Positions 1-64,000 of a stretch of 64,000 bases of DNA are shown here, piece by piece. Under the pieces are notes generated by a model that was not told the DNA's origin, ran no database searches, and worked only from the letters and a program-made list of their open reading frames with translations. Source of the stretch: Bacteroidota bacterium (lineage in GTDB: Bacteria > Bacteroidota > Bacteroidia > NS11-12g > UBA9320). The stretch is from assembly GCA_016124755.1 (NCBI GenBank), contig WGNA01000007.1:124001-188000 (forward strand), in the 5' to 3' direction. The position numbers were made by a program, and so were the translations under genes. The first letter of the stretch is position 1, and each line of letters opens with the position of its first letter.

Positions 1-20
1 GTTCTGAAGAGTACCGAAAT

Positions 21-54
21 AAAAAAAGCGCTTAGTTGACTAAGCGCTTTTTTT
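21..54. terminator. Bidirectional intrinsic terminator downstream of gldJ
   Basis: A perfect 15-bp stem (A-rich arm, then GCGCTTAG) with loop TTGA is followed by a T-run on both strands. It lies 20 bp beyond the gldJ stop and would end gldJ transcription from the minus strand. It would also end a plus-strand gene left of the window. Confidence 0.85.
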
Positions 55-74
55 ATTTTTATTCTTAAACTGAA

Positions 75-1496
75 TCAAGGTGCTCCAACTCTGTGCATCG
101 CACATCGGAAACCAAGAGTTGAAAGTGATTGTTCTTCATCAAGGAATCTTCTTGTTCCGGGTGACATCCAATAAGCTCTGTCATTCCATGAAGCTCCCTT
201 ATAAACATGTGCCTTGTTATTTACTAGTGAAGTAACACCATAGTCGTACTGCTCCTCTCCACCATTGTAATATTCTTCATCGAGATATCCAATGTTGTCC
301 GCCTTCTTGTAGTTTCTTCTGTTCACGTTATCCCGATCTTCAACCGGAACGTATTGAATTCTACCCAAGCTGTCTTTGAGGTCAATTACACCGTCCTCGT
401 CAAGTTTCTTTTTGGTATAAACATTTCCCCGGTAAGGATTGAAGTCTGTAACATCATCATAAGTGAGAACACGATAAACATCCATCACCCACTCGCTCAC
501 ATTACCACTCATATTGTAGAGGCCATAGTCGTTAGGCCAGTACGCTTTAACTTCGGTTGTAATCAGTGCTCCGTCGTTTAACCAGGCGGCAATACCACCC
601 TGATCACCTTTTCCTCTTTTAAAGTTTGCGTTAATCAAACCTCTGTCTTTTTCTGAACCACCGTGATGCCGAACGGTTAAACCACCCCAGCTGTAGATCT
701 TTTTGTTATTAACGTTTTCGTATTGCGATGCTCCAATGTTAGCAGTAGCTGCATATTCCCATTCCGCTTCAGTTGGCAAACGATAATCCGGTAAGAAGAT
801 ACCATCCTCCATTCTTACGTTTCGGGTACCTTTTTTAACATTAATATCTTTTATCAGATGCTTGCCGTCTTTACCTTGAAACTGACCTGCGAGATAAGCT
901 CCCTGGTTGAAATTTTCCTCGTTCATCTGATCAATATCCGGTTGAAGAATTCCTTCCCGGATAAGGATCATTTCATTAACCCGGTCGCTTCTCCATGCGG
1001 CATACGCGGTAGCTTGCAACCAATTAACACCAACTACAGGATAATTTTTGTACGCAGGATGTCGAAGGTAATACTCAACATACGGCTCGTTATAAGCAAG
1101 TTTATCGCGCCAGCAATTAGTATCAGGTAATGCAGTTTCCCATACTTCGGGATAATCAACGTAAACCCTTCTCAACCAATGAAGATATTCCAGGTAATTA
1201 AGGTTGCTGATCTCGCATTCATCCATATAAAAGGAGTGTACGGATACCTTTCGCTCGATGTTATCGTGTTCGTAAAGAACATCGTGTTCAGAAGATCCCA
1301 TTGTAAACTGACCTCCTTTAACATACACGAGACCCGGTCCTGTTTCCTGACCTGCATAGTCATACGTTTCAAAACCTCCCCACTTCGAATCGTTGTAATT
1401 CCAGCCTGTAACAGCCGACTTTTCCTTCTTACAAGAAGTTACGAAAAGCGCGGTAGACGCAGCCAATAAAACGATAGATAACTTTCTGTTCATCAT
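75..1496 (-). CDS. gldJ: Gliding motility / T9SS lipoprotein GldJ
   Basis: This is an outer-membrane-associated lipoprotein of the gliding and type IX secretion apparatus, where GldJ is needed for stable assembly with GldK. The N-terminus is a lipoprotein signal peptide ending in the lipobox LFVTSC. The rest is a formylglycine-generating-enzyme-like (FGE-sulfatase) fold: GGQFTMGSSEHD near the start, RLPTEAEWEYAA in the middle, MSGNVSEWV followed by NPYRGN, and GASWNDRAYW...LGFRCA at the end. At about 473 aa it is somewhat shorter than the F. johnsoniae protein. An upstream ATG at 1511 would add five residues (MTITD) before the basic n-region, so the double ATG at 1496/1493 is preferred. In F. 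johnsoniae gldJ sits beside porU and porV. Here a PorP/SprF gene and its relic lie between gldJ and porU. Confidence 0.9.
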   Translation of the reverse strand: MMNRKLSIVLLAASTALFVTSCKKEKSAVTGWNYNDSKWGGFETYDYAGQETGPGLVYVKGGQFTMGSSEHDVLYEHDNIERKVSVHSFYMDECEISNLNYLEYLHWLRRVYVDYPEVWETALPDTNCWRDKLAYNEPYVEYYLRHPAYKNYPVVGVNWLQATAYAAWRSDRVNEMILIREGILQPDIDQMNEENFNQGAYLAGQFQGKDGKHLIKDINVKKGTRNVRMEDGIFLPDYRLPTEAEWEYAATANIGASQYENVNNKKIYSWGGLTVRHHGGSEKDRGLINANFKRGKGDQGGIAAWLNDGALITTEVKAYWPNDYGLYNMSGNVSEWVMDVYRVLTYDDVTDFNPYRGNVYTKKKLDEDGVIDLKDSLGRIQYVPVEDRDNVNRRNYKKADNIGYLDEEYYNGGEEQYDYGVTSLVNNKAHVYKGASWNDRAYWMSPGTRRFLDEEQSLSTLGFRCAMHRVGAP

Positions 1497-1655
1497 ATCT
1501 GTGATGGTCATTTTTCTAAGAACTTACAAGTTTAAACTTTTATTGCTTATAGAAAACCCTACAAAAAAAATTAGTTTAAATGAAAGCATTCGGTACGAAA
1601 AAGTTTCATCCATCATTCACCTAAACTTGCCAAACTGATCGGAATGCTATTGATT

Positions 1656-2626
1656 TCATAATGCCGGGACACAGCGAGAAACTGTATTCTCAAGGATGGA
1701 ATTCAAGCCCTTCAGAATTGATGTACTAAACGAAACTTCTCCAAAGCAATCTGCAAAATGTTGCTGATTGTTATAGAAAGGTCTTCTGATCAGTGATAAC
1801 ATGATTTTGGAATCTTTGAAAAGACAAGCTACAGATACCGCCGAGAGCCAACGAGTATCCTTTGAAACTGAAACAGATGTTGAATGAATAAGAACTTGAT
1901 TTGTGGAGATCACCTGTTTTTCCGTACCGAATTTGAACGATAGCCAATGATAACGCAGTAATGCATTAACAGCCTTTGCGTCAAACTGCTATTGATTAAA
2001 AAATGGCATCACGTAATATTCCTCAGATTGATTATTCAATGTTCCAATTAAAATTTTCCGAGCCAGTTGACCTGACACATATATGTTATGCAACTCCATA
2101 GGATCAGCATAAAATAAGGCTAGGGGTTGGTTTAGGTTATGAGAAGAAATTGATAGAAACCATTTGGGGTTGGTGAAGATTAGCCCAGCTCCGGCACATA
2201 AGTATGACAATCTTTGGGTAACCAGCGGCTCACGTGTAGCGCGTAAATAACCTCTTGTTGCTACTTCCAGACCAAGGTTTGTGACTCCGGTAAAATTCGT
2301 AAAGTCAACCTTTCTATCATAGAGTTCTGTATTAAAACCCAATCCCGGAAACGAGTTGTTTTTGAACCTGTATTCATAAGAGTAGCATAGATTAAAGTTG
2401 TTGGTATTGCAAACTTTGTTCATTAGAAATCCTTAATAAACCCTAATCCAAAAGAACCTGCTTTATTTAAATATACCTCAACTGAGGTTGAATGTGTTTC
2501 AAAGTCTCAATCCTCCCGTTTGAAATGATAAGCTGTTCGGATCAACTTATCCTGAAGTCCGACGCCGGTTAAAGCCGGATTTATTAATGCAGGTATTCCG
2601 AATATCTGAAGATATACGGGCTGTTG
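1656..2626 (-). pseudogene. Decayed second PorP/SprF-family gene
   Basis: This is a broken paralogue of the intact PorP/SprF gene just upstream. From about 2626 the minus strand reads QPVYLQIFGIPALINPALTG, matching the mature N-terminus of the neighbour (DPEFSQFYATPVYTNPAMAG). A TGA interrupts after HFKRED, and tandem stops and a frame change follow near 2420. A 144-codon stretch (1989-2423) then matches the middle of the family: YSYEYRF, KVDFTNFTG, ATRGYLRATREPLV, and SSHNLNQPLALFYADP against AVHNLIEPVQSFYGDP. A TAG at 1989-1991 interrupts again. The same frame continues to 1656 with a C-terminal match (SAVSVACLFKDSKIM against DALMILIGFRKDKFK). No signal peptide is found: upstream there is only the neighbour's terminator. 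The relic is inferred to be a former tandem duplicate, now non-functional. Confidence 0.8.
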
Positions 2627-2666
2627 TTATGCAAACCCAATCTTGGTTGAGCACAAAACGATCTGT

Positions 2667-2703
2667 AAAAAAAAAGACTCCTGAAGAGATTTCAGGAGTC
2701 TTT
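2667..2703 (-). terminator. Intrinsic terminator of the PorP/SprF gene
   Basis: A 13-bp perfect stem (AAAGACTCCTGAA and its complement) with a 5-nt loop is followed, on the minus strand, by nine T residues. It lies about 33 bp past the stop of the intact PorP/SprF gene and separates it from the relic. Confidence 0.85.
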
Positions 2704-2735
2704 AAAAGTTTTATTAATCGTGATTTCAATTTTTA

Positions 2736-3746
2736 TCAGAAATCCGGGCAGTGCAACACTCTGTATTTATGTTGCGGGGCGCGAGCACACCATTCAATGG
2801 CTGCACTCACTTCATGTGATCCGGGAGCAGCTGCTCTTTTGGAATCCACAGTTAAATCATAACTATATCCAAATTTGAACTTGTCTTTGCGGAACCCGAT
2901 GAGTATCATCAACGCATCAGAATTTCTGTATTGACCAAATGTTTGTCTAAACCATAAACCTGAAACCAATGGTCCCCGATTAAGATAAAACCCAACATTC
3001 AACTGAGTAAATTTCGCCTGCATCATGAAAAGTGCGTTAGGTGAGAAAGTACTGTTTGGATTCTTTCTTCTATCGAGCGCAATCACAGAACCTGCATGAA
3101 CAGTATATCTCCTGGGTAACTTTGCAGCCGGGTCTCCATAAAAAGACTGAACCGGTTCAATTAAATTGTGAACAGCAACACCTGCATAGAAATTTTTGGT
3201 GTATGCCAAGAAGCCAGTACTAAAGTTTGGTGAAGTAATTTTATTGGAAACCACAGGTTCATTTGTCGGGTTTACAAAACCTCTTGTTGCATCGATCTGA
3301 TCTTCGAATCTGAGTTTTGAGAAATCAAGACCTCTCTGAATTACCTGACCTTCCAATCCGAAACGCATCCAAAACTTTTTGGTTACCTCAAGCTGGTATG
3401 AATAAACAGCACTCACCTGAGAAGTCTTTAACAAACCTTCGCCGGCTACGTCCTGAACTGCAAGCAATCCAAGACCACCTTTAATTTTGTCAAAATGCTG
3501 ATCATACGAAAAAGCAGTGGTAACGAAAGTCCCGGGTAGACTTGGCCACTGGTTTCTGTAGTTGATTACGGCCCGTCCGCCACCATTGCATTGTCCGGTT
3601 CCTGCCATTGCAGGATTGGTGTAAACAGGAGTCGCATAAAATTGAGAAAATTCCGGATCCTGTGCCCAGGAATATGCGGAAATACAAACTGCCAGGAATA
3701 ACATTACCGGCTTAACCAATGTAGTGGCTTTAATCCCTTTGATCAT
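2736..3746 (-). CDS. T9SS membrane protein of the PorP/SprF family
   Basis: This is an outer-membrane beta-barrel-like protein of the PorP/SprF family. Members anchor or export particular T9SS partners (SprF is needed for SprB export in F. johnsoniae). A signal peptide covers about residues 1-29, ending AYSWAQ. The family signature QDPEFSQFYATPVYTNPAMAG follows directly, then NYRNQWPSLPG, and the C-terminus has the typical cysteine pair (EWCARAP...HCPDF). At 336 aa it is of normal length. The gene is divergent from porU and followed by a strong terminator. PorP/SprF genes usually sit next to the large adhesin or secreted protein they serve. No such partner is adjacent here, so its specific cargo cannot be named. 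Confidence 0.88.
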   Translation of the reverse strand: MIKGIKATTLVKPVMLFLAVCISAYSWAQDPEFSQFYATPVYTNPAMAGTGQCNGGGRAVINYRNQWPSLPGTFVTTAFSYDQHFDKIKGGLGLLAVQDVAGEGLLKTSQVSAVYSYQLEVTKKFWMRFGLEGQVIQRGLDFSKLRFEDQIDATRGFVNPTNEPVVSNKITSPNFSTGFLAYTKNFYAGVAVHNLIEPVQSFYGDPAAKLPRRYTVHAGSVIALDRRKNPNSTFSPNALFMMQAKFTQLNVGFYLNRGPLVSGLWFRQTFGQYRNSDALMILIGFRKDKFKFGYSYDLTVDSKRAAAPGSHEVSAAIEWCARAPQHKYRVLHCPDF

Positions 3747-3928
3747 ATAATTCTGTAATGTTTTAAACTCAGATACCTAATTGAGGATAAACGCTGCAAA
3801 TAATTTTGTAAAGATATTCTGTTTGAATGACCACTACAAAAAAATTACTCAAATTAAACAATATTTGATTGGGCTTATTGTTGTTCGAAGGAGAATTATT
3901 GTAGTCGTAAACCTTAATTGAAACCCGC

Positions 3929-6900
3929 ATGAAATGGGCGTTCTCGTGTCTGTTATTTTTTTATGTTGTTAATTTATGTTCGGCCCAAGAGACCGAATTT
4001 TCACCAGATTCCTACACCATTAGCTGGAAAGGAAACATCCCTTCAGGATGTGAATACACACAGTTGAACGGCAATTCTTTGCCGGTAAAATTTTTACGTT
4101 TTGAAACCACAGCGTTTTCCAAACAACTTAAAATTTTGAATGAAATCTGGACTGATTGTGAACAGGATCCGCAACTTCTAAAATCAGTTGAAACCTTTAG
4201 TTCAAATCTGAAGCAGTATATAACCTCCGAAAGCGGCAAACTATATCTTAATGTAGAAGTTCCGGTTTTCAGATCAAATACTCAGAGTGGTAATCTTCAA
4301 AAACTGGTTTCCTTTAAATTGGCAGAATCCAATGCGGCTTTTTCAAATCCCTTTAATAAAGCACTTGGAAAGAAATCTGAGTTTGCTGCAAATAGTGTTT
4401 TAAGCAACGGAGATTGGTATAAGTTCCGGGTAATAAATGAAGGAGTGTTCCGGATTACGGCCTCCCAACTAAAAGATATCGGACTCGATTTAGCCAACAT
4501 TGACATTTCTTCCTTTCAGGTATTCGGAACTGAAGGAGGCCCGCTTCCTGAAATTATTGACGACTCCCGAACAGATGACTTAAAGGAACTTGCGGTTCAG
4601 ATAATTGATGCAAATGGAAACGGGAAATTGGATGGTAGTGAGCAGATAATGTTTTATGCCGAGGGGCCTCACGTGTGGCGATACAACAGTTCCCTCAAAA
4701 TGGATACACATGAATTCAACTACTTCGACAATCAAAACTTCATTTTCCTGACGCATTCTCAGCAGAAAGGAAAGCGAATTCAGCAAAATAGTTCAGGGGA
4801 AGGAACCGCCTACGACTCCACTTATGTATCTTTTCTTGCCAGAACTTTTCACGAAACAGATGAATATCAAGGTTCCTTATCCGGCAGAATTTGGCTTGGG
4901 GAATCATTTTTAAATCAAAACGACAGATCCTTCAAACAAACTTTTCCGAATGCTCTGATTGATTCAAAAGGAACAATTCGATACCGCGTTGCCTGCAGAT
5001 CTATAATTGCCAGTTCCGGAATGCGTGTTCAAATGAACGGGACCACTCTGGAAAACATAGGTTTCTCGCCTGTAAGTGGTGATTTTGAGGAAAACTTCAT
5101 GGACCTGAGACCCAACACTGTTAAAACTTTCAATATCGCCGGCAGTGAGTATAATCTGGACTTCACCTTTTTCCCGGGGAATTCAACAGCGAATGCATGG
5201 GTTGATTATTTCGAAATATCGGTACCATCTGAATTGAAATTCTCCTCCGGATCCGGATTTCAATCTGTTCAACTTTATAAGACCGAATCTTACAACCGAA
5301 TCAAGTTACGATTTAATGAGCTGGCAACCGAATTTTGGGATGTTACAGATTATTTCAATTCGGCTGTTTGCTCTACATTTGATGATAGTGGTAAGCCATC
5401 ATTTATCACTTCTACAAGTGGTCTCAGAAAAAAGTTCATTTCTTTTACCGGCTCCTCAATTGGAACTCCCGAATATGCCGGTAAAGTTTCAAACCAAAAT
5501 CTGCACGCTCTCCGGGATATTGAATATGCCATTATTTCCCCAAAGTCCTTTTTAGATCAGGCTAATAAACTGGCAACGTTTCATACCCAACACTATAATT
5601 ATAAGGTATCTGTAATAGAACTGGAAGACATCTATAACGAATTTAGTGGTGGAGTTGAAGATGTTACTGCGATAAGAGATTTTCTCAGAATGTTGTATGT
5701 GAATGGTAAAACCGGTTCTGTACCTCTGCGTTTCGCCTTGTTATTCGGAGATGGTTCCTATGATTACAAAGACCGGCTTTCGTACAACACCAATTTCATC
5801 CCAACATTCCAGAGCAGGGAATCAAACAACCCGAGTTATTCTTATGCCTCCGATGATTACTTTGCTATCCTCGAATCCGGTGAAGGATATTTCGATGTTA
5901 CCGGAGCACAGGAAGGTTTGGATATTGGTATCGGAAGAATTCCGTGCAGAACCCAGGAACAGGCCAATATTGCCTTGAACAAGGTTACTCATTATCACGA
6001 AAAACCTGCGTTGGGTGAGTGGAGAAACAACGTAACATTTCTGGGCGACGATGAAGACAACAATACACACTTCCGAGATTCTGAGAATGTTTCAAAAAAG
6101 ATTGACAATCAGGCACCCGTCTTTAACATTAAAAAGATTTATCTGGATGCATACGAAGAACAATCCTATGGAAGCGGTCAAAAATACCCGGAGGTTAATG
6201 ATGAGATTGACCATAGTTTTGATCGGGGTCAACTAATTTTTAATTATCTCGGACATGGTGGCTCGAGTGGAATGGCTCATGAAAGAGTCGTAACCAGAGA
6301 GCAAATCAGAGCATGGTCTAATTACGACAAACTTCCGGTTGTTATCACAGCCACATGTGAGCTTTCAAGATATGATGATCCTTCTCAGGATTCTCCGGGC
6401 GAACTAATGTTATTTGATGATGACGGAGGTGCAATCGCCCTCATTACCACAACCCGAATTGTTTTTATTGGCAACAATTACAACCTCAATGACAAAATCA
6501 TTGACAACAACATGTTTAATATTTCCAGTGTTCGACCCACTTTGGGAGAAATAATGATGAAAGGGAAAAACAATTCCTTACGCGCAGTGAATCAGCGAAA
6601 TTTCACATTGCTTGGAGATCCGGGTGTTGTAATGGCTTACCCCAAATACAACGTGGTAACAACAGCAATAAACGATTCGGTAATTGGGATTCAGGCCATG
6701 GATACTTTCAAAGCATTTTCTAAGATGAAGATTGACGGTGAAATCAGAGATCACAATAACCAGTTAATTCCTGATTTCAACGGTGTGGTTTTTCCAACGG
6801 TTTTTGACAAGTATGTAAAATATCTCACTCTCGGTAATGACCCGGAAAGTAAGGTAGACTCCTTTTTCATGCAAAACAGTGTTTTGTACCGGGGGCAAGT

Positions 6901-7735
6901 GAGCGTGCAAAACGGGAAGTTTTCATTTCAGTTCGTAGTTCCAAAAGACATCGCCTATCAGTTCGGCAACGGTAAAATATCTTATTACGCCATGAACGAA
7001 AATCTGGATGACGCCAACGGTTACGAAAAAGACATTAAAGTTGGCGGTTCCATTTCCGACATTGCTACAGATACTACCGGACCATCCATAGATTTATTCA
7101 TGGATGATTTCTCCTTTGTTTTCGGTGGTATTACAGGTACAAAGCCGATTTTGCTATGCAAGCTGTTTGATGAAAACGGTATCAACACTGTTGGTAATGG
7201 AATTGGGCGGGATATCACCGCTATACTCGATGAAGGCACCGAACAGGAAAAAATTATTGTACTTAACGACTATTATCAGGCAACACTGGATTCTTATCAG
7301 GAAGGACTTATCCGTTATCCAATGGAAGCTCTTTCTAATGGTCGTCATACGATTCGGGTAAGAGTTTGGGATGTATATAACAATACCGCTGAAGACTACA
7401 CCGAATTTATTGTTGCCACAGATGAAAATCTGAAAATTGACCACATACTTAATTATCCAAACCCGTTCACAACAGCAACCACTTTTCACTTCGATCACAA
7501 CCGGGCAGGGATGAATCTCGACGTACTCATTCAGGTAATGACAGTAAGCGGAAAAGTTGTAAAAACGCTTGAAAGCATGAACAACAATGGAGATTCACAT
7601 TTCTCAGCTATTGATTGGGACGGCCGGGATGACTTCGGTGACAAACTAGCGCGGGGAGTATATATTTATAAAGTAACCGTGCGCTCGGAAGATGGCAAAA
7701 AGACATCTGAGATTCAGAAATTGGTATTACTGTGA
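3929..7735 (+). CDS. porU: T9SS C-terminal signal peptidase PorU
   Basis: PorU is the gingipain-like cysteine protease that removes the C-terminal sorting domain of T9SS cargo at the cell surface and attaches cargo to A-LPS. The 1268-aa protein has a signal peptide ending CSAQ. A Peptidase_C25 domain spans roughly residues 530-920, with the catalytic His at about 776 in NYLGHGGSSG and the nucleophile Cys at about 810 in VITATCELSR. It ends in its own sorting-like domain (NYPNPF at about 1175, then GVYIYKVTV). It lies directly upstream of porV, with which it forms the attachment complex in known systems. The intergenic gap to porV is about 60 bp. Confidence 0.93.
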   Translation: MKWAFSCLLFFYVVNLCSAQETEFSPDSYTISWKGNIPSGCEYTQLNGNSLPVKFLRFETTAFSKQLKILNEIWTDCEQDPQLLKSVETFSSNLKQYITSESGKLYLNVEVPVFRSNTQSGNLQKLVSFKLAESNAAFSNPFNKALGKKSEFAANSVLSNGDWYKFRVINEGVFRITASQLKDIGLDLANIDISSFQVFGTEGGPLPEIIDDSRTDDLKELAVQIIDANGNGKLDGSEQIMFYAEGPHVWRYNSSLKMDTHEFNYFDNQNFIFLTHSQQKGKRIQQNSSGEGTAYDSTYVSFLARTFHETDEYQGSLSGRIWLGESFLNQNDRSFKQTFPNALIDSKGTIRYRVACRSIIASSGMRVQMNGTTLENIGFSPVSGDFEENFMDLRPNTVKTFNIAGSEYNLDFTFFPGNSTANAWVDYFEISVPSELKFSSGSGFQSVQLYKTESYNRIKLRFNELATEFWDVTDYFNSAVCSTFDDSGKPSFITSTSGLRKKFISFTGSSIGTPEYAGKVSNQNLHALRDIEYAIISPKSFLDQANKLATFHTQHYNYKVSVIELEDIYNEFSGGVEDVTAIRDFLRMLYVNGKTGSVPLRFALLFGDGSYDYKDRLSYNTNFIPTFQSRESNNPSYSYASDDYFAILESGEGYFDVTGAQEGLDIGIGRIPCRTQEQANIALNKVTHYHEKPALGEWRNNVTFLGDDEDNNTHFRDSENVSKKIDNQAPVFNIKKIYLDAYEEQSYGSGQKYPEVNDEIDHSFDRGQLIFNYLGHGGSSGMAHERVVTREQIRAWSNYDKLPVVITATCELSRYDDPSQDSPGELMLFDDDGGAIALITTTRIVFIGNNYNLNDKIIDNNMFNISSVRPTLGEIMMKGKNNSLRAVNQRNFTLLGDPGVVMAYPKYNVVTTAINDSVIGIQAMDTFKAFSKMKIDGEIRDHNNQLIPDFNGVVFPTVFDKYVKYLTLGNDPESKVDSFFMQNSVLYRGQVSVQNGKFSFQFVVPKDIAYQFGNGKISYYAMNENLDDANGYEKDIKVGGSISDIATDTTGPSIDLFMDDFSFVFGGITGTKPILLCKLFDENGINTVGNGIGRDITAILDEGTEQEKIIVLNDYYQATLDSYQEGLIRYPMEALSNGRHTIRVRVWDVYNNTAEDYTEFIVATDENLKIDHILNYPNPFTTATTFHFDHNRAGMNLDVLIQVMTVSGKVVKTLESMNNNGDSHFSAIDWDGRDDFGDKLARGVYIYKVTVRSEDGKKTSEIQKLVLL

Positions 7736-7759
7736 TGGTGCCTTAATAAAAGAAAAATA

Positions 7760-7767
7760 TAAATTTG
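7760..7767 (+). promoter_or_regulatory. Candidate -7 element for porV
   Basis: TAAATTTG is an exact match to the Bacteroidota -7 consensus TAnnTTTG, about 31 bp before the porV TTG start. No convincing -33 TTTG is seen at the usual spacing, so porV may mainly be read through from porU. Confidence 0.4.
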
Positions 7768-7798
7768 CCTGATACGTTAAACCACAAAATTCAAAAGC

Positions 7799-9076
7799 TT
7801 GAAAGTTAGATTGATAAAACCAAAGTCGCTGTTGATACTAACCTTTTTCGGATGCGGAATTCAGCTGTCTTTCGGACAAGGTGGAATCTCCCCGGTAATC
7901 AAAGACAACAGTTCTCTTTTAGGTCAACGAAATGTTATCACAACTGCGGTTCCCTTTCTCACCATTACACCAGATGCACGCGCAGCCGGAATGGGCGACA
8001 TAGGAGTTGCTACATCTCCCGATGCAAACAGCATTCACTGGAACCCCGGCAAACTTGCTTTTGTGGATGACGATGGAGGAGTTTCTTTAGGTGCAGCTCC
8101 GTGGTTGCGTTCACTGGTTCCGGATGTTTGGTTTTATTATTTATCAGCTTACTCCAAAGTTGGCAACAAAAAACGAAGTACAGTTGCCGGTTCCCTGAGA
8201 TACTTCAGCCTTGGCCAAATCGAATTCACCGATCAACTTGGCAATGCTCAGGGTAGCGATGAACCAAAAGAATTTGCCTTGGACTTTGCCTATTCCCTTC
8301 AATTGTCTAAAAAACTCTCTTTGGGTATAGCAACAAGATATATCAACAGCCGCCTCGTGTCCAAAAGGGTTTATAATGGTGTTGAAATCAGACCCGGACA
8401 AGGTGTTGCCGGAGATATCGGGATGTATTACAAAGACAAAATTGAAATTAACAAACGCGACTGGAATTGGTCATTAGGAGCGGCAATCACCAATATGGGT
8501 TCTAAAATTACCTATACCAATGATGCCAACCGCGACTTTATTCCGATCAACCTTCGAATAGGTACCTTTTGGCAAACCGAAATAGACGATCACAATAAAA
8601 TCGGATTTGGTGTTGATTTCAACAAACTACTTGTTCCTACCCCACAGCCGGTTTATGTTAAGAATAGTTCAGGTCAGGATTCCATTTATCCCGATGGCTC
8701 AAAACAACTTGAAACCTGGCAAACTTCAGATGATCCGGTTTTGGCAGGAATGATAAAGTCACTTGGTGATGCACCGGGTGGATTTAGAGAAGAATTAAAA
8801 GAGTTCATCACAAACATTGGAGCGGAATACTGGTATGAAGATCAGTTTGCAATTCGCGGTGGTTACTTCCACGAAGCAAAAACCAAAGGTGGTCGTCAGT
8901 ATTTTACTCTGGGTGTTGGAATTCGTTACAACGTTTTCGGTTTAGATATTTCTTATCTGAAACCAATTCAACAAAGACATCCTCTTGAAAATACTTTGAG
9001 ATTTACATTGTTGTTCGATCTTGATGCATTTACGAATCAAAACAATTCATCATCGAACTCCAATCCAAGATCTTAA
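7799..9076 (+). CDS. porV: T9SS outer membrane shuttle protein PorV
   Basis: PorV (LptO) is a 14-strand FadL-like outer-membrane barrel that receives cargo from the translocon and hands it to PorU. The 425-aa protein starts at a TTG. Its signal peptide ends QLSFGQ and is followed by the family hallmarks FLTITPDARAAGMGD and GVATSPDANSIHWNPGKLAF. The C-terminus (GVGIRYNVFGLDISYLKP) is also typical. A short low-complexity N/S-rich tail ends the protein. It lies downstream of porU in the same direction, as in other Bacteroidota. Confidence 0.93.
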   Translation: MKVRLIKPKSLLILTFFGCGIQLSFGQGGISPVIKDNSSLLGQRNVITTAVPFLTITPDARAAGMGDIGVATSPDANSIHWNPGKLAFVDDDGGVSLGAAPWLRSLVPDVWFYYLSAYSKVGNKKRSTVAGSLRYFSLGQIEFTDQLGNAQGSDEPKEFALDFAYSLQLSKKLSLGIATRYINSRLVSKRVYNGVEIRPGQGVAGDIGMYYKDKIEINKRDWNWSLGAAITNMGSKITYTNDANRDFIPINLRIGTFWQTEIDDHNKIGFGVDFNKLLVPTPQPVYVKNSSGQDSIYPDGSKQLETWQTSDDPVLAGMIKSLGDAPGGFREELKEFITNIGAEYWYEDQFAIRGGYFHEAKTKGGRQYFTLGVGIRYNVFGLDISYLKPIQQRHPLENTLRFTLLFDLDAFTNQNNSSSNSNPRS

Positions 9077-9095
9077 TCTCCTTTAAGATATTAAT

Positions 9096-9137
9096 AAAAA
9101 GAAAGCCGGTTGAATAATTTCAACCGGCTTTCTTTTT
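9096..9137. terminator. Bidirectional terminator between porV and lon
   Basis: A perfect 19-bp stem (A5-GAAAGCCGGTTGAA with its complement) with loop TAAT, A-rich on the left and T-rich on the right, can stop transcription from both convergent genes. It sits between the porV stop (9076) and the lon stop (9157). Confidence 0.92.
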
Positions 9138-9156
9138 AATACTGAATAGTGATTTT

Positions 9157-11619
9157 TTATTCAACCTTCCACTTCTTTGGATTCTTGACCAGTTGTTTCA
9201 TTAATCCCAACTCAAGAACATCCAGCATCTGTTTCACATAATGAAACTTCAAACCCTTTATATAATTAGCAGGTATATCTTCTATATCTTTTCGGTTGCT
9301 TTCTGAAAGAATTATTTCCTTGATCCCCGCACGTCTTGCTGCCAGTATCTTTTCCTTAATACCTCCAACAGGCAAGACTCTTCCTCGCAGGGTAATTTCA
9401 CCTGTCATCGCCAATCTGGGTTTTACCTTTCTTTGAGTTAATACACTCGCTAATGAGGTAAGTATGGTGATTCCTGCAGAAGGTCCGTCTTTGGGAACTG
9501 CCCCGGCGGGGAAATGAAGGTGAAAGTCATACAAATCGAAAATTCCGGGATTAATATTCAATTCGTCACAATTGGCTTTAAGGTAGGTTAATGCTGTGAT
9601 TGCAGATTCTTTCATCACGTCGCCCAACTGCCCGGTAAGAGTGAGTTTCCCTTTCCCCGGAGTCATGGTGCTTTCCACAAAAAGTATCTCCCCTCCTACC
9701 GATGTCCAGGCTAAACCGGTTACCACTCCCGCGATATCGTTGTTCTGATATTCTTCCTTTTCAATTCTCTGATTACCGAGTACTTCGTAGACGTATTGCT
9801 CAGAAATTAATTGGCCAATCTCTTCATCATTAACCACCTGCTTAGCCCGGTGTCTCGCCAAAGAAGCTATCTTTTTTTCAAGTCCCCGAACTCCGCTCTC
9901 CCTTGTATACTCCTCGATGATAACCGAAAGAACTTTATCGCTAATTTTAAACTGACCGGACTTTAAACCATGTTCCTTTCTTTGTTTCGGAACCAGATAT
10001 TTTTTAGCGATCTGTATTTTTTCTTCTAATGTATATCCGTTGATCTCAATGATTTCCATCCGGTCTAAAAGTGCCGGTTGCACTGTATCAAGTCTGTTCG
10101 CAGTTGCGATAAACATCACCCGGGACAAATCATAATCAAGATCAACATAGTTGTCGTGAAAGGAATTATTCTGTTCCGGATCTAAGATTTCAAGAAGCGC
10201 AGAAGACGGATCCCCTCGAAAGTCGTTGCCGATTTTATCAACTTCATCCAAAACAAAAACAGGGTTTGAAGTCCCGGCCTTTTTCAGAGATTGAATTATT
10301 CGTCCCGGCATTGCTCCGATATATGTCTTTCGATGACCTCTTAATTCCGCTTCATCGTGAAGACCCCCCAACGAAACACGGATGTACTTTCTGCCCATCG
10401 CTTTTGCAATTGATCTTCCGAGTGAAGTTTTTCCGACTCCGGGAGGTCCGTACAAACATAAGATCGGACTTTTCATGTCTCCTTTTAGTTTAAGAACTGC
10501 CAGATATTCCAGTATTCTATCTTTGACTTTCTCTAAACCAAAGTGATCTGCATCTAAAATTTTTCGTGCCTTCTTGAGATCAAAACTGTCTTTTGAGAAC
10601 TCATTCCAGGGAAGTTCCAGGAGTAATTCCGCATAATTTAAACTAACCGAATAATCCGGCGCTGCCGGATTCGTTCGCATGAGTTTATCTAATTCTTTAT
10701 CGAATGCTTTAGCAATGGCGGGTTCCCACTTCTTTTTTTGCCCTCTGCTTCTCAGCTCTTCAATTTCTTTATCGGGTGAATCTTGCCCCAGCTCCTCCTG
10801 AATTGCTCTGATCTGCTGATGCAGAAAATACTCGCGTTGCTGTTTATCCAGATCAACTTTAACCTTAGATTGAATCTGTGTTTTTAACTCCAGCATCTGA
10901 AGTTCACGGGTAAGGTGTCCCAAAACAACCTCTGCTCGTGTAGCCAGACTCCCGATTTCCAGAATGTTTTGTTTTTCCTGAATATCGATGTTGAGATTGG
11001 ATGCGATAAAATTGATCAGGAAGTTCGGGCTGTCAATATTCTTTAAAGCAAAGTTTGCTTCCGTCGGAATGTTGGGTGAAAGTTCAACAATTTGTGTTGC
11101 TAATTCTCTTACCGACGCAATCAGTGCCTTGTTTTCTTTATTAGAAACAAACGCAACTTCATCAATTGCTTCAACTTTGGCCTTTAAATAGGGTTCTTCG
11201 GAGGTGATTTCATTTAAGCTGAATTTTCGTTTGCCCTGAATAATTGCAGTAGTGTTTCCATCAGGCATCCGAATCATTTTTACGATGAACGCCACTGTAC
11301 CCATGCTGAATAAATCCTCAACTCCCGGATCTTCAACATGAGAATCCTTTTGAGAAATTACACCAACTATTTTATTCGTTTTGTAGGCGTCTTTTATTAA
11401 GCGTATTGCTTTATCCCTGCCCAGAGTGATCGGAAAAACAACCCCGGGAAATAAAACCGTATTTCTTATCGGAAGAATCGGGATCTCATCGGGAAAAGGT
11501 TCTTTATTAATTTCATTTTCTTCATCCTGAGTCATCAGGGTTACAAAACCCGGAGTGTCGATGTTGTCGTCGTCAGACTCAAGTTGGAGAAACATATCTT
11601 TAAATTCAGCCATTGTCAA
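9157..11619 (-). CDS. lon: ATP-dependent endopeptidase La (Lon)
   Basis: Lon is a cytoplasmic AAA+ serine protease that degrades misfolded and regulatory proteins. The 820-aa length fits the family. It has an N-terminal LON substrate-binding domain (IPILPIRNTVLFPGVVFP), Walker A GPPGVGKTS at about 391-399, Walker B VFVLDEVDKIG, and a C-terminal protease domain with the catalytic Ser in PKDGPSAGIT at about 714. ATG codons at 11619 and 11613 are both possible starts. It is convergent with porV and has a 59-bp gap to the upstream symporter gene. That gap holds a TGGCACA-type element shared with the groES upstream region and the orphan locus at 17.9 kb, which suggests stress control. Confidence 0.96.
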   Translation of the reverse strand: MTMAEFKDMFLQLESDDDNIDTPGFVTLMTQDEENEINKEPFPDEIPILPIRNTVLFPGVVFPITLGRDKAIRLIKDAYKTNKIVGVISQKDSHVEDPGVEDLFSMGTVAFIVKMIRMPDGNTTAIIQGKRKFSLNEITSEEPYLKAKVEAIDEVAFVSNKENKALIASVRELATQIVELSPNIPTEANFALKNIDSPNFLINFIASNLNIDIQEKQNILEIGSLATRAEVVLGHLTRELQMLELKTQIQSKVKVDLDKQQREYFLHQQIRAIQEELGQDSPDKEIEELRSRGQKKKWEPAIAKAFDKELDKLMRTNPAAPDYSVSLNYAELLLELPWNEFSKDSFDLKKARKILDADHFGLEKVKDRILEYLAVLKLKGDMKSPILCLYGPPGVGKTSLGRSIAKAMGRKYIRVSLGGLHDEAELRGHRKTYIGAMPGRIIQSLKKAGTSNPVFVLDEVDKIGNDFRGDPSSALLEILDPEQNNSFHDNYVDLDYDLSRVMFIATANRLDTVQPALLDRMEIIEINGYTLEEKIQIAKKYLVPKQRKEHGLKSGQFKISDKVLSVIIEEYTRESGVRGLEKKIASLARHRAKQVVNDEEIGQLISEQYVYEVLGNQRIEKEEYQNNDIAGVVTGLAWTSVGGEILFVESTMTPGKGKLTLTGQLGDVMKESAITALTYLKANCDELNINPGIFDLYDFHLHFPAGAVPKDGPSAGITILTSLASVLTQRKVKPRLAMTGEITLRGRVLPVGGIKEKILAARRAGIKEIILSESNRKDIEDIPANYIKGLKFHYVKQMLDVLELGLMKQLVKNPKKWKVE

Positions 11620-11659
11620 AGTGTCAGTTAACCGCCGGATTCAGCGGAGTAGCGCAATT

Positions 11660-11675
11660 TTCAACCTCTGTGCCA
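11660..11675 (-). promoter_or_regulatory. TGGCACA-type element upstream of lon (sigma-54-like)
   Basis: The minus strand reads TGGCACAGAGGTTGAA just after the symporter stop and about 41 bp before the lon start. It resembles the sigma-54 -24/-12 consensus (TGGCAC-N5-TTGC) but has GA rather than GC at -12. It differs at one base from the element at 17885-17900. Confidence 0.4.
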
Positions 11676-11678
11676 TGG

Positions 11679-13505
11679 TCAGGAAAACAGTTTCGCTTTC
11701 CTCGAAAAAGTGTTGAAAAGGAGGGTCGAAATTAATAGAGTTCCACCATATAAGGTTGCGGATCTCCATTCCTGCAAGACGATTTCACCAATAAAAAACA
11801 ATGCGGAGTAAACCAAAAAAATGGCAACCAACCAAGAGAGAAACATCCAGACGATATGTCCGTTGTCAGGTCTGCCATATTTGCCCCAGATGCCCGCCGG
11901 TTGAACCCGTTTAAAAAATTCGGATAAAATACTTTCTGAAGTCGGTTTGGTTAAAAAGGTTATTGCGATCCAAATAACTGTGGTAATGAAAACGGTTAGA
12001 ATCACCGTCCATGCAAAATCAAAGTACCAAACCTGAGAAGTTAAGTCTGCGATTTCGTCTTTTGTTAAACCCGATTCCAACCCCGATAAAAATATATTGC
12101 GCCGGATCATTATGAATCCATAAACAAGAAAAGGTGCAAGGGTAGCAGAAATTTCACTCCATACATTTATGCGATGCCAGTACCATCTTAGAATTAATAC
12201 AAGTCCCAAACCGGCTCCGCATTGAAAAATAAATTCCCAAACACCGGTTATCGTTTTGATCTGAGTTGTTACCAGCAGTGCAACAATCATTATAATAAAG
12301 GTTGCGATGCGGCTGATCAGAATGTAATTCTTGTCCCGTTGTTCTTCGGTTTTGAATTTCTGTGGCGGAGCAATGTAAGACTGGTATAAATCATTTACCA
12401 AATAACTGGCTCCCCAATTTAATTGGGTTGAAATTGTGCTCATGTAAGCTCCGAGAAATGCAACCAACAACAAGCCCCTTAATCCTAAAGGAAGATAATC
12501 CCGCATGGCCATTACATATCCCAATTTCTGATCTTCTGCGCTAAGATCCGGGTAGAGTACTACAGCACACAATGCCACAATAATCCATGGCCAGGGTCTT
12601 AAGCAATAATGGGCAATTTGAAAAAAGAGGGTCGAAAACACGGCGTCTTTTTCGGATCTTGTTCCCATCATTCGCTGTGCAATGTAGCCACCACCACCGG
12701 GCTCCGCTCCCGGATACCAGGATGCCCACCATAATATTCCGGCATAGGTTAAAAAGGTGATTACAGACAAACTGAGTGTTTTAATTCCGGATTCTGTTCC
12801 ACCAATTTTTGGAAAAAAATCCAGACTTCCCGGTGGTAGTTTTTCCTTTAAGCCGGAAATGCCACCAATGCTTTCACTTCGCAAAACAAGTACGGCTAAA
12901 ATGATACAGCCGGTCATCGCTATTATAAACTGAAAGGCATCGGTAACGGCAATTCCCTTAAGTCCGGAAACGGAGGAATAAAACATAATCACCAACATCG
13001 CACCTCCCGTTATCAGATAAAGACCCTGTTGATTGTGGTAGTCGAAGAATATTTCAACCAAAGCCATAAATGCCTGATTAACCCAAGCGATAATCATTGC
13101 ATTAATGAACAAACCCAGATATACCGATTTAAAACCTCTTAAGAACGAAGCTGCCTTGCCGCTGTATCTCAACTGTATAAACTCGACTTCTGTTAATATG
13201 CCCGAACGCCGCCACAACCGTGAAAAGAATATGGTAGTAAGCAGACCGCCTGCAAGCAAATTCCACCACAACCAGTTTCCGGCGATGCCGTTTTTGGCGA
13301 CCAATTCGGTAACGGCGAGCGGAGTGTCTGCAGCAAAGGTTGTTGCCACCATACTAAGACCTGCAAGATACCAGGGCATCGATCTTCCGCCGAGGAAAAA
13401 ACCGTCAAGACCGGCTTCCCCCTGCTTTCGATAAAGAAATGCAATTCCCAGTGACAGACAGATGAACGCAACAATAACGAACCAATCCCAAAAATTTAAT
13501 ACCAT
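11679..13505 (-). CDS. Sodium:solute symporter family transporter
   Basis: This is an inner-membrane transporter of the SSS family, which uses the sodium gradient to import a small solute. The 608-aa protein is almost entirely hydrophobic, with about 13-14 membrane segments. The N-terminus has the family features DGFFLGGRSMPWYLAGLSMVATTFAADTPL and a conserved LTEVEFIQLRYSG loop. The substrate (sugar, sialic acid, proline and others are known in the family) cannot be assigned from sequence alone. Downstream, 59 bp away, is lon. Upstream it is divergent from a lipoprotein gene. Confidence 0.88.
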   Translation of the reverse strand: MVLNFWDWFVIVAFICLSLGIAFLYRKQGEAGLDGFFLGGRSMPWYLAGLSMVATTFAADTPLAVTELVAKNGIAGNWLWWNLLAGGLLTTIFFSRLWRRSGILTEVEFIQLRYSGKAASFLRGFKSVYLGLFINAMIIAWVNQAFMALVEIFFDYHNQQGLYLITGGAMLVIMFYSSVSGLKGIAVTDAFQFIIAMTGCIILAVLVLRSESIGGISGLKEKLPPGSLDFFPKIGGTESGIKTLSLSVITFLTYAGILWWASWYPGAEPGGGGYIAQRMMGTRSEKDAVFSTLFFQIAHYCLRPWPWIIVALCAVVLYPDLSAEDQKLGYVMAMRDYLPLGLRGLLLVAFLGAYMSTISTQLNWGASYLVNDLYQSYIAPPQKFKTEEQRDKNYILISRIATFIIMIVALLVTTQIKTITGVWEFIFQCGAGLGLVLILRWYWHRINVWSEISATLAPFLVYGFIMIRRNIFLSGLESGLTKDEIADLTSQVWYFDFAWTVILTVFITTVIWIAITFLTKPTSESILSEFFKRVQPAGIWGKYGRPDNGHIVWMFLSWLVAIFLVYSALFFIGEIVLQEWRSATLYGGTLLISTLLFNTFSRKAKLFS

Positions 13506-13577
13506 GAATTGTACAATGAATATCTGTAAATAAAGAGTAAGTTTAGCCTACTGGTCAAAAGTACGGCAGACCCTATA

Positions 13578-13585
13578 TATATTTG
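13578..13585 (+). promoter_or_regulatory. Candidate -7 element for the lipoprotein gene
   Basis: TATATTTG matches TAnnTTTG exactly and lies 27 bp before the ATG at 13612. The -33 region is weak (CTGG at about 13551). Confidence 0.5.
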
Positions 13586-13611
13586 CCCGAAATATAATAG
13601 ACACGTACGCA

Positions 13612-14535
13612 ATGAAAAATCTTAAGATCAGTCTGATTGTAGCCCTGGTGATTGGCGCTACGTTAACATTTAATGCTTGTAATCCGGATGATGGCACAGA
13701 TGTAAGTGCAAATCCAAAACTTAATTTTCTGGCAGGAACAGGATACACATCCACAAACACCACAATTGCTGCCGGGTCTTCTTTTAAAGTTGGTTTGTCT
13801 GCATCACACACCAAAAAAATTGAAACACTGAAAATCCGTGTAAGTTATAGCGGAGGTAGCAAAGTTGTACCCGATAACTGTACCATCTGTGACACGACCA
13901 TTAACAAGGAGTCGTTTACTCTTGATTTCACAAACACTGTTGAAAATTCAATAGGCACAGAAACCTGGTATTTCACAGTAACGGATAAGGATGGTGCTTC
14001 CACAGAAAGCAGTTTAACCTTTACCAGAACTGCTGCCCCTAAAGCTGTGCGGGCTTCTCAAATCACCCTTGGAAATCAAAACTCAACTCAACTTGGGTCT
14101 TCTTTTAATATGCAGGCTTTCGCTGCAATGCTCTTAAAAGACGCGAAACTTGCTTCAGATTCTATTGATTTGTGTTATGTAAAAGATGATATAGGTGGGG
14201 CTGTTCTTTGTGCTCCAAGCAGCACTGTTGCAGCAACATATTTGAAAGGCACTTCAGGAACAAACGCTGTAAGCACATGGTCTACCCGAAATGCAACAAA
14301 AATCAGAAAAACTACCATTACAAAAACTGAGTTCGATGATATAGTTAAAACGAATTCAGCTAAATTATTGGCAGAGGTTTCCAGTACTGCTGCAACCACA
14401 GACAATGTAACGGTATCTGTAAATGATGTTTATTACGTTGGACCAGTAAGTGGTGCTAAATATTGCCTCATCAGAATCAATTCTATTGACGTGGATAATA
14501 CCATGACAATTGAAATGTTGGTAGAAGACGAATAA
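13612..14535 (+). CDS. Hypothetical secreted lipoprotein
   Basis: I do not recognise a family. The 307-aa protein begins with a lipoprotein signal peptide and lipobox (LTFNAC at about residues 18-23), so it should be lipid-anchored, probably at the cell surface. The mature part is rich in Thr, Ser and Asn. It appears to hold an Ig-like domain at about 30-140 (ETWYFTVTDKDGASTESSLTFTR) and a second domain with paired cysteines (DLCYV, AVLCAP). It has its own predicted promoter and a downstream terminator, so it is a monocistronic unit between the symporter gene and pfkA. Similar Ig-like lipoproteins of unknown function are common in Bacteroidota. Confidence 0.75.
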   Translation: MKNLKISLIVALVIGATLTFNACNPDDGTDVSANPKLNFLAGTGYTSTNTTIAAGSSFKVGLSASHTKKIETLKIRVSYSGGSKVVPDNCTICDTTINKESFTLDFTNTVENSIGTETWYFTVTDKDGASTESSLTFTRTAAPKAVRASQITLGNQNSTQLGSSFNMQAFAAMLLKDAKLASDSIDLCYVKDDIGGAVLCAPSSTVAATYLKGTSGTNAVSTWSTRNATKIRKTTITKTEFDDIVKTNSAKLLAEVSSTAATTDNVTVSVNDVYYVGPVSGAKYCLIRINSIDVDNTMTIEMLVEDE

Positions 14536-14557
14536 TTTTCAAAATTTCTAAAATATT

Positions 14558-14594
14558 AAAAGCCCGCCGGTTCGTTCCGACGGGCTTTTATTTT
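14558..14594 (+). terminator. Intrinsic terminator of the lipoprotein gene
   Basis: A 13-bp stem (AAAAGCCCGCCGG against CCGACGGGCTTTT, one mismatch) is followed by a T-rich tail. The T-tail overlaps the candidate -7 element of pfkA. Confidence 0.85.
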
Positions 14595-14596
14595 TG
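14589..14596 (+). promoter_or_regulatory. Candidate -7 element for pfkA
   Basis: TATTTTTG is an exact TAnnTTTG match placed in the T-tail of the preceding terminator. It lies 20 bp before the GTG start of pfkA. Confidence 0.5.
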
Positions 14597-14616
14597 CCAA
14601 AACGAAAAAAATAGTC

Positions 14617-15588
14617 GTGAAGAAAATTGCAGTATTTACTTCAGGTGGTGATGCGCCGGGCATGAACGCATGTATCCGCTCGGTTGTGAGAACCGGAATT
14701 TATGAAGGGTTGGAAGTGGAAGGAATCCGCCGCGGGTATCAGGGAATGATCGATAATGATTTTTTGCCTCTGGAACGAAGATCCGTTGCCAACATCATTC
14801 AGCTTGGCGGAACCATTCTTAAAACCGCAAGATGTCTCGACTTCATGACTCCCGAAGGAAGACAAAAAGCCGCTGACAATTTGCGAAGCAGAAACATCGA
14901 CGGTCTGGTTTGCATCGGAGGAAACGGTTCTTATACGGGAGCTTTAAAATTGTATGAGGAACACGGTATTCCAACCATCGGACTTCCGGGAACTATCGAC
15001 AACGACCTTTACGGCACCGACTATACTATTGGTTTCGATACTGCGATTAACACAGCCGTTCAGGCAATTGACAAAATTCGGGATACCGCAGATTCGCATG
15101 ACCGGGTTTTTCTGGTAGAAGTAATGGGAAGAGATGCCGGATTTATTGGAATTTCAGTCGGAATTTCCGGAGGAGCAGAAGGAATTCTCATCCCCGAAGA
15201 CACACATGATATGGAGAAGATTCACCGGTATTTCGACCGATCAGACAGAAGGTCAAAATCCTTTTCGATCATTGTGGTGGCGGAAGGTGACCAGGAAGGC
15301 GGCGTTCTGGTTTTATCTCAAAAACTCAGTGAAAAATATCCCGATCTCGATATTCGGGCAACGATTTTAGGCCACATCCAACGAGGAGGATCACCAACTG
15401 CAAACGACCGAATATTGGCGAGCCGATTGGGTTACTCTGCCGTACATGCACTTATTCAGGGCCACAAATCCCAGACTTTAGGAATCGTGAATGATAAAGT
15501 AAAAATGACCCCGTTTGATGAAGCCATTCACAAACACAAACCCATAAACAGTTCTCTTATAAGAATGGCCGAAATCCTTTCTTCATAA
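14617..15588 (+). CDS. pfkA: 6-phosphofructokinase
   Basis: This cytoplasmic enzyme phosphorylates fructose 6-phosphate to fructose 1,6-bisphosphate in glycolysis. At 323 aa it matches the short bacterial PfkA type. Visible motifs are TSGGDAPGMNACIR (residues 9-22), the catalytic PGTIDNDLYGTD (TIDND at 126-130), EVMGRDAGFI and GHIQRGGSP. The Mg-ATP loop reads GGNGSYTGA, with Asn at position 103 where E. coli PfkA has Asp (GGDGS). Gly104 is typical of ATP-dependent rather than PPi-dependent enzymes. The start is a GTG, chosen because the protein then begins MKKIAVFTSGG as in homologues. The 3' end overlaps the convergent aminotransferase gene by 6 bp. Confidence 0.95.
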   Translation: MKKIAVFTSGGDAPGMNACIRSVVRTGIYEGLEVEGIRRGYQGMIDNDFLPLERRSVANIIQLGGTILKTARCLDFMTPEGRQKAADNLRSRNIDGLVCIGGNGSYTGALKLYEEHGIPTIGLPGTIDNDLYGTDYTIGFDTAINTAVQAIDKIRDTADSHDRVFLVEVMGRDAGFIGISVGISGGAEGILIPEDTHDMEKIHRYFDRSDRRSKSFSIIVVAEGDQEGGVLVLSQKLSEKYPDLDIRATILGHIQRGGSPTANDRILASRLGYSAVHALIQGHKSQTLGIVNDKVKMTPFDEAIHKHKPINSSLIRMAEILSS

Positions 15589-16338
15589 GTTGCGATGAAT
15601 TTCTAATTTTCGAAATCCGTGAACTGAATTAATCAGAAAGATTCGATCGGATGAGAATAGAATATCAGCACTTATCGTTGCGGATCTGATTGGAATAAAA
15701 CTTTTCAAAAACTCGAGATAAGTCCCGGCCACAGCACCGGATTCTTCACAGGGAGTGAGCCATTCGCTATTGTGATTGATTAAAATGTTAGATGAAATTC
15801 CTTCGCAAATATTCCCGTAGTGATTAAATAAAATCATTTCATCGAAGCCCGAATCCCTTTTTTCTAAAGAAGCTAAAACATACATCATAGCGGAAGTTGA
15901 TTTAATAAAAGAGTACGGACTTACATATTTTTTAAAGGAACTAATACCAGCTTTGACAACCGGTATTTGGTTTAAATGATTATCTAGTTTTTGGGGTTCC
16001 AATGAATCGGAAAGGAAAAAACCAGATTCATTATGCACCTCCCGGAAGTTTAAAACAAAGTCCATTTTATCAGCATCCGGCATATAACTCCCGGATGCAT
16101 CTCTAAAAAAAGTAATGCGCCCGATTGCATGATTCTCTGAATTTTCGAATTGAATGAGTTTCTGGAAAAAAACTTCATCCCAATTGTGATCCCAGATCAT
16201 ACCCAACATAGCCGCTGATCTTTTCGCCCGGGAAATATTGAACCGGAGCAAAGGTGCCGTACCATTGATGAGTCTGAAAGTTTCAAAGAAACCGTCACCA
16301 TAAAGAAAAGACCGGTTTTCCTTTAATTCAGAACTCAT
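15583..16338 (-). CDS. Class IV aminotransferase (PabC / branched-chain type)
   Basis: This is a PLP enzyme of the aminotransferase class IV fold, which includes 4-amino-4-deoxychorismate lyase, branched-chain and D-amino acid aminotransferases. From ATG 16338 the protein has 251 aa and begins MSSELKENRSFLYGDGFFETFR, the usual fold start (YGDGFFET). The PLP lysine is probably the K in SFIKSTSAMMY. The C-terminal part contains GNICEGISSNIL, a common cofactor-phosphate loop. The open frame extends further upstream but that part is the end of the transporter gene in another frame. The ATG lies 2 nt after the transporter stop, indicating translational coupling. The size and weak match favour a PabC-like lyase in folate synthesis, but this is not certain. 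Confidence 0.8.
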   Translation of the reverse strand: MSSELKENRSFLYGDGFFETFRLINGTAPLLRFNISRAKRSAAMLGMIWDHNWDEVFFQKLIQFENSENHAIGRITFFRDASGSYMPDADKMDFVLNFREVHNESGFFLSDSLEPQKLDNHLNQIPVVKAGISSFKKYVSPYSFIKSTSAMMYVLASLEKRDSGFDEMILFNHYGNICEGISSNILINHNSEWLTPCEESGAVAGTYLEFLKSFIPIRSATISADILFSSDRIFLINSVHGFRKLEIHRNL

Positions 16339-16340
16339 TA

Positions 16341-17654
16341 TTAATAAAAGATTCCGGCTATCGTAGCAGTGAGCAAACAGGCAAGGGTTCCTCCCACCAG
16401 AGCGAGAAAACCAAGTTTTGAAAGAGTTGGTTTCTGATTGGGCGCAAGGCTCGCAATTCCTCCAATCTGAATACCGATAGATGCAATGTTGCTGAATCCA
16501 CAAAGTGCATACGTAAGAATAATAATCGTCTTATTTGACAGATCTATCTGCTTTTTTAATTCGGAAAAACTGTTGTAAGCGATAAATTCATTTAGGATGG
16601 TTTTTTCACCCAACAGACTTCCGGCTACCAATAAGTCTTGAGACGGCACACCACAAACCCATGCCAACGGGGCAAACACAACCCCCATTATAGCTTGCAT
16701 CGATAAACCTTTTAATTTCCCTCCTGTGATATTTTCAATCCAGGAATTAATCTGTGTTCTACCACCGATCTGATCATGAAGAACATAGTTGAACATGGCT
16801 ATAAATGCAGTAAATACAAGAAGCATTGCTCCTACATTTATTGCCAGTTTAAGTCCGTCTGATGTTCCGTTTGTGATGGCTTCTAAGAAGTTTGTCCCGA
16901 TTTTTTCTTTGTTAATTTTCATTTCCCGGTTCACCTCACCTGTTTCCGGAACCAACATTTTACTAAAAACCAAAGCTGCCGGTGCAGAAAGTACGCTGGC
17001 GGTTAACAAATGTTTCGCGAACTGTATTTGGGCTAATTTGTCTTCTCCTCCCAACATTCCAATATAACTGGCCAACACTCCGCCGGCGATGGTAGCCATT
17101 CCTCCGCACATAAGTGCCATTATTTCGGATTTCGACATCCCGGCTATATATGGTTTTACAACTAACGGTGCCTCCGTCTGGCCTACAAAAATGTTCGCTG
17201 CTGCAGATAAACTCTCCGCTCCGGAAAGCTTCATTGTCTTATTCATAATCCAGGCAATGCCGTACACTACCTTTTGCATTACTCCGAGGTAATACAACAA
17301 ACTGGTAAAAGCAGAGAAAAATACGATTGTGGGTAATACCTGAAACGCGAAGAGAAACCCAAAGCTGTTCACATCGAGCAATCCTTCAAACAACATTTTG
17401 GAACCTTCCATGGTAAATGAAGTGACTTTTGTAAAAGCGCGGGCACAGAAATCCAGCACTGTGCTAATCACTGGAACATAAAATACCAGAATTGCAAATA
17501 GAATTTGAATAAGAACTCCGGTTCCAACCAATGTCCAGTTTATGTGTTTCCGGTCACGGCTCATCAACCACGCTATCAGCAGTAGTAAAGCCATCCCAAG
17601 AACTCCGCGTAACAATCCGGTTATATCCGGATTGAGTTCAATTGTTTCTTGCAT
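16341..17654 (-). CDS. Concentrative nucleoside transporter, NupC (CNT) family
   Basis: This inner-membrane cation:nucleoside symporter imports nucleosides for salvage. The protein is about 437 aa with CNT hallmarks: an N-terminal membrane-helix block, GQTEAPLVVKPYIAGMSKSEIMALMCGGMATIAGGVLASY, SAPAALVFSKMLVPETGE, and a C-terminal NEFIAYNSF...ALCGFSNIASIGIQIGG block. The start at ATG 17654 (MQETIELNPDITG) is preferred to the upstream TTG/ATG codons. A near-consensus -7 (TATTTTG, minus strand, at about 17668-17674) lies just before it, so the extension would not be transcribed. It is followed by the aminotransferase gene with a 2-nt gap. Confidence 0.92.
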   Translation of the reverse strand: MQETIELNPDITGLLRGVLGMALLLLIAWLMSRDRKHINWTLVGTGVLIQILFAILVFYVPVISTVLDFCARAFTKVTSFTMEGSKMLFEGLLDVNSFGFLFAFQVLPTIVFFSAFTSLLYYLGVMQKVVYGIAWIMNKTMKLSGAESLSAAANIFVGQTEAPLVVKPYIAGMSKSEIMALMCGGMATIAGGVLASYIGMLGGEDKLAQIQFAKHLLTASVLSAPAALVFSKMLVPETGEVNREMKINKEKIGTNFLEAITNGTSDGLKLAINVGAMLLVFTAFIAMFNYVLHDQIGGRTQINSWIENITGGKLKGLSMQAIMGVVFAPLAWVCGVPSQDLLVAGSLLGEKTILNEFIAYNSFSELKKQIDLSNKTIIILTYALCGFSNIASIGIQIGGIASLAPNQKPTLSKLGFLALVGGTLACLLTATIAGIFY

Positions 17655-17884
17655 CGTTTTGTTGGGGCAAAATAATGGTTTTGAAATCAGTCGCAGAAGA
17701 GGAACCAGAATTCGTGTCATCGACAAATGTCACAAAAGATCAATTGTATTCCACATATTAGATTATAATCCCATAATGATTCTATTTTTAAGAAGTCTTT
17801 CTTTGGCACACATACCCACGAAACACACTTAATGCACTGATATTAAATTTTTTACACAAATATTCAGGTAGCATTCACCCCTCG

Positions 17885-17900
17885 TGGCACATAGGTTGAA
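17885..17900 (+). promoter_or_regulatory. Sigma-54-like TGGCACA element before the orphan transcript
   Basis: TGGCACATAGGTTGAA fits TGGCAC-N5-TTGC except for A at the last -12 position. It is identical at 15 of 16 bases to the element upstream of lon. If it is a promoter, transcription would start near 17910. Confidence 0.4.
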
Positions 17901-17909
17901 TTATATCTG

Positions 17910-18160
17910 GCACAAAACGACGAACAAAACTTACTGAGACTCAGAATAAAGAAATTGATACTTACACTAGACTACTACTTACTATTACTACTACTTACTT
18001 ATTTGTACCTACTTATTACTACTATTAATTGTTAACCATTTGATTACTACATGCTACTGATGATTATGGGCCGTGAGGCCTCCCATCTGAATCTACTATT
18101 TTTCATGTCTTTCTACTGAAGAGTTAACGGGGGATCTGCGAAGGTCCCCCGTTTTATTTA
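17910..18160 (+). ncRNA. Candidate orphan small RNA or short-peptide transcript
   Basis: About 250 nt lie between a sigma-54-like element and a strong intrinsic terminator, with no normal gene. The 5' part contains the palindrome CTGAGACTCAG. A G-poor stretch of about 100 nt follows, with repeated ACTTACT/ACTACT units that should be unstructured. A compact hairpin comes next (ATGGG...CCCAT enclosing CC-GTGA-GG), then the terminator. Two tiny reading frames are possible. One is TTG 17955-18035, with 11 Leu among 26 codons. The other is ATG 18051-18119 (MLLMIMGREASHLNLLFFMS, then FY). The second ends 6 nt before the terminator stem. It could be a regulatory sRNA, a tiny-peptide mRNA, or an attenuator leader now detached from its operon. 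It is not recognisably 6S, SRP or tmRNA. Confidence 0.4.
18126..18160 (+). terminator. Intrinsic terminator before icmF
   Basis: A 9-bp perfect stem (AACGGGGGA / TCCCCCGTT) with a 10-nt loop is followed by TTTTATTTA. No annotated plus-strand gene precedes it, so it implies a short transcript ending here. Confidence 0.85.
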
Positions 18161-18175
18161 GGCCGGTTTTCACCC

Positions 18176-18183
18176 TATCTTTG
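18176..18183 (+). promoter_or_regulatory. Candidate -7 element for icmF
   Basis: TATCTTTG is an exact TAnnTTTG match 17 bp before the icmF ATG. The T-tract of the preceding terminator (TTTTA at 18152-18156) sits at -33 distance (19 nt). Confidence 0.6.
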
Positions 18184-18199
18184 CCCGCCTCTAACGGAT

Positions 18200-21100
18200 A
18201 TGGAAAACGAAGTTTATCACCCCTCCAACAAAGTTCGAATTGTTACCGCCGCTTCTCTTTTTGACGGCCATGATGCGGCTATAAATGTGATGAGAAGAAT
18301 CATTCAATCTACCGGATGCGAAGTGATTCATCTCGGCCACGACAGAAGTGCGGAAGAAGTTGTGAATACAGCCATTGAAGAAGATGCCAATGCTATTGCA
18401 TTAACATCTTATCAGGGCGGCCACAACGAATATTTTAAATATATGTATGATCTGCTCCAACAAAAAGGTGCCGGACATATTAAAATTTTCGGTGGTGGCG
18501 GTGGAACCATTCTTCCCGAAGAAATTGAAGATCTTCACAAATACGGGATTGCCCGAATTTATCATCCGGATGACGGAAGACAGATGGGTCTTCAGGGAAT
18601 GATCAACGATCTGGTTCAACAATCTGACTTCCCAACGGGTTTTTCATTAAATGGGGAACTCAAGCATCTGGACACAACAGACAAAACTTCTGTTGCCCGA
18701 CTGATATCCGCTGCCGAAAACTACCCGGAAAAGCATGATGAAGAACTGGCTTCCATACGGAACAAAGCCAAACAAATCACAACTCCTGTTTTGGGAATCA
18801 CCGGAACAGGCGGCGCCGGGAAGTCAAGTCTGGTGGATGAATTAGTAAGAAGATACCTTCGGGATTTTTCCAAGGATGGAGACTTAAGTCAGGGAAAAAC
18901 CATTGCAATTTTATCGGTTGATCCTTCCAAACGAAAAACAGGAGGAGCGCTACTTGGTGATCGCATTAGAATGAACAGCATAAGAAACTCCCGGGTTTAC
19001 ATGCGTTCACTCGCCACACGGCAGGCAAACCTCGCGCTGAGCAAATACATAGACGATGCGGTTTCCATTCTCAAAGTTGCCGGATACGATCTCATTATTC
19101 TCGAGACATCCGGCATTGGTCAGTCGGATACCGAAATTACCGATCACAGCGATGTGAGTTTATATGTGATGACTCCGGAATATGGAGCCGCAAGCCAGTT
19201 GGAGAAAATCGACATGCTTGATTTTGCGGATCTCATCGCAATCAACAAGTTCGACAAACGAGGTGCTTTAGATGCACTCAGGGATGTTCAAAAACAATTT
19301 CAACGCAACCATAAACAGTTTGAAAAACCAACGACCGATATGCCTGTTTTCGGAACCATCGCCTCACAGTTTAATGACCCGGGAACAAATCAACTTTATC
19401 TGAATCTTCTCAAAACCATAGAAGAAAAAACTGGTTCCGCGTTTCATTCACATCTCAAATCCACAGCCGAAACTTCGGAAAAGATTTACATCATTCCACC
19501 AAACAGAACCCGTTATCTCAGCGAAATTTCGGAGACTGTTCGCGGTTATAACACGTCTGCTAAAAAGCAAGCCGATCTTTTAGACAAGCTGTACAAACTG
19601 GAAGGAACCCGAACCGAACTCATTCAAAATGGTTTAGCACCGGAAGCGGAAGCCATCCGATCCATCGATCAGGTGGTTGAGAAAATCAAAGACGATATCG
19701 ATTCGCAATTACTCAAAACCGTTCAGAACTGGCCGGCAGAAAAAGATCGCTATAAACAGGAGTTTTACGTTTTTAAGGTTCGGGATAAAGAAATTAAAAT
19801 AGCCACCACAACCGAATCTCTCTCTCATTCGAAAATTCCAAAAGTTGCCGTTCCTAACTTCCGATCCTGGGGAGATCAGGCCCGATTTATTCTTCAGGAA
19901 AATCTCCCGGGTTTCTTCCCATACACAGCCGGTATTTATCCGTTCAAACGTGCCGGGGAAGATCCTACCCGAATGTTTGCTGGAGAAGGCGGACCGGAAA
20001 GAACCAATAAACGATTCCACTATCTCAGTCTCGATATGCCGGCTAAACGACTCAGTACGGCATTCGACTCGGTGACATTGTATGGAAACGATCCCAATCA
20101 TAGGCCGGATATCTATGGCAAAATCGGGAATTCCGGTGTTTCTATATGTTGCCTCGACGACGCAAAAAAATTGTACTCCGGATTTAATCTCGCGGATCCG
20201 ATGACTTCGGTTTCAATGACTATCAACGGGCCGGCACCAATGCTTCTCGGTTATTTCATGAATGCTGCCATCGATCAGCAATGCGAAATCTACATTCGGG
20301 AAAATAATCTGGAAGGTGAAGTTGAAAAACAAATTCAGGCGATTTATGCTGAAAAAGGTGTTGAGCGCCCAAGATATTATGGTGAATTACCTGCGGGAAA
20401 TAACGGACTCGGACTCATGTTACTTGGCGTTACCGGAGATCAGGTTCTGCCGGCGGACGTATATCAAAAAATAAAAACCGAAACATTAAAAGTGGTTCGG
20501 GGAACTGTTCAGGCGGATATCCTGAAAGAAGATCAGGCGCAAAACACCTGTATATTCTCCACCGAGTTTGCCCTCCGTTTGATGGGCGATGTTCAGGAAT
20601 ATTTCATTCAAAAAGGAGTTCGAAACTTTTATTCGGTTTCTATTTCCGGATACCACATTGCAGAAGCCGGAGCCAATCCGATTACGCAGTTGGCGCTCAC
20701 TCTTGCGAATGGCTTTACGTATATCGAGTATTATCTCAGCCGGGGAATGAACATCAACGACTTCGGGCCAAACCTGAGTTTCTTCTTCAGCAATGGAATT
20801 GATCCGGAATATGCAGTTATCGGAAGAGTTGCCCGACGCATCTGGGCCAAAACCCTCCGTGATAAATACGGTGCCGATTCGCGGTCTCAAATGCTGAAAT
20901 ACCACATTCAAACCAGTGGCAGAAGTCTTCACGCTCAGGAAATCGACTTCAACGACATTCGAACCACGCTACAGGCGCTTTATGCGATTTACGATAACTG
21001 CAACTCACTTCATACAAATGCATATGATGAAGCGATCACCACACCAACCGAGGAAAGTGTGAGGAGAGCGGTTGCCATTCAGCTCATTATAAACCGTGAA

Positions 21101-21598
21101 CTCGGATTAGCCAAAAATGAGAATCCTTTACAGGGGTCATTTATTATTGATGAACTCACAGATCTGGTGGAAGAAGCGGTAATGACCGAGTTCGATCGCA
21201 TTACAGAACGCGGCGGTGTTTTGGGTGCGATGGAAACCATGTACCAGCGAAGTAAGATTCAGGAAGAAAGCCTTTATTACGAAACACTAAAGCACAGCGG
21301 TGAATATCCGATCATTGGTGTAAATACATTCCTGAGTTCCAAAGGCTCACCCACCATTTTGCCAAAAGAAGTGATCCGGGCTACCGAAGAAGAAAAACAA
21401 CTTCAGATTTCTACTTTGGTAAATCAGCAAAAACGGAATAAAGCCGAAAGCTCGCACTGGTTAAGTGAACTTCAGAATACGGCGTTGAAAAACGGAAACA
21501 TGTTCGAAACGCTGATGGAAGTTTGTAAGTGGGCAACACTTGGTGAAATCACGAATGCCTTGTTTGAAGTTGGTGGACAATACCGACGGAACATGTAA
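18200..21598 (+). CDS. icmF: Fused isobutyryl-CoA mutase (IcmF)
   Basis: This cytoplasmic adenosylcobalamin enzyme interconverts isobutyryl-CoA and n-butyryl-CoA, linking branched-chain acyl-CoA and fatty acid metabolism. The 1132-aa chain has the IcmF order. First comes an N-terminal B12-binding domain (residues about 10-140, base-off motif [12 protein letters not shown], then LTSYQGGH and FGGGGGT). A MeaI-type GTPase chaperone domain follows (P-loop GTGGAGKS at 202-209, then [12 protein letters not shown]). The C-terminal substrate-binding TIM-barrel mutase domain contains [24 protein letters not shown]. Fusion of the G-protein between the cobalamin and acyl-CoA domains separates IcmF from methylmalonyl-CoA mutase. 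It has its own promoter and is convergent with the lipid kinase gene (6-bp gap). Confidence 0.93.
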
Positions 21599-21604
21599 TA
21601 ACTT

Positions 21605-22483
21605 TCAGGGTTTCATCAACCGGATTCCCTGAGGAATAATTTCAAAAGAAGCTGAATCCACGGAGCCGAGCGGTTCTCCGTCCATGTGCAGTGGCCACGT
21701 ACCTTCCATTTGAACCTCTATTTTATCGGTTTTAAAAACTTCGATCAATTTGTGTGGTCGCCGTTTTTGAAGAGCTCTCGCCAATCCCGGAATCTGGAAT
21801 ATATTGGGTTTTTTCATAACCACAACATCCAATAAACCATCGTCGGTAGAGGCTTCTCCGGCAATATAAAAATCGTTTCCCCACTGAGTTCCGTTGGCAA
21901 AACTCACCAGAAACGCTTTCACTTTTCGTTGCTCTTCACCGGTTTTAAAATCAATTTCCTTCTCTTCAAAATTCCGGAATTCACTCAAAACTGCTTTGGC
22001 ATAACTCACCAATCCGCGTTTATCAAGGTTGGCGAAAACATGACCGATATGCGCATCAAAACCAATCCCAGCCACATTCGGAAAGTATTCATCTCCCATT
22101 TTACCAACATCCATAAAAGCCGGTTTTAACAAATTCCGGTTGAGTTGATGAACCAATTCCTTCGCCGATTTTGAAAAACCCAACTGCCGGGCAAGTCCGT
22201 CACCTGATCCCATCGGGAGAATTATGAGATGAGTTTGTGTTTTAGCAATAGAATTTGCAATAATGTGAACCGTTCCATCGCCTCCACCAGCAATAACAGC
22301 CCAGCCTCCAGCCTCCACGAATTGATTTATTTCTCCTTCGAGATCGGGTACTTTATGCCACCAATAAACCTTTAGATCGAATTGAGACGGATCGAGTTCT
22401 TCGAAGGAATCTACCACCGATTGCTTGTTCTTTTTTGTCCCGGAAATCGGGTTGATCACAAGCAGTATTTTCTTTCTCTCCAT
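21605..22483 (-). CDS. YegS/diacylglycerol kinase family lipid kinase
   Basis: This is a DAGK-catalytic-domain protein, which transfers phosphate from ATP to a membrane lipid such as diacylglycerol. The 292-aa sequence has the nucleotide-binding start LLVINPISGTKKNKQ, the glycine-rich AGGGDGTVHIIANSI, and LPMGSGDGLARQLG, where most relatives read GSGN. Further signatures are PNVAGIGFDAHIG, GNDFYIAGEASTDDGLLDVV and the C-terminal MDGEPLG. It is the last gene of a minus-strand run after the DUF4159 gene (4-bp gap). The true lipid substrate is not defined by sequence. Confidence 0.88.
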   Translation of the reverse strand: MERKKILLVINPISGTKKNKQSVVDSFEELDPSQFDLKVYWWHKVPDLEGEINQFVEAGGWAVIAGGGDGTVHIIANSIAKTQTHLIILPMGSGDGLARQLGFSKSAKELVHQLNRNLLKPAFMDVGKMGDEYFPNVAGIGFDAHIGHVFANLDKRGLVSYAKAVLSEFRNFEEKEIDFKTGEEQRKVKAFLVSFANGTQWGNDFYIAGEASTDDGLLDVVVMKKPNIFQIPGLARALQKRRPHKLIEVFKTDKIEVQMEGTWPLHMDGEPLGSVDSASFEIIPQGIRLMKP

Positions 22484-22487
22484 TCGG

Positions 22488-23150
22488 CTAATACGTCGTG
22501 GAATATTGAACGAGGTTCGCTCCCATCTTCAGCGCTTTTTGTCTCGTCTCCTGTGAATCGCCGTAAATTCCGTAATCTTCCCAGCCGTTTCCGAGGTCAC
22601 ATTCAACATCAAAAAAACAAACCAAACGTCCTTTATAAATTAAACCATATCCCTTGGGTGGCTTTCCATCGTGTTCGTGAATCTTGGGAAGTCCGTTTGG
22701 AAACTTAAATTTTTGAGAATATAAAGCGTGAGAAAAAGGCAGCTCCACAAAATCGAGTTCCGGAAAAACCTTTTTCATCTGTGGTCGCACATATTTCTCT
22801 AACCCGTAATTGTCGTCGATATGCAGAAAGCCGCCGGCGATCAGATATTTTCTGAGGTTGTCCACGTCTTTATCCGTAAACACCACGTTGCCATGACCGG
22901 TCATGTACACAAACGGGAAATTGAAAATATCGGAACTGCCCACCTCTACAACCTGATCCTGCGGGTCGATGTTCGTATTGAGATTATCGTTACAGAATTC
23001 GATCAGATTTGGCAATGCCGTTCGGTTCGCATACCAGTCTCCTCCCCCGCTATACTTGAGTTTGGCAATCTGATATGAATATTGTTGAGTGAACGATGAT
23101 CCCGTGAGCAGGATTAAAATCAAAACAGAAAATCCGGTTACTTTCTTCAT
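22488..23150 (-). CDS. DUF4159 domain-containing exported protein
   Basis: This protein of unknown function has an N-terminal signal peptide (MKKVTGFSVLILILLTGSSFTQ). A DUF4159 domain follows, a fold with resemblance to class I glutamine amidotransferase-like proteins. Typical motifs are LKYSGGGDWYANRTALPNL, PFVYMTGHGNVVFTD, LRKYLIAGGFLHIDDNYG and a long C-terminal block with GLIYKGRLVCFFDVECDLGNGWED. The start at 23150 is chosen because its ATG overlaps the rsmE stop as ATGA. The nine residues further upstream lie inside rsmE. The overlap implies coupling to rsmE. Length from this start is 220 aa. Confidence 0.85.
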   Translation of the reverse strand: MKKVTGFSVLILILLTGSSFTQQYSYQIAKLKYSGGGDWYANRTALPNLIEFCNDNLNTNIDPQDQVVEVGSSDIFNFPFVYMTGHGNVVFTDKDVDNLRKYLIAGGFLHIDDNYGLEKYVRPQMKKVFPELDFVELPFSHALYSQKFKFPNGLPKIHEHDGKPPKGYGLIYKGRLVCFFDVECDLGNGWEDYGIYGDSQETRQKALKMGANLVQYSTTY

Positions 23151-23869
23151 GTTAAAGGCGACTTCAAAGTAACGCAAAAATGATTGGTGAGTGTGCAGGC
23201 AACTAATGCTGCAGTTTCCGTTCGGTATCTGGCTTTACCCAAATCCAGAACCGAGTAACCGGCATCAGCAGATAATTCAATTTCCTTCGGTGTAAAATCT
23301 CCTTCCGGACCTATTACGATGGTCGTTGAATTCCCTTTGTAAAAAGACAAATCAGGAAGCACTTTATTAAAAGTTCCGCAATACCCGATTCCGTTATTTT
23401 CTGATTTAAAGTTTTTAATGGCTGAACTAAAATCCGATTCTGAAATCATTTCCGGAAGCCAGACTCTGCCCGATTGTTTCATCGCAGAAATAGCTTTTTT
23501 AAACAGACGATCCGTTTTTAAATGATGGCGTTCACTGTTGGATGATTCAATCAAGACTAACCTCATTAATCCCACTTCCACTAATTTTTCGATCATCCAT
23601 TCCATTCGTTCGGTTCGCTTGGTTGGAGCGATTATTAGTGTAAACAAACTATTCCCGGATTGTGGAACGAAATTTCTCTCCAACACCTTCGCCGAAACAT
23701 CCCGTTTCGAAACATGTTCAATTTGAATACGGGCTAACGTTCCTTTCCCATCGGTTGCTTCACATACATCTCCCGGTTTTAGCCGAAGAACTTTAATAGC
23801 ATGCGCGGCTTCTTCTTCCGAAAAGGCGATAACATCACTACTAATATGCTCAAAAAAGAACTGATGCAT
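23147..23869 (-). CDS. rsmE: 16S rRNA (uracil(1498)-N(3))-methyltransferase RsmE
   Basis: This SPOUT-class methyltransferase uses S-adenosylmethionine to make m3U1498 in 16S rRNA of the small subunit. The 240-aa protein begins MHQFFFEHI and has an N-terminal PUA-like part (HAIKVLRLKPGDVCEATDGKG). The C-terminal knot carries the AdoMet signatures VIGPEGDFTPKEIELS and LGKARYRTETAALVA. Its ATG directly follows the stop codon of the transporter gene, and its TGA overlaps the DUF4159 start, so the three genes look like one operon. Confidence 0.93.
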   Translation of the reverse strand: MHQFFFEHISSDVIAFSEEEAAHAIKVLRLKPGDVCEATDGKGTLARIQIEHVSKRDVSAKVLERNFVPQSGNSLFTLIIAPTKRTERMEWMIEKLVEVGLMRLVLIESSNSERHHLKTDRLFKKAISAMKQSGRVWLPEMISESDFSSAIKNFKSENNGIGYCGTFNKVLPDLSFYKGNSTTIVIGPEGDFTPKEIELSADAGYSVLDLGKARYRTETAALVACTLTNHFCVTLKSPLT

Positions 23870-25198
23870 TTAAGAAGATGCCGAAAGTTTTCTTTCTAAA
23901 ATACTTACCGGAATCATCAGAATATACCCGATCACGAAAATGGAAGCAAGAATGAGAACGGCATTTCGCATTCCTCCCAATTGTCCGGTTGTGAAACCAA
24001 ACAAAAACGGCCCGATGATTAAACCAATTTTTTCCAGCACATCGTAAAAACTAAAATACGATGCGTGATCGGTGGTTTCAGGAAGCATTTTAGAATACGT
24101 CGAACGACTCATGGATTGAATTCCTCCCATTACAAATCCGACCAAAGCTGCCAACGCATAGAATGCTGCCGGTGAATACGTGAAATACGCCAGAATACAT
24201 ACGATCAGCCAAATCACAATGGCCAGTTTTATAACGCTGATATTCCCGACTTTTCTGGAAAGTCTCGACATTAACATGGCACCTAAAACAGCAACTAATT
24301 GAATTAGAATTATACTAATAATTAACCCGCTTGTATCTTTTGTTCCGTCTTCTTTTAATGGCCATAAAATTTCTTCCACGGCAAAAACCCCTGCGAGCAA
24401 CATGATGGTTTGAACTCCCATGTTATAGATAAAAAAGGCTGTTAGAAAACGAACAAGTCTGGGTTGTTTTCGAACCTCTTTGGCAACCGACATCAATTCC
24501 TGATATCCTTTTTTAATGTAACTGAAATTAGGATCCGGTTTTTTGTTGTAGATGTTGTGTGGCAAACGCGAATAGGTAATCTGAGCAAATCCTGCCCACC
24601 AGATTCCCACCGCAACAAAGCCGTATTTAATCGGCATATCAAACATCTGATTTCCAACCAGAATGGCAACCAGCAGTATCACACTTCCTACATATCCAAA
24701 CGCAAAACCCTTTGCGCTGAGCCGATCCTGACGATCCGGAGTAGAAATTTCCGGCAAATACGAATTATAAAAAACAAGACTTCCCCAAAAACCGATACTT
24801 GCCAGAAATGGTGAGATCAGACTTAGTTCAATGTTGTTTGTATCAAACCAAAATAAAGAGATGCAAGCAGCAGAACCCAGATAGCAAAAGAACTGCATGA
24901 AACGCTTCTTACTTCCGGAATAATCGGCAATTCCACTCAGTAAAGGAATCAGCAATGTTACCAGAACAAACGAAACCGAGAAGACATAAGAATATAACTC
25001 CATGTTCACGAATTCTCTTCCGAAAGCTGAAAGATATTTTATCTCCTTTCCTCCTTCCGTTGGCAATTTTCTATGCCAGGCAACTGCTTCGAAATAAATC
25101 GGAAAGACAGCAGAGGTAATAACCAGATTGTAAACCGAATTCGCCCAATCGTAGAATGCCCAGCCGTTTTCTACTTTCGGATTGTTCTTCTCGAGCAT
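23870..25198 (-). CDS. MFS transporter, UMF1 (Atg22-like) family
   Basis: This inner-membrane permease of the major facilitator superfamily belongs to the UMF1 group related to the yeast vacuolar effluxer Atg22. The 442-aa protein opens with the group signature NGWAFYDWANSVYNLVI and has about 12 hydrophobic segments, with the conserved loop GGIQSMSRSTYSKMLPE. The substrate is unknown; yeast Atg22 exports amino acids. It abuts rsmE with no spacer and lies 37 bp after clpX. Confidence 0.87.
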   Translation of the reverse strand: MLEKNNPKVENGWAFYDWANSVYNLVITSAVFPIYFEAVAWHRKLPTEGGKEIKYLSAFGREFVNMELYSYVFSVSFVLVTLLIPLLSGIADYSGSKKRFMQFFCYLGSAACISLFWFDTNNIELSLISPFLASIGFWGSLVFYNSYLPEISTPDRQDRLSAKGFAFGYVGSVILLVAILVGNQMFDMPIKYGFVAVGIWWAGFAQITYSRLPHNIYNKKPDPNFSYIKKGYQELMSVAKEVRKQPRLVRFLTAFFIYNMGVQTIMLLAGVFAVEEILWPLKEDGTKDTSGLIISIILIQLVAVLGAMLMSRLSRKVGNISVIKLAIVIWLIVCILAYFTYSPAAFYALAALVGFVMGGIQSMSRSTYSKMLPETTDHASYFSFYDVLEKIGLIIGPFLFGFTTGQLGGMRNAVLILASIFVIGYILMIPVSILERKLSASS

Positions 25199-25235
25199 AA
25201 TTCAAAAAAAGGCATTCCGCCTTACATTGAGATTA

Positions 25236-26489
25236 TCAGGCGGCTTTTAACTGAAATTTATCTAATTTTTTTCGGGCTTCGGGTAAGCCAATTGAGACAA
25301 CCTTCAGATCCGGCTGTGAAGGAGTTTCATACATATAATCGAGGAACAATGCCTCACACATCGAACGAAGTCCGCGCGCTCCCAGCTTAAATTCCATCGC
25401 TTTCTCCACGATGTATTCGATCACCTTCGGACTCACCTCAAGCTTTTTACCTTCCAGATCAAACAATTTCTGGTACTGCTTGATCAAAGCATTTTTAGGT
25501 TTGGTTAAAATCTGATGAAGTGCATCTTTATCTAAAGCATCCAGATTTGTGAGAACCGGTAATCGCCCGATTATCTCCGGTATCAATCCATAATTTCTCA
25601 AATCAAACGGCGAGATATGATGAAGCAAACGGTCTTTGTCTTCGTGCAATCGCTGCTCACTTTCAGATTTAAAACCAACGGAAGAAGTGGTGATTCTTCT
25701 CTCAATTATGCGGTCAATTCCTTCAAACGCACCGCCGCAGATAAAAAGAATGTTACTGGTATTTACCTGAATATATTTTTGATCCGGGTGCTTTCTTCCA
25801 CCTTGCGGAGGAACATTGGTAATACTTCCTTCCAAAAGTTTTAGCAAACCCTGTTGTACACCTTCTCCACTCACGTCGCGTGTGATACTGGGGTTGTCAC
25901 TCTTTCTGGAAATTTTGTCGATCTCGTCGATGTAAACAATGCCCCGTTCTGCTGCCTGAACATCGTAATTGGCAGCCTGAAGTAAGCGGGTTACAATACT
26001 CTCCACATCTTCGCCAACGTATCCGGCTTCGGTTAAAACAGTTGCATCGGCAATGCAAAAGGGAACCTGTAGAATTCTGGCAAGTGTTTTTGCCATTAAT
26101 GTTTTTCCCGTTCCGGTTTCGCCAACCATCAGAATATTGGATTTCTCCAATTCAACCTCGTCGTTCTTTGCGCGTTTTTGTTTTGAAGCGGAGAAATTGT
26201 TCAGCCGCTTGTAATGGTTATAAACGGCAACGGACAGAACCCGCTTTGCCTGATCCTGTCCGATGACGTATTCATCCAGATATTCCTTAATCTCCTTCGG
26301 TGTTAAGAGGTCTATTCTAAAACCTCTTTGTTCACTCATTTTTTTCTGATGATTCTGCTCTTCGTGAACAATGAGATATCCTTGTTCTATGCATTCATCA
26401 CAGATGTGGGCGTCGATTCCGGAAACCAGAAGCGCCACATCACTGTTCTTTCTCCCACAGAAGGAGCAGGTGATATCGGTTTTATTCAA
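25236..26489 (-). CDS. clpX: ATP-dependent Clp protease ATP-binding subunit ClpX
   Basis: ClpX is the AAA+ unfoldase that feeds substrates into ClpP. The 417-aa chain has the N-terminal C4 zinc domain (Cys 8, 11, 30, 33: TCSFCGRK...HICDECI), Walker [18 protein letters not shown], Walker [11 protein letters not shown], sensor residues in LLKLLEGSI, and the C-terminal [11 protein letters not shown] 1-bp gap separates it from clpP, so the two subunits are made from one message. Confidence 0.96.
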
Positions 26490-26490
26490 A

Positions 26491-27180
26491 TTACTTAGTG
26501 GGTTTAGTTTTCGTGAGTATGTCGTCTACCATTCCGTAAGCCTTTGCCTCTTCGGAAGTCATCCAGTAATCCCGGTCTGAATCTTCCTGAACTTTATCAA
26601 ACGACTGCCCTGAATGATGAGCGATGATTTCGTAGAGTTCCTTTTTCAATTTCTTAATTTCATTCACGGTAATCTCCATATCACTGGCTTGTCCCTGAGC
26701 TCCGCCTAAAGGTTGGTGAATCATGGTTCGTGAATGCTTGAGTGCGGTTCTTTTACCGGCAGCACCGGCGCACAATAATACAGCGGCCATACTCGCAGCC
26801 ATACCCGTACAGATGGTTGCTACATCTGATGAAATAAACTGCATGGTGTCGTAGATGCCTAAACCAGCATACACAGAACCTCCGGGGCTGTTGATATAAA
26901 TGTGAATGTCGCGGTTCGGGTTGGTTGAATCGAGGAAGAGCAACTGCCCCATTACAATATTTGCAACCTGATCGTTGATTGGCACTCCGAGAAAGATGAT
27001 TCTGTCCATCATCAATCTGGAGAAGATGTCCATCGACGCAACGTTGAGTTGTCTTTCTTCAATAATGTTGGGCGTTAACCCAACCGGTCTCATGCTGCTC
27101 TCGATGTAGTGATCCACATGAAGACTGCTGATGCCCATGTGTTTCGTAGCGTACTTTTTAAATTCGTTTCCGTAGTCCAT
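26491..27180 (-). CDS. clpP: ATP-dependent Clp protease proteolytic subunit ClpP
   Basis: ClpP is the serine peptidase that forms the tetradecameric chamber of ClpXP. From ATG 27180 ([14 protein letters not shown]) it is 229 aa with the full triad: Ser130 in [10 protein letters not shown], His155 in [10 protein letters not shown] and Asp204 in SDRDYWM. Motif [11 protein letters not shown] is present. The longer frame to 27198 is rejected because it runs into the candidate -7 element TAATTTTG at 27196-27203. The gene is followed by clpX. Confidence 0.95.
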
Positions 27181-27195
27181 TTTGCTTTGTGTTAC

Positions 27196-27203
27196 CAAAA
27201 TTA
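27196..27203 (-). promoter_or_regulatory. Candidate -7 element for clpPX
   Basis: The minus strand reads TAATTTTG, an exact TAnnTTTG match, 15 bp before the clpP ATG at 27180. It implies a very short leader. Confidence 0.5.
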
Positions 27204-27291
27204 ACCTAAAAACGGAATAGAAAGTTTTCGGCTTAATCGACTATCTGAAATGTTAACACATTCGCCAGCCGGTTAATTTTCGGTTTACCGT

Positions 27292-28677
27292 TTATTGATG
27301 GTTATGCACGTGATTGTGCTCTTCGATCATTTTGTAGAAATCCTCAATGCTGATCTCAGATTCCTGAATGGTAATCAGTTCCTTAATTTTCTCGGTAACC
27401 TTGCGGTCAACGGCAATATCGCGGATGCGCTTCATATAGTTTTGCTCCTCGCGGTTCTTTTGCTCAAAATAACGAAGGGTTTCCAAATCCGGATTTCCCA
27501 GTCCGTATTGTCGGAGCATCTGAGCCGTGTATCCCAGAGAAACCTGATTGAGATCTTCCTCGGTTACCTGCAACTGATATTGCTCGATCACTTTTTCTGT
27601 GATCAATTGATTTTTTAATGCCGATGATTCAGTCTCATAGCGATCGTCAACATTTTCATCGTTGTATTGATCTTCGTAAGATTTGATGAGCCATCTCTTC
27701 AGAAATTCATCCGGCAATTCGAATGTGTGTTTGTCTTGTATGAGATGAGAAATCGAATGATCTAATTGATTCTCTGCTTCAGATGCATAATAGGTTTCGA
27801 GATTCTCCCGGATTTTTTGTCTGAATTCTTCTTCAGTTGTAACCGCATCTTTCCCGAACATCTGATCATACAATTCCTGATTAATTTCAGCAGGTTCGAA
27901 ACGCTTCAGTTCTGTAATCGTAAAGCGGAATTCGCGGTTAAGATCGCTCAAACCTTCCTCAGGCATTTCCAGTGTTCGACCCAAAACCTTGTTGTTGTCG
28001 TTGAAGAATTTGAAAACGTCAACTACAACCGAATCTCCCACCTTTTTATTCATCATCGAATTGCGGAGTTCGTCGTCTTTAATCATTTCCAAAAGAACGG
28101 TCGATTCTTTTTCCGCTACACCTCCTTCCAATGGTTCACCGTTCGCATCAAGTTCAGTGAGCATTCCTTTCACACTGTCCTGATCACTTCCGGTTTCCTC
28201 GATGTCGGTCATCTTGCCACTTCGGCGACGGTTGTTTTCAATTTCTTCATCGATGTCTTTGTCCGTGATTGTAATTCGGTAACGGGTTAAAACATCTTTA
28301 TCGCTGATGTTGAGTTCAAACTTCGGTGCAAGACCCAAATCAAAATAGAAAGTAAAATCGGTCGGATTGTCGAAGTCCATTTCGGCTTCTTTGTCTTTTG
28401 CGGCTAGTGGCTGCCCTAAAACATCAATTTTATTTTCGGTTAAATACTGATACAAAGTGTCGCTTGCCATTCGGTTGATTTCCTCAACCAGCATCGCTTT
28501 GCCAACGAGTTTTTTCACCATAGCCATCGGAGCGGTTCCGGGTCTGAAACCGGGAATCCGGGCATTTTTTCGATACTTCTTTAATTCGCTTTCGACTTTT
28601 GGCTGGTAGTCTTCCGGGGCAAATTCAATGGTCAGAAGGGCATTCAGAGCATCCTTCTCTTCAAATTTTACATTCAC
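27292..28677 (-). CDS. tig: Trigger factor, ribosome-associated chaperone
   Basis: Trigger factor binds the ribosome exit tunnel and shields nascent chains. The start is placed at the GTG at 28677, giving MNVKFEEKDALNALLTIEF, the usual family start. The frame continues to a TTG at 28719, inside an inverted repeat. The ribosome-binding domain carries the signature KNARIPGFRPGTAP, close to the classical GFRxGKxP. A divergent PPIase-like middle and a long helical C-terminal domain follow. Length is 461 aa. The C-terminus is His/Asn-rich (EEHNHVHNHQ). It lies upstream of clpP, as in many bacteria. Confidence 0.92.
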   Translation of the reverse strand: MNVKFEEKDALNALLTIEFAPEDYQPKVESELKKYRKNARIPGFRPGTAPMAMVKKLVGKAMLVEEINRMASDTLYQYLTENKIDVLGQPLAAKDKEAEMDFDNPTDFTFYFDLGLAPKFELNISDKDVLTRYRITITDKDIDEEIENNRRRSGKMTDIEETGSDQDSVKGMLTELDANGEPLEGGVAEKESTVLLEMIKDDELRNSMMNKKVGDSVVVDVFKFFNDNNKVLGRTLEMPEEGLSDLNREFRFTITELKRFEPAEINQELYDQMFGKDAVTTEEEFRQKIRENLETYYASEAENQLDHSISHLIQDKHTFELPDEFLKRWLIKSYEDQYNDENVDDRYETESSALKNQLITEKVIEQYQLQVTEEDLNQVSLGYTAQMLRQYGLGNPDLETLRYFEQKNREEQNYMKRIRDIAVDRKVTEKIKELITIQESEISIEDFYKMIEEHNHVHNHQ

Positions 28678-28704
28678 TGATGATACAGAACTTAGATCAA
28701 AGAT

Positions 28705-28719
28705 TTGTCGTTTCGACAA
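28705..28719. promoter_or_regulatory. Perfect inverted repeat between tRNA-Leu and tig
   Basis: TTGTCG-TTT-CGACAA is a 15-bp perfect inverted repeat lying 8 bp after the tRNA 3' end and about 28 bp before the tig GTG. It could end the tRNA transcript or serve as an operator for tig. There is no T-run. Confidence 0.4.
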
Positions 28720-28727
28720 GTATGAAG

Positions 28728-28809
28728 TGCGGGTGAAGGGACTCGAACCCCCACGCGGTTAAGCACCAGATCCTAAGTCTGGCGTGTCTACCAATTTCAC
28801 CACACCCGC
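28728..28809 (-). tRNA. tRNA-Leu (anticodon TAG)
   Basis: The 82-nt cloverleaf reads GCGGGTG...CACCCGC plus discriminator A, with an anticodon stem-loop CCAGA-CTTAGGA-TCTGG (anticodon TAG), a variable arm, and a T-loop GGTTCGAGTCC. The 3' CCA is not encoded. Confidence 0.95.
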
Positions 28810-28875
28810 AATAAGGGCTGCAAAATTAACATCTCTTCCTTCATGTGCAACCTGTGTTTTTGAATTGACCAAAAT

Positions 28876-28907
28876 AAAAAAGGCTTCCGTGTCGGGAAGC
28901 CTTTTTT
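28876..28907 (-). terminator. Intrinsic terminator of the secreted BNR protein gene
   Basis: A 13-bp perfect stem (AAAAAAGGCTTCC and its complement) with a 6-nt loop has a T-run on the minus strand. It lies 20 bp past the stop at 28927. Confidence 0.9.
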
Positions 28908-28926
28908 CTATATCTGAAGGAAGTTC

Positions 28927-30876
28927 TTAGTGAACTACATTCATTGATTTAGTAACCTGATTAGTTGAAGATTTCAACGTATAGAAATAAATACCGTTGC
29001 TAAGATCACTACCATCAATTTCCAATTGGTGATTTCCGGCATTCATCTGACCATAGCTGATTTCTTTCACTACTTTTCCGCTTGCGTCGGTTACAGTGCA
29101 AGTGAGATCTGAAGTGTTTCTCAGGTAAATAATTACACTGGTCGCCCCACTGAATGGGTTCGGGTAATTCTGGCTTACAACAAAAACCTTTGCATCTTTT
29201 TCAACCGGATTTGCAGAAAGCGTATGCTGACCCAAATTTCTTTCTTTGATATCCTGAACCGGAATCGCAGCATACATTATCTGGTTTTCAACGTCGGGGT
29301 GAAGACCTGAGTTACCATTGTTCTGAAGATTGGTTCCCGGATGAACATCCATTTGGAAAACAAATCTTACGAAATCGTCTGTTCTCTTGGTTAAACATGC
29401 GAATACACATTCTTTGTATCGCTCCTGAGTTGCATTTTGAGTTACTGCCCATGTTTCGCCGTCATCTTCAGAATATGAAATATGAACATCGCGGAAGTTC
29501 GCACCGTAATCGTGATAGAACAATTCAACCGGACAATCGTATGTCACATAAATAGTATTGTTCGCATCAACCGAAAGACTTGGGTGAGTTGAGATACTGG
29601 TACTTCCATATCTCGCGGCGTATGAAAGACCACCGGAAGGATTTCCATCTGATCCCATGCTGTTGGTTGTTTCTTCAGAGATATCGTAAAGAGTTCCACC
29701 CGACGTTCCGCTTCCATCCATATCGATCGGAGTACCGCATGATACGATGGTATCAGTGTTTTCAGACCAGTGAAAAAGATTGTAGAACTGAGGAATCGAC
29801 ATAAACTCATCGGTAGTGTCTTCGTCGTAAACGCCCAACATTCCGAAAGCAACGTGAACGTCGTTGTTGTTGTCGATTAATACATCGATGGAGCCATCGT
29901 TCATGGTTTGATTGTCTGCCTGAGGAATTAATTTGCTTCCCCATTCAAAAGCTCCGTAAGGGAAGCTGTCAATCATAATTTTTTCCCAGGTGTCACCATT
30001 GTCCATCGACTTCCACAAAGCAAGATCTTTGGTGGTTCCGCCGATTACAATTGCAACAACAGAATCGCGCACGTCGATGGCGTATGTATCGCCGCCTCCT
30101 GCAAGATATCGGGTTGAGTCGTAACCGGGAAGAAGGATGTGCTGATCAACCCAGGTTTTTCCACCATCAAGAGATCTGGAATAGGTTGTTGGATTTTTGA
30201 TTCCACCGATTATTACATCCGGGAAATTATCATCCTGACCCGACATGTTATCAATTACGTGAAGGATGTCTCCGTTGTTCGCAGCTCTTGCCCAAATCGG
30301 ATCAATGGTTGTTCCGCTGAGTTTTTCAGGAGCCGAAGTCCAGTCGGTTTTTCCTTTTCCGGTGTTCTGTGTCATAATGAAACCTCCGTCATTAAAGTCG
30401 TGAGCCCATGTGTACACGTTTCCGTTTGCGAGTACTCCGATCGACGGCCAGCCGGTTCTGCTGGATTCGGTTCTTTTAGTCGGGAAAGATCCCCAACTGG
30501 TTCCGTCGTAATAATTAATACCGGTTCCGCGATCGTCCCAAACTGTACTTTGTGAGCCGCTGTAGGTCCACGCCATGGTAACAGTTCCGTCGTCGTGAAG
30601 TATTGCTCTTCTTCCAATAGATGCATTGGTTTGAAGATCGTAATACGTAATACCAATCTGAACGAAGTCGTAGACATCGGGTCTGAATTTTCCGAGACTT
30701 GAACTTCCTTCCTGTGATGGGGTAAAGGTTGAATTTGGACTCGCCGGTTCAACGGCCTGGGTTTGCTCAACAGTCATTTTACTATTGACTGTTTTCGGAT
30801 CGATTTGATCGCTCGTATTCTGGGCCATGGCATACGAAGCCGAACCCAAAATCATTAACAGTAACGATTTCTTCAT
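28927..30876 (-). CDS. Secreted sialidase-like (BNR repeat) protein with T9SS sorting domain
   Basis: This exported protein probably works at or outside the cell surface. The 649-aa chain has a signal peptide (about 1-19, ending AMAQ) and a beta-propeller-like body with Asp-box repeats: SLDGGKTW (235-242), SMDNGDTW (290-297) and SEDDGETW (469-476). A type A T9SS sorting domain closes it (NYPNPF at 570, then ASGKVVKEI and NGIYFYTLKSS). Asp-boxes occur in sialidases and also in non-catalytic propellers. The arginine triad of sialidases is not evident, so no enzymatic activity is claimed. It has its own promoter and terminator. Confidence 0.85.
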   Translation of the reverse strand: MKKSLLLMILGSASYAMAQNTSDQIDPKTVNSKMTVEQTQAVEPASPNSTFTPSQEGSSSLGKFRPDVYDFVQIGITYYDLQTNASIGRRAILHDDGTVTMAWTYSGSQSTVWDDRGTGINYYDGTSWGSFPTKRTESSRTGWPSIGVLANGNVYTWAHDFNDGGFIMTQNTGKGKTDWTSAPEKLSGTTIDPIWARAANNGDILHVIDNMSGQDDNFPDVIIGGIKNPTTYSRSLDGGKTWVDQHILLPGYDSTRYLAGGGDTYAIDVRDSVVAIVIGGTTKDLALWKSMDNGDTWEKIMIDSFPYGAFEWGSKLIPQADNQTMNDGSIDVLIDNNNDVHVAFGMLGVYDEDTTDEFMSIPQFYNLFHWSENTDTIVSCGTPIDMDGSGTSGGTLYDISEETTNSMGSDGNPSGGLSYAARYGSTSISTHPSLSVDANNTIYVTYDCPVELFYHDYGANFRDVHISYSEDDGETWAVTQNATQERYKECVFACLTKRTDDFVRFVFQMDVHPGTNLQNNGNSGLHPDVENQIMYAAIPVQDIKERNLGQHTLSANPVEKDAKVFVVSQNYPNPFSGATSVIIYLRNTSDLTCTVTDASGKVVKEISYGQMNAGNHQLEIDGSDLSNGIYFYTLKSSTNQVTKSMNVVH

Positions 30877-30943
30877 TTTGATTCTAATTCTTTAACTCAA
30901 TTTTTACGCTGGGGTAATGCCGGATAGCGCTCTACCCGGTCGA

Positions 30944-30975
30944 CAAATCTAAAAATTACTTAATGATTCTGACAA
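30944..30975 (-). promoter_or_regulatory. Promoter of the BNR protein gene
   Basis: On the minus strand a TTG (30975-30973), 21 nt, then TAGATTTG (30951-30944) match the Bacteroidota -33/-7 pattern. The -33 lies inside the end of holA. The transcript would have a leader of about 65 nt containing the near-palindrome GGTAGAGCGCTATCC. Confidence 0.55.
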
Positions 30976-31960
30976 CCAATTCTGTCAAAAGTTCGTTTTC
31001 GCTGGCACTGCCGCCGGTCATTCCTTTCATCCTCAGATCAAATTCATGAAACAAATTAAAAATCCGGGGCATCTCTCCTCTGGGATATTTTTTTGAAGCG
31101 TGAATGTATTCGTCTACAAAATACGGGTTTAGCCCAAGTGCTGAAGCTATTGCCGACTTATTCGCCGGAGGAAGAAAATGTACCTGATGAATTTTTCGGA
31201 AATAATTGAACATATTGGTCATCACCAAAACCAACGGATTGTCTTTCGGATTAGAATTAAAAAAGCGAACAATCTCTAATGCTTTTGATCGGTTCTTCTC
31301 TCCCAGACTTCGGTTTAGTTCAAAAATGTTGTATTCCTTGTTTAGCCCCGTGTGCTTCGAAATATCATCCAAAGCTATTTCCGTTCGGCCTCCCATATTC
31401 GCCTGAATCTTCTCCAACTCACCGGCAATAATTTCTAATTGAGTGCCGGTCGAATGCACCAATAACTCCAATGCCGCCGGATGAATGGTTAATCCCATGG
31501 TCTGGAGATGAGCTTTCAACCATGCATTCATGTCTTTGTCTTTAAGACGTTCTGCTGTTAAAAGTCCATGATTCTTTAATGCCTTCCCGAGCTTGGTGGC
31601 TTTGTTTATTTTTTTGCCTTTATATAATATTACTAAGACTGTTGTTGGAACAATGTGATCCAGATAATTGAGGAGCAACTCAATATCCCGCATCACCTGA
31701 GCTTCCCGAACGATAATTACCTGATGATTTGCCATCATCGGGAATCGTCGGGCAGCGGTAACTATGTCGAGCATTTTCACATCCCGACCATAAAAGATCT
31801 GCTGATTAAAACCTCTTTCCCCTTCGGTTAAAACGGTTTCCTCAAGTGTGTCTGCAACCTTGTCTATAAAGTAAGTTTCATCCCCTTCAAGAAAGTAGAC
31901 AGGCAAAAATTTCCGTTTCCGGATATCCGACATTAATGCATTAAACTGGGGCAACGACAT
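30956..31960 (-). CDS. holA: DNA polymerase III subunit delta
   Basis: HolA is the clamp-loader delta subunit, which opens the beta sliding clamp. The 334-aa protein has the delta N-terminal pattern FLPVYFLEGDETYFIDKVADTLEE, a degenerate AAA+ core (MMANHQVIIVREAQ), and helical C-terminal features (LNKEYNIFELNRSLGEKNRSKAL, NPLVLVMTNMFNYFRKI). It is divergent from the small HsdR-N-like gene, an arrangement common in Bacteroidota. Confidence 0.92.
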   Translation of the reverse strand: MSLPQFNALMSDIRKRKFLPVYFLEGDETYFIDKVADTLEETVLTEGERGFNQQIFYGRDVKMLDIVTAARRFPMMANHQVIIVREAQVMRDIELLLNYLDHIVPTTVLVILYKGKKINKATKLGKALKNHGLLTAERLKDKDMNAWLKAHLQTMGLTIHPAALELLVHSTGTQLEIIAGELEKIQANMGGRTEIALDDISKHTGLNKEYNIFELNRSLGEKNRSKALEIVRFFNSNPKDNPLVLVMTNMFNYFRKIHQVHFLPPANKSAIASALGLNPYFVDEYIHASKKYPRGEMPRIFNLFHEFDLRMKGMTGGSASENELLTELVVRIIK

Positions 31961-32011
31961 GTTTACTCAATCTTTCTTTGAAGGCGTTGGCTTTCGTAAT
32001 AAAATTGCCGG

Positions 32012-32461
32012 GTGCAATTTAACTGGGAAAGTATCGGCATTAAAATACGTGTTGAAAAAAACGGGATATATATTTTCGATCCTTACCGCAAGAAATACAT
32101 ACTCGCAACTCCCGAAGAAGAAGTGCGGCAATACACACTTTTCAGACTTACCACACAACTTAATTACCCGGCTAATTCCATTGCAGTGGAACGACAGATT
32201 CAATACGGTTCCCGGGTAAAGCGATTCGACATTTTGGTTTATGCAGACGGAAAACCTTTTCTGCTAATAGAATGTAAGGCTCCGCATATTGAACTTTCAG
32301 ACAAGACATTTGCTCAAGCCGGGGAGTACAATCACGTTCTTAAAGTTCCGTTTATCGCCATCACAAACGGAAGGCAATTAATCTGTGCAGCCTTTGATAA
32401 TGTTGAGAAAACACACCATTTTCTGCCTGATTTCCCCGCCTATAACCGTGTCAGCAATTAG
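32012..32461 (+). CDS. Stand-alone HsdR N-terminal-like (PD-(D/E)XK) nuclease domain protein
   Basis: The 149-aa protein resembles only the N-terminal nuclease domain of type I restriction HsdR subunits. A PD-(D/E)XK-type site is visible as D73 in KRFDILVY and E87-x-K89 in FLLIECKAP, with Glu60 upstream. No helicase domain, HsdM or HsdS follows, so it is not a restriction system by itself. The start is a GTG giving MQFNWESIGI. Such single-domain proteins are widespread in Bacteroidota next to holA. Their role is unknown, and a link to DNA replication or repair is only suggested by the neighbour. Confidence 0.82.
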   Translation: MQFNWESIGIKIRVEKNGIYIFDPYRKKYILATPEEEVRQYTLFRLTTQLNYPANSIAVERQIQYGSRVKRFDILVYADGKPFLLIECKAPHIELSDKTFAQAGEYNHVLKVPFIAITNGRQLICAAFDNVEKTHHFLPDFPAYNRVSN

Positions 32462-32463
32462 GT

Positions 32464-32471
32464 TATTTTTG
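32464..32471 (+). promoter_or_regulatory. Candidate -7 element for nhaD
   Basis: TATTTTTG is an exact TAnnTTTG match 16 bp before the nhaD ATG. Confidence 0.5.
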
Positions 32472-32487
32472 CCGCAAATTTTAAAGA

Positions 32488-33849
32488 ATGGAAATCCTAA
32501 TTATTGTCGTTTTCGTACTGGGATATATTGCCATTGCCACCGAGCATAATATCAAAGTGGATAAAGCGGCATCTGCCCTTATAACCGGAATGCTGTGCTG
32601 GGCAATCTTTGTTTTTTCCAATACCGGAATTCACGGACACGAATTACAGGAACTCATTGAAAACGGAACCGGTCATGGCGGACATGGAGGATTGAAAAAT
32701 CACCTCTTCGATATTGCCAATATTCTGTTCTTCCTGATGGGCGCCATGACGATTGTTGAGCTGGTTGATGCTCACGAAGGATTTTCCGTTATCACCGATC
32801 GAATTTCTACCACCAGCGCAGTGAAACTAATATGGATTATTTCCATTCTTACTTTTTTCCTTTCTGCTGTTCTCGATAACCTTACGACTACCATTGTAAT
32901 GATTTCGCTTCTTAGAAAATTAGTGAAAGATCAGCACATGCGATGGTTCTTTACCGGTATGGTTGTAGTCGCGGCGAACGCGGGTGGAGCCTGGTCTCCG
33001 ATTGGTGACGTAACAACCACCATGCTTTGGATTAAAGGTAACCTTCCGGATGTTGGTGGAATGATCACCAAATTGTTGTTACCGAGTTTCCTTTCGATGG
33101 CAGTTCCGGTGGCCATTCTCAGCTATTCGTTGAGAGGTAAACAATTAGAAAGACCTTTAAAATCAGAAGGTGCCGAGCACTATACCAACCCTACTACCGG
33201 CTTCGAACGCAATCTCGTTTTTGCCATGGGAATCGGTGGATTGCTCTTCGTTCCTGTGTTTAAAACTGCCACACATCTCCCGCCTTTTATGGGAATGATG
33301 CTAAGCCTTGGTATTCTTTGGTTAACAACCGAAATTATTCACCGATCTAAAAACAGTGAATTAAAACAAGAGCTTTCTGTGATTGGTGTACTTCAAAAAA
33401 TTGACGTGGCAAGTGTGCTGTTTTTCCTCGGAATTTTATCAGCCGTGGCAGCACTTCAGGAAATCGGACACCTGAAAGCTCTTGCTCAAATGCTCGACAA
33501 ATCCATCGGGAATATTTACGCCATTAATGTGGTAATCGGATTTCTTTCTTCTGTGGTTGATAACGTACCATTGGTTGCGGCTGCCCAGGGAATGTACGCC
33601 GACAAAATGGCTATGGCTATGTCGGGTACAGAAGGACTTATAGATTTTGCTGCTTCCGGTAATTTCTGGTTGTTCCTGGCATACTGTGCCGGTGTGGGTG
33701 GAAGTACTTTGATTATTGGTTCAGCAGCAGGTGTTGCGGCCATGGGACTCGAACGAATCGATTTCTTCTGGTACTTTAAAAAGATTAGCTGGTTGGCGGC
33801 AATTGGCTATCTTTCCGGTGCACTCGTTTACTTCCTGATTTATTCGTAA
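32488..33849 (+). CDS. nhaD: Sodium:proton antiporter NhaD
   Basis: NhaD exports Na+ (and Li+) in exchange for protons across the inner membrane, giving salt and alkali tolerance. The 453-aa protein has about 11-13 membrane segments and an NhaD/ArsB-type ion transporter core. Characteristic stretches are FFLMGAMTIVELVDAHEGF, SAVLDNLTTTIVMISLLRKL, WSPIGDVTTTMLW and SSVVDNVPLVAAAQGM, the paired half-repeats with conserved Asp-Asn. An uncommon His/Gly-rich loop (GTGHGGHGG) lies at about residues 61-69. The glycosyltransferase gene follows 9 bp later. Confidence 0.92.
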   Translation: MEILIIVVFVLGYIAIATEHNIKVDKAASALITGMLCWAIFVFSNTGIHGHELQELIENGTGHGGHGGLKNHLFDIANILFFLMGAMTIVELVDAHEGFSVITDRISTTSAVKLIWIISILTFFLSAVLDNLTTTIVMISLLRKLVKDQHMRWFFTGMVVVAANAGGAWSPIGDVTTTMLWIKGNLPDVGGMITKLLLPSFLSMAVPVAILSYSLRGKQLERPLKSEGAEHYTNPTTGFERNLVFAMGIGGLLFVPVFKTATHLPPFMGMMLSLGILWLTTEIIHRSKNSELKQELSVIGVLQKIDVASVLFFLGILSAVAALQEIGHLKALAQMLDKSIGNIYAINVVIGFLSSVVDNVPLVAAAQGMYADKMAMAMSGTEGLIDFAASGNFWLFLAYCAGVGGSTLIIGSAAGVAAMGLERIDFFWYFKKISWLAAIGYLSGALVYFLIYS

Positions 33850-33858
33850 TCAACTGGT

Positions 33859-34614
33859 TTGCTCAACGGAAAAAAAATAGTTGTTGTTCTGCCGGCATAT
33901 AACGCCGAAAAAACACTCGAGGTAACCTATCGGGAAATTCCATCCGATCTGGTTGACGAAGTGGTTCTGGTAGATGATGCCAGCCGCGACGACACCGTGG
34001 AAGCCGGCAAAAAGCTTGGCATAAAACACATCGTTCGGCACGAAAAAAACCGGGGTTACGGCGGAAATCAAAAGAGCTGTTATACCAAAGCGCTGGAACT
34101 CGGAGCGGATATCATTATCATGCTTCATCCCGATTATCAGTACACGCCAAAACTTCTTCACTCCATGGCCGGCATTATCGCCAACGATGTTTATCCGGTT
34201 GTGTATGCTTCCCGAATTTTGGGAAAAGGTGCATTAAAAGGTGGAATGCCTATGTATAAATACATCGCAAATCGCATTTTAACACTGGCGCAAAACATCC
34301 TGATAAATCAGAAACTTTCGGAATATCACACCGGCTACCGCGCCTTTTCCTCAGAGGTTTTTAAGCATATCGACATCGAAGCGAACTCAGATGATTTTGT
34401 GTTTGATAATGAAATGACGGCTCAGGTTTTTTATGCCGGTTTTGAAATTGGTGAGGTTACCTGCCCGACAAAATATTTCGAAGAAGCTTCATCTATCAAC
34501 TTTAAAAGAAGCGTGAAATACGGACTCGGAGTGCTTCGGGTGAGTGTTCAGTACCGCCTTCAGAAATGGGGATTGGGAAATTTTAAGATATTCAGAAATC
34601 CGGTTAATACCTGA
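33859..34614 (+). CDS. Glycosyltransferase family 2 (DPM1-like)
   Basis: This GT-A fold glycosyltransferase probably transfers a sugar from a nucleotide donor to a lipid carrier at the cytoplasmic face of the membrane. The 251-aa sequence begins KKIVVVLPAYNAEKTL and has VVLVDDASRDDTV (nucleotide-binding Asp pair), HEKNRGYGGNQKSCY, and a DxD-like metal site in MLHPDYQY. No membrane segment is obvious. The start is a TTG 9 bp after nhaD. Polyprenol-phosphate mannosyl- or glucosyltransferase is the likeliest subgroup but the sugar is not known. Confidence 0.86.
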   Translation: MLNGKKIVVVLPAYNAEKTLEVTYREIPSDLVDEVVLVDDASRDDTVEAGKKLGIKHIVRHEKNRGYGGNQKSCYTKALELGADIIIMLHPDYQYTPKLLHSMAGIIANDVYPVVYASRILGKGALKGGMPMYKYIANRILTLAQNILINQKLSEYHTGYRAFSSEVFKHIDIEANSDDFVFDNEMTAQVFYAGFEIGEVTCPTKYFEEASSINFKRSVKYGLGVLRVSVQYRLQKWGLGNFKIFRNPVNT

Positions 34615-35072
34615 AATCCATTCCGGAATTTTATTCAGATTCAACAACCTAATACGACCTGCCCTTTTAGGAAAAGGAATTTCTGAAGTTTTGATTTGAG
34701 GTAGGTTCAGTTGAATAAATGTAAACGGACATTCGGAAAACGATCCGATAATTTCAACGAGTTATTGTGAACCATTTGTCCTGCATTGTTTAATATCATT
34801 TCCCCATTCCCGATTTCGCCGAACAGACATTTCCTTTTCTGAACACAAAGGGTGATGAAATAAAATGCAACCTTCGAATAATCATAACCTTTACGTCGTA
34901 TGCTTCTTCGATGACAAATCTTCGGATTGTAAGTAATGCCATAATTTCATCGGTTTCCCTTCTCATTGAACCGATGGCGTCGCCGGAAGATTTAAGTGTT
35001 TAAGATGTATGATTCAGAATTTCATTGATCGGATGTTGGAGTAAAATCTGTTTATCCGAAAATCAATTCGAA
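34615..35072. other. 458-bp intergenic stretch with a transposase remnant
   Basis: No intact gene. The centre holds a minus-strand remnant of a REP-associated tyrosine transposase (listed separately). A tandem AATCAATTCG direct repeat lies at 35061-35080, reaching into the end of the TPR gene. No clear terminator is seen. Confidence 0.7.
34707..34946 (-). pseudogene. REP-associated tyrosine transposase (Y1_Tnp) N-terminal remnant
   Basis: A minus-strand reading with no start codon gives NPKICHRRSIRRKGYDYS, then FYFITLCVQKRKCLFGEIGN, NGEMILNNAGQMV and RFPNVRLHLFN followed by a stop. This is the characteristic opening of the IS200-like REP-associated tyrosine transposase family. It stops just before the part where the HUH-type (PNHIHGI) metal-binding motif should appear. 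The frame is preceded by an in-frame TGA. About 80 residues of a normal 180-230 remain, and neither the catalytic HUH nor the Tyr is present, so it is dead. It is too short and lacks a start, hence easy to miss. Confidence 0.75.
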
Positions 35073-36086
35073 TCAATTCGCCTGACAATGTTCGAATCGG
35101 AAGTCTCCTGCCAGGTCTCCGGCATGCGACCAACTTTCACAGGCATTATCTTTTCGTCCCATATAATACTCGGCAATTCCTTTATTGAAATACGCCAATT
35201 CTGGATCGCTGAAATTCAAAGCCAGGCACTGTCGGAAGTCGGAATGTGCTTCCGGATATTTCCGCATTTGAAGAAGAAAGAACCCCTTATCAAACCAAAC
35301 CTGCGGCATGTTCGGACGAAGACTCAACGCTCTCGCGAGATCATCAACCGCTAATTCATACGATTCAATGGATCCGTAACACATTCCTCTGGCGATAAAT
35401 CCATCTGCATCTCCAGGGTGTGAAAGCAGATAAATGTTATAATCTTCAATCGCCTCAATATAGTGGTGCATATTTCTGTTGATTCCGGCTCTGAGCAGAT
35501 ACGCCTGTGATAATCCGGGTGCCAGTTGAATACATTTATTCGCATCGGCAATAGCGCCGGCCGAATCTTTCAATTTGAGTTTAACCTCGGATCGGGCAAG
35601 GTAACCTTCTGCATCACCCGGAGTAAGTTGAGCGACTTTTTTGTAATCTGTGTTGGCATCCGAATCCCGCTTCATCGCAATAAATAATTCTGCTCTTGCC
35701 AGATATCCCTGCGGATCAGTCGGGCGCTTCTGTATGTAATAATTAAAGTCGTTCAGCGCTAAAAGTTGATATCCCTGCGCCTCCTGAATCACTCCGCGAT
35801 TGAACCATGCCGTCGCCAGATTTGAGTCGAGAACAATTGCCGCATTGATATCTTTTAATGCCATATCGTACGTCTCAAGTTCGGCATAAACACTACCTCT
35901 GGCATAATAGGCTTTTGCCAAATACGGATCGATTTCAATTGCGGAAGTATAATCCCGGATAGCCCCGAGAGTATTGCCGTCTTCCATTTTATTATTTCCG
36001 CTCTGCATCCAGTCATCGGCGGTCTGAGCCTGAGCTAAAAAACAGGTTGCCATCGAAAGGCAAAGGCATATTCGTCGCAATTTCAT
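35073..36086 (-). CDS. Exported tetratricopeptide-repeat protein
   Basis: The 337-aa protein has a signal peptide (about 1-20, ending FLAQAQ) followed by about eight 34-residue TPR units from residue 25 to the end. An example is AIRDYTSAIEIDPYLAKAYY, then RGSVYAELETYDMALKDINA. It should act as a periplasmic or outer-membrane protein-protein scaffold. No other domain is visible and no partner is evident from the neighbours. The C-terminus ends with a pair of cysteines (NACESW...EHCQAN). A -7 element ends only 5 nt before the ATG, suggesting a nearly leaderless message. Confidence 0.85.
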   Translation of the reverse strand: MKLRRICLCLSMATCFLAQAQTADDWMQSGNNKMEDGNTLGAIRDYTSAIEIDPYLAKAYYARGSVYAELETYDMALKDINAAIVLDSNLATAWFNRGVIQEAQGYQLLALNDFNYYIQKRPTDPQGYLARAELFIAMKRDSDANTDYKKVAQLTPGDAEGYLARSEVKLKLKDSAGAIADANKCIQLAPGLSQAYLLRAGINRNMHHYIEAIEDYNIYLLSHPGDADGFIARGMCYGSIESYELAVDDLARALSLRPNMPQVWFDKGFFLLQMRKYPEAHSDFRQCLALNFSDPELAYFNKGIAEYYMGRKDNACESWSHAGDLAGDFRFEHCQAN

Positions 36087-36091
36087 GTTGA

Positions 36092-36099
36092 CAAAACTA
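36092..36099 (-). promoter_or_regulatory. Candidate -7 element for the TPR gene
   Basis: The minus strand reads TAGTTTTG, an exact TAnnTTTG match separated from the ATG by only TCAAC. Transcription would start at or within a few bases of the start codon. Confidence 0.5.
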
Positions 36100-36318
36100 T
36101 TGTGATGCGGCGGGCTTCTTGCCGCGAGTTATTCAACCCGGTTCAGGCTTGTATGCTGAATCGTACAAAAGATACCGGCAACTTTGGTTTAGTAAATTCC
36201 AAAGCGTTCTTAAAAATGGGATTCAACATTTTACCCGGATTGTATTTCACTTTAATGAATTTAATCTGTCTTTGCCCCTGACGACTATTTTTGAGCGGTC
36301 TTCATTCAGGTTTAAAAC

Positions 36319-37074
36319 ATGCTCACAAAACAAAACCGATTGCTTGTTATTTTGGGATCAGTCTTTATTGCCAATGCACTTCTGGCTGAATTTATCGGAG
36401 GTAAAATATTCTCGGTTGAAAAAACGCTTGGCTTTTTGCCGCTAAACTGGAAACTCTTCGGTTATGATGTAAGCATGAACATGACCGCCGGCGTTTTGCT
36501 GTGGCCGGTGGTCTTTATTCTAACAGATATCATTAATGAATACTTCGGAAAAAAAGGAGTTCGCTTTCTGAGCTTTATGGCCGCCGGACTCATTGCCTAT
36601 TCTTTCCTGATGATTTATTTATCGATCGGATTAAAACCTGCCGATTTCTGGATTTCTGTTAATGCCGACAAAGGAATTCCGGATATGGATGTCGCATTTA
36701 ATTACATCTTCGGACAAGGACTCTGGATTATTGTCGGGAGCTTAGTTGCTTTTCTCATCGGGCAGATTGCAGATGTTTCGGCTTTTCATTTTATCCGGAA
36801 GAAAACCGGAGAGAATTTGCTTTGGTTAAGAGCGACCGGATCAACTTTGGTTTCGCAATTCATCGATACGTTTGTTGTGCTGATTATTGCCTTTCACATC
36901 GGTCGCGGATGGCCGTTAACACAAGTACTCGCCATCGGTTTGGTTGGCTATTTATATAAATTCATTGTGGCAATTGTATTAACGCCGCTGCTATATGTCA
37001 TTCACAATGCAATCGATAAATATCTCGGTAAAGATGTGGCACATGCTTTAATTGAAGAAGCCGCCAAATCATAA
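36319..37074 (+). CDS. Queuosine precursor transporter (YhhQ/VUT family)
   Basis: This inner-membrane importer of a queuine or preQ precursor used for tRNA queuosine modification has 251 aa and six to seven membrane segments. The family signatures are FILTDIINEYFGKKGVR (normally T-D-I-x-x-E-x-x-G) and a C-terminal block GSTLVSQFIDTFVVLIIAF...VGYLYKFIVAIVLTPLLY. The 232-bp upstream gap shows no preQ1 riboswitch that I can recognise. The gene is convergent with the large secreted protein at 37110. Confidence 0.86.
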   Translation: MLTKQNRLLVILGSVFIANALLAEFIGGKIFSVEKTLGFLPLNWKLFGYDVSMNMTAGVLLWPVVFILTDIINEYFGKKGVRFLSFMAAGLIAYSFLMIYLSIGLKPADFWISVNADKGIPDMDVAFNYIFGQGLWIIVGSLVAFLIGQIADVSAFHFIRKKTGENLLWLRATGSTLVSQFIDTFVVLIIAFHIGRGWPLTQVLAIGLVGYLYKFIVAIVLTPLLYVIHNAIDKYLGKDVAHALIEEAAKS

Positions 37075-37109
37075 AGACCGGCGGCTTCCTTAAAATCGTT
37101 CTGATCGCT

Positions 37110-39665
37110 TTATAGTTTAAAGATCTTCTTTTTCAACTGACCATTTTCGCTGGTCAATTCGAAAATGTACAATCCGGATGGAATATCTGAAACATCGAGT
37201 AAAAGGACCTTTTCATTTCCTGAGATCTCTTTAACCGTGCGACCATTCAGATCTAAAATTCGGATAACGGAATTTTGATTGAATGTTTCCGTCCATTCAA
37301 CCGTAATCTGATCACGCGCGGGTGAAGGATAAATTTTCACCGATGCATCCGAGAGTTCTGCTATTCCGGAAAAGTCAGGAAGGCTGATCATATCTGATCC
37401 GGTTGACGGACATTCATTGTTGTCGACAACATCCAGTTCTACGGTTACCGTTTTATTCGAGCTGGTTTTAAAACTGTGATCAGGTTCTTTTAACACACTG
37501 GTAAAACCGTCTCCGAAATCCCAGAAATACGATTTATAACTTCCGACTGTGGGAGTAAAAGTATAAAGACTTCCGGCACTTGAATAACTAAAACTGGCGT
37601 CCGGTACCGGAACCACATTTAGATGAATAACTTCGGAAGTATCGCGACAGGCTCCTTTTTGAACGGTTACAAAAGCGGAGTCTCCATCGTTAAAAATAGA
37701 TTCGTAATAAAAGCTGTCTTGTGAAGTATGGCGAATGGATTCGTTCACATAAAAAGAATAAAGATCGTTGCCCGGTGATGCTTTGAATTCTATCGTGTCT
37801 GTGCTGCAAAAAGTCTGATTCGGCCGCTGCGTTCTGAAGGCCAGCATCTGAATCTCATCTATGCGTACCTTAAACGGAACTTCTTTCGCCGGACAACCAA
37901 TCGCATTTGAATCGAGCACTTCGAGAATGTAGGTTTTTGATAAATCAGGGGAGAAGGTAAACACAGTATCGGTGAACGGATTTCCTCCTTCAAAAGCAAG
38001 TGAGTAATTCTGATTGTACAAACCATTTACCACCACTTCCAATTCTTCACCTTTACAAACCATCGAATCTACCTGAACTGAAACCTGAAGAGGGCTGCAC
38101 GAACCGGTCTTACAAACCTGTTTTGAGACTTCGGTATAAAAGCATGGAGCCGATAAAATTCCGCGAACCCAAAGTTCATAATCCTTTTCGGGTTTTAGTC
38201 CAGACATTGCGTGATAATTCCCGGTGGATCCGGAAGACGGAGTTATCCATGTCACACCTTGATTTGTACTCACCTGAACTCCGTTGTGCGATTGTATTCC
38301 GGTCCAATCAAATTCGAGACTTGTCGGAGTTCTGTTCTGGCAGGTAACCGTGGGGGCCGGTTCCTTCTTCACAATGGTAAAGGAAATTGAATCACTCTTT
38401 GGGCTAATACATCCGTTGTTATCTCTAACCGTTACATAATAATTTTCGTTGGAATCAACGGGAGTTGTTATAAAGTTGGTGTCAGTTTTACCAACGAGAA
38501 TATTATTCTTATACCAGTAAAAACTGTCGTATCCGCTTTGTGTCGAAAACCGAATCGGATCTCCGCCGCAAATGGTTGAACTAATCGCATTCGAGCTAAT
38601 AGATAAATCAGGTATGTCGTAATAATCTACAACCACACTATTACTAACCTTTGAACAGGTTCCGGCCGAAACAGTTACGTAATACGTTCCGGTATCGATA
38701 ACCGTAATTTTATTCCCGGTTTTGCCATTAGACCAAAGGTAAGTGGCCGTTGGGTCGTAATTCGCGATGAGTTGTTGCGAACCTCCTTTGCAGAAGCTAA
38801 TGTGTGAAGCTCCGCTGATAATTGCATCCGGAGATTTGCGGATATCCATATATAAGGTATCGTAACCCGACCAGCCTTTGCTGTTTTTACAACGGAAGAC
38901 TACGCGTTGTTTTCCGGCTGTATTAAAATTAATTGTAGGATTTTGATTGCTCGAAAAACTGGGACTTCCGTTTTGGAAAGTCCATTCGTATTGAATCGGG
39001 CTGTTGGCAACTATGCCGGTAAAACTCACAACTGATCCGGCACAAACCGAAGTGTCCTTGGTGTAAATCTCCGCCGTAGGAAGAGAATTGTACGGAATCA
39101 CAGTGAATGTTTTAGTATAAATAGTATCGCCGGATTGCGAACCATTTCCATTAGCCACATTTAAAGCAACATAAAATTTAATATCACCAACATTGGTTGA
39201 TGGCGCGGTCCATTTAAAATCCCAATAGGTATTGTTGGTAGAAGTGGAAGAAGTTCCACTGTATTTATGTTCAACATACTGTCGGGTGTATGAACTATAG
39301 GATCGGGTTCTTTTCTGAGTTCTGGAAGAAGACGTAATGGTAAAATCTCCGGCGGGAACATTTGAAGATGTGAGTGCCGTAACACTAAAACCCCAGGTTG
39401 AAATTCCCGGTGTACTCATGGAAATTCTAAGGTTGTAGGATGAATCCGGAATGTAGCCGTTGTTTGACCAGTTGCCGGTTAATGTGAGATTGTTTGCGTA
39501 ATGCCCTGAGTTAAGGGTGATGCCGGTATGACACCCGGAATACGTACAATTGTTCTCACTTGGTGCGCCGGTATAACCACCTCCTGCACCACTTTCATAA
39601 GTAAAGGTTAAAAAGGAAACACTTAAAAATGCCAACGTAAAAATTAGGGTACGAACTTTTTTCAT
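37110..39665 (-). CDS. Large secreted protein with choice-of-anchor V-like, PKD and T9SS sorting domains
   Basis: This exported, probably surface-bound protein has about 851 aa from ATG 39665 (MKKVRTLIFTLAFLSVSF). After the signal peptide comes a Bacteroidota-type domain opening GAGGGYTGAPSENNCTYSGCH, similar to the reeler/choice-of-anchor V group, with a CX4CH heme-like motif. A PKD domain follows (EWTFQNGSPSFSSNQNPTINF), then several Ig/SprB-like units (CKGGSQQLIANYD, CGGDPIRFSTQSG), a fibronectin-like unit (GLKPEKDYELWVRG), and a second PKD (YFWDFGDGFTSV). The C-terminal type A sorting domain has IYPSPARDQITVEW and PSGLYIFEL. No catalytic domain is recognised. Adhesion or matrix function is inferred. 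Confidence 0.83.
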   Translation of the reverse strand: MKKVRTLIFTLAFLSVSFLTFTYESGAGGGYTGAPSENNCTYSGCHTGITLNSGHYANNLTLTGNWSNNGYIPDSSYNLRISMSTPGISTWGFSVTALTSSNVPAGDFTITSSSRTQKRTRSYSSYTRQYVEHKYSGTSSTSTNNTYWDFKWTAPSTNVGDIKFYVALNVANGNGSQSGDTIYTKTFTVIPYNSLPTAEIYTKDTSVCAGSVVSFTGIVANSPIQYEWTFQNGSPSFSSNQNPTINFNTAGKQRVVFRCKNSKGWSGYDTLYMDIRKSPDAIISGASHISFCKGGSQQLIANYDPTATYLWSNGKTGNKITVIDTGTYYVTVSAGTCSKVSNSVVVDYYDIPDLSISSNAISSTICGGDPIRFSTQSGYDSFYWYKNNILVGKTDTNFITTPVDSNENYYVTVRDNNGCISPKSDSISFTIVKKEPAPTVTCQNRTPTSLEFDWTGIQSHNGVQVSTNQGVTWITPSSGSTGNYHAMSGLKPEKDYELWVRGILSAPCFYTEVSKQVCKTGSCSPLQVSVQVDSMVCKGEELEVVVNGLYNQNYSLAFEGGNPFTDTVFTFSPDLSKTYILEVLDSNAIGCPAKEVPFKVRIDEIQMLAFRTQRPNQTFCSTDTIEFKASPGNDLYSFYVNESIRHTSQDSFYYESIFNDGDSAFVTVQKGACRDTSEVIHLNVVPVPDASFSYSSAGSLYTFTPTVGSYKSYFWDFGDGFTSVLKEPDHSFKTSSNKTVTVELDVVDNNECPSTGSDMISLPDFSGIAELSDASVKIYPSPARDQITVEWTETFNQNSVIRILDLNGRTVKEISGNEKVLLLDVSDIPSGLYIFELTSENGQLKKKIFKL

Positions 39666-39765
39666 AAAACTAAAGGACAATCACTTGTCTTGTTGGCGGT
39701 AAAAATAAATGTTGGTCGAATGGTAATTAGGCCGACCACAAGGAATATTGGCCACATTTTACAAA

Positions 39766-41304
39766 CTACCTGCGCAATGCGTTGTGCATGATCTCGGCAA
39801 CCAATGCACTTTGCGCTGCCTGCTGATCGAGAATCTGAATAAAATTTCCACGACCGTCGGCGGCTAAATGCTGCATAAACTCCTTTGCTTCCTGTTTATT
39901 ACCAAATCCCACAACCGATGTTACCACACCCGTTTGAGCCTGCGAATTCGCCATCGCATAGATGTCGTTGTGTGTTACACCCGGAGAATTAAACAAACCG
40001 TCGGAGGCCAGTATCACCTGGTTGTTTCCATTTCGAATAAAATGTGTGCGGGCAATTTCATAGGCCATGGTTAAACCTTCAGATCCGTATGAACTTCCGT
40101 TCGCCCGAAGATCATTGATCACCGCAATTATTTTATCCTTCTGGTCGCCGGGGGTTGCCGTAAGAACAACTCTGGCTTTAGTTGAATAAATTACAATGGT
40201 TACCATGTCCTGTTTCCTGAGAATATTTACCAGACTGATCATAGAAGTTTTCATCACTTCTAATTTGTCTTCGATTTTCATAGATCCGGAAACATCAATC
40301 AGGAAAACCAGATTGTTTGAACTGTATTTATCGGAGTTTAACAATCCGCTGTCGTCGAAATCTTTTTTCGGAACATCAGTCGTTTGTGCAATCGGCAATG
40401 TATCCACCGGAACCGGGCTTGTATCGGCTCCGTCTTTAACAACCATAACATCCCGTTCAATTATGCGACGGTCTTTGAAACGTTCATCCATCATTTTTCG
40501 GATTCGCTCAATGGCGTCCATATCGTTATCCTGTGGTTTTTCAATTTCAATTATTTCGTCGTTGCCCGAAGCATCCGGTTGATCCATAATCGGCGTTTCA
40601 TCACTCTTAACCGGTTCGAGTTCAAACACCAGATCACCTGTGTTGGAATTGATATACTGAATTTGCTGAACCGGACGGTAACCGGGTTTTGAAATATCCA
40701 ATTGATATAATCCGATCGGAACACCCCGTAGTGGGAAGTTTACTTTTTTTGTTCGCTCGGCGAAGTAATTGGATGACGCACCAACTAATAGAATATCGAC
40801 TCCGTTCATCGCCTGTCCCGTTGATTTATCGTAAACCGTAATGGTGGCAATTGCCTCTTTTGCCAATGGATTTTTTTGATGCTCTATAGTCGGACAAGCC
40901 ATTTTCGCATCCGGGTGAAACGATAAAATTTTACCGCGTATTTCGAGATAAACCGGCTCATCTGAACCGCTTATATAAATAGGTTGGGAAACCGAGAAAT
41001 TTCCTTTGTCTTCGGTATAATAAACGGCTTCGATCTGTACGGTTTGTCCGGGTTGAATATAACCTTCAGGAAGATTGATGTACAAATTACGCTGATACTG
41101 AACCGGTAGAAACAATATTCGTTTGCCGGAAGTATTGGTGAAGGTAAAAGTTGCCCTGGGGTTGTTCCACATTTTCACTTTGCCGAAGTCGAAAGGAGCC
41201 GGAGAAATATTCTGAGAGAATGCAGAACTGAAAATTAGATTGATTAAAAAGATCGCTAAAACCGGCTTCAGAATTAAGGATCTGGCATTCCCGATATTTC
41301 TCAT
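39766..41304 (-). CDS. VWA domain protein with signal peptide
   Basis: The exported protein has about 512 aa from ATG 41304 (MRNIGNARSLILKPVLAIFL, signal peptide ending SSAFSQ). An N-terminal DUF1573/ASH-like beta domain (APFDFGKVKMWNNPRATFTFTNTS) is followed by a carboxypeptidase-regulatory-like unit (ATITVYDKSTGQAMNG). A charged linker comes next. The C-terminal von Willebrand factor A domain has an intact MIDAS (FLIDVSGSM...GSSYGSEGL...LASDGLF). VWA proteins of this kind bind ligands or assemble complexes in a metal-dependent way. The specific role here is unknown. The gene is divergent from the J-domain gene. Confidence 0.83.
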   Translation of the reverse strand: MRNIGNARSLILKPVLAIFLINLIFSSAFSQNISPAPFDFGKVKMWNNPRATFTFTNTSGKRILFLPVQYQRNLYINLPEGYIQPGQTVQIEAVYYTEDKGNFSVSQPIYISGSDEPVYLEIRGKILSFHPDAKMACPTIEHQKNPLAKEAIATITVYDKSTGQAMNGVDILLVGASSNYFAERTKKVNFPLRGVPIGLYQLDISKPGYRPVQQIQYINSNTGDLVFELEPVKSDETPIMDQPDASGNDEIIEIEKPQDNDMDAIERIRKMMDERFKDRRIIERDVMVVKDGADTSPVPVDTLPIAQTTDVPKKDFDDSGLLNSDKYSSNNLVFLIDVSGSMKIEDKLEVMKTSMISLVNILRKQDMVTIVIYSTKARVVLTATPGDQKDKIIAVINDLRANGSSYGSEGLTMAYEIARTHFIRNGNNQVILASDGLFNSPGVTHNDIYAMANSQAQTGVVTSVVGFGNKQEAKEFMQHLAADGRGNFIQILDQQAAQSALVAEIMHNALRR

Positions 41305-41334
41305 GTATTTACTTCTAATGTGGCAATAGGTGTT

Positions 41335-41369
41335 TTTGTGCAACGTTCTGCCAATGGTTGTTATTTTTG
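41335..41369 (+). promoter_or_regulatory. Promoter of the J-domain gene (TTTG-N23-TATTTTTG)
   Basis: TTTG at 41335-41338 and TATTTTTG at 41362-41369 match the Bacteroidota -33 and -7 elements with 23-nt spacing. The -7 begins on top of the most upstream ATG of the frame, so that ATG cannot be the start. Confidence 0.6.
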
Positions 41370-41408
41370 GCGGAATCGCAAACTAAATTTCAAAAATCAA
41401 TCCAGTTT

Positions 41409-42290
41409 TTGATCAATTGTTATCACATTCTTAAGGTTCCGAATTTCTCGGATTCGGCGACAATTAAAAAGTCGTATCGCGTTCTTGCGAAACGATATCA
41501 TCCCGATTCCAACACCCCCGAACGCTCGGCTCAGACATTCGCCATTATTTCAAAAGCATATCAAACGCTTACCACACCTGCGGCCAAAATCATTCACGAT
41601 GAACAACTGAAAAAAGCACTGCTCTACGAAAGCGAAGAAGCATACCGACGAACCCTTCAAAAACCAAAAGCTCAGAACATGTCGGTTGAACTGCGCAGAA
41701 AGTGGGCGTTTCAGGCAGCACAAAAGGAAATCAGAGATTACGAAAAGAAGGAGAAAATTTTTCCGGTTCGGTACAAAATCGCATCCGGCGGATTTGCCGC
41801 TATCTTTTCTTTAGGCATCGTGTACAAAAATTATTTCGTGGATCTCAACTCCAATGATCTGCCTATGATCGTACTCGGTTATTCGCTTTTTGTAATCAGT
41901 TGTGTTTCTATTCTGGCAGCCGTTTATAAAAAATTAAGAATTGATCTTCTGCTTCAGCGGGCCAAATATGCGTACGATAAATTCAGCTTCACTTTGTTTT
42001 TCACGATGGTTATTGCCGGGCCGGTTTTGGTTTTTGGGATAAGCTCGTACCGCAAGTCGTATCACCTCAAACATTATCCGGTTCTGGTTTCTGCAAGCAT
42101 AGTTGAACTAACCCCCGACAGCACAGTTTTATTTGCCTTCCGCCCCATGGGATCTGAACACATGATTATGAAGCGAAAAGATATTTCAGAGGAAAAACAC
42201 CTTTTTAATCTGAAAGAAAAATGGGTGGTTGTGCGCTATTCCGAAGCCGATCCGCGAATTGTTGAACTCGTTGAAAAACGAAAACATTAA
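41409..42290 (+). CDS. J-domain (DnaJ-like) membrane protein
   Basis: This is a co-chaperone-type protein with an N-terminal J domain (INCYHILKVPNFSDSATIKK, then SYRVLAKRYHPDSN, intact HPD loop). A basic helical region and two to four hydrophobic segments follow (KIASGGFAAIFSLGIVY; MIVLGYSLFVISCVSILAAVY; FFTMVIAGPVLVFGIS). The J domain should recruit DnaK to the membrane, but there are no Gly/Phe or zinc domains. The start is placed at TTG 41409, right before the domain, because a strong -7 element covers the upstream ATG at 41358. From this start it is about 293 aa. The 3' end overlaps the convergent gene by 4 bp. Confidence 0.78.
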   Translation: MINCYHILKVPNFSDSATIKKSYRVLAKRYHPDSNTPERSAQTFAIISKAYQTLTTPAAKIIHDEQLKKALLYESEEAYRRTLQKPKAQNMSVELRRKWAFQAAQKEIRDYEKKEKIFPVRYKIASGGFAAIFSLGIVYKNYFVDLNSNDLPMIVLGYSLFVISCVSILAAVYKKLRIDLLLQRAKYAYDKFSFTLFFTMVIAGPVLVFGISSYRKSYHLKHYPVLVSASIVELTPDSTVLFAFRPMGSEHMIMKRKDISEEKHLFNLKEKWVVVRYSEADPRIVELVEKRKH

Positions 42291-42814
42291 GCGCCCTTCT
42301 CGCCTACGAACTGGTCTTCCTTGTGTTTGAAAAGCACATTAAAGGTAGTGAGTGATCCGTAAATTCGGGTCACGTATTGTTGCATGTGCACCTTTTCGTC
42401 GTCGGATAAAGATTTATGCGAATTAATGTTTTGTTCTAAAACCCGTAAGCGATCCCGCACCATCACAATCTTGTGAAAAAAAGTGTCGATCGGAATTTCT
42501 TTAACCTGGAGATTTTCATCTTTGGGTTCCAAAACCAAAAGTCCTCCTCTCCACCGATCGGCAATCGGAGTGGGTTCGGTTACATCAGTATACTTGTGCA
42601 GGAGCTTATCGAAAACGGCTTCCACTTCTTCCAGACTTACCATCATTCCGGTTTCCACTTTTTCAATAATTTCCATATCACCCGAATTTCTTTCCACCTC
42701 TCTCAAACCTCCTTCAAAAAAACTGATGGAGTAAAATTCAATCCCGATGGCACAGATAATTCCCTGTCCGTATTCCGAATGTTTAATCCGCGTTCCGATT
42801 CCTAATGTTTCCAT
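42287..42814 (-). CDS. Hypothetical protein with SH3-like N-terminal domain
   Basis: I do not recognise a named family. From ATG 42814 (METLGIGTRIKHSEYGQGI) it is 175 aa. The N-terminal 40 residues (GTRIKHSEYGQGIICAIGIEFYSISFFEGG) resemble the SH3/Tudor-like element found at the C-terminus of UvrD-type helicases and in other nucleic-acid proteins. The rest is acidic and helical. No signal peptide or membrane segment is seen, so it is cytoplasmic. An alternative start at 42835 adds seven residues that lack the usual motif. Confidence 0.65.
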   Translation of the reverse strand: METLGIGTRIKHSEYGQGIICAIGIEFYSISFFEGGLREVERNSGDMEIIEKVETGMMVSLEEVEAVFDKLLHKYTDVTEPTPIADRWRGGLLVLEPKDENLQVKEIPIDTFFHKIVMVRDRLRVLEQNINSHKSLSDDEKVHMQQYVTRIYGSLTTFNVLFKHKEDQFVGEKGA

Positions 42815-42855
42815 AGCGGCGAAATTATACTGCACAGACCATTCGATTCAACATA

Positions 42856-42863
42856 TATCTTTG
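42856..42863 (+). promoter_or_regulatory. Candidate -7 element for the 104-aa gene
   Basis: TATCTTTG is an exact TAnnTTTG match 11 bp before the ATG at 42875. Confidence 0.55.
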
Positions 42864-42874
42864 GATTCTAAAAC

Positions 42875-43189
42875 ATGGCGCATCTCACAGCTATCAAAGA
42901 ATTACCCAAAGAATCCCGTTTTCTCATCGGTGATAAATTCAGATGTTTTAATGTGGGAATGAACGTGGCACCAGAAAATGATTATTACGATTATTTGTTG
43001 AGTTACGCCCCCTGGCAACCCGAACATGTAATGCTCATTAACATTACCGACAAAAACAGCAAAGCGGGATTTGCCTTTCTCGCGCTGTTAGAAATTGATC
43101 GATCCGCATCACCGGCCGGAGTTACGGTTGAAACATTAATTAATATGGTGGACGACGGAATTACCCGGTGGTTTTTAATACGGGATTGA
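42875..43189 (+). CDS. Small hypothetical cytoplasmic protein
   Basis: This 104-aa protein is of no family I recognise. It has no signal peptide or membrane segment. It begins MAHLTAIKELPKESRFLIGD and contains aromatic patches (DYYDYLLSYAPWQPEH), then MLINITDKNSKAGFAFLALL. A consensus -7 element just upstream, good codon content, and its position directly before the mevalonate genes support a real gene. It may be co-transcribed with the GHMP kinase gene that starts 31 bp after its stop. Confidence 0.65.
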   Translation: MAHLTAIKELPKESRFLIGDKFRCFNVGMNVAPENDYYDYLLSYAPWQPEHVMLINITDKNSKAGFAFLALLEIDRSASPAGVTVETLINMVDDGITRWFLIRD

Positions 43190-43220
43190 GTTGCCGCAAC
43201 AACCCGATTATTTTCGCATC

Positions 43221-44108
43221 GTGAAATTCTCTTCCCCCGGAAAACTTTTACTCACCGGCGAATATGCGGTCTTGCACGGCGCTACCGCTCTTTCGCTCCC
43301 GACCCGGTTTGGTCAGCATCTGGTAGTGGAAGAATGTGCGCAAAATATTCGATGGACAGCATTAGACGAAAAAGGTGAGAAATGGTTTGAAGCCGAATTC
43401 TCTATAAATCTTGAGGTTTTAAAAACCTCGGATACCAAAATTTCGGACCGGCTTAAAAGTATGCTCCAATTTATTTTTAACCACAAACCGGAATTAAAAA
43501 AGCCCCTCTCCTTTCAAACGCAACTCGACTTTAACCGGTCATGGGGATTGGGAAGCAGTTCTACATTAATCGCTAATCTGGCCAAGTGGTCGGGAGTAAA
43601 TTGGTTTGATCTGATGCGATCTGTTTTTAACGGAAGCGGATACGATGTTGCAACCGGCATGGAAGACTCTGCCATTCTTTATTCTTTAGAAAATCAAATT
43701 CCGGTACAACATAAAACACAGTTCGAACCTCCATACCGGGATCAAATCAAATTTGTGTATCTCGGTAAAAAACAAGACACACAAGAAGATCTTTCCACTT
43801 TAACGAAAACACAATTTTCAGCCATTCAAATTCAACGCATCAGCGAAATCACCCGTTCGGTTTTAAAAACTAAAAGCCTTGATGAATTTATTTTACTGAT
43901 GCAGGAACATGAAAATATTATTTCTCAATTTCTAAATCGCGATACCATTCACAAATCGGCATTCCCGGAATTTCCCGGACTCACAAAATCCCTCGGTGCT
44001 TGGGGAGGTGATTTTGTGCTGGTTTGTGGTTACAACCACATGGATAGTTGGTTTGCCGAGCGAGGCTATTCAACCATTCTTACATGGGAAGAAATGATCA
44101 AACCTTAG
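43221..44108 (+). CDS. GYDIA-type GHMP kinase (probable phosphomevalonate kinase)
   Basis: This GHMP-superfamily kinase lies in the mevalonate cluster. The start is placed at GTG 43221, which gives MKFSSPGKLLLTGEYAVLHG, the usual family opening. A TTG at 43191 would add ten residues. The ATP loop reads SWGLGSSSTLIANLA and the group signature is NGSGYDVATG. Total length is 295 aa. With mevalonate kinase and the diphosphate decarboxylase next door, phosphorylation of mevalonate 5-phosphate is the missing step, so this is the inferred job. The group is divergent and activity is not proven by sequence. Confidence 0.8.
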   Translation: MKFSSPGKLLLTGEYAVLHGATALSLPTRFGQHLVVEECAQNIRWTALDEKGEKWFEAEFSINLEVLKTSDTKISDRLKSMLQFIFNHKPELKKPLSFQTQLDFNRSWGLGSSSTLIANLAKWSGVNWFDLMRSVFNGSGYDVATGMEDSAILYSLENQIPVQHKTQFEPPYRDQIKFVYLGKKQDTQEDLSTLTKTQFSAIQIQRISEITRSVLKTKSLDEFILLMQEHENIISQFLNRDTIHKSAFPEFPGLTKSLGAWGGDFVLVCGYNHMDSWFAERGYSTILTWEEMIKP

Positions 44109-44133
44109 CCGCTTCACTCCAATTTGATGAATG

Positions 44134-44141
44134 TATTTTTG
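44134..44141 (+). promoter_or_regulatory. Candidate -7 element for mvaD
   Basis: TATTTTTG is an exact TAnnTTTG match 17 bp before the TTG start of mvaD. Confidence 0.5.
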
Positions 44142-44158
44142 CCGCCAAATAACAAACC

Positions 44159-45184
44159 TTGAATCAATCAACCTGGCAGAGTCCGTCGAACATTGCGCTG
44201 GTAAAATACTGGGGTAAAAAGGGATTTCAACTTCCGGCCAATCCGAGCATTAGTTTTACACTGGATAATTGCTTCACCGAAACCACTTTAATCTGGGACG
44301 ACAGCGATCCGGATAAAAATCTTGTTTCGGTTTATGTGGAAGGAATTGAAAATCCTGCGTTTGTTCCCAAAGCCGAAAAGTTTTTTAATAAGCTGATCGA
44401 ACTGCATCCTTTATTAAAGGATTTCCGGTTCGAATTACAGACGTACAATACCTTTCCGCACAGCAGCGGTATCGCCAGTTCCGCCAGCAGCATGAGTGCC
44501 CTGGCATTGTGTTGCTGTGATATGCTGATGCAAATGGATTTACTCGAAATCGAGTTTTACCGATACGCCAGCTTCCTCGCCCGTATCGGAAGCGGTTCTG
44601 CCTGCCGGTCGGTTTACGGCGATGTTGCCATGTGGGGTGAACACGAAGCTTTTCCGGGAAGTTCCGATGATTTCGCGATTCCGGTTAATGAAGTTCATCC
44701 GGTTTTTAAAACGTATCGCGACACGATTCTCATTATTCACGAAGGACAAAAAAGTGTTTCAAGCACAGTCGGTCATGGTTTACTAAAAAATCATCCGTTC
44801 GCTCAAAGCCGGTTTGAAATTGCCAACCGGAATATGCACCGAATCCGGAAAATTATGACCCGTGGTGACGTTCCTTTATTTACTGAATTGGTGGAAGCCG
44901 AAGCCATGATGTTACATGCCTTAATGATGACTTCGGATCCGAATTTTCTGTTAATGAAATCCGGAACTGTGGCGGCAATTCACGCAATTCGAGAATCCAG
45001 AGCAGAACACAAACACAATATTTGTTTCACACTCGACGCCGGTGCGAATGTGCACATGTTGTATCCCGAAGAAGATTCTGTATTTGCCGATGAACTTTTG
45101 AACCATACTCTTGTTGGCTTTTGCGAAAAGGGCCGCTATATTCGCGACAACATTGGTCGCGGGCCAATCAGACTAAATGCTTAA
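44159..45184 (+). CDS. mvaD: Diphosphomevalonate decarboxylase
   Basis: This enzyme converts mevalonate diphosphate to isopentenyl diphosphate with ATP in the cytoplasm. The 341-aa chain has the family motifs ALVKYWGKKGFQLPANPSIS near the start, the phosphate-binding loop HSSGIASSASSMSALALC, and ARIGSGSACRSVYGDVAMWG with the catalytic region. Near the C-terminus ICFTLDAGANVH is present, corresponding to the conserved catalytic aspartate region. The start is a TTG. Its 3' end overlaps mevalonate kinase by 8 bp. Confidence 0.94.
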   Translation: MNQSTWQSPSNIALVKYWGKKGFQLPANPSISFTLDNCFTETTLIWDDSDPDKNLVSVYVEGIENPAFVPKAEKFFNKLIELHPLLKDFRFELQTYNTFPHSSGIASSASSMSALALCCCDMLMQMDLLEIEFYRYASFLARIGSGSACRSVYGDVAMWGEHEAFPGSSDDFAIPVNEVHPVFKTYRDTILIIHEGQKSVSSTVGHGLLKNHPFAQSRFEIANRNMHRIRKIMTRGDVPLFTELVEAEAMMLHALMMTSDPNFLLMKSGTVAAIHAIRESRAEHKHNICFTLDAGANVHMLYPEEDSVFADELLNHTLVGFCEKGRYIRDNIGRGPIRLNA

Positions 45185-46118
45185 AGACTCGCTATTCTAC
45201 GCAAAGATTCTTCTCTTCGGAGAGTACGGAATCATTCAGGATTCAATGGGTCTTTCCATTCCCTATAATTCCTATAAAGGCAGTTTAAAACTCAATTCTT
45301 CCGGCAACGAAACGGATTCAGAATCAAACCGTCATCTCAAACTTTTCCGGGATTATCTCAAAGGTTTGAGTGATAAGAACGAATTGCTCTTTAAACTGGA
45401 TTTTCAACAATTTGATACCGACCTCGAAAACGGGATGTCGTTTGAAAGCAGCATTCCGCAAGGTTTCGGAGTTGGAAGTTCAGGCGCTTTAGTCGCGGCT
45501 ATTTACGATCGGTACGCCATCGAAAAATTTGTCATTAGTGACCAACCGGAAAGTTCTCAGATCGCCGGACTTAAAAATATCTTCGGACAGATGGAATCTT
45601 ATTTCCACGGAAAAAGTTCCGGTCTCGATCCGCTGATTTGTTACCTCAATCTTCCGGTTCTCATTCGGTCAAAAGAAGACATGAACACGGTTGGTTTGCC
45701 GGAAGCTGATGCTCTTGGCAAAGGAGCCATTTTTCTGATCAACAGCGGAAGTCCCGGGAAAACGGAACCGATGGTAAATATCTTCATGGAAAAAATGAAG
45801 AACGACGGTTTCCGCAACATGTTGAAATCTGAATTCAAGAAATACAACGACGCCTGCATTCAGGCATTTTTAAAGCGGGATGTTCAACCCTTGTTTCACA
45901 ACATTAAGGAATTGTCGAGCCTGCTTCTCAATAACTTCAAACCGATGATTCCTGTGATGTTTCACAAACTCTGGAAAGAAGGAATCGAGTCGAATGCATA
46001 CTACCTTAAACTCTGCGGAAGCGGTGGTGGCGGGTACTTCCTCGGCTTTACACAGGACATTCAGGAAGCCCGCAAAAGGCTCAAGGATTATCCGATCGAA
46101 ATCGTCTTTACCTTTTAA
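45177..46118 (+). CDS. Mevalonate kinase
   Basis: This GHMP kinase phosphorylates mevalonate at the 5-hydroxyl, the first committed ATP step of the pathway. The 313-aa protein has LFYAKILLFGEYGII at the start, the ATP loop SIPQGFGVGSSGALVAAIYD, the substrate region HGKSSGLDPLICYL, and the third GHMP motif LCGSGGGGYFLGFT. It overlaps mvaD upstream and is followed 2 bp later by the UbiA-family gene, so it is mid-operon. Confidence 0.92.
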   Translation: MLKDSLFYAKILLFGEYGIIQDSMGLSIPYNSYKGSLKLNSSGNETDSESNRHLKLFRDYLKGLSDKNELLFKLDFQQFDTDLENGMSFESSIPQGFGVGSSGALVAAIYDRYAIEKFVISDQPESSQIAGLKNIFGQMESYFHGKSSGLDPLICYLNLPVLIRSKEDMNTVGLPEADALGKGAIFLINSGSPGKTEPMVNIFMEKMKNDGFRNMLKSEFKKYNDACIQAFLKRDVQPLFHNIKELSSLLLNNFKPMIPVMFHKLWKEGIESNAYYLKLCGSGGGGYFLGFTQDIQEARKRLKDYPIEIVFTF

Positions 46119-46120
46119 TT

Positions 46121-46999
46121 GTGTCAAGCTTTAGCCGAAAGAATAAAATCCGGCTGGTTAAGTTTCTCGCGTTGATGTCCATCATCCGGTGGCCGAATGT
46201 TCTTTTCACGGCATTAGCTCAATACATCGCTGCCATCAAAATTTTCACACCGGGAATTCCCTGGTACGAAGTATTGAAAGATTTCAAACTGCACAGTATT
46301 GTCTTCGCAACTGCCGCAATTGTTGCCGCGGGTTTCATTATTAATAGTTTTTACGATCTGGAAAAAGATCTGGTAAATCGCCCGCACAAAACCTTATTCG
46401 ATCGCGTGGTAAGTAAGGCTTCCTGTCTTCGGACGTACATTATTCTCAATATCATCGGATTATTTTTCAGCGCTTTGGGATCAACCAAAATCCTCATCTT
46501 TTTTGTGTTGTTCAGTTTCGCTCTCTGGTTCTATTCGCACAAGCTTCAGAAAATTCCGTTGGTGCGAGAATTCAGCGCGTCACTGTTATCGGTAGCTTCC
46601 TTTTTTTCGATTGGCTTTCATTACCAGTTTATTTCCTGGCCGGTAATTGCTTTGGGCGTAATTCTGATGATGATTTTATTTAACCGGGAAGTAGTTAAAG
46701 ATTTCCGTCATTACGAAGGGGATAAAGTAGCCGGTAATCAAACACTGATTTTTATTATCGGAATTACTAATTCAAAAGTTATTCATGTTGCCATATCTGT
46801 AATTACCCTGATCCTGCTTTTCATATTTAATTATTTACACAAAAGCACTTTCACTCTTATTTATTCCGGATTGATCGTTTTACCGACACTGGCTTCGATA
46901 TTTTTCATCACCGGAAATAATTCCAACGGGCCGGCAATTGCTCATCGCTGTTTTAAACTGATGATTTTATTTACGATTTTATTTCTGGCTTTTTTCTAA
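46121..46999 (+). CDS. UbiA-family prenyltransferase
   Basis: This polytopic membrane enzyme transfers a prenyl group from a polyprenyl diphosphate to an acceptor. The 292-aa protein has about seven to nine membrane segments and both UbiA Asp-rich motifs: NSFYDLEKDLVNRP (N-x3-D-x3-D) at about residues 71-84, and DFRHYEGDKVAG in the second half. The start is a GTG 2 bp after the mevalonate kinase stop, so it shares the isoprenoid operon. Geranylgeranylglycerol-phosphate geranylgeranyltransferase-like or quinone/chlorophyll-type roles are possible. The acceptor cannot be chosen from sequence. Its last 21 bp overlap the convergent lycopene cyclase gene. Confidence 0.85.
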   Translation: MSSFSRKNKIRLVKFLALMSIIRWPNVLFTALAQYIAAIKIFTPGIPWYEVLKDFKLHSIVFATAAIVAAGFIINSFYDLEKDLVNRPHKTLFDRVVSKASCLRTYIILNIIGLFFSALGSTKILIFFVLFSFALWFYSHKLQKIPLVREFSASLLSVASFFSIGFHYQFISWPVIALGVILMMILFNREVVKDFRHYEGDKVAGNQTLIFIIGITNSKVIHVAISVITLILLFIFNYLHKSTFTLIYSGLIVLPTLASIFFITGNNSNGPAIAHRCFKLMILFTILFLAFF

Positions 47000-47674
47000 A
47001 TCGTATTTGCCGTAAAAAAAGAAAATCAAGAGCAGATAAAGCATTAAATACACCGAGTCTTCGAGCGGAATGGTAATCAACCGGATCCCAAGATTTCCGG
47101 TTCGATTGTACCACACAACCGGTTCCGGAGTATACGCTCCTGTAAGCGCTCCGTTAAAAATAATAAAGGGGATTAAACAGATTAAATAGGTAATCCAGAA
47201 ATACCACCATCGGTAATTTTTAAATACAAAAACGCCAACCATTAAAGCCATTGCCGTCAGAATAAAAGTTAACGATGTATAGGCATGGTTTACATTCATC
47301 AAGCCGACAATCACCAATATTCCGGCAAGAGCAAAATGCAAAATTTTATAATTCCCGAACTTCCTTTTCTTTTGGAAATAGGCCAATGATGCATAAATAA
47401 AATAGCAGGCGTATGGCGTTACAAAAAACCAGAGCCATTCTTCAACGGGCAAACCCAGAAAATTATACCCTAATAAAAAAGTGTGATTGAAACCCCAAAT
47501 ACCTTTCGTGGTAAAAAGCACATCCCACGGAAGAAAAATGAGATTGGCGAAAATGATTCCCTTAAATAATGCTATTAACCCACTGCTGAAATCAATGCGC
47601 TCATCCAGTGTCCAGGCTAACGGGAACGCAATCGTTGCGATATCAATTAAAAGGTAGTAATAGTTCTCGGCCAC
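46979..47674 (-). CDS. Lycopene cyclase domain protein (CrtYc/CrtYd type)
   Basis: This membrane protein of the heterodimeric CrtYc/d lycopene cyclase fold is fused into one chain, which cyclises the ends of lycopene to beta-carotene. The 231-aa sequence has about seven hydrophobic segments. The repeated family blocks are PWDVLFTTKGIWGFN, LPVEEWLWFFVTPY and the degenerate second half GIRLITIPLEDSVYLML. The carotenoid product implies membrane pigment. It lies tail-to-tail with the UbiA gene with a 21-bp overlap of the coding ends. No other crt gene is in the window. Confidence 0.86.
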   Translation of the reverse strand: MAENYYYLLIDIATIAFPLAWTLDERIDFSSGLIALFKGIIFANLIFLPWDVLFTTKGIWGFNHTFLLGYNFLGLPVEEWLWFFVTPYACYFIYASLAYFQKKRKFGNYKILHFALAGILVIVGLMNVNHAYTSLTFILTAMALMVGVFVFKNYRWWYFWITYLICLIPFIIFNGALTGAYTPEPVVWYNRTGNLGIRLITIPLEDSVYLMLYLLLIFFFYGKYDLEKSQK

Positions 47675-47705
47675 CAGATTTTAACAAGTAATGGGGTTTA
47701 AAGTT

Positions 47706-50057
47706 TCAGCGATGATTAACGATAAATCCGGAATGAAATGCTTGTCCGTCTCTTCCAATAATCCGGATAAAATATACACCGCTTTCAAATCCTGAAGTGT
47801 TGATCTCACTTAGATTTTCATCATTTACAACCACTTCTCCAACACAATTTAAAACAGTGATTTGATGCACATGTTCATCGGTTGAATTTATTCGCAACAC
47901 TTTGTCGGCAGGATTTGGTAAGATGTGAAATACCGGGTGTTTTAATTCCTGAATTCCGACAACAGAAATATTGGTAGTCTGTTGACCTGTCACAGATTCA
48001 CAATTGTGTTCATTCGTAACAACCGCATAAAATGTAACTTCTTTATTGCTTAATGAATGTCGCTCAACAATGGAATCTATTGGTAGTTTAAAAGATCCGA
48101 AATACTGAAAACTATCACCGATTGAATAATACACTTCTGCGGAATTTCCATCAGTTGATTGGAGAACCAAACGAACGCTACCGGTTCCCAAATTTCCTTC
48201 CACGGAAAACGAATCAATAACCGGTGTCGGGTGTACCGTTGTATTGAAAGTGGTGTCAGACAAACAACCATTCATTGTTTTCGCTTTTATTCCTGTTTGA
48301 ATAACACCGGAAGTATTCGCAAAAAACAAATTAGTAATTCCGGATGTAACCTTTAATTCTTCTCCCTTCCATTTGTATTCTGTATTGGATTGAGCATTAA
48401 TTTTAATTTCTGAAGAATCTCCCCGGCATAATTCTTCCGTATGCATTTCAATAGAAATAACCGGCAAAGCATTTACAACAATTTCAACAGAATCTTTCCC
48501 GTAACAACCATTAGATAAGTCCTCAACTTCGACCTGATATTTCTGAGTGGATTGGGCAAAGAATTTTGGAGTCGGGGAATTGGCATCTGAAAGCTGAGCA
48601 TACGGAGACCATTTAAAAGAATAATCACTTCCCTTAATTCCCAGATCAATCGAATCACTAAAACATGTCTGAAGTTGTCTTTTCCATGGACTCAACCGAA
48701 TATCCGGCGTTACCGAAACTACAGTAACTCCACTGTCGGAACAATCGTAATCTTTATTTTCCGCGAAGAGTTTATACTGGAAAACACCTGAATCCTGAGC
48801 AGTAAATTTCGCGTTCAGAATATTGGTTTTATCTAAACCGTTTGCCGGACTCCATTGATAAACAAATCCTCCCGGATCAGTTGAACCGAGATTCACAGAA
48901 CTGCCTTTGCAAACAAATAAACTGTCGGTAATGAGTTTTGAAATATCGGGTTTCGAATAAACCGTTAAAGATTTTTCAGAACTGGTAAAGGAAGGATTTG
49001 TTGATCGGATCCTGTATCGAGTTCCGGTTCCGTAATTTCCGTTGGGAATTAGTCCTCCGATTTTAGCCGGCTGAACCGATTGTACCGCAGAACCGATGGT
49101 TGTTGGTTTTGCAAAACTTCCATTCTTGTCTGATACTTCGATTAAAAAGGAATTGCCGGATTTATAAGTACCGATTCCATTGGCCTGAACATCCATTACC
49201 ACATAAACCGAATCCCGCGAACAACTTTCCAGATCGTAGGCCGGTTCGAAATAATGCAGTTTCTGAAACTCAAGTTTGTTGCAGAAAAAGCAGACCACCA
49301 TAAACAAATCCTGATCAGCATTCACATACATCCCGGATGGGTGATTGTACGATGTAAGCTTGGTTAATCCCGAAAATGCCGGATCGATCCGATACACATA
49401 ACTATTATCCCAGTTGGTAATAAAAAAATTTCCCTGCCCGTCTTCTACCAGATGGTTAAGACTATCGAGTCCTGTATTCATTAAAACTTTTTTATTTCCG
49501 TTCGCGGTGTCGATCTGAATTATTTGTCCGAGTGTATCATCCGAAACAACTAATAATCTTCCTTTACTGTCGAGCAACAATCCTTTGGGTCGGTTGAGCC
49601 CGCTGGCAAGTGTATTAAAAGTCGGTGTGTAAAACGGAGGCGGACCGATTTTCCCTTTCAGAATTTTTCCGGCTGCCGGATCGCTCAGATAAAAATATCC
49701 CTGATTGTAAAGATCAATTTCAATGTCTTCAATTTCGGTTGCCGGATTAACCGGAAAGGAAATCAGTTTGCCAAAGCCGTTGGTTTCGTAGGCTACGATT
49801 GAATTATTGTCGATTAATAATAATCCGGAGTTTCCGCCAAAAGTTCCCATCACCAGATCCCGCGGATCTTTGAGTCCGGTTACAACTGTTTTATTCTGAT
49901 AAAAAGAATCAAGCAGAACAAGTGTTCCGTTCCCGCGATTGGTAATCATGTACGATTTCTTCACATCGTCGTAGGCAATCCGATAAGGGTGAGAGTACTG
50001 TGCTTTAGAAATACAGGCAGCAAACAACATAGCCAACGCGAGGAGAAATTTATGCAT
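47706..50057 (-). CDS. Secreted NHL/SMP-like propeller protein with Ig-like repeats and T9SS sorting domain
   Basis: This exported protein of 783 aa has a signal peptide ending ACISKAQ. Residues about 20-270 form a propeller with repeated sequences such as GLNRPKGLLLDSKGRLLVVSDD and LVEDGQGNFFITNWDNSYVYRID. Several Ig/PKD-like units with paired cysteines follow (VCKGSSVNLGSTDPGGFVYQ; TCFSDSIDLGIKGSDYSFKW; CRGDSSEIKINAQSNTEY). A type A sorting domain ends the chain (FHILPNPADKVLRINST, then ESGVYFIRI). No enzymatic residue set is evident. It lies 9 bp after the sugar-nucleotide reductase gene. Confidence 0.82.
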   Translation of the reverse strand: MHKFLLALAMLFAACISKAQYSHPYRIAYDDVKKSYMITNRGNGTLVLLDSFYQNKTVVTGLKDPRDLVMGTFGGNSGLLLIDNNSIVAYETNGFGKLISFPVNPATEIEDIEIDLYNQGYFYLSDPAAGKILKGKIGPPPFYTPTFNTLASGLNRPKGLLLDSKGRLLVVSDDTLGQIIQIDTANGNKKVLMNTGLDSLNHLVEDGQGNFFITNWDNSYVYRIDPAFSGLTKLTSYNHPSGMYVNADQDLFMVVCFFCNKLEFQKLHYFEPAYDLESCSRDSVYVVMDVQANGIGTYKSGNSFLIEVSDKNGSFAKPTTIGSAVQSVQPAKIGGLIPNGNYGTGTRYRIRSTNPSFTSSEKSLTVYSKPDISKLITDSLFVCKGSSVNLGSTDPGGFVYQWSPANGLDKTNILNAKFTAQDSGVFQYKLFAENKDYDCSDSGVTVVSVTPDIRLSPWKRQLQTCFSDSIDLGIKGSDYSFKWSPYAQLSDANSPTPKFFAQSTQKYQVEVEDLSNGCYGKDSVEIVVNALPVISIEMHTEELCRGDSSEIKINAQSNTEYKWKGEELKVTSGITNLFFANTSGVIQTGIKAKTMNGCLSDTTFNTTVHPTPVIDSFSVEGNLGTGSVRLVLQSTDGNSAEVYYSIGDSFQYFGSFKLPIDSIVERHSLSNKEVTFYAVVTNEHNCESVTGQQTTNISVVGIQELKHPVFHILPNPADKVLRINSTDEHVHQITVLNCVGEVVVNDENLSEINTSGFESGVYFIRIIGRDGQAFHSGFIVNHR

Positions 50058-50066
50058 AAAATTAAA

Positions 50067-50984
50067 TCAGGTTTGTTCTTGTAATTGTTGGAACTGCTGG
50101 TAAACAATGTCAATTCCTTCATCAAATGAGTGCGGGTTGTAACCTAAAATTTCTCTGCTTTTCGTAAGATCAAATCCGGTTACCGGAGGTCTTTTTGCCG
50201 GCTGATTCAGAGATTCAGAGTTTATGGCCGTAACGCACTCCGTACTAAGACCGTAATGTTCACCGACCTGTTGCACGAGTTGAAGAATACTCATAAAATC
50301 TTTACCGGAAACATTGAAAACTCCCGATGCTTTTTTAGACTCGATGAGATAACATCCTGTTGCCAGATCTTCTGCCAGCGTAGGCATTCGAAACTGGTCG
50401 TTCACCACGTTAATTGGTGTTTGTTTTTCCAATGCATTTTTAGCCCAGAGAACAATATTAGACCGGCTCATATCCGATACAATTCCATAAACCAAAATGG
50501 TTCTTGCGATAGCCCAGGATTTAGATTTATGGATTACTACTGTCTCCGCATCAAGCTTGGATTGCCCGTAAATGCTGACCGGAGCCGGCTCGTCATCTTC
50601 CTTGTACGGACCGTTCTTACCGTCGAAGATGAAATCGGTGGAAACGTGAACCAGATGCGCATTCACTGAATTGGCAGCCTCAACCACATTTGCCGTTGCC
50701 TGAACATTTTGAATCCGGCACTCTTCGGGGTTGAGTTCACACGCATCTACATTGGTCATGGCGGCTGCGTGAATTATGCAATCCGGTTTGTGATTTGCCA
50801 CAACGCTGAGAACATTTGCCGCATCGGTTACGTCCATCATTTCATAAATATAACCGTCTTGTTTTGCGTGACGATTTTGGCCCCTTCCCGTTGCAATCAG
50901 CGTAACTTCGGGATGCGACAAATACAGATCGGTAAGTTTCTGGCCTAATAAGCCGTTGGATCCGGTGACGAGAACTTTTCTCAT
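50067..50984 (-). CDS. Sugar-nucleotide reductase (RmlD/dTDP-4-dehydrorhamnose reductase family SDR)
   Basis: This NAD(P)-dependent extended short-chain dehydrogenase has an N-terminal Rossmann motif VLVTGSNGLLGQKL and the RmlD-type signature HVSTDFIFDGKNGPYKEDD, followed by the catalytic YGQSKLDAE (Tyr-x3-Lys). The 305-aa length fits. The usual product would be dTDP-rhamnose, but no rmlA/B/C neighbours are present, so another sugar or a regulatory role (as with MAT2B-like relatives) is possible. It is sandwiched between the secreted protein and a GSCFA protein with gaps of 8-9 bp. Confidence 0.85.
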   Translation of the reverse strand: MRKVLVTGSNGLLGQKLTDLYLSHPEVTLIATGRGQNRHAKQDGYIYEMMDVTDAANVLSVVANHKPDCIIHAAAMTNVDACELNPEECRIQNVQATANVVEAANSVNAHLVHVSTDFIFDGKNGPYKEDDEPAPVSIYGQSKLDAETVVIHKSKSWAIARTILVYGIVSDMSRSNIVLWAKNALEKQTPINVVNDQFRMPTLAEDLATGCYLIESKKASGVFNVSGKDFMSILQLVQQVGEHYGLSTECVTAINSESLNQPAKRPPVTGFDLTKSREILGYNPHSFDEGIDIVYQQFQQLQEQT

Positions 50985-50992
50985 TTTATAGA

Positions 50993-51964
50993 TTATTGTC
51001 TGGCCGAAATTAAGGAAGCATCTTCAGGAAGACTGCTCAGATCTACATTGTATTTCCGACAATACTTCCGCAATTTACCGAGAGTATGTTCTCTGAATTT
51101 TGCCGCTTCATTAGTTTCCGGAAACAGAATACGATGATTTAATGCCTTCTCCAGTTCGTTCCATTCTTTTATTCTTTCTTCTAATTCAGGAGTTCCAAAG
51201 CAATCCCGGAATTTTTTAGAAATAATACGAATGGCAACCGAACCCGGATGAACAAGATCCTCCGCGAAAAACCGGTAATCCCGGAGTTCGTCGTTCAATA
51301 TTTCATAGGCCGGGAAATAATGGGTGTTTGAATGTGCTGCAATTATTTCATCTAACGCCAGAAACAAAACGGATTTGCTAAGATGACTTTGGTGCAAACC
51401 TTCGCGAACATACCGCACTGGACTAATCGTAAAAATCACCTGACATTTTTCGGGTAGTGATGCCATAAGTTTATTAAGGGAATCCACAACCTCTTCAACA
51501 GACAATCTTCGGTTTGAAAATTTTGCCGCGGCAACTTTATGACAGTTCCCGACAATTGAACCCTGAAATTCAAAAACCTGCGCCGTTCCGAGTGTGACGA
51601 TTAACACCGCATTTTCTTTGTTCAAAATATTTCTGACCCGCAAGTCGGCATCATCAAGATTGGAAATAACCTCATACGGCGAAGTTGAGGAGAGACTTGA
51701 ATGAGCTTTCCAGGAGTTCCAGAGTTCGCCATTCTGAAAAAGTTCTTCAACCGTGTAATTGTTCTTTTGAACCGCCTGAACAATGGAATCAACAATGGAA
51801 ACCGGATTGTAAAGCGTTCCTCTCGGATTCACTTCCACCGTCATTCCGGATCGCTGAAAACCGTTTCCAATGTTTTCTGAAAAACAGGATCCAACAAATA
51901 ACAAAGGCGTATACGCATCTATTAAAGGTGATTTGGTAAGTTCTGTTTCAAGTGTAAGATGCAT
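50993..51964 (-). CDS. GSCFA domain-containing protein
   Basis: The 323-aa cytoplasmic protein starts at ATG 51964 (MHLTLETELTKSPL) and has the domain name-giving motif GSCFSENIG at about residues 25-33, with NPRGTLYNPVSI after it. Later features are SSLSSTSPYEV and VTLGTAQVFEF, and a DLVHPG box typical of the SGNH/GDSL-like fold (the Ser-Asp-His pattern). The upstream extension to 52009 is rejected because a terminator stem lies in it. GSCFA proteins are predicted esterases of unknown substrate. It is the first gene of the three-gene run that ends with the secreted protein at 47706. Confidence 0.85.
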   Translation of the reverse strand: MHLTLETELTKSPLIDAYTPLLFVGSCFSENIGNGFQRSGMTVEVNPRGTLYNPVSIVDSIVQAVQKNNYTVEELFQNGELWNSWKAHSSLSSTSPYEVISNLDDADLRVRNILNKENAVLIVTLGTAQVFEFQGSIVGNCHKVAAAKFSNRRLSVEEVVDSLNKLMASLPEKCQVIFTISPVRYVREGLHQSHLSKSVLFLALDEIIAAHSNTHYFPAYEILNDELRDYRFFAEDLVHPGSVAIRIISKKFRDCFGTPELEERIKEWNELEKALNHRILFPETNEAAKFREHTLGKLRKYCRKYNVDLSSLPEDASLISARQ

Positions 51965-51975
51965 TTTTCGAAGTA

Positions 51976-52004
51976 ACAAAAAAGCCGGCTTGCAGGCCGG
52001 CTTC
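51976..52004 (-). terminator. Intrinsic terminator of the lipoprotein gene
   Basis: An AAGCCGGC/GCCGGCTT stem with a 6-nt loop has a T-run on the minus strand. It lies 20 bp past the lipoprotein stop and 12 bp before the GSCFA start. Confidence 0.85.
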
Positions 52005-52024
52005 TTCAATATGACTTTTAATTT

Positions 52025-52786
52025 TTATTTACAGTCGTACGCGTAATTAGTGGTAGTGACATCCGCTCCGGAAGTCATTACACTTTGAGTTGGCAATCCA
52101 CTGGAATTGTAAGTATAGGTTACCTTAATGTCTATATCCTGACCGATGATATTGGCATTAGCCGCGGTAGCATTATTCTTTGAGAGGTAAATATAATTAC
52201 CCAAATCCCAGAACATCATTGGCATGTTGTACAATGGGTTTGTTTTGCTATCGAACGCGGTAATATTCGCAGAGATATCCATGTCTAAAACACCGTCTTC
52301 ATCAGAATCAAAACTGTTCACAACCTTAGAACAATTGTTTCCGGTGTAGGTCATGGTGTAAGCTTCCACCAATACTTCGTCGGTTCCGTCGATGTAATAG
52401 TATTCGAGTTTTGTGATCTGCTTGTTTGAATTCATGGTTACTAGGTAATAACCGGTAAGAACGTTGTCGTCCAATTCATCAATTCGGGTAATGGTGCCTC
52501 CGGTATAAACCATTTTCAACACATACGTTCCATTATTAAGCTGGGCTAATTGATCACCATCCCAGGTAAAAATAATGTTGTCGGTTTCCCCGTCGTAGGT
52601 GTTAACAACCTTAGAAAGTTTGCCACCAGAATAAGTGAAATCATAGTTGTCGTTATCCGAATCTGTGGTTCCGGTAACTGTACATGTTTTGGTGGTAGTT
52701 GTTGTTGGAGTTCCCTCTTCATCCTTGCAGGAATACATAGTCAGCATTCCGCCGGCTATTACAGTAATTAAAAGCTTCTTAATCAT
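52025..52786 (-). CDS. Hypothetical lipoprotein with RHS/YD-like beta repeats
   Basis: From ATG 52786 (MIKKLLITVIAGGMLTMYSC) it has 253 aa and a lipoprotein signal with lipobox LTMYSC. A Thr-rich linker (TPTTTTTKTC) follows. The body is built of short repeated strands such as YDFTYSGGKLSKVVNTYDGE and YTMTYTGNNCSKVVNSFDSD. These recall the DUF4595/YD-type repeats common in Bacteroidota lipoproteins. Its role is unknown. The longer frame to 52873 has no signal character and is not used. It is divergent from miaB and has its own terminator. Confidence 0.75.
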   Translation of the reverse strand: MIKKLLITVIAGGMLTMYSCKDEEGTPTTTTTKTCTVTGTTDSDNDNYDFTYSGGKLSKVVNTYDGETDNIIFTWDGDQLAQLNNGTYVLKMVYTGGTITRIDELDDNVLTGYYLVTMNSNKQITKLEYYYIDGTDEVLVEAYTMTYTGNNCSKVVNSFDSDEDGVLDMDISANITAFDSKTNPLYNMPMMFWDLGNYIYLSKNNATAANANIIGQDIDIKVTYTYNSSGLPTQSVMTSGADVTTTNYAYDCK

Positions 52787-52930
52787 GTCTTTCTTTATTT
52801 CAACCGCAATAATAGCAAAGCTTAATAATTGCTTAACATGATGTTTTGTATGTGAGAGTTGAATGACGTTCAATTGTACAAATCCGATTTACAAACGTTC
52901 TCAACGATTTCACGGAAACCCGAATATTCT

Positions 52931-52947
52931 TCTGACATCCTGTCAGA
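52931..52947. promoter_or_regulatory. Perfect inverted repeat in the miaB promoter region
   Basis: TCTGACA-TCC-TGTCAGA is a 17-bp perfect inverted repeat. A near-consensus -7 (TATCTTCG at 52957-52964) lies downstream, so the repeat covers the expected -33 region of miaB. It is a plausible operator. Confidence 0.45.
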
Positions 52948-53006
52948 TTCAAAACCTATCTTCGCGGGTCAATTAACGTTTTGCTTCGGGCAGAACTATT
53001 TTGAAA

Positions 53007-54422
53007 ATGGCTCAGAAGAATTTATACATAGAAAGCTACGGATGCGCAATGAACTTTTCAGACAGCGAAGTTGTGGCTTCCATTATGGCGGAACACGGTT
53101 ATCAGTCTACACCCGACGAATCAGATGCCGATGTAATTCTTATTAATACCTGTTCAATACGGGATAATGCAGAACAAAAAATCCGTCATCGACTTAAACA
53201 ATTGCGTGGCAGAAAAGAGCGAAATAATGAATTGATCGTCGGAGTGCTGGGCTGTATGGCAGAACGGCTTCGCGATCAGTTGATGGAAGAAGAAAAACTG
53301 GTGGATGTTGTTGCCGGCCCGGATGCATACCGCGATTTACCCAAATTAGTTGGTGAAGTGGTCGACGGAAATAAGGCAATAAATGTTTTGCTTTCGCTGG
53401 AAGAAACCTACGCCGAAATAACTCCCACACGACTCAACAGCAATGGTGTTACAGCCTTCATCTCCATTATGCGGGGCTGCGACAATATGTGCAGTTTCTG
53501 TGTTGTACCCTTTACCCGCGGACGGGAAAGAAGTCGCGAACCGGAAACCATTGTTCGGGAAGCCAGGGAATTATTTGAAGCAGGTTTTAAAGAAGTAACA
53601 TTGCTCGGCCAGAACGTCGACAGCTATTTGTGGTTTGGCGGCGGCCCTAAAAAAGAATTCGGAAAACTTTCAGAAGAACAAAAATCGGAAGCCGTTGATT
53701 TTGCAAAACTGTTGCGAATGGTCGCGGATATTAGTCCGTCTTTGCGAATCCGTTTTTCAACTTCACATCCAAAAGACATCACAGATGATGTGTTGTACGC
53801 CATGATGGATTATCCGAATATCTGCAATTACATACACCTTCCCGCACAGTCCGGAAATTCCAGAATTCTGGGAAAAATGAACCGCACCTACGACCGTGAA
53901 TGGTATATGGAAAAGGTTCGCAGGATCAGAGAAATCATTCCGGATTGTGGTATCAGTTGCGATATCATCACAGGTTTTTGTACCGAAACGGAAGAAGAAC
54001 ATCAGGATACACTTTCCCTTATGGAGTGGTCGCAGTTCGACTTTTCGTATATGTATTATTATTCGGAAAGACCCGGAACACTCGCCGCACGTAAATACGC
54101 AGATGACGTTCCTTTAGAGATTAAGAAACGCCGGCTTACCGAAGTGATCGATCTTCAGAATGAAATTTCAAAAAAGAAGAATGCGGCCAGAGTTGGTTCG
54201 GTTGTTACGGTTTTGGTTGAGAACGATTCGAAACGATCTGATCAGGACTGGATGGGCAAATGTGATCAGCATATAGTGGTAATTTTCCCGAAAGAACATT
54301 ACAAAAAAGGAGATTACGTGGATGTGCTGATCGAACAAAGCACAACCACCAGTTTGATTGGTAAGGCGGTTGGCTACAACAATGTGTTGAAGGAAAAAGT
54401 CGCGCAAAACGCAGAACTGTAA
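53007..54422 (+). CDS. miaB: tRNA-2-methylthio-N6-dimethylallyladenosine synthase MiaB
   Basis: This radical-SAM methylthiotransferase adds the 2-methylthio group to i6A37 in tRNA. The ATG at 53007 is chosen over the TTG at 53001. The 471-aa chain has the N-terminal UPF0004 cluster (Cys13 in [23 protein letters not shown]). The radical-SAM CxxxCxxC is at 158/162/165 in [18 protein letters not shown]-terminal TRAM domain is present. Downstream, 2 bp away, is the sigma-54 activator, the first pair of a run also containing lptE, a repeat-rich gene and secG. Confidence 0.95.
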
Positions 54423-54424
54423 AA

Positions 54425-55690
54425 ATGGATTTACAACAAATCAAACAACGGTTCGGCATCACCGGAAATTCACCAAGGCTCAATTATGCTTTGGAAACTG
54501 CCGTGAAGGTGGCGCCGACCGATATTACTGTTTACATTCAGGGGGAAAGCGGAGTCGGAAAGGAATCCTTTTCTAAAATCATCCACCAATTAAGTGCCCG
54601 GAAACACGGCCCTTTTATCGCCATTAACTGTGGTGCAATTCCCGAAGGAACCATTAACTCAGAATTATTCGGTCACGAAAAAGGTGCTTTCACCGGTGCC
54701 ATCGACAGCCGCAAAGGTTATTTTGAAACCGTTGATGGCGGTACCATTTTTCTGGATGAAGTAGGTGAACTTCCTTTAGAAACTCAGTCGCGTTTACTGC
54801 GTCTTTTGGAAAACGGAGAATTTATTAAAGTAGGTTCCTCTAAAGTACAGAAGACAGATGTGCGCATTATTACAGCGACGAATAAAGATCTGTTCCGCGA
54901 AACCCAAAACGGAAAATTCAGAGAAGATCTCTATTACCGGCTCTCCACATTGCCGATTAAGGTTCCGCCATTGAGGGAAAGACCGGGCGACATTCTTTTG
55001 CTTTTCCACCGATTTGCATTTGATCTGTCTGAAAAATATCATTCACCAGAATTGGAACTGAGTCCGGATGCAGAGGAAGTGATGATGAAATATTCGTGGC
55101 CGGGGAACATTCGTCAGTTAAAAAATGTGGTTGAACAATTGGCAGTTTTAGAAAAAGATCACGTGATCTCAGGTGATATTTTGAGAAACTATCTGCCGGA
55201 ACTTTCCACCTCCCTGCCAACGCTGGCAAACCCCTCAAGATCTTCCGGCGCGGCTTCAGACTATTCGGAAAGAGATATATTCTATCAGGTGCTTTTCGAC
55301 ATGAAAAAGGATATGGCCGACCTGAAAAAGATCGTGCTTGAATTGTTAAAAAACAGCAGTTCGAAAGACGAAATTCTTCAGGGCAATGAGACGCTGATTC
55401 GAAGAGTGCTTGCGAACAGCGGCGATTCCGGCACCAACGATATAGTTATCAGATCTGCTTCTGCCATGCCTTCCGAAACTCATCACGAAGATGAAGAAGA
55501 ACATACTTATGTGATAGAACCACAGGACTCGGTGAACATTGAGGAAAATCTTTCATTAGAAAAAAAGGAAGAAGAACTCATAAAAAAAGCACTGCTCCGA
55601 AACAACGGAAAAAGGAAGAAAGCGGCCAGAGATCTGGGAATTTCAGAACGTACATTATATCGCAAAATCAAACAGTATGAACTGGAGTAA
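54425..55690 (+). CDS. Sigma-54-dependent transcriptional activator (no receiver domain)
   Basis: This AAA+ enhancer-binding protein remodels sigma-54 RNA polymerase. The 421-aa chain starts almost immediately with the ATPase: Walker A QGESGVGKES (about 39-48), GAFTGA (87-92) for sigma-54 contact, Walker B GGTIFLDEVGEL, and the arginine region FREDLYYRLSTLP...LRERPGDI. A charged linker follows, then a Fis-type HTH (KKALLRNNGKRKKAARDLGI...ERTLYRKIKQYEL). There is no phosphoreceiver or GAF sensor, so regulation is likely by level or by protein partners. It overlaps lptE by 14 bp. Confidence 0.92.
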   Translation: MDLQQIKQRFGITGNSPRLNYALETAVKVAPTDITVYIQGESGVGKESFSKIIHQLSARKHGPFIAINCGAIPEGTINSELFGHEKGAFTGAIDSRKGYFETVDGGTIFLDEVGELPLETQSRLLRLLENGEFIKVGSSKVQKTDVRIITATNKDLFRETQNGKFREDLYYRLSTLPIKVPPLRERPGDILLLFHRFAFDLSEKYHSPELELSPDAEEVMMKYSWPGNIRQLKNVVEQLAVLEKDHVISGDILRNYLPELSTSLPTLANPSRSSGAASDYSERDIFYQVLFDMKKDMADLKKIVLELLKNSSSKDEILQGNETLIRRVLANSGDSGTNDIVIRSASAMPSETHHEDEEEHTYVIEPQDSVNIEENLSLEKKEEELIKKALLRNNGKRKKAARDLGISERTLYRKIKQYELE

Positions 55691-56177
55691 ACTATTGTAT
55701 CTGCTGCTGATTTTCGTTCCAGCTTCGTGTGGAATCTATTCGTTTTCCGGAGTGAGTTATTCCGAAAATATTAAAACCGTCAGCATTGCTTATATCGACA
55801 ACAACTCTGCTTTGGTTGCGCCGGAATTAAGTCCGACCTTAACCAACAAACTCCGCAACAAATTCATTAGTCAGACAAATTTGAGAATGACGGAAGAAGG
55901 CGGTGATATCGCATTTACCGGTGAAGTTGTAGAATACAATGTGGTTCCGGTTGGCGGAGGGGATAATAATACGACTTCACTAAACCGGCTTCAGATTGTG
56001 GTGCATATAAAGTGCGAATGCGAAAAGGATAAAAAATATGCTTTTGACGAGCGCTTCACCCAGTTCTCCGACTTTGATGCCTCCAAAAGTCTGGCGGATG
56101 TGGAATCTGATCTTATCGGCACCATGACCGACAATCTGGTTCAGGATATTTTTAATAAATCAGCACTAAATTGGTGA
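55677..56177 (+). CDS. lptE: LptE-like LPS assembly lipoprotein
   Basis: This outer-membrane lipoprotein is thought to work with LptD in LPS export. The 166-aa protein has a lipoprotein signal (MNWSKLLYLLLIFVPASC). The Bacteroidota LptE pattern follows: CGIYSFSGVSYSENIKTVSI, LTNKLRNKFISQTNLRMTE and a variable strand FTGEVVEYNVVP, ending with a helical tail. Its start overlaps the sigma-54 activator gene, and the position between miaB and secG matches other members of the phylum. Confidence 0.85.
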   Translation: MNWSKLLYLLLIFVPASCGIYSFSGVSYSENIKTVSIAYIDNNSALVAPELSPTLTNKLRNKFISQTNLRMTEEGGDIAFTGEVVEYNVVPVGGGDNNTTSLNRLQIVVHIKCECEKDKKYAFDERFTQFSDFDASKSLADVESDLIGTMTDNLVQDIFNKSALNW

Positions 56178-56178
56178 C

Positions 56179-57657
56179 GTGAATCTGCGAAACGTTATCG
56201 ACTATGCTGATCGCAGCACCGAGATTGGTGCCACAGAATATTCTGAGTTAACGGAATTGTCTCAGAAATATCCATGGTTTTCTGCCATTCCTGTTTTGCA
56301 GGCGAAGTGTCTCTTTAATCAAAACAAATACGGTTTTAAAGCCGCATTAAAAAAAGCTGCCATCTATGCCGGCAACCGGGAAGTGTTGTATGAGGTGGTT
56401 AATAGAGTGGAAACGAGGGATGAGGAGGGCGGAGAGAAAAGAGATGAAGAGATCGGAGAGCGGGAGGAGGAAACAGTAACTGTAACAGAAACGGGAACTG
56501 TAACGGGAACGGGAACCAATCAGGAGCATCGTCCTGAAGTTGTTTTGGGAGATGAAGAGAGCGGTGAGCGGGAGGAGGAAACAGTAACTGTAACTGAAAC
56601 GGTAACTGTAACGGGAACCAATCAGGAGCGTCGTCCTGAAGTTGTTTTGGGAACTGATGATGCGGAAACAAGAGATGAGGAGAGCGGAGAGTGGAGAGCG
56701 GAAGAGCGGGAGGAGGAAACAGTAACTGTCATAGAAACGGCAACTGTAACGGGAACCAATCAGGAGTATCGTCCTGAAGTTGTTACGGGAACTGATGTAA
56801 CGGATAAGGGAGACGAAGAGAGCGAAGAGCGGAGAGCGGAAGAGCGGGAGGAAAAAGTAACAGAAACAGTAACAGAAACGGTAACTGTAACGGAAACCAA
56901 TCAGGAGTATCTTCCTGAAGTTGTTTTGGGAACTGATGGAACGGAAACGGGAGATGAGGAGAGCGGAGAGTGGAGAGCGGAAGAGCGGGTGGAAAAAGTA
57001 ACAGTAACAGTAACAGAAACAGAAACTGAAACTGAAACTGAAACGGTAACTGTAACGGAAACCAATCAGGAGCATCATCCTGAAGTTGTTTCGGGAACCG
57101 AAGAAACGGAGAAGGGAGATGAAGAAAGCGGAGAGCAGAAAGCAGAAGAGCGGGAAGAACCGGTGCCATACGATCCGACTACGGAACTGCTGAAGCACGA
57201 GTCTTACCGGCCACCACAATTCGGTGGATACGACCCGGAAAAGGAACTAACCCGGTTGATTCAGGATGTCAAAAAAACGGAAAAGCCTTCTTCGCCCACT
57301 TCCGAAACACACGATTTTCTATCGTGGTTTGATACGCTGAACGAACCCAAAAAAGAAGAGCAAAAACAACCAAAGTCACTTCCGATGAGCCTGGAATCGA
57401 AACAGCTTCTCGACAACTTCATCCGCAACCGGCCGACGGTTCGCAAAATCAGGAAAGATTATGTTCCTGAACCTATTGAGGAAACAGATGAAGAACCGTA
57501 TGGCGCTATTGTCAGCGAGTCTTTAGCCAAACTTTATATCAAACAAGGAAACCCGCAAAAAGCCGTTGAAGTATACGAGAAGTTGCAGTTGCAAAATCCG
57601 CAAATGTTCTCGTATTTTGCAGCCCTTATTGAAGAGGTCAGGCAGACCTTAACTTAA
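56179..57657 (+). CDS. Hypothetical protein with tandem Glu/Thr/Val-rich repeats and a TPR-like end
   Basis: The 492-aa protein has a GTG start and no known function. Residues about 1-75 form a small helical domain (SELTELSQKYPWFSAIPVLQ). The middle (about 76-325) is a disordered acidic region of tandem repeats. Each carries NQE(H/R/Y)xPEVV(L/T/S)G, with Asn codons at 56518, 56620, 56758, 56899 and 57064. Between them are EEREEE and VTVTET runs, including a 6-bp (ACNGAA-like) microsatellite near 57000-57060. The C-terminal part contains a TPR-like segment (LAKLYIKQGNPQKAVEVYEKLQLQNPQMF). Codon usage in the repeat (GAG-rich) differs from the neighbours. It lies between lptE and secG. Confidence 0.8.
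   Translation: MNLRNVIDYADRSTEIGATEYSELTELSQKYPWFSAIPVLQAKCLFNQNKYGFKAALKKAAIYAGNREVLYEVVNRVETRDEEGGEKRDEEIGEREEETVTVTETGTVTGTGTNQEHRPEVVLGDEESGEREEETVTVTETVTVTGTNQERRPEVVLGTDDAETRDEESGEWRAEEREEETVTVIETATVTGTNQEYRPEVVTGTDVTDKGDEESEERRAEEREEKVTETVTETVTVTETNQEYLPEVVLGTDGTETGDEESGEWRAEERVEKVTVTVTETETETETETVTVTETNQEHHPEVVSGTEETEKGDEESGEQKAEEREEPVPYDPTTELLKHESYRPPQFGGYDPEKELTRLIQDVKKTEKPSSPTSETHDFLSWFDTLNEPKKEEQKQPKSLPMSLESKQLLDNFIRNRPTVRKIRKDYVPEPIEETDEEPYGAIVSESLAKLYIKQGNPQKAVEVYEKLQLQNPQMFSYFAALIEEVRQTLT
56400..57170 (+). repeat. Nested minisatellite/microsatellite inside the repeat-rich gene
   Basis: Five copies of a unit with core ACCAATCAGGAG (NQE) are spaced 102, 138, 141 and 165 bp apart. 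All spacings are multiples of 3, so frame is kept. Inside one unit (about 57000-57060) a hexamer (ACAGTA/ACAGAA/ACTGAA type) repeats about eight times. DNA identity between units is high (GTCCTGAAGTTGTT conserved), pointing to recent slippage or unequal recombination. Confidence 0.8.
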
Positions 57658-57686
57658 TTAGAATAAAAAAGAAAAGATAACCGGAT

Positions 57687-58070
57687 ATGATGTACGTGGT
57701 AATTATTCTGATCATGCTTGTTTGCGTATTTCTTACCTTCATCGTTTGGATTCAAAATCCTAAAGGTGGTGGAATTGCGTCGAACTTTTCAGCAGGCAAT
57801 CAGATTATGGGTGTAAAAAGAACCAATGATTTTGTTGAAAAAGCAACCTGGGGTTCGGCTATCGCCCTCCTCGTTTTAGTGCTTGCCAGCAATCTTTTCA
57901 CCGGAGGTTCCGCTCAGGCTGAAAAAAGTATTCTTCAAAAGGAAATCGATGCCGGTACTATCGAAAATGGTTACATTCCTAAATCAAGTTTGGAGAATCT
58001 GAATTCTGCAGGTTCGGAAGAAACCAATGCAGAAGAACTTCCGGATAACGGAGGACAGGAACAGCCCTGA
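57687..58070 (+). CDS. secG: Preprotein translocase subunit SecG
   Basis: SecG is the small Sec-translocon subunit that assists SecYEG. The 127-aa protein has two membrane segments (VVIILIMLVCVFLTFIVWIQ and GSAIALLVLVLASNLF) flanking the conserved NPKGGGIASNFSAGNQ loop, and an acidic disordered tail (SEETNAEELPDNGG). It follows the repeat-rich gene by 29 bp. The convergent M4 protease gene begins 11 bp after its stop. Confidence 0.9.
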   Translation: MMYVVIILIMLVCVFLTFIVWIQNPKGGGIASNFSAGNQIMGVKRTNDFVEKATWGSAIALLVLVLASNLFTGGSAQAEKSILQKEIDAGTIENGYIPKSSLENLNSAGSEETNAEELPDNGGQEQP

Positions 58071-58080
58071 TCCAAATCGA

Positions 58081-61000
58081 TTAGCGAAGCAATCGCACCA
58101 TACCGGATTCACGGATGTGTTCGCCATCTACCGATAATCCGTTGATCACAAACAAATAAACTCCCGACGGCATAACGTTTCCGTCTTGGTTTTTCCCATC
58201 CCAACCTTCGTCCGCATCCTCAGTTCGGAAAATCAATTCTCCCCATCGGGTGTAGATTTCCATTTTGTATTTCAACAAACCTTTAATGTACGGGTGAAAC
58301 GATTCGTTGATTCCGTCTTTTGTTGGAGTGAACGCATTGGGGATAAAACTCAGATACACATCCTTCACTCTTAATACTTCCCTGATTTCATCGCGACACC
58401 CCATATCATTCATCGCAATTAAACGAACTTCATAATGTCCGGTATCGGCATAAACATATTCCGGTGATTGGGCAGTGTCTGTATTTCCATCGCCGAATGA
58501 CCACTCGTATGAAGTTGAAAATTCACTTTTGTTGGTGAAGCTGAATTTCCGGTTATCAACTGTTGCCACCGTAGGATCATGAATAAATGCGGCAACCGGA
58601 TTTGGGATAATTTCCACCACGTCGGTTCCCTCAGAAGAATCTTTGCAACCAAACTGATTTATCACAACTAAAGAAACCCGGTATATCCCTTCCTCTGCGT
58701 AAGAATGCACCGGTTCAAATTCCTGAGATCCGGTTCCATCTCCAAACCACCAGTGATTTTGATAATTTTCAGCATCTGGTGTATGATTATTAAACTGAAT
58801 AGGTTGTTTGCTGCATTGTGGATTCGGACTCCAACTGAAATTGAGTTTGGGTGTAGGATTTACCGTTACAACCACTGAATCCTCGACAAATGAAGAGCAA
58901 TTGTCGGATAGTGTGAGTTTGTACGTTGTGCTGAATTTCGGACTTATCACAATCGATGGAGTCGGGCTTCCTCCGTTGTCCCAGAAATAATAATACTGCG
59001 CAGGTTTTCCTCCACTTCCGGCTGCATTCAAATGCAAAGTATCTCCGGCACAAATAGTTTTATCATTAGTTATTGCGAGTTGTAAGGGTGGTCGAACATA
59101 TAGTCGGAACGCTGCCGTGTCGTTTTCCCCGGAACAACCGTCTGTTAGAATTAAATAAATAGTTGTGTCTCTGTCTGCATTAAGATTTGCCGAACTGTTA
59201 TTCCCTAAACCCTGACTCCATTGATACTTATACCCACTGCTCATACCTCCGGCAGCATACGACTGAAAATAGAGTTGTTCTCCGTGACAAGCGGTATCAT
59301 GTCCGGAAATACTAATCTGGAGAGCAGAAAATGTTTGAACTAAAACACTGTCAACTGCATTTATTCCACTGCAACCGTCCGATACTTCAACCGAATAATA
59401 TTGATTGGCGACCGCAGAAATTTGCGGAGTAGATGAGTTTCCAACATCCGGTGTCCATTTGAATTTGTATGCACCGCTATCACCTCCGGAAGCAATTGCA
59501 TCTAATTGAAGTTTGGATTTATAACAAACAATTGTATCGGGCCGCGCCGTAACCACAAGCGGATCCAAAACACGTACTATGAAAAGTGATGTATCTCCGA
59601 CGCCGGAACATCCGTCGGTTAACACCACCTGAAAAGTAGAATCGGAATCAAAAACTGGGGTGATGCTGCTATCTGATGATAATACTCCATTCCATTCAAA
59701 AGAATACGGATGAGAACCTCCCGATGCATGAGCTTTTAGTGTTGAAGAAGAGTGAAAACAAACGGTTGTATCTCCGGTGGTTGTGAGCTCTAAAGGTGGT
59801 AAAATTTTCACATGAAAGGATGTAGTATCATTTGTCGCAGAACATCCGTCGCTCGCAATCACCATTATATCAGTTGACTTTACACCCGAAAAAGACAGCG
59901 AATCCGATCTTAGATTAAAAGGCATCCAGATAGCTCCTCTTTTCAAGGAATCTCCTCCCGATAAAATTGCTGTGAAGCTCACTGTTTGCAGATAGCATAT
60001 TACCGTATCGCGGATCGGCTCAATTATTAACGGGTCTCGCACTAAAATCTGAAATGAATCCCGAATCAATTCCTTCATACAGTAATCCTCCAGTAAAACG
60101 TGTAACACTGAATCTTTGGCAGCGGTATAGAAAATCGAAGAATCTCTGAGCATACCTTCCCAGTAAAAGCGATAATCTTCCGGATCACCTCCGGAGGCAT
60201 GAACCGTGAGCACGGCAGATTGTCCGAAACACATCAGTGTATCTTCCGGAACCATTAATTGCAACTGATCTCTGAACACTTCAAGTTCTGCCTTAAATCC
60301 CGCACCTGTTACCAATTGATCAGCAAACTGGCGAAGTGTAATCGACCCCGTGTAACCAACAATTTTTTTTCCACCGGCTAATTGATTTCCCGTAAATCCA
60401 CCAATCAGTTTACTGTTGCAGTCCGGTCCGTCGTATAGATAAAGCGAGTCGAATTTATTTTCAAAATCAAATACGGAAAAGGTAAGAACCATGCTGTCAC
60501 ATTTCCCGGAAACTATGGTAAGAGTATCCCGGATAAAAGTCTGGTAAAGGTCTTCTCCCCCATCGTCATAAATAAAACCGGTGCATATACGAACAGTGTC
60601 CCAGCTTCCCTTGGGCATCCACACCGAATGACATACATCCTGTGTTGAGTCGATTTTAACTCCTTTAGTAATTAATAATGTATCAACCGACTGCTTAAAA
60701 CAACCGTGAGCAATCAAACGAATATCAAAACTCCCGTATCCCGAAAACCGGTGTTCCGGATTTTGACTTTGGCTTGTATCACCATCGCCGAAATCCCATT
60801 CGTACCAGAGCGCATTCGACGACCGGTTTGTGAATGCGACAATCTGATCTGGATGGCATAAAAAAGAATCGTTGAAAAAACCGGCAGTCACAATGGCACT
60901 GTCGTATTCAGGTCCAACACCTACAGCATACCAGGCATTCGTTACCGCAATCACTTCTTTGCTGCATCTACCAAACAGATCCTCGGCAGAACGGATAGAA

Positions 61001-62586
61001 AAGTACCGGGCGTCAGCATAATCGGAGGATGGCGTTAAATACACTGTAAGATTCCGATATGCAATTGCCTCAGCTTTTTGAATACCGATACTGTCAACAA
61101 CAAAAAAATCCGAGTTGTCATTAGTTCCAGTTCCCCCCTCACTGATTAAATAAAACCAATAATTCTGAACCCCACTGTTTGTGTGTACGCCACCGTTATC
61201 TCCAGTTCCGGTTTTCCAGTATTTTCCTTTATAAGTATCCGGATTTCCTTTGGCGTTCGGATTTTGCATCTGCCGCAAACCTGTTCCGCTGGGTGTAATA
61301 TCTTCTCCGATGGTCCAGGAAGCAGATCCGGGTTTTGCAAAATATTCAATTGCATTTCCGAACATGTCGCTAAACGATTCGTTGAGCGCACCACTTTCGT
61401 TCTGATAAATTAAGGCGGCTGTACTCGACGTTACAGCGTGTGTTATTTCATGACCGCAAACATCAATACAGGTCAATGGGAAAAAGGTTGAACTGTCTCC
61501 GTCTCCGTAAGTCATTACGTATCCGTTCCAAAATGCGTTGTTGTACTTTTTGCTGTAGTGAATGTAACTCTTCACCGGAGTGCCTTTGTCGTCGTAAGAA
61601 TTACGGTTGAATTTATAGTAATAATAATCGTAAGTCCATTCCGCACCCCAATGCGCATCTGTCGCAACTTCATCCTGTTCCGGATTGGCATTATCCCAGA
61701 AGTTATCTGCATCGGTGAAGTCGATCGCTTTAGAATAATTGGTGAGATTTTGCAGGTTATACGTTTCGATTCCTCCCCCTCTCCCGCTCTCACGCAAACG
61801 AAATGAATTCACACCCAAACTGTCGGTAACTATATCCTGTTGACCGCTGTATCTGGTTTTAGCTAATGCAGTTGAATTGCTTTCCGGAAGACGGTTTTCC
61901 ATAGCGATTATTTCACCATTAGAAGCGTCGACATAAATGCAATTATTTGCCAGCGGCTCGAATTGATAGATTTCGAATACCCAGCTCAATACCGGTTGTT
62001 GATTTGAAAAGTTAAAACCGGGAGCAACATAAACGAGTTTTCCGGTTGGATAGAAACTTTGCCTTTCTCCGTTAGTCCAGATCCGAAGCAGAGAATCCAT
62101 GCCCGCAACCTGCCATGCATACAGATTTTTAGCACCGCAATATTCGAGGGCATTTTTAAGTGCTACTTCTTTTTCTAATCGAACTACCGACTGCTTTTGA
62201 GGCTTGTAGAAATGTCCGTTGAACGAAATCAATTTGTTGTTTTTGTAATGAAAAACAATCTGACTTCCCACGACTTCAACTCCTTTGTGAAGATGAATCG
62301 TTCTGATATGGTGTTCTCCTAACGGGTCTTTGCTGTCACTCAGAATAATCAATGAATCATCATCGGAACCATTCATTAGGCCGATGGCTATTTCTAAACT
62401 TTTGTGAATCGGGATAAGAGGATGATCGGGAAATTCTACCATCCAGGTGGAAAGAGAATCCTGCCCCGAAAGCAAAATTTTTTCTCCGAATTGCGTTGCG
62501 AAAGACTGGGTGATAGTCAGACAGATTAAAAATGCGAAAGCGACAACCCTTTGGAATTTCACTTTTGCAAGATAATTCAGAAACAC
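58081..62586 (-). CDS. Giant secreted M4 (thermolysin-like) metalloprotease with CUB, SprB-like and PKD domains, T9SS type B
   Basis: This is a 1501-aa exported zinc protease. An N-terminal signal peptide and FTP-type propeptide (about 30-240) precede the M4 peptidase, with zinc site HEITH at residues 379-383 and the third ligand Glu403 in GALNESFSD. A PKD unit follows (YEWDFGDGDTSQSQNPEH). A CUB-like domain comes next (DSMVLTFSVFDFENKFDSLY). Six SprB-like repeats of about 85-95 aa cover roughly 765-1300, each with a CxGxxxx...ASGGD pattern and SDGCSG near the end. Two further PKD domains and a type B sorting domain close it (FIPNAFTPTKDGINESFHPY, then MPSGVYLFVI). It should be secreted and digest extracellular protein. 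Confidence 0.88.
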   Translation of the reverse strand: MFLNYLAKVKFQRVVAFAFLICLTITQSFATQFGEKILLSGQDSLSTWMVEFPDHPLIPIHKSLEIAIGLMNGSDDDSLIILSDSKDPLGEHHIRTIHLHKGVEVVGSQIVFHYKNNKLISFNGHFYKPQKQSVVRLEKEVALKNALEYCGAKNLYAWQVAGMDSLLRIWTNGERQSFYPTGKLVYVAPGFNFSNQQPVLSWVFEIYQFEPLANNCIYVDASNGEIIAMENRLPESNSTALAKTRYSGQQDIVTDSLGVNSFRLRESGRGGGIETYNLQNLTNYSKAIDFTDADNFWDNANPEQDEVATDAHWGAEWTYDYYYYKFNRNSYDDKGTPVKSYIHYSKKYNNAFWNGYVMTYGDGDSSTFFPLTCIDVCGHEITHAVTSSTAALIYQNESGALNESFSDMFGNAIEYFAKPGSASWTIGEDITPSGTGLRQMQNPNAKGNPDTYKGKYWKTGTGDNGGVHTNSGVQNYWFYLISEGGTGTNDNSDFFVVDSIGIQKAEAIAYRNLTVYLTPSSDYADARYFSIRSAEDLFGRCSKEVIAVTNAWYAVGVGPEYDSAIVTAGFFNDSFLCHPDQIVAFTNRSSNALWYEWDFGDGDTSQSQNPEHRFSGYGSFDIRLIAHGCFKQSVDTLLITKGVKIDSTQDVCHSVWMPKGSWDTVRICTGFIYDDGGEDLYQTFIRDTLTIVSGKCDSMVLTFSVFDFENKFDSLYLYDGPDCNSKLIGGFTGNQLAGGKKIVGYTGSITLRQFADQLVTGAGFKAELEVFRDQLQLMVPEDTLMCFGQSAVLTVHASGGDPEDYRFYWEGMLRDSSIFYTAAKDSVLHVLLEDYCMKELIRDSFQILVRDPLIIEPIRDTVICYLQTVSFTAILSGGDSLKRGAIWMPFNLRSDSLSFSGVKSTDIMVIASDGCSATNDTTSFHVKILPPLELTTTGDTTVCFHSSSTLKAHASGGSHPYSFEWNGVLSSDSSITPVFDSDSTFQVVLTDGCSGVGDTSLFIVRVLDPLVVTARPDTIVCYKSKLQLDAIASGGDSGAYKFKWTPDVGNSSTPQISAVANQYYSVEVSDGCSGINAVDSVLVQTFSALQISISGHDTACHGEQLYFQSYAAGGMSSGYKYQWSQGLGNNSSANLNADRDTTIYLILTDGCSGENDTAAFRLYVRPPLQLAITNDKTICAGDTLHLNAAGSGGKPAQYYYFWDNGGSPTPSIVISPKFSTTYKLTLSDNCSSFVEDSVVVTVNPTPKLNFSWSPNPQCSKQPIQFNNHTPDAENYQNHWWFGDGTGSQEFEPVHSYAEEGIYRVSLVVINQFGCKDSSEGTDVVEIIPNPVAAFIHDPTVATVDNRKFSFTNKSEFSTSYEWSFGDGNTDTAQSPEYVYADTGHYEVRLIAMNDMGCRDEIREVLRVKDVYLSFIPNAFTPTKDGINESFHPYIKGLLKYKMEIYTRWGELIFRTEDADEGWDGKNQDGNVMPSGVYLFVINGLSVDGEHIRESGMVRLLR

Positions 62587-62721
62587 GTCGCATTAAAGAA
62601 TCCGGAGTTCTTTATAGGTTTCACAATTCCGGTTAATGGATTTCGGTTCAGTCGGAAAGCAATTCGAACTCCTGAAGATGTTACAGTTTGTTTATGCCAA
62701 AAAAGATTTACGAATTAACTG

Positions 62722-62790
62722 ACAAGATGACCATGACAGCTGAAGATAATTGCAAAATTGTCCCGAAATACGGTTGGCACACAAGATGAC
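62722..62790 (+). repeat. Direct repeat ACAAGATGAC flanking the groESL promoter
   Basis: ACAAGATGAC occurs at 62722-62731 and again at 62781-62790, 59 bp apart. The first copy is upstream of the -33 element and the second sits at about +1. The arrangement suggests paired regulator sites. Confidence 0.45.
62750..62776 (+). promoter_or_regulatory. Promoter of groES-groEL
   Basis: TTG at 62750-62752 and TACGGTTG at 62769-62776 approximate the -33/-7 pattern. A TGGCACA sequence overlaps the -7 end (62775-62781). The leader would be about 40 nt. This argues against the upstream TTG (62750) as a translation start. Confidence 0.5.
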
Positions 62791-62821
62791 AACCGGAAGT
62801 CAAATCACAATCAAAACAGAT

Positions 62822-63091
62822 ATGAACATTAGACCATTAGCAGACAGAGTTCTTATTGAACCTGCACCCGCTGAAGAAAAAACCGCCGGGGGTATCTTCA
62901 TTCCCGATACGGCTAAGGAAAAACCTCAAAAAGGAACCGTTGTAGCAGTTGGGCCCGGGAAAAAAGACGAACCAACAACTGTTAAAAACGGTGATGTTGT
63001 CTTATACGGAAAGTACTCAGGAACCGAGATTCAGGTGGAAGGAAAAGACTACCTGATGATGCGTGAGTCTGACATTCTGGCGATCATCTAA
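62822..63091 (+). CDS. groES: Co-chaperonin GroES
   Basis: GroES is the lid of the GroEL folding chamber. The start is ATG 62822 ([20 protein letters not shown]); the 24 residues upstream overlap the promoter. The 89-aa chain has the mobile loop [20 protein letters not shown] and roof sequence [15 protein letters not shown], ending RESDILAII. groEL starts 33 bp after its stop. In many Bacteroidota groES follows the miaB-secG run directly. Here the M4 protease gene separates them. Confidence 0.96.
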
Positions 63092-63118
63092 TTACAAACT
63101 CAAACTGTTAAAATCTAA

Positions 63119-64000
<882 letters not shown>

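Follow-up and report, generated by a model that had tools for sequence, protein, structure and literature searches.

The Qrr small RNAs of Vibrio are encoded in several sigma-54-dependent copies that share a common conserved core and pair with mRNAs through Hfq. In Pseudomonas and Azotobacter, the RpoN-dependent RNAs CrcZ and CrcY are activated by enhancer-binding proteins and titrate a translational repressor (PMC4063720, PMC6292655). The FopS small RNAs of Bacteroides, described together with RbpB, are transcribed from sigma-ABfr promoters and expose a base-pairing seed, R1 (PMC11697453), and the experimentally mapped sigma-54 regulon of Flavobacterium psychrophilum includes, next to Lon, DnaK, gliding and exported proteins, a putative RNA, Rfp36 (PMC9723704). 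Here we analyse a window of 64,000 nucleotides from a Bacteroidota bacterium (genome G000, contig WGNA01000007.1), whose interval 17885-18160, directly before icmF, is very probably, as judged from comparative sequence analysis, a small non-coding RNA gene in its own right, dependent on sigma-54, confined to one family and present in more than one copy in a sister genus.

The locus resembles Qrr in copy number, promoter and common core, but differs from it in the absence of Hfq, for which 0 of 39 relatives scored positive. With CrcZ/CrcY it shares the promoter class, probable activation by an enhancer-binding protein, the many unstructured repeats of a short motif and the presence of more than one gene; however, the repeats here are UACU/ACUACUU rather than the A-rich Hfq sites found there (PMC4063720, PMC6292655). 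The different repeats, together with the lack of Hfq in the 39 relatives, rule out membership in the CrcZ family, and we retain CrcZ as an analogy. Multiple copies, a single-stranded 5′ part, a terminator and an RRM-using phylum are all shared with FopS (PMC11697453), but the promoter is of the sigma-54 and not the sigma-ABfr type and the RNA has no Rfam match. Rfp36 is likewise a sigma-54-driven putative regulatory RNA in Bacteroidota (PMC9723704); homology with it, on a comparison by description, is unlikely, and no homologue from outside the family was recovered among 395 genomes of the class. We therefore class the RNA as a new family within an established type of small RNA, in which the decoy mechanism proposed below, if it holds, would be the novel part.

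The features of the region are collected in Table 1. The true start of the divergent transporter-like gene probably lies near 17654. As claimed by a sequence-only reading of the window, the terminator has no ordinary plus-strand gene upstream of it, with no open reading frame of at least 50 aa from 17833 to the icmF start, and icmF carries its own -7 element after the terminator, TAnnTTTG being the flavobacterial sigma-A consensus (PMC9723704). The terminator itself (AACGGGGGATCTGCGAAGGTCCCCCGTT followed by TTATTT at 18126-18153, with 12 pairs and a T run) is the sole plus-strand candidate within 16.5-19.5 kb. The sigma-54-like site, the G-poor triplet-repeat-like tract and the compact hairpin of the same reading are equally borne out in this sequence. 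The pattern TGGCAYN5TTGMA occurs at five sites in the 4.05-Mb genome versus two with the reversed control, and the site before the RNA carries TTGA as its -12 element and not the consensus TTGC, with the exact consensus present in relatives; where this genome has an upstream half site, G014 has a complete second sigma-54 site. G content is 7.7% across the first 130 nt of the predicted RNA, TACT occurs 15 times in its body versus 6.8 expected from dinucleotide shuffles, and the UACU core is predicted to be mostly unpaired.

Table 1. Genes and predicted elements around the small RNA locus (window positions)
Feature	Position	Strand	Remarks
Nucleoside-transporter-like gene	16341-17726	minus	divergent, on the far side of the region from icmF
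Putative activator (bEBP) sites	17770-17794	plus	CCCATAATGATTC (17770-17782) at -115 relative to the -24 box; palindrome TTCTATTTTTAAGAA
Upstream -24-like half site	17804-17809	plus	TGGCAC, no -12 element; from sequence
Sigma-54 promoter (predicted)	17885-17899	plus	-24 TGGCAC, N5 = ATAGG, -12 TTGA
Small RNA gene (predicted)	17910-18160	plus	about 250 nt; start inferred at 12 nt past the -12 G; promoter-to-terminator unit conserved, duplicated in relatives
G-poor UACU-repeat core	~17955-18035	plus	rich in TACT/ACTAC
Compact hairpin	18068-18081	plus	GGGCC-GTGA-GGCCT; centroid fold
Intrinsic terminator of small RNA	18126-18160	plus	stem conserved in relatives with compensatory changes
icmF -7 box	18176-18183	plus	TATCTTTG; from sequence; outside the RNA gene
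icmF	start 18200	plus	next gene after the terminator

We located icmF orthologues in 39 relatives and read their upstream regions. Promoter, core and terminator precede icmF in 10 of the 38 genomes of this Bacteroidia family, nine of them detected by a sequence-profile model and G001 by inspection; the relatives concerned are G002, G014, G009, G017 and G020 (genus g3), G004 (g5), G001 (g2), and G003 and G010 (g4). Across the 38 family genomes, a sequence-only profile recovers the loci in front of icmF, except that of G001, at E < 1e-13 and nothing comparable elsewhere save additional copies of the unit. With a refined profile, strong matches among the 395 class genomes are confined to this family; two matches from outside it, near E 1e-3, were discarded on inspection as lacking the sigma-54/terminator unit. 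A regular-expression scan of the 600 nt upstream of 80 named icmF loci from other Bacteroidota found no sigma-54/ACT-tract layout.

The sigma-54 promoter aligns in all 16 copies, several of which carry the exact TGGCAC-N5-TTGC, and rpoN (PF04552) is present in 37 of the 39 relatives, this genome included. Among the eleven g3 copies, a 42-nt core, TTTGATAAATACTAYACTACACTACTTATTACTTACTACTTG, is 90% conserved, compared with 85% for the promoter, 69% between core and terminator and 63% for the 5′ part; most copies contain more TACT and ACTAC/ACTTAC words than their dinucleotide shuffles. The predicted terminator has nine consensus pairs, and at four of these one or more copies carry changes in both partners. 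Conservation among relatives, which the sequence-only reading had set as a check, thus extends to the terminator, but only in part to the compact hairpin: several g3 copies form a similar CCCGTGAGGG hairpin and other copies differ. Its proposed covariance search returned nothing above the Rfam gathering score, and gathering and permissive thresholds alike gave only chance matches near the locus (BTnc231, E 0.36). Because the fold of the single sequence is no better than that of shuffles (z -0.86), structure alone would be insufficient to flag the locus, which conservation does flag. The same unremarkable fold is what would be expected if an orphan terminator happened to lie beside a promoter-like string and the DNA between them encoded no functional RNA, an explanation that is contradicted by the conservation, the duplication and the compensatory changes and that we regard as very improbable.

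The unit is present in two copies each in G002, G014, G017 and G020 and in three in G009, every copy having a promoter and a terminator of its own. In G002, G014, G017 and G009 the copies are complete, comprising sigma-54 promoter, core, hairpin and terminator, and are spaced 390-520 nt from one another; the second copy of G020 lies on a separate short contig, and the repeat of copy G002a is expanded internally. This arrangement bears on the possibility that the element belongs to icmF as its 5′ leader or as an attenuator, sensing for instance branched-chain amino acids. The nearest unit always directly adjoins icmF and its tract could be read as Leu-rich codons, but the -7 box of icmF is placed after the terminator, the unit is repeated two or three times with every copy closed by a terminator, and the tract, poor in G, has nothing that could pair with the GC-rich terminator stem as an antiterminator; nor was the layout detected at the 80 other Bacteroidota icmF loci or in most family members. 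An icmF leader is therefore highly improbable, and the claim of a small RNA gene in its place is upheld by the conserved promoter, tract and terminator and by the duplication of the unit in relatives.

The copies also speak to the tiny-peptide gene that had been offered as an alternative. A leader peptide could start at a conserved NTG (TTG at 17955 here) and run across the ACT tract, with a start position that varies between TTG here, ATG in G003 and GTG in G010, and its hypothetical product would be rich in Leu, Thr, Ile and Tyr, as in LINTTLHYLLLTT. However, indels of 5 and 14 nt separate paralogues and orthologues within the tract and yield LINTTLLITYYLKII or a 23-aa form without compensation, the possible peptide lengths span 10-32 aa, and a 22-aa ATG frame at 18051 is missing from the other copies. 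Since the 5- and 14-nt indels shift the frame, we consider a peptide unlikely and the alternative largely disposed of, though somewhat less decisively than the icmF leader.

For the non-coding RNA, upstream sequences suggest a dedicated activator. Across copies, a CCCATTATG-like box recurs at about -115, with a paired site in most copies at near-fixed position: CCCATWATG is found at -114/-115 in G009b, G009c, G017a, G017b and G014b, and CCCAATATG in G002b, usually accompanied by a second, GTCTCATTTTGA-like box at -134/-137 (about -136). In this genome the -115 box is clear and the -136 box weak. In 800 kb of G017 there is a single dual site, the one preceding the small RNA, and the sampled G000 sequence contains none; because the motif comes from these very copies, its count against shuffles is circular, but its fixed position and near-uniqueness are not.

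Other sigma-54 sites of this genome include a promoter, TGGCACAGAGGTTGAA, at 11675-11660 of the window on the minus strand, about 60 nt upstream of the lon start, which matches the sigma-54 control of lon in F. psychrophilum, and sigma-54-like sites that precede dnaK and genes for thioredoxin-like and exported proteins (G000 C7, C1, C4 and C6). The apparent sigma-54 regulon is one of proteostasis and envelope functions, in agreement with the proteostasis, envelope and gliding regulon of F. psychrophilum (PMC9723704). Two related exported proteins (VDIKIPEVAILDLEAA / VQIDIPEVAIMDLEAA) are encoded at L169 (G000:C7) and at G000:C6 near 52689; both genes have ACTACTA leaders and one has a sigma-54 promoter.

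Sequences resembling the core are also found in mRNA leaders. Elsewhere in this genome the tract is matched best by a gene leader, GACTACTACTTACTACT-ATG, in sense orientation. Leader statistics for G000 were compiled from 1.65 Mb of the 4.05 Mb, in two separate samples, with genes taken as mechanically predicted long open reading frames whose starts are approximate. On merged sites, the valid figures here given that earlier counts of overlapping words overstate significance, sense (ACT)n falls in leaders at 7 of 33 sites versus 2.7% expected (p 2e-5). The enrichment is confined to the sense strand (a single leader site on the opposite strand), is seen in both sample halves and makes (ACT)n the most leader-enriched trinucleotide class in G000. 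The UACUACU words sit just upstream of start codons, and the genes concerned mostly encode exported or membrane proteins (an outer-membrane protein, a PKD-type exported protein, a lipoprotein and others).

Together, these observations would fit a model in which a dedicated enhancer-binding activator, with sites near -136 and -115, turns on the RNA, probably alongside the sigma-54 genes for proteostasis and envelope stress. The resulting transcript, whose long UACU-repeat body lacks structure and is followed by a terminator, would mimic the UACUACU elements of mRNA 5′ leaders, here mostly those of exported and membrane-protein genes, and could thereby titrate a factor that binds such leaders, most likely an RRM-type RNA-binding protein. 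An RRM-type protein is favoured as the bound factor because Hfq is absent. Every one of the seven genomes with the long UACU form encodes RRM proteins, two each, and none of the three with the shortened form does (G001, G003 and G010, where the copies are short and most ACTAC words are gone); this association is suggestive, drawn as it is from few independent genera and with other genera having RRM proteins without the RNA.

Further comparisons temper the model. Leaders show no UACUACU enrichment in the 800 kb analysed from G017, a two-copy relative; a cruder test across 16 genomes found no excess of UACUACU within 25 nt of ATGAA over a reversed control; and the 15 12-mer matches between tract and leaders in G000 are not clearly above the 10 of a reversed-sequence control. 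The leaders of the RRM genes contain no UACUACU, and a literature search for UACUACU-binding proteins found none. The leader enrichment of G000, which was not replicated in G017, suggests that the RNA may act as a decoy in the manner of CrcZ. Because the G017 test was negative and the 12-mer matching near control, we hold the decoy role only tentatively and deem an RRM partner doubtful. The best overall explanation, a small RNA gene that acts as a decoy, comes close to an even chance without reaching it; its most elaborate form, a tandemly amplified, sigma-54-induced decoy that titrates an RRM protein, or an opposing AGUAGU small RNA, away from the UACUACU elements of envelope-protein mRNA leaders, is rather unlikely. 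If true, the RNA would be the equivalent, in bacteria without Hfq, of CrcZ or of the small RNAs of the enterobacterial envelope-stress response. Little is understood of post-transcriptional control in Bacteroidota that lack Hfq, or of the ligands of their RRM proteins; a conserved, duplicated repeat RNA under a stress-type sigma factor, in genomes that retain RRM proteins, offers a concrete candidate ligand that can be tested, together with a candidate leader element.

Alternatively, the ACUACUU/ACUUACU core could serve as a repeated seed through which the RNA pairs, without Hfq, with mRNAs that contain AGUAGU or with a second small RNA. As is the case for seeds, the core is near-identical in paralogues and orthologues, and a potential partner exists in L170, whose AGUAGUAGUAA-type stretches are complementary to this RNA, with ten shared 8-mers versus 1.2-2.5 in shuffles; L170 is in addition antisense to an outer-membrane-protein leader, perfectly over 20 nt. 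On the other hand, AGTAGT-type sites show no leader enrichment, the tract's closest match elsewhere in the genome has the sense and not the antisense orientation of a leader, and a DNA-level search of the other family genomes did not find L170, whereas this RNA is conserved. We accordingly judge base pairing to be rather unlikely, about on a par with the RRM partner. The AGUAGU stretches of L170 could pair with this RNA, which would then be a sponge for L170; because L170 was not found in relatives, such a partnership would be at most a feature of this genome.

L170 itself (L170:1501-1779, G000:C24:49624 onwards) is a second predicted sigma-54 orphan transcript with a strong terminator, for which a homologue search across the family gave only weak fragments. 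It carries CAGTAGTAGTAAAGGGGCAG, which over 20 nt is a perfect antisense match to the leader of the outer-membrane-protein gene at G000:C4 (L184 47-979, minus strand), and is, by its sequence, a candidate sigma-54 small RNA against an outer-membrane protein. Finally, in G010 a cobalamin riboswitch (Rfam RF00174; L030:4950-5153) lies about 70 nt past the end of icmF.
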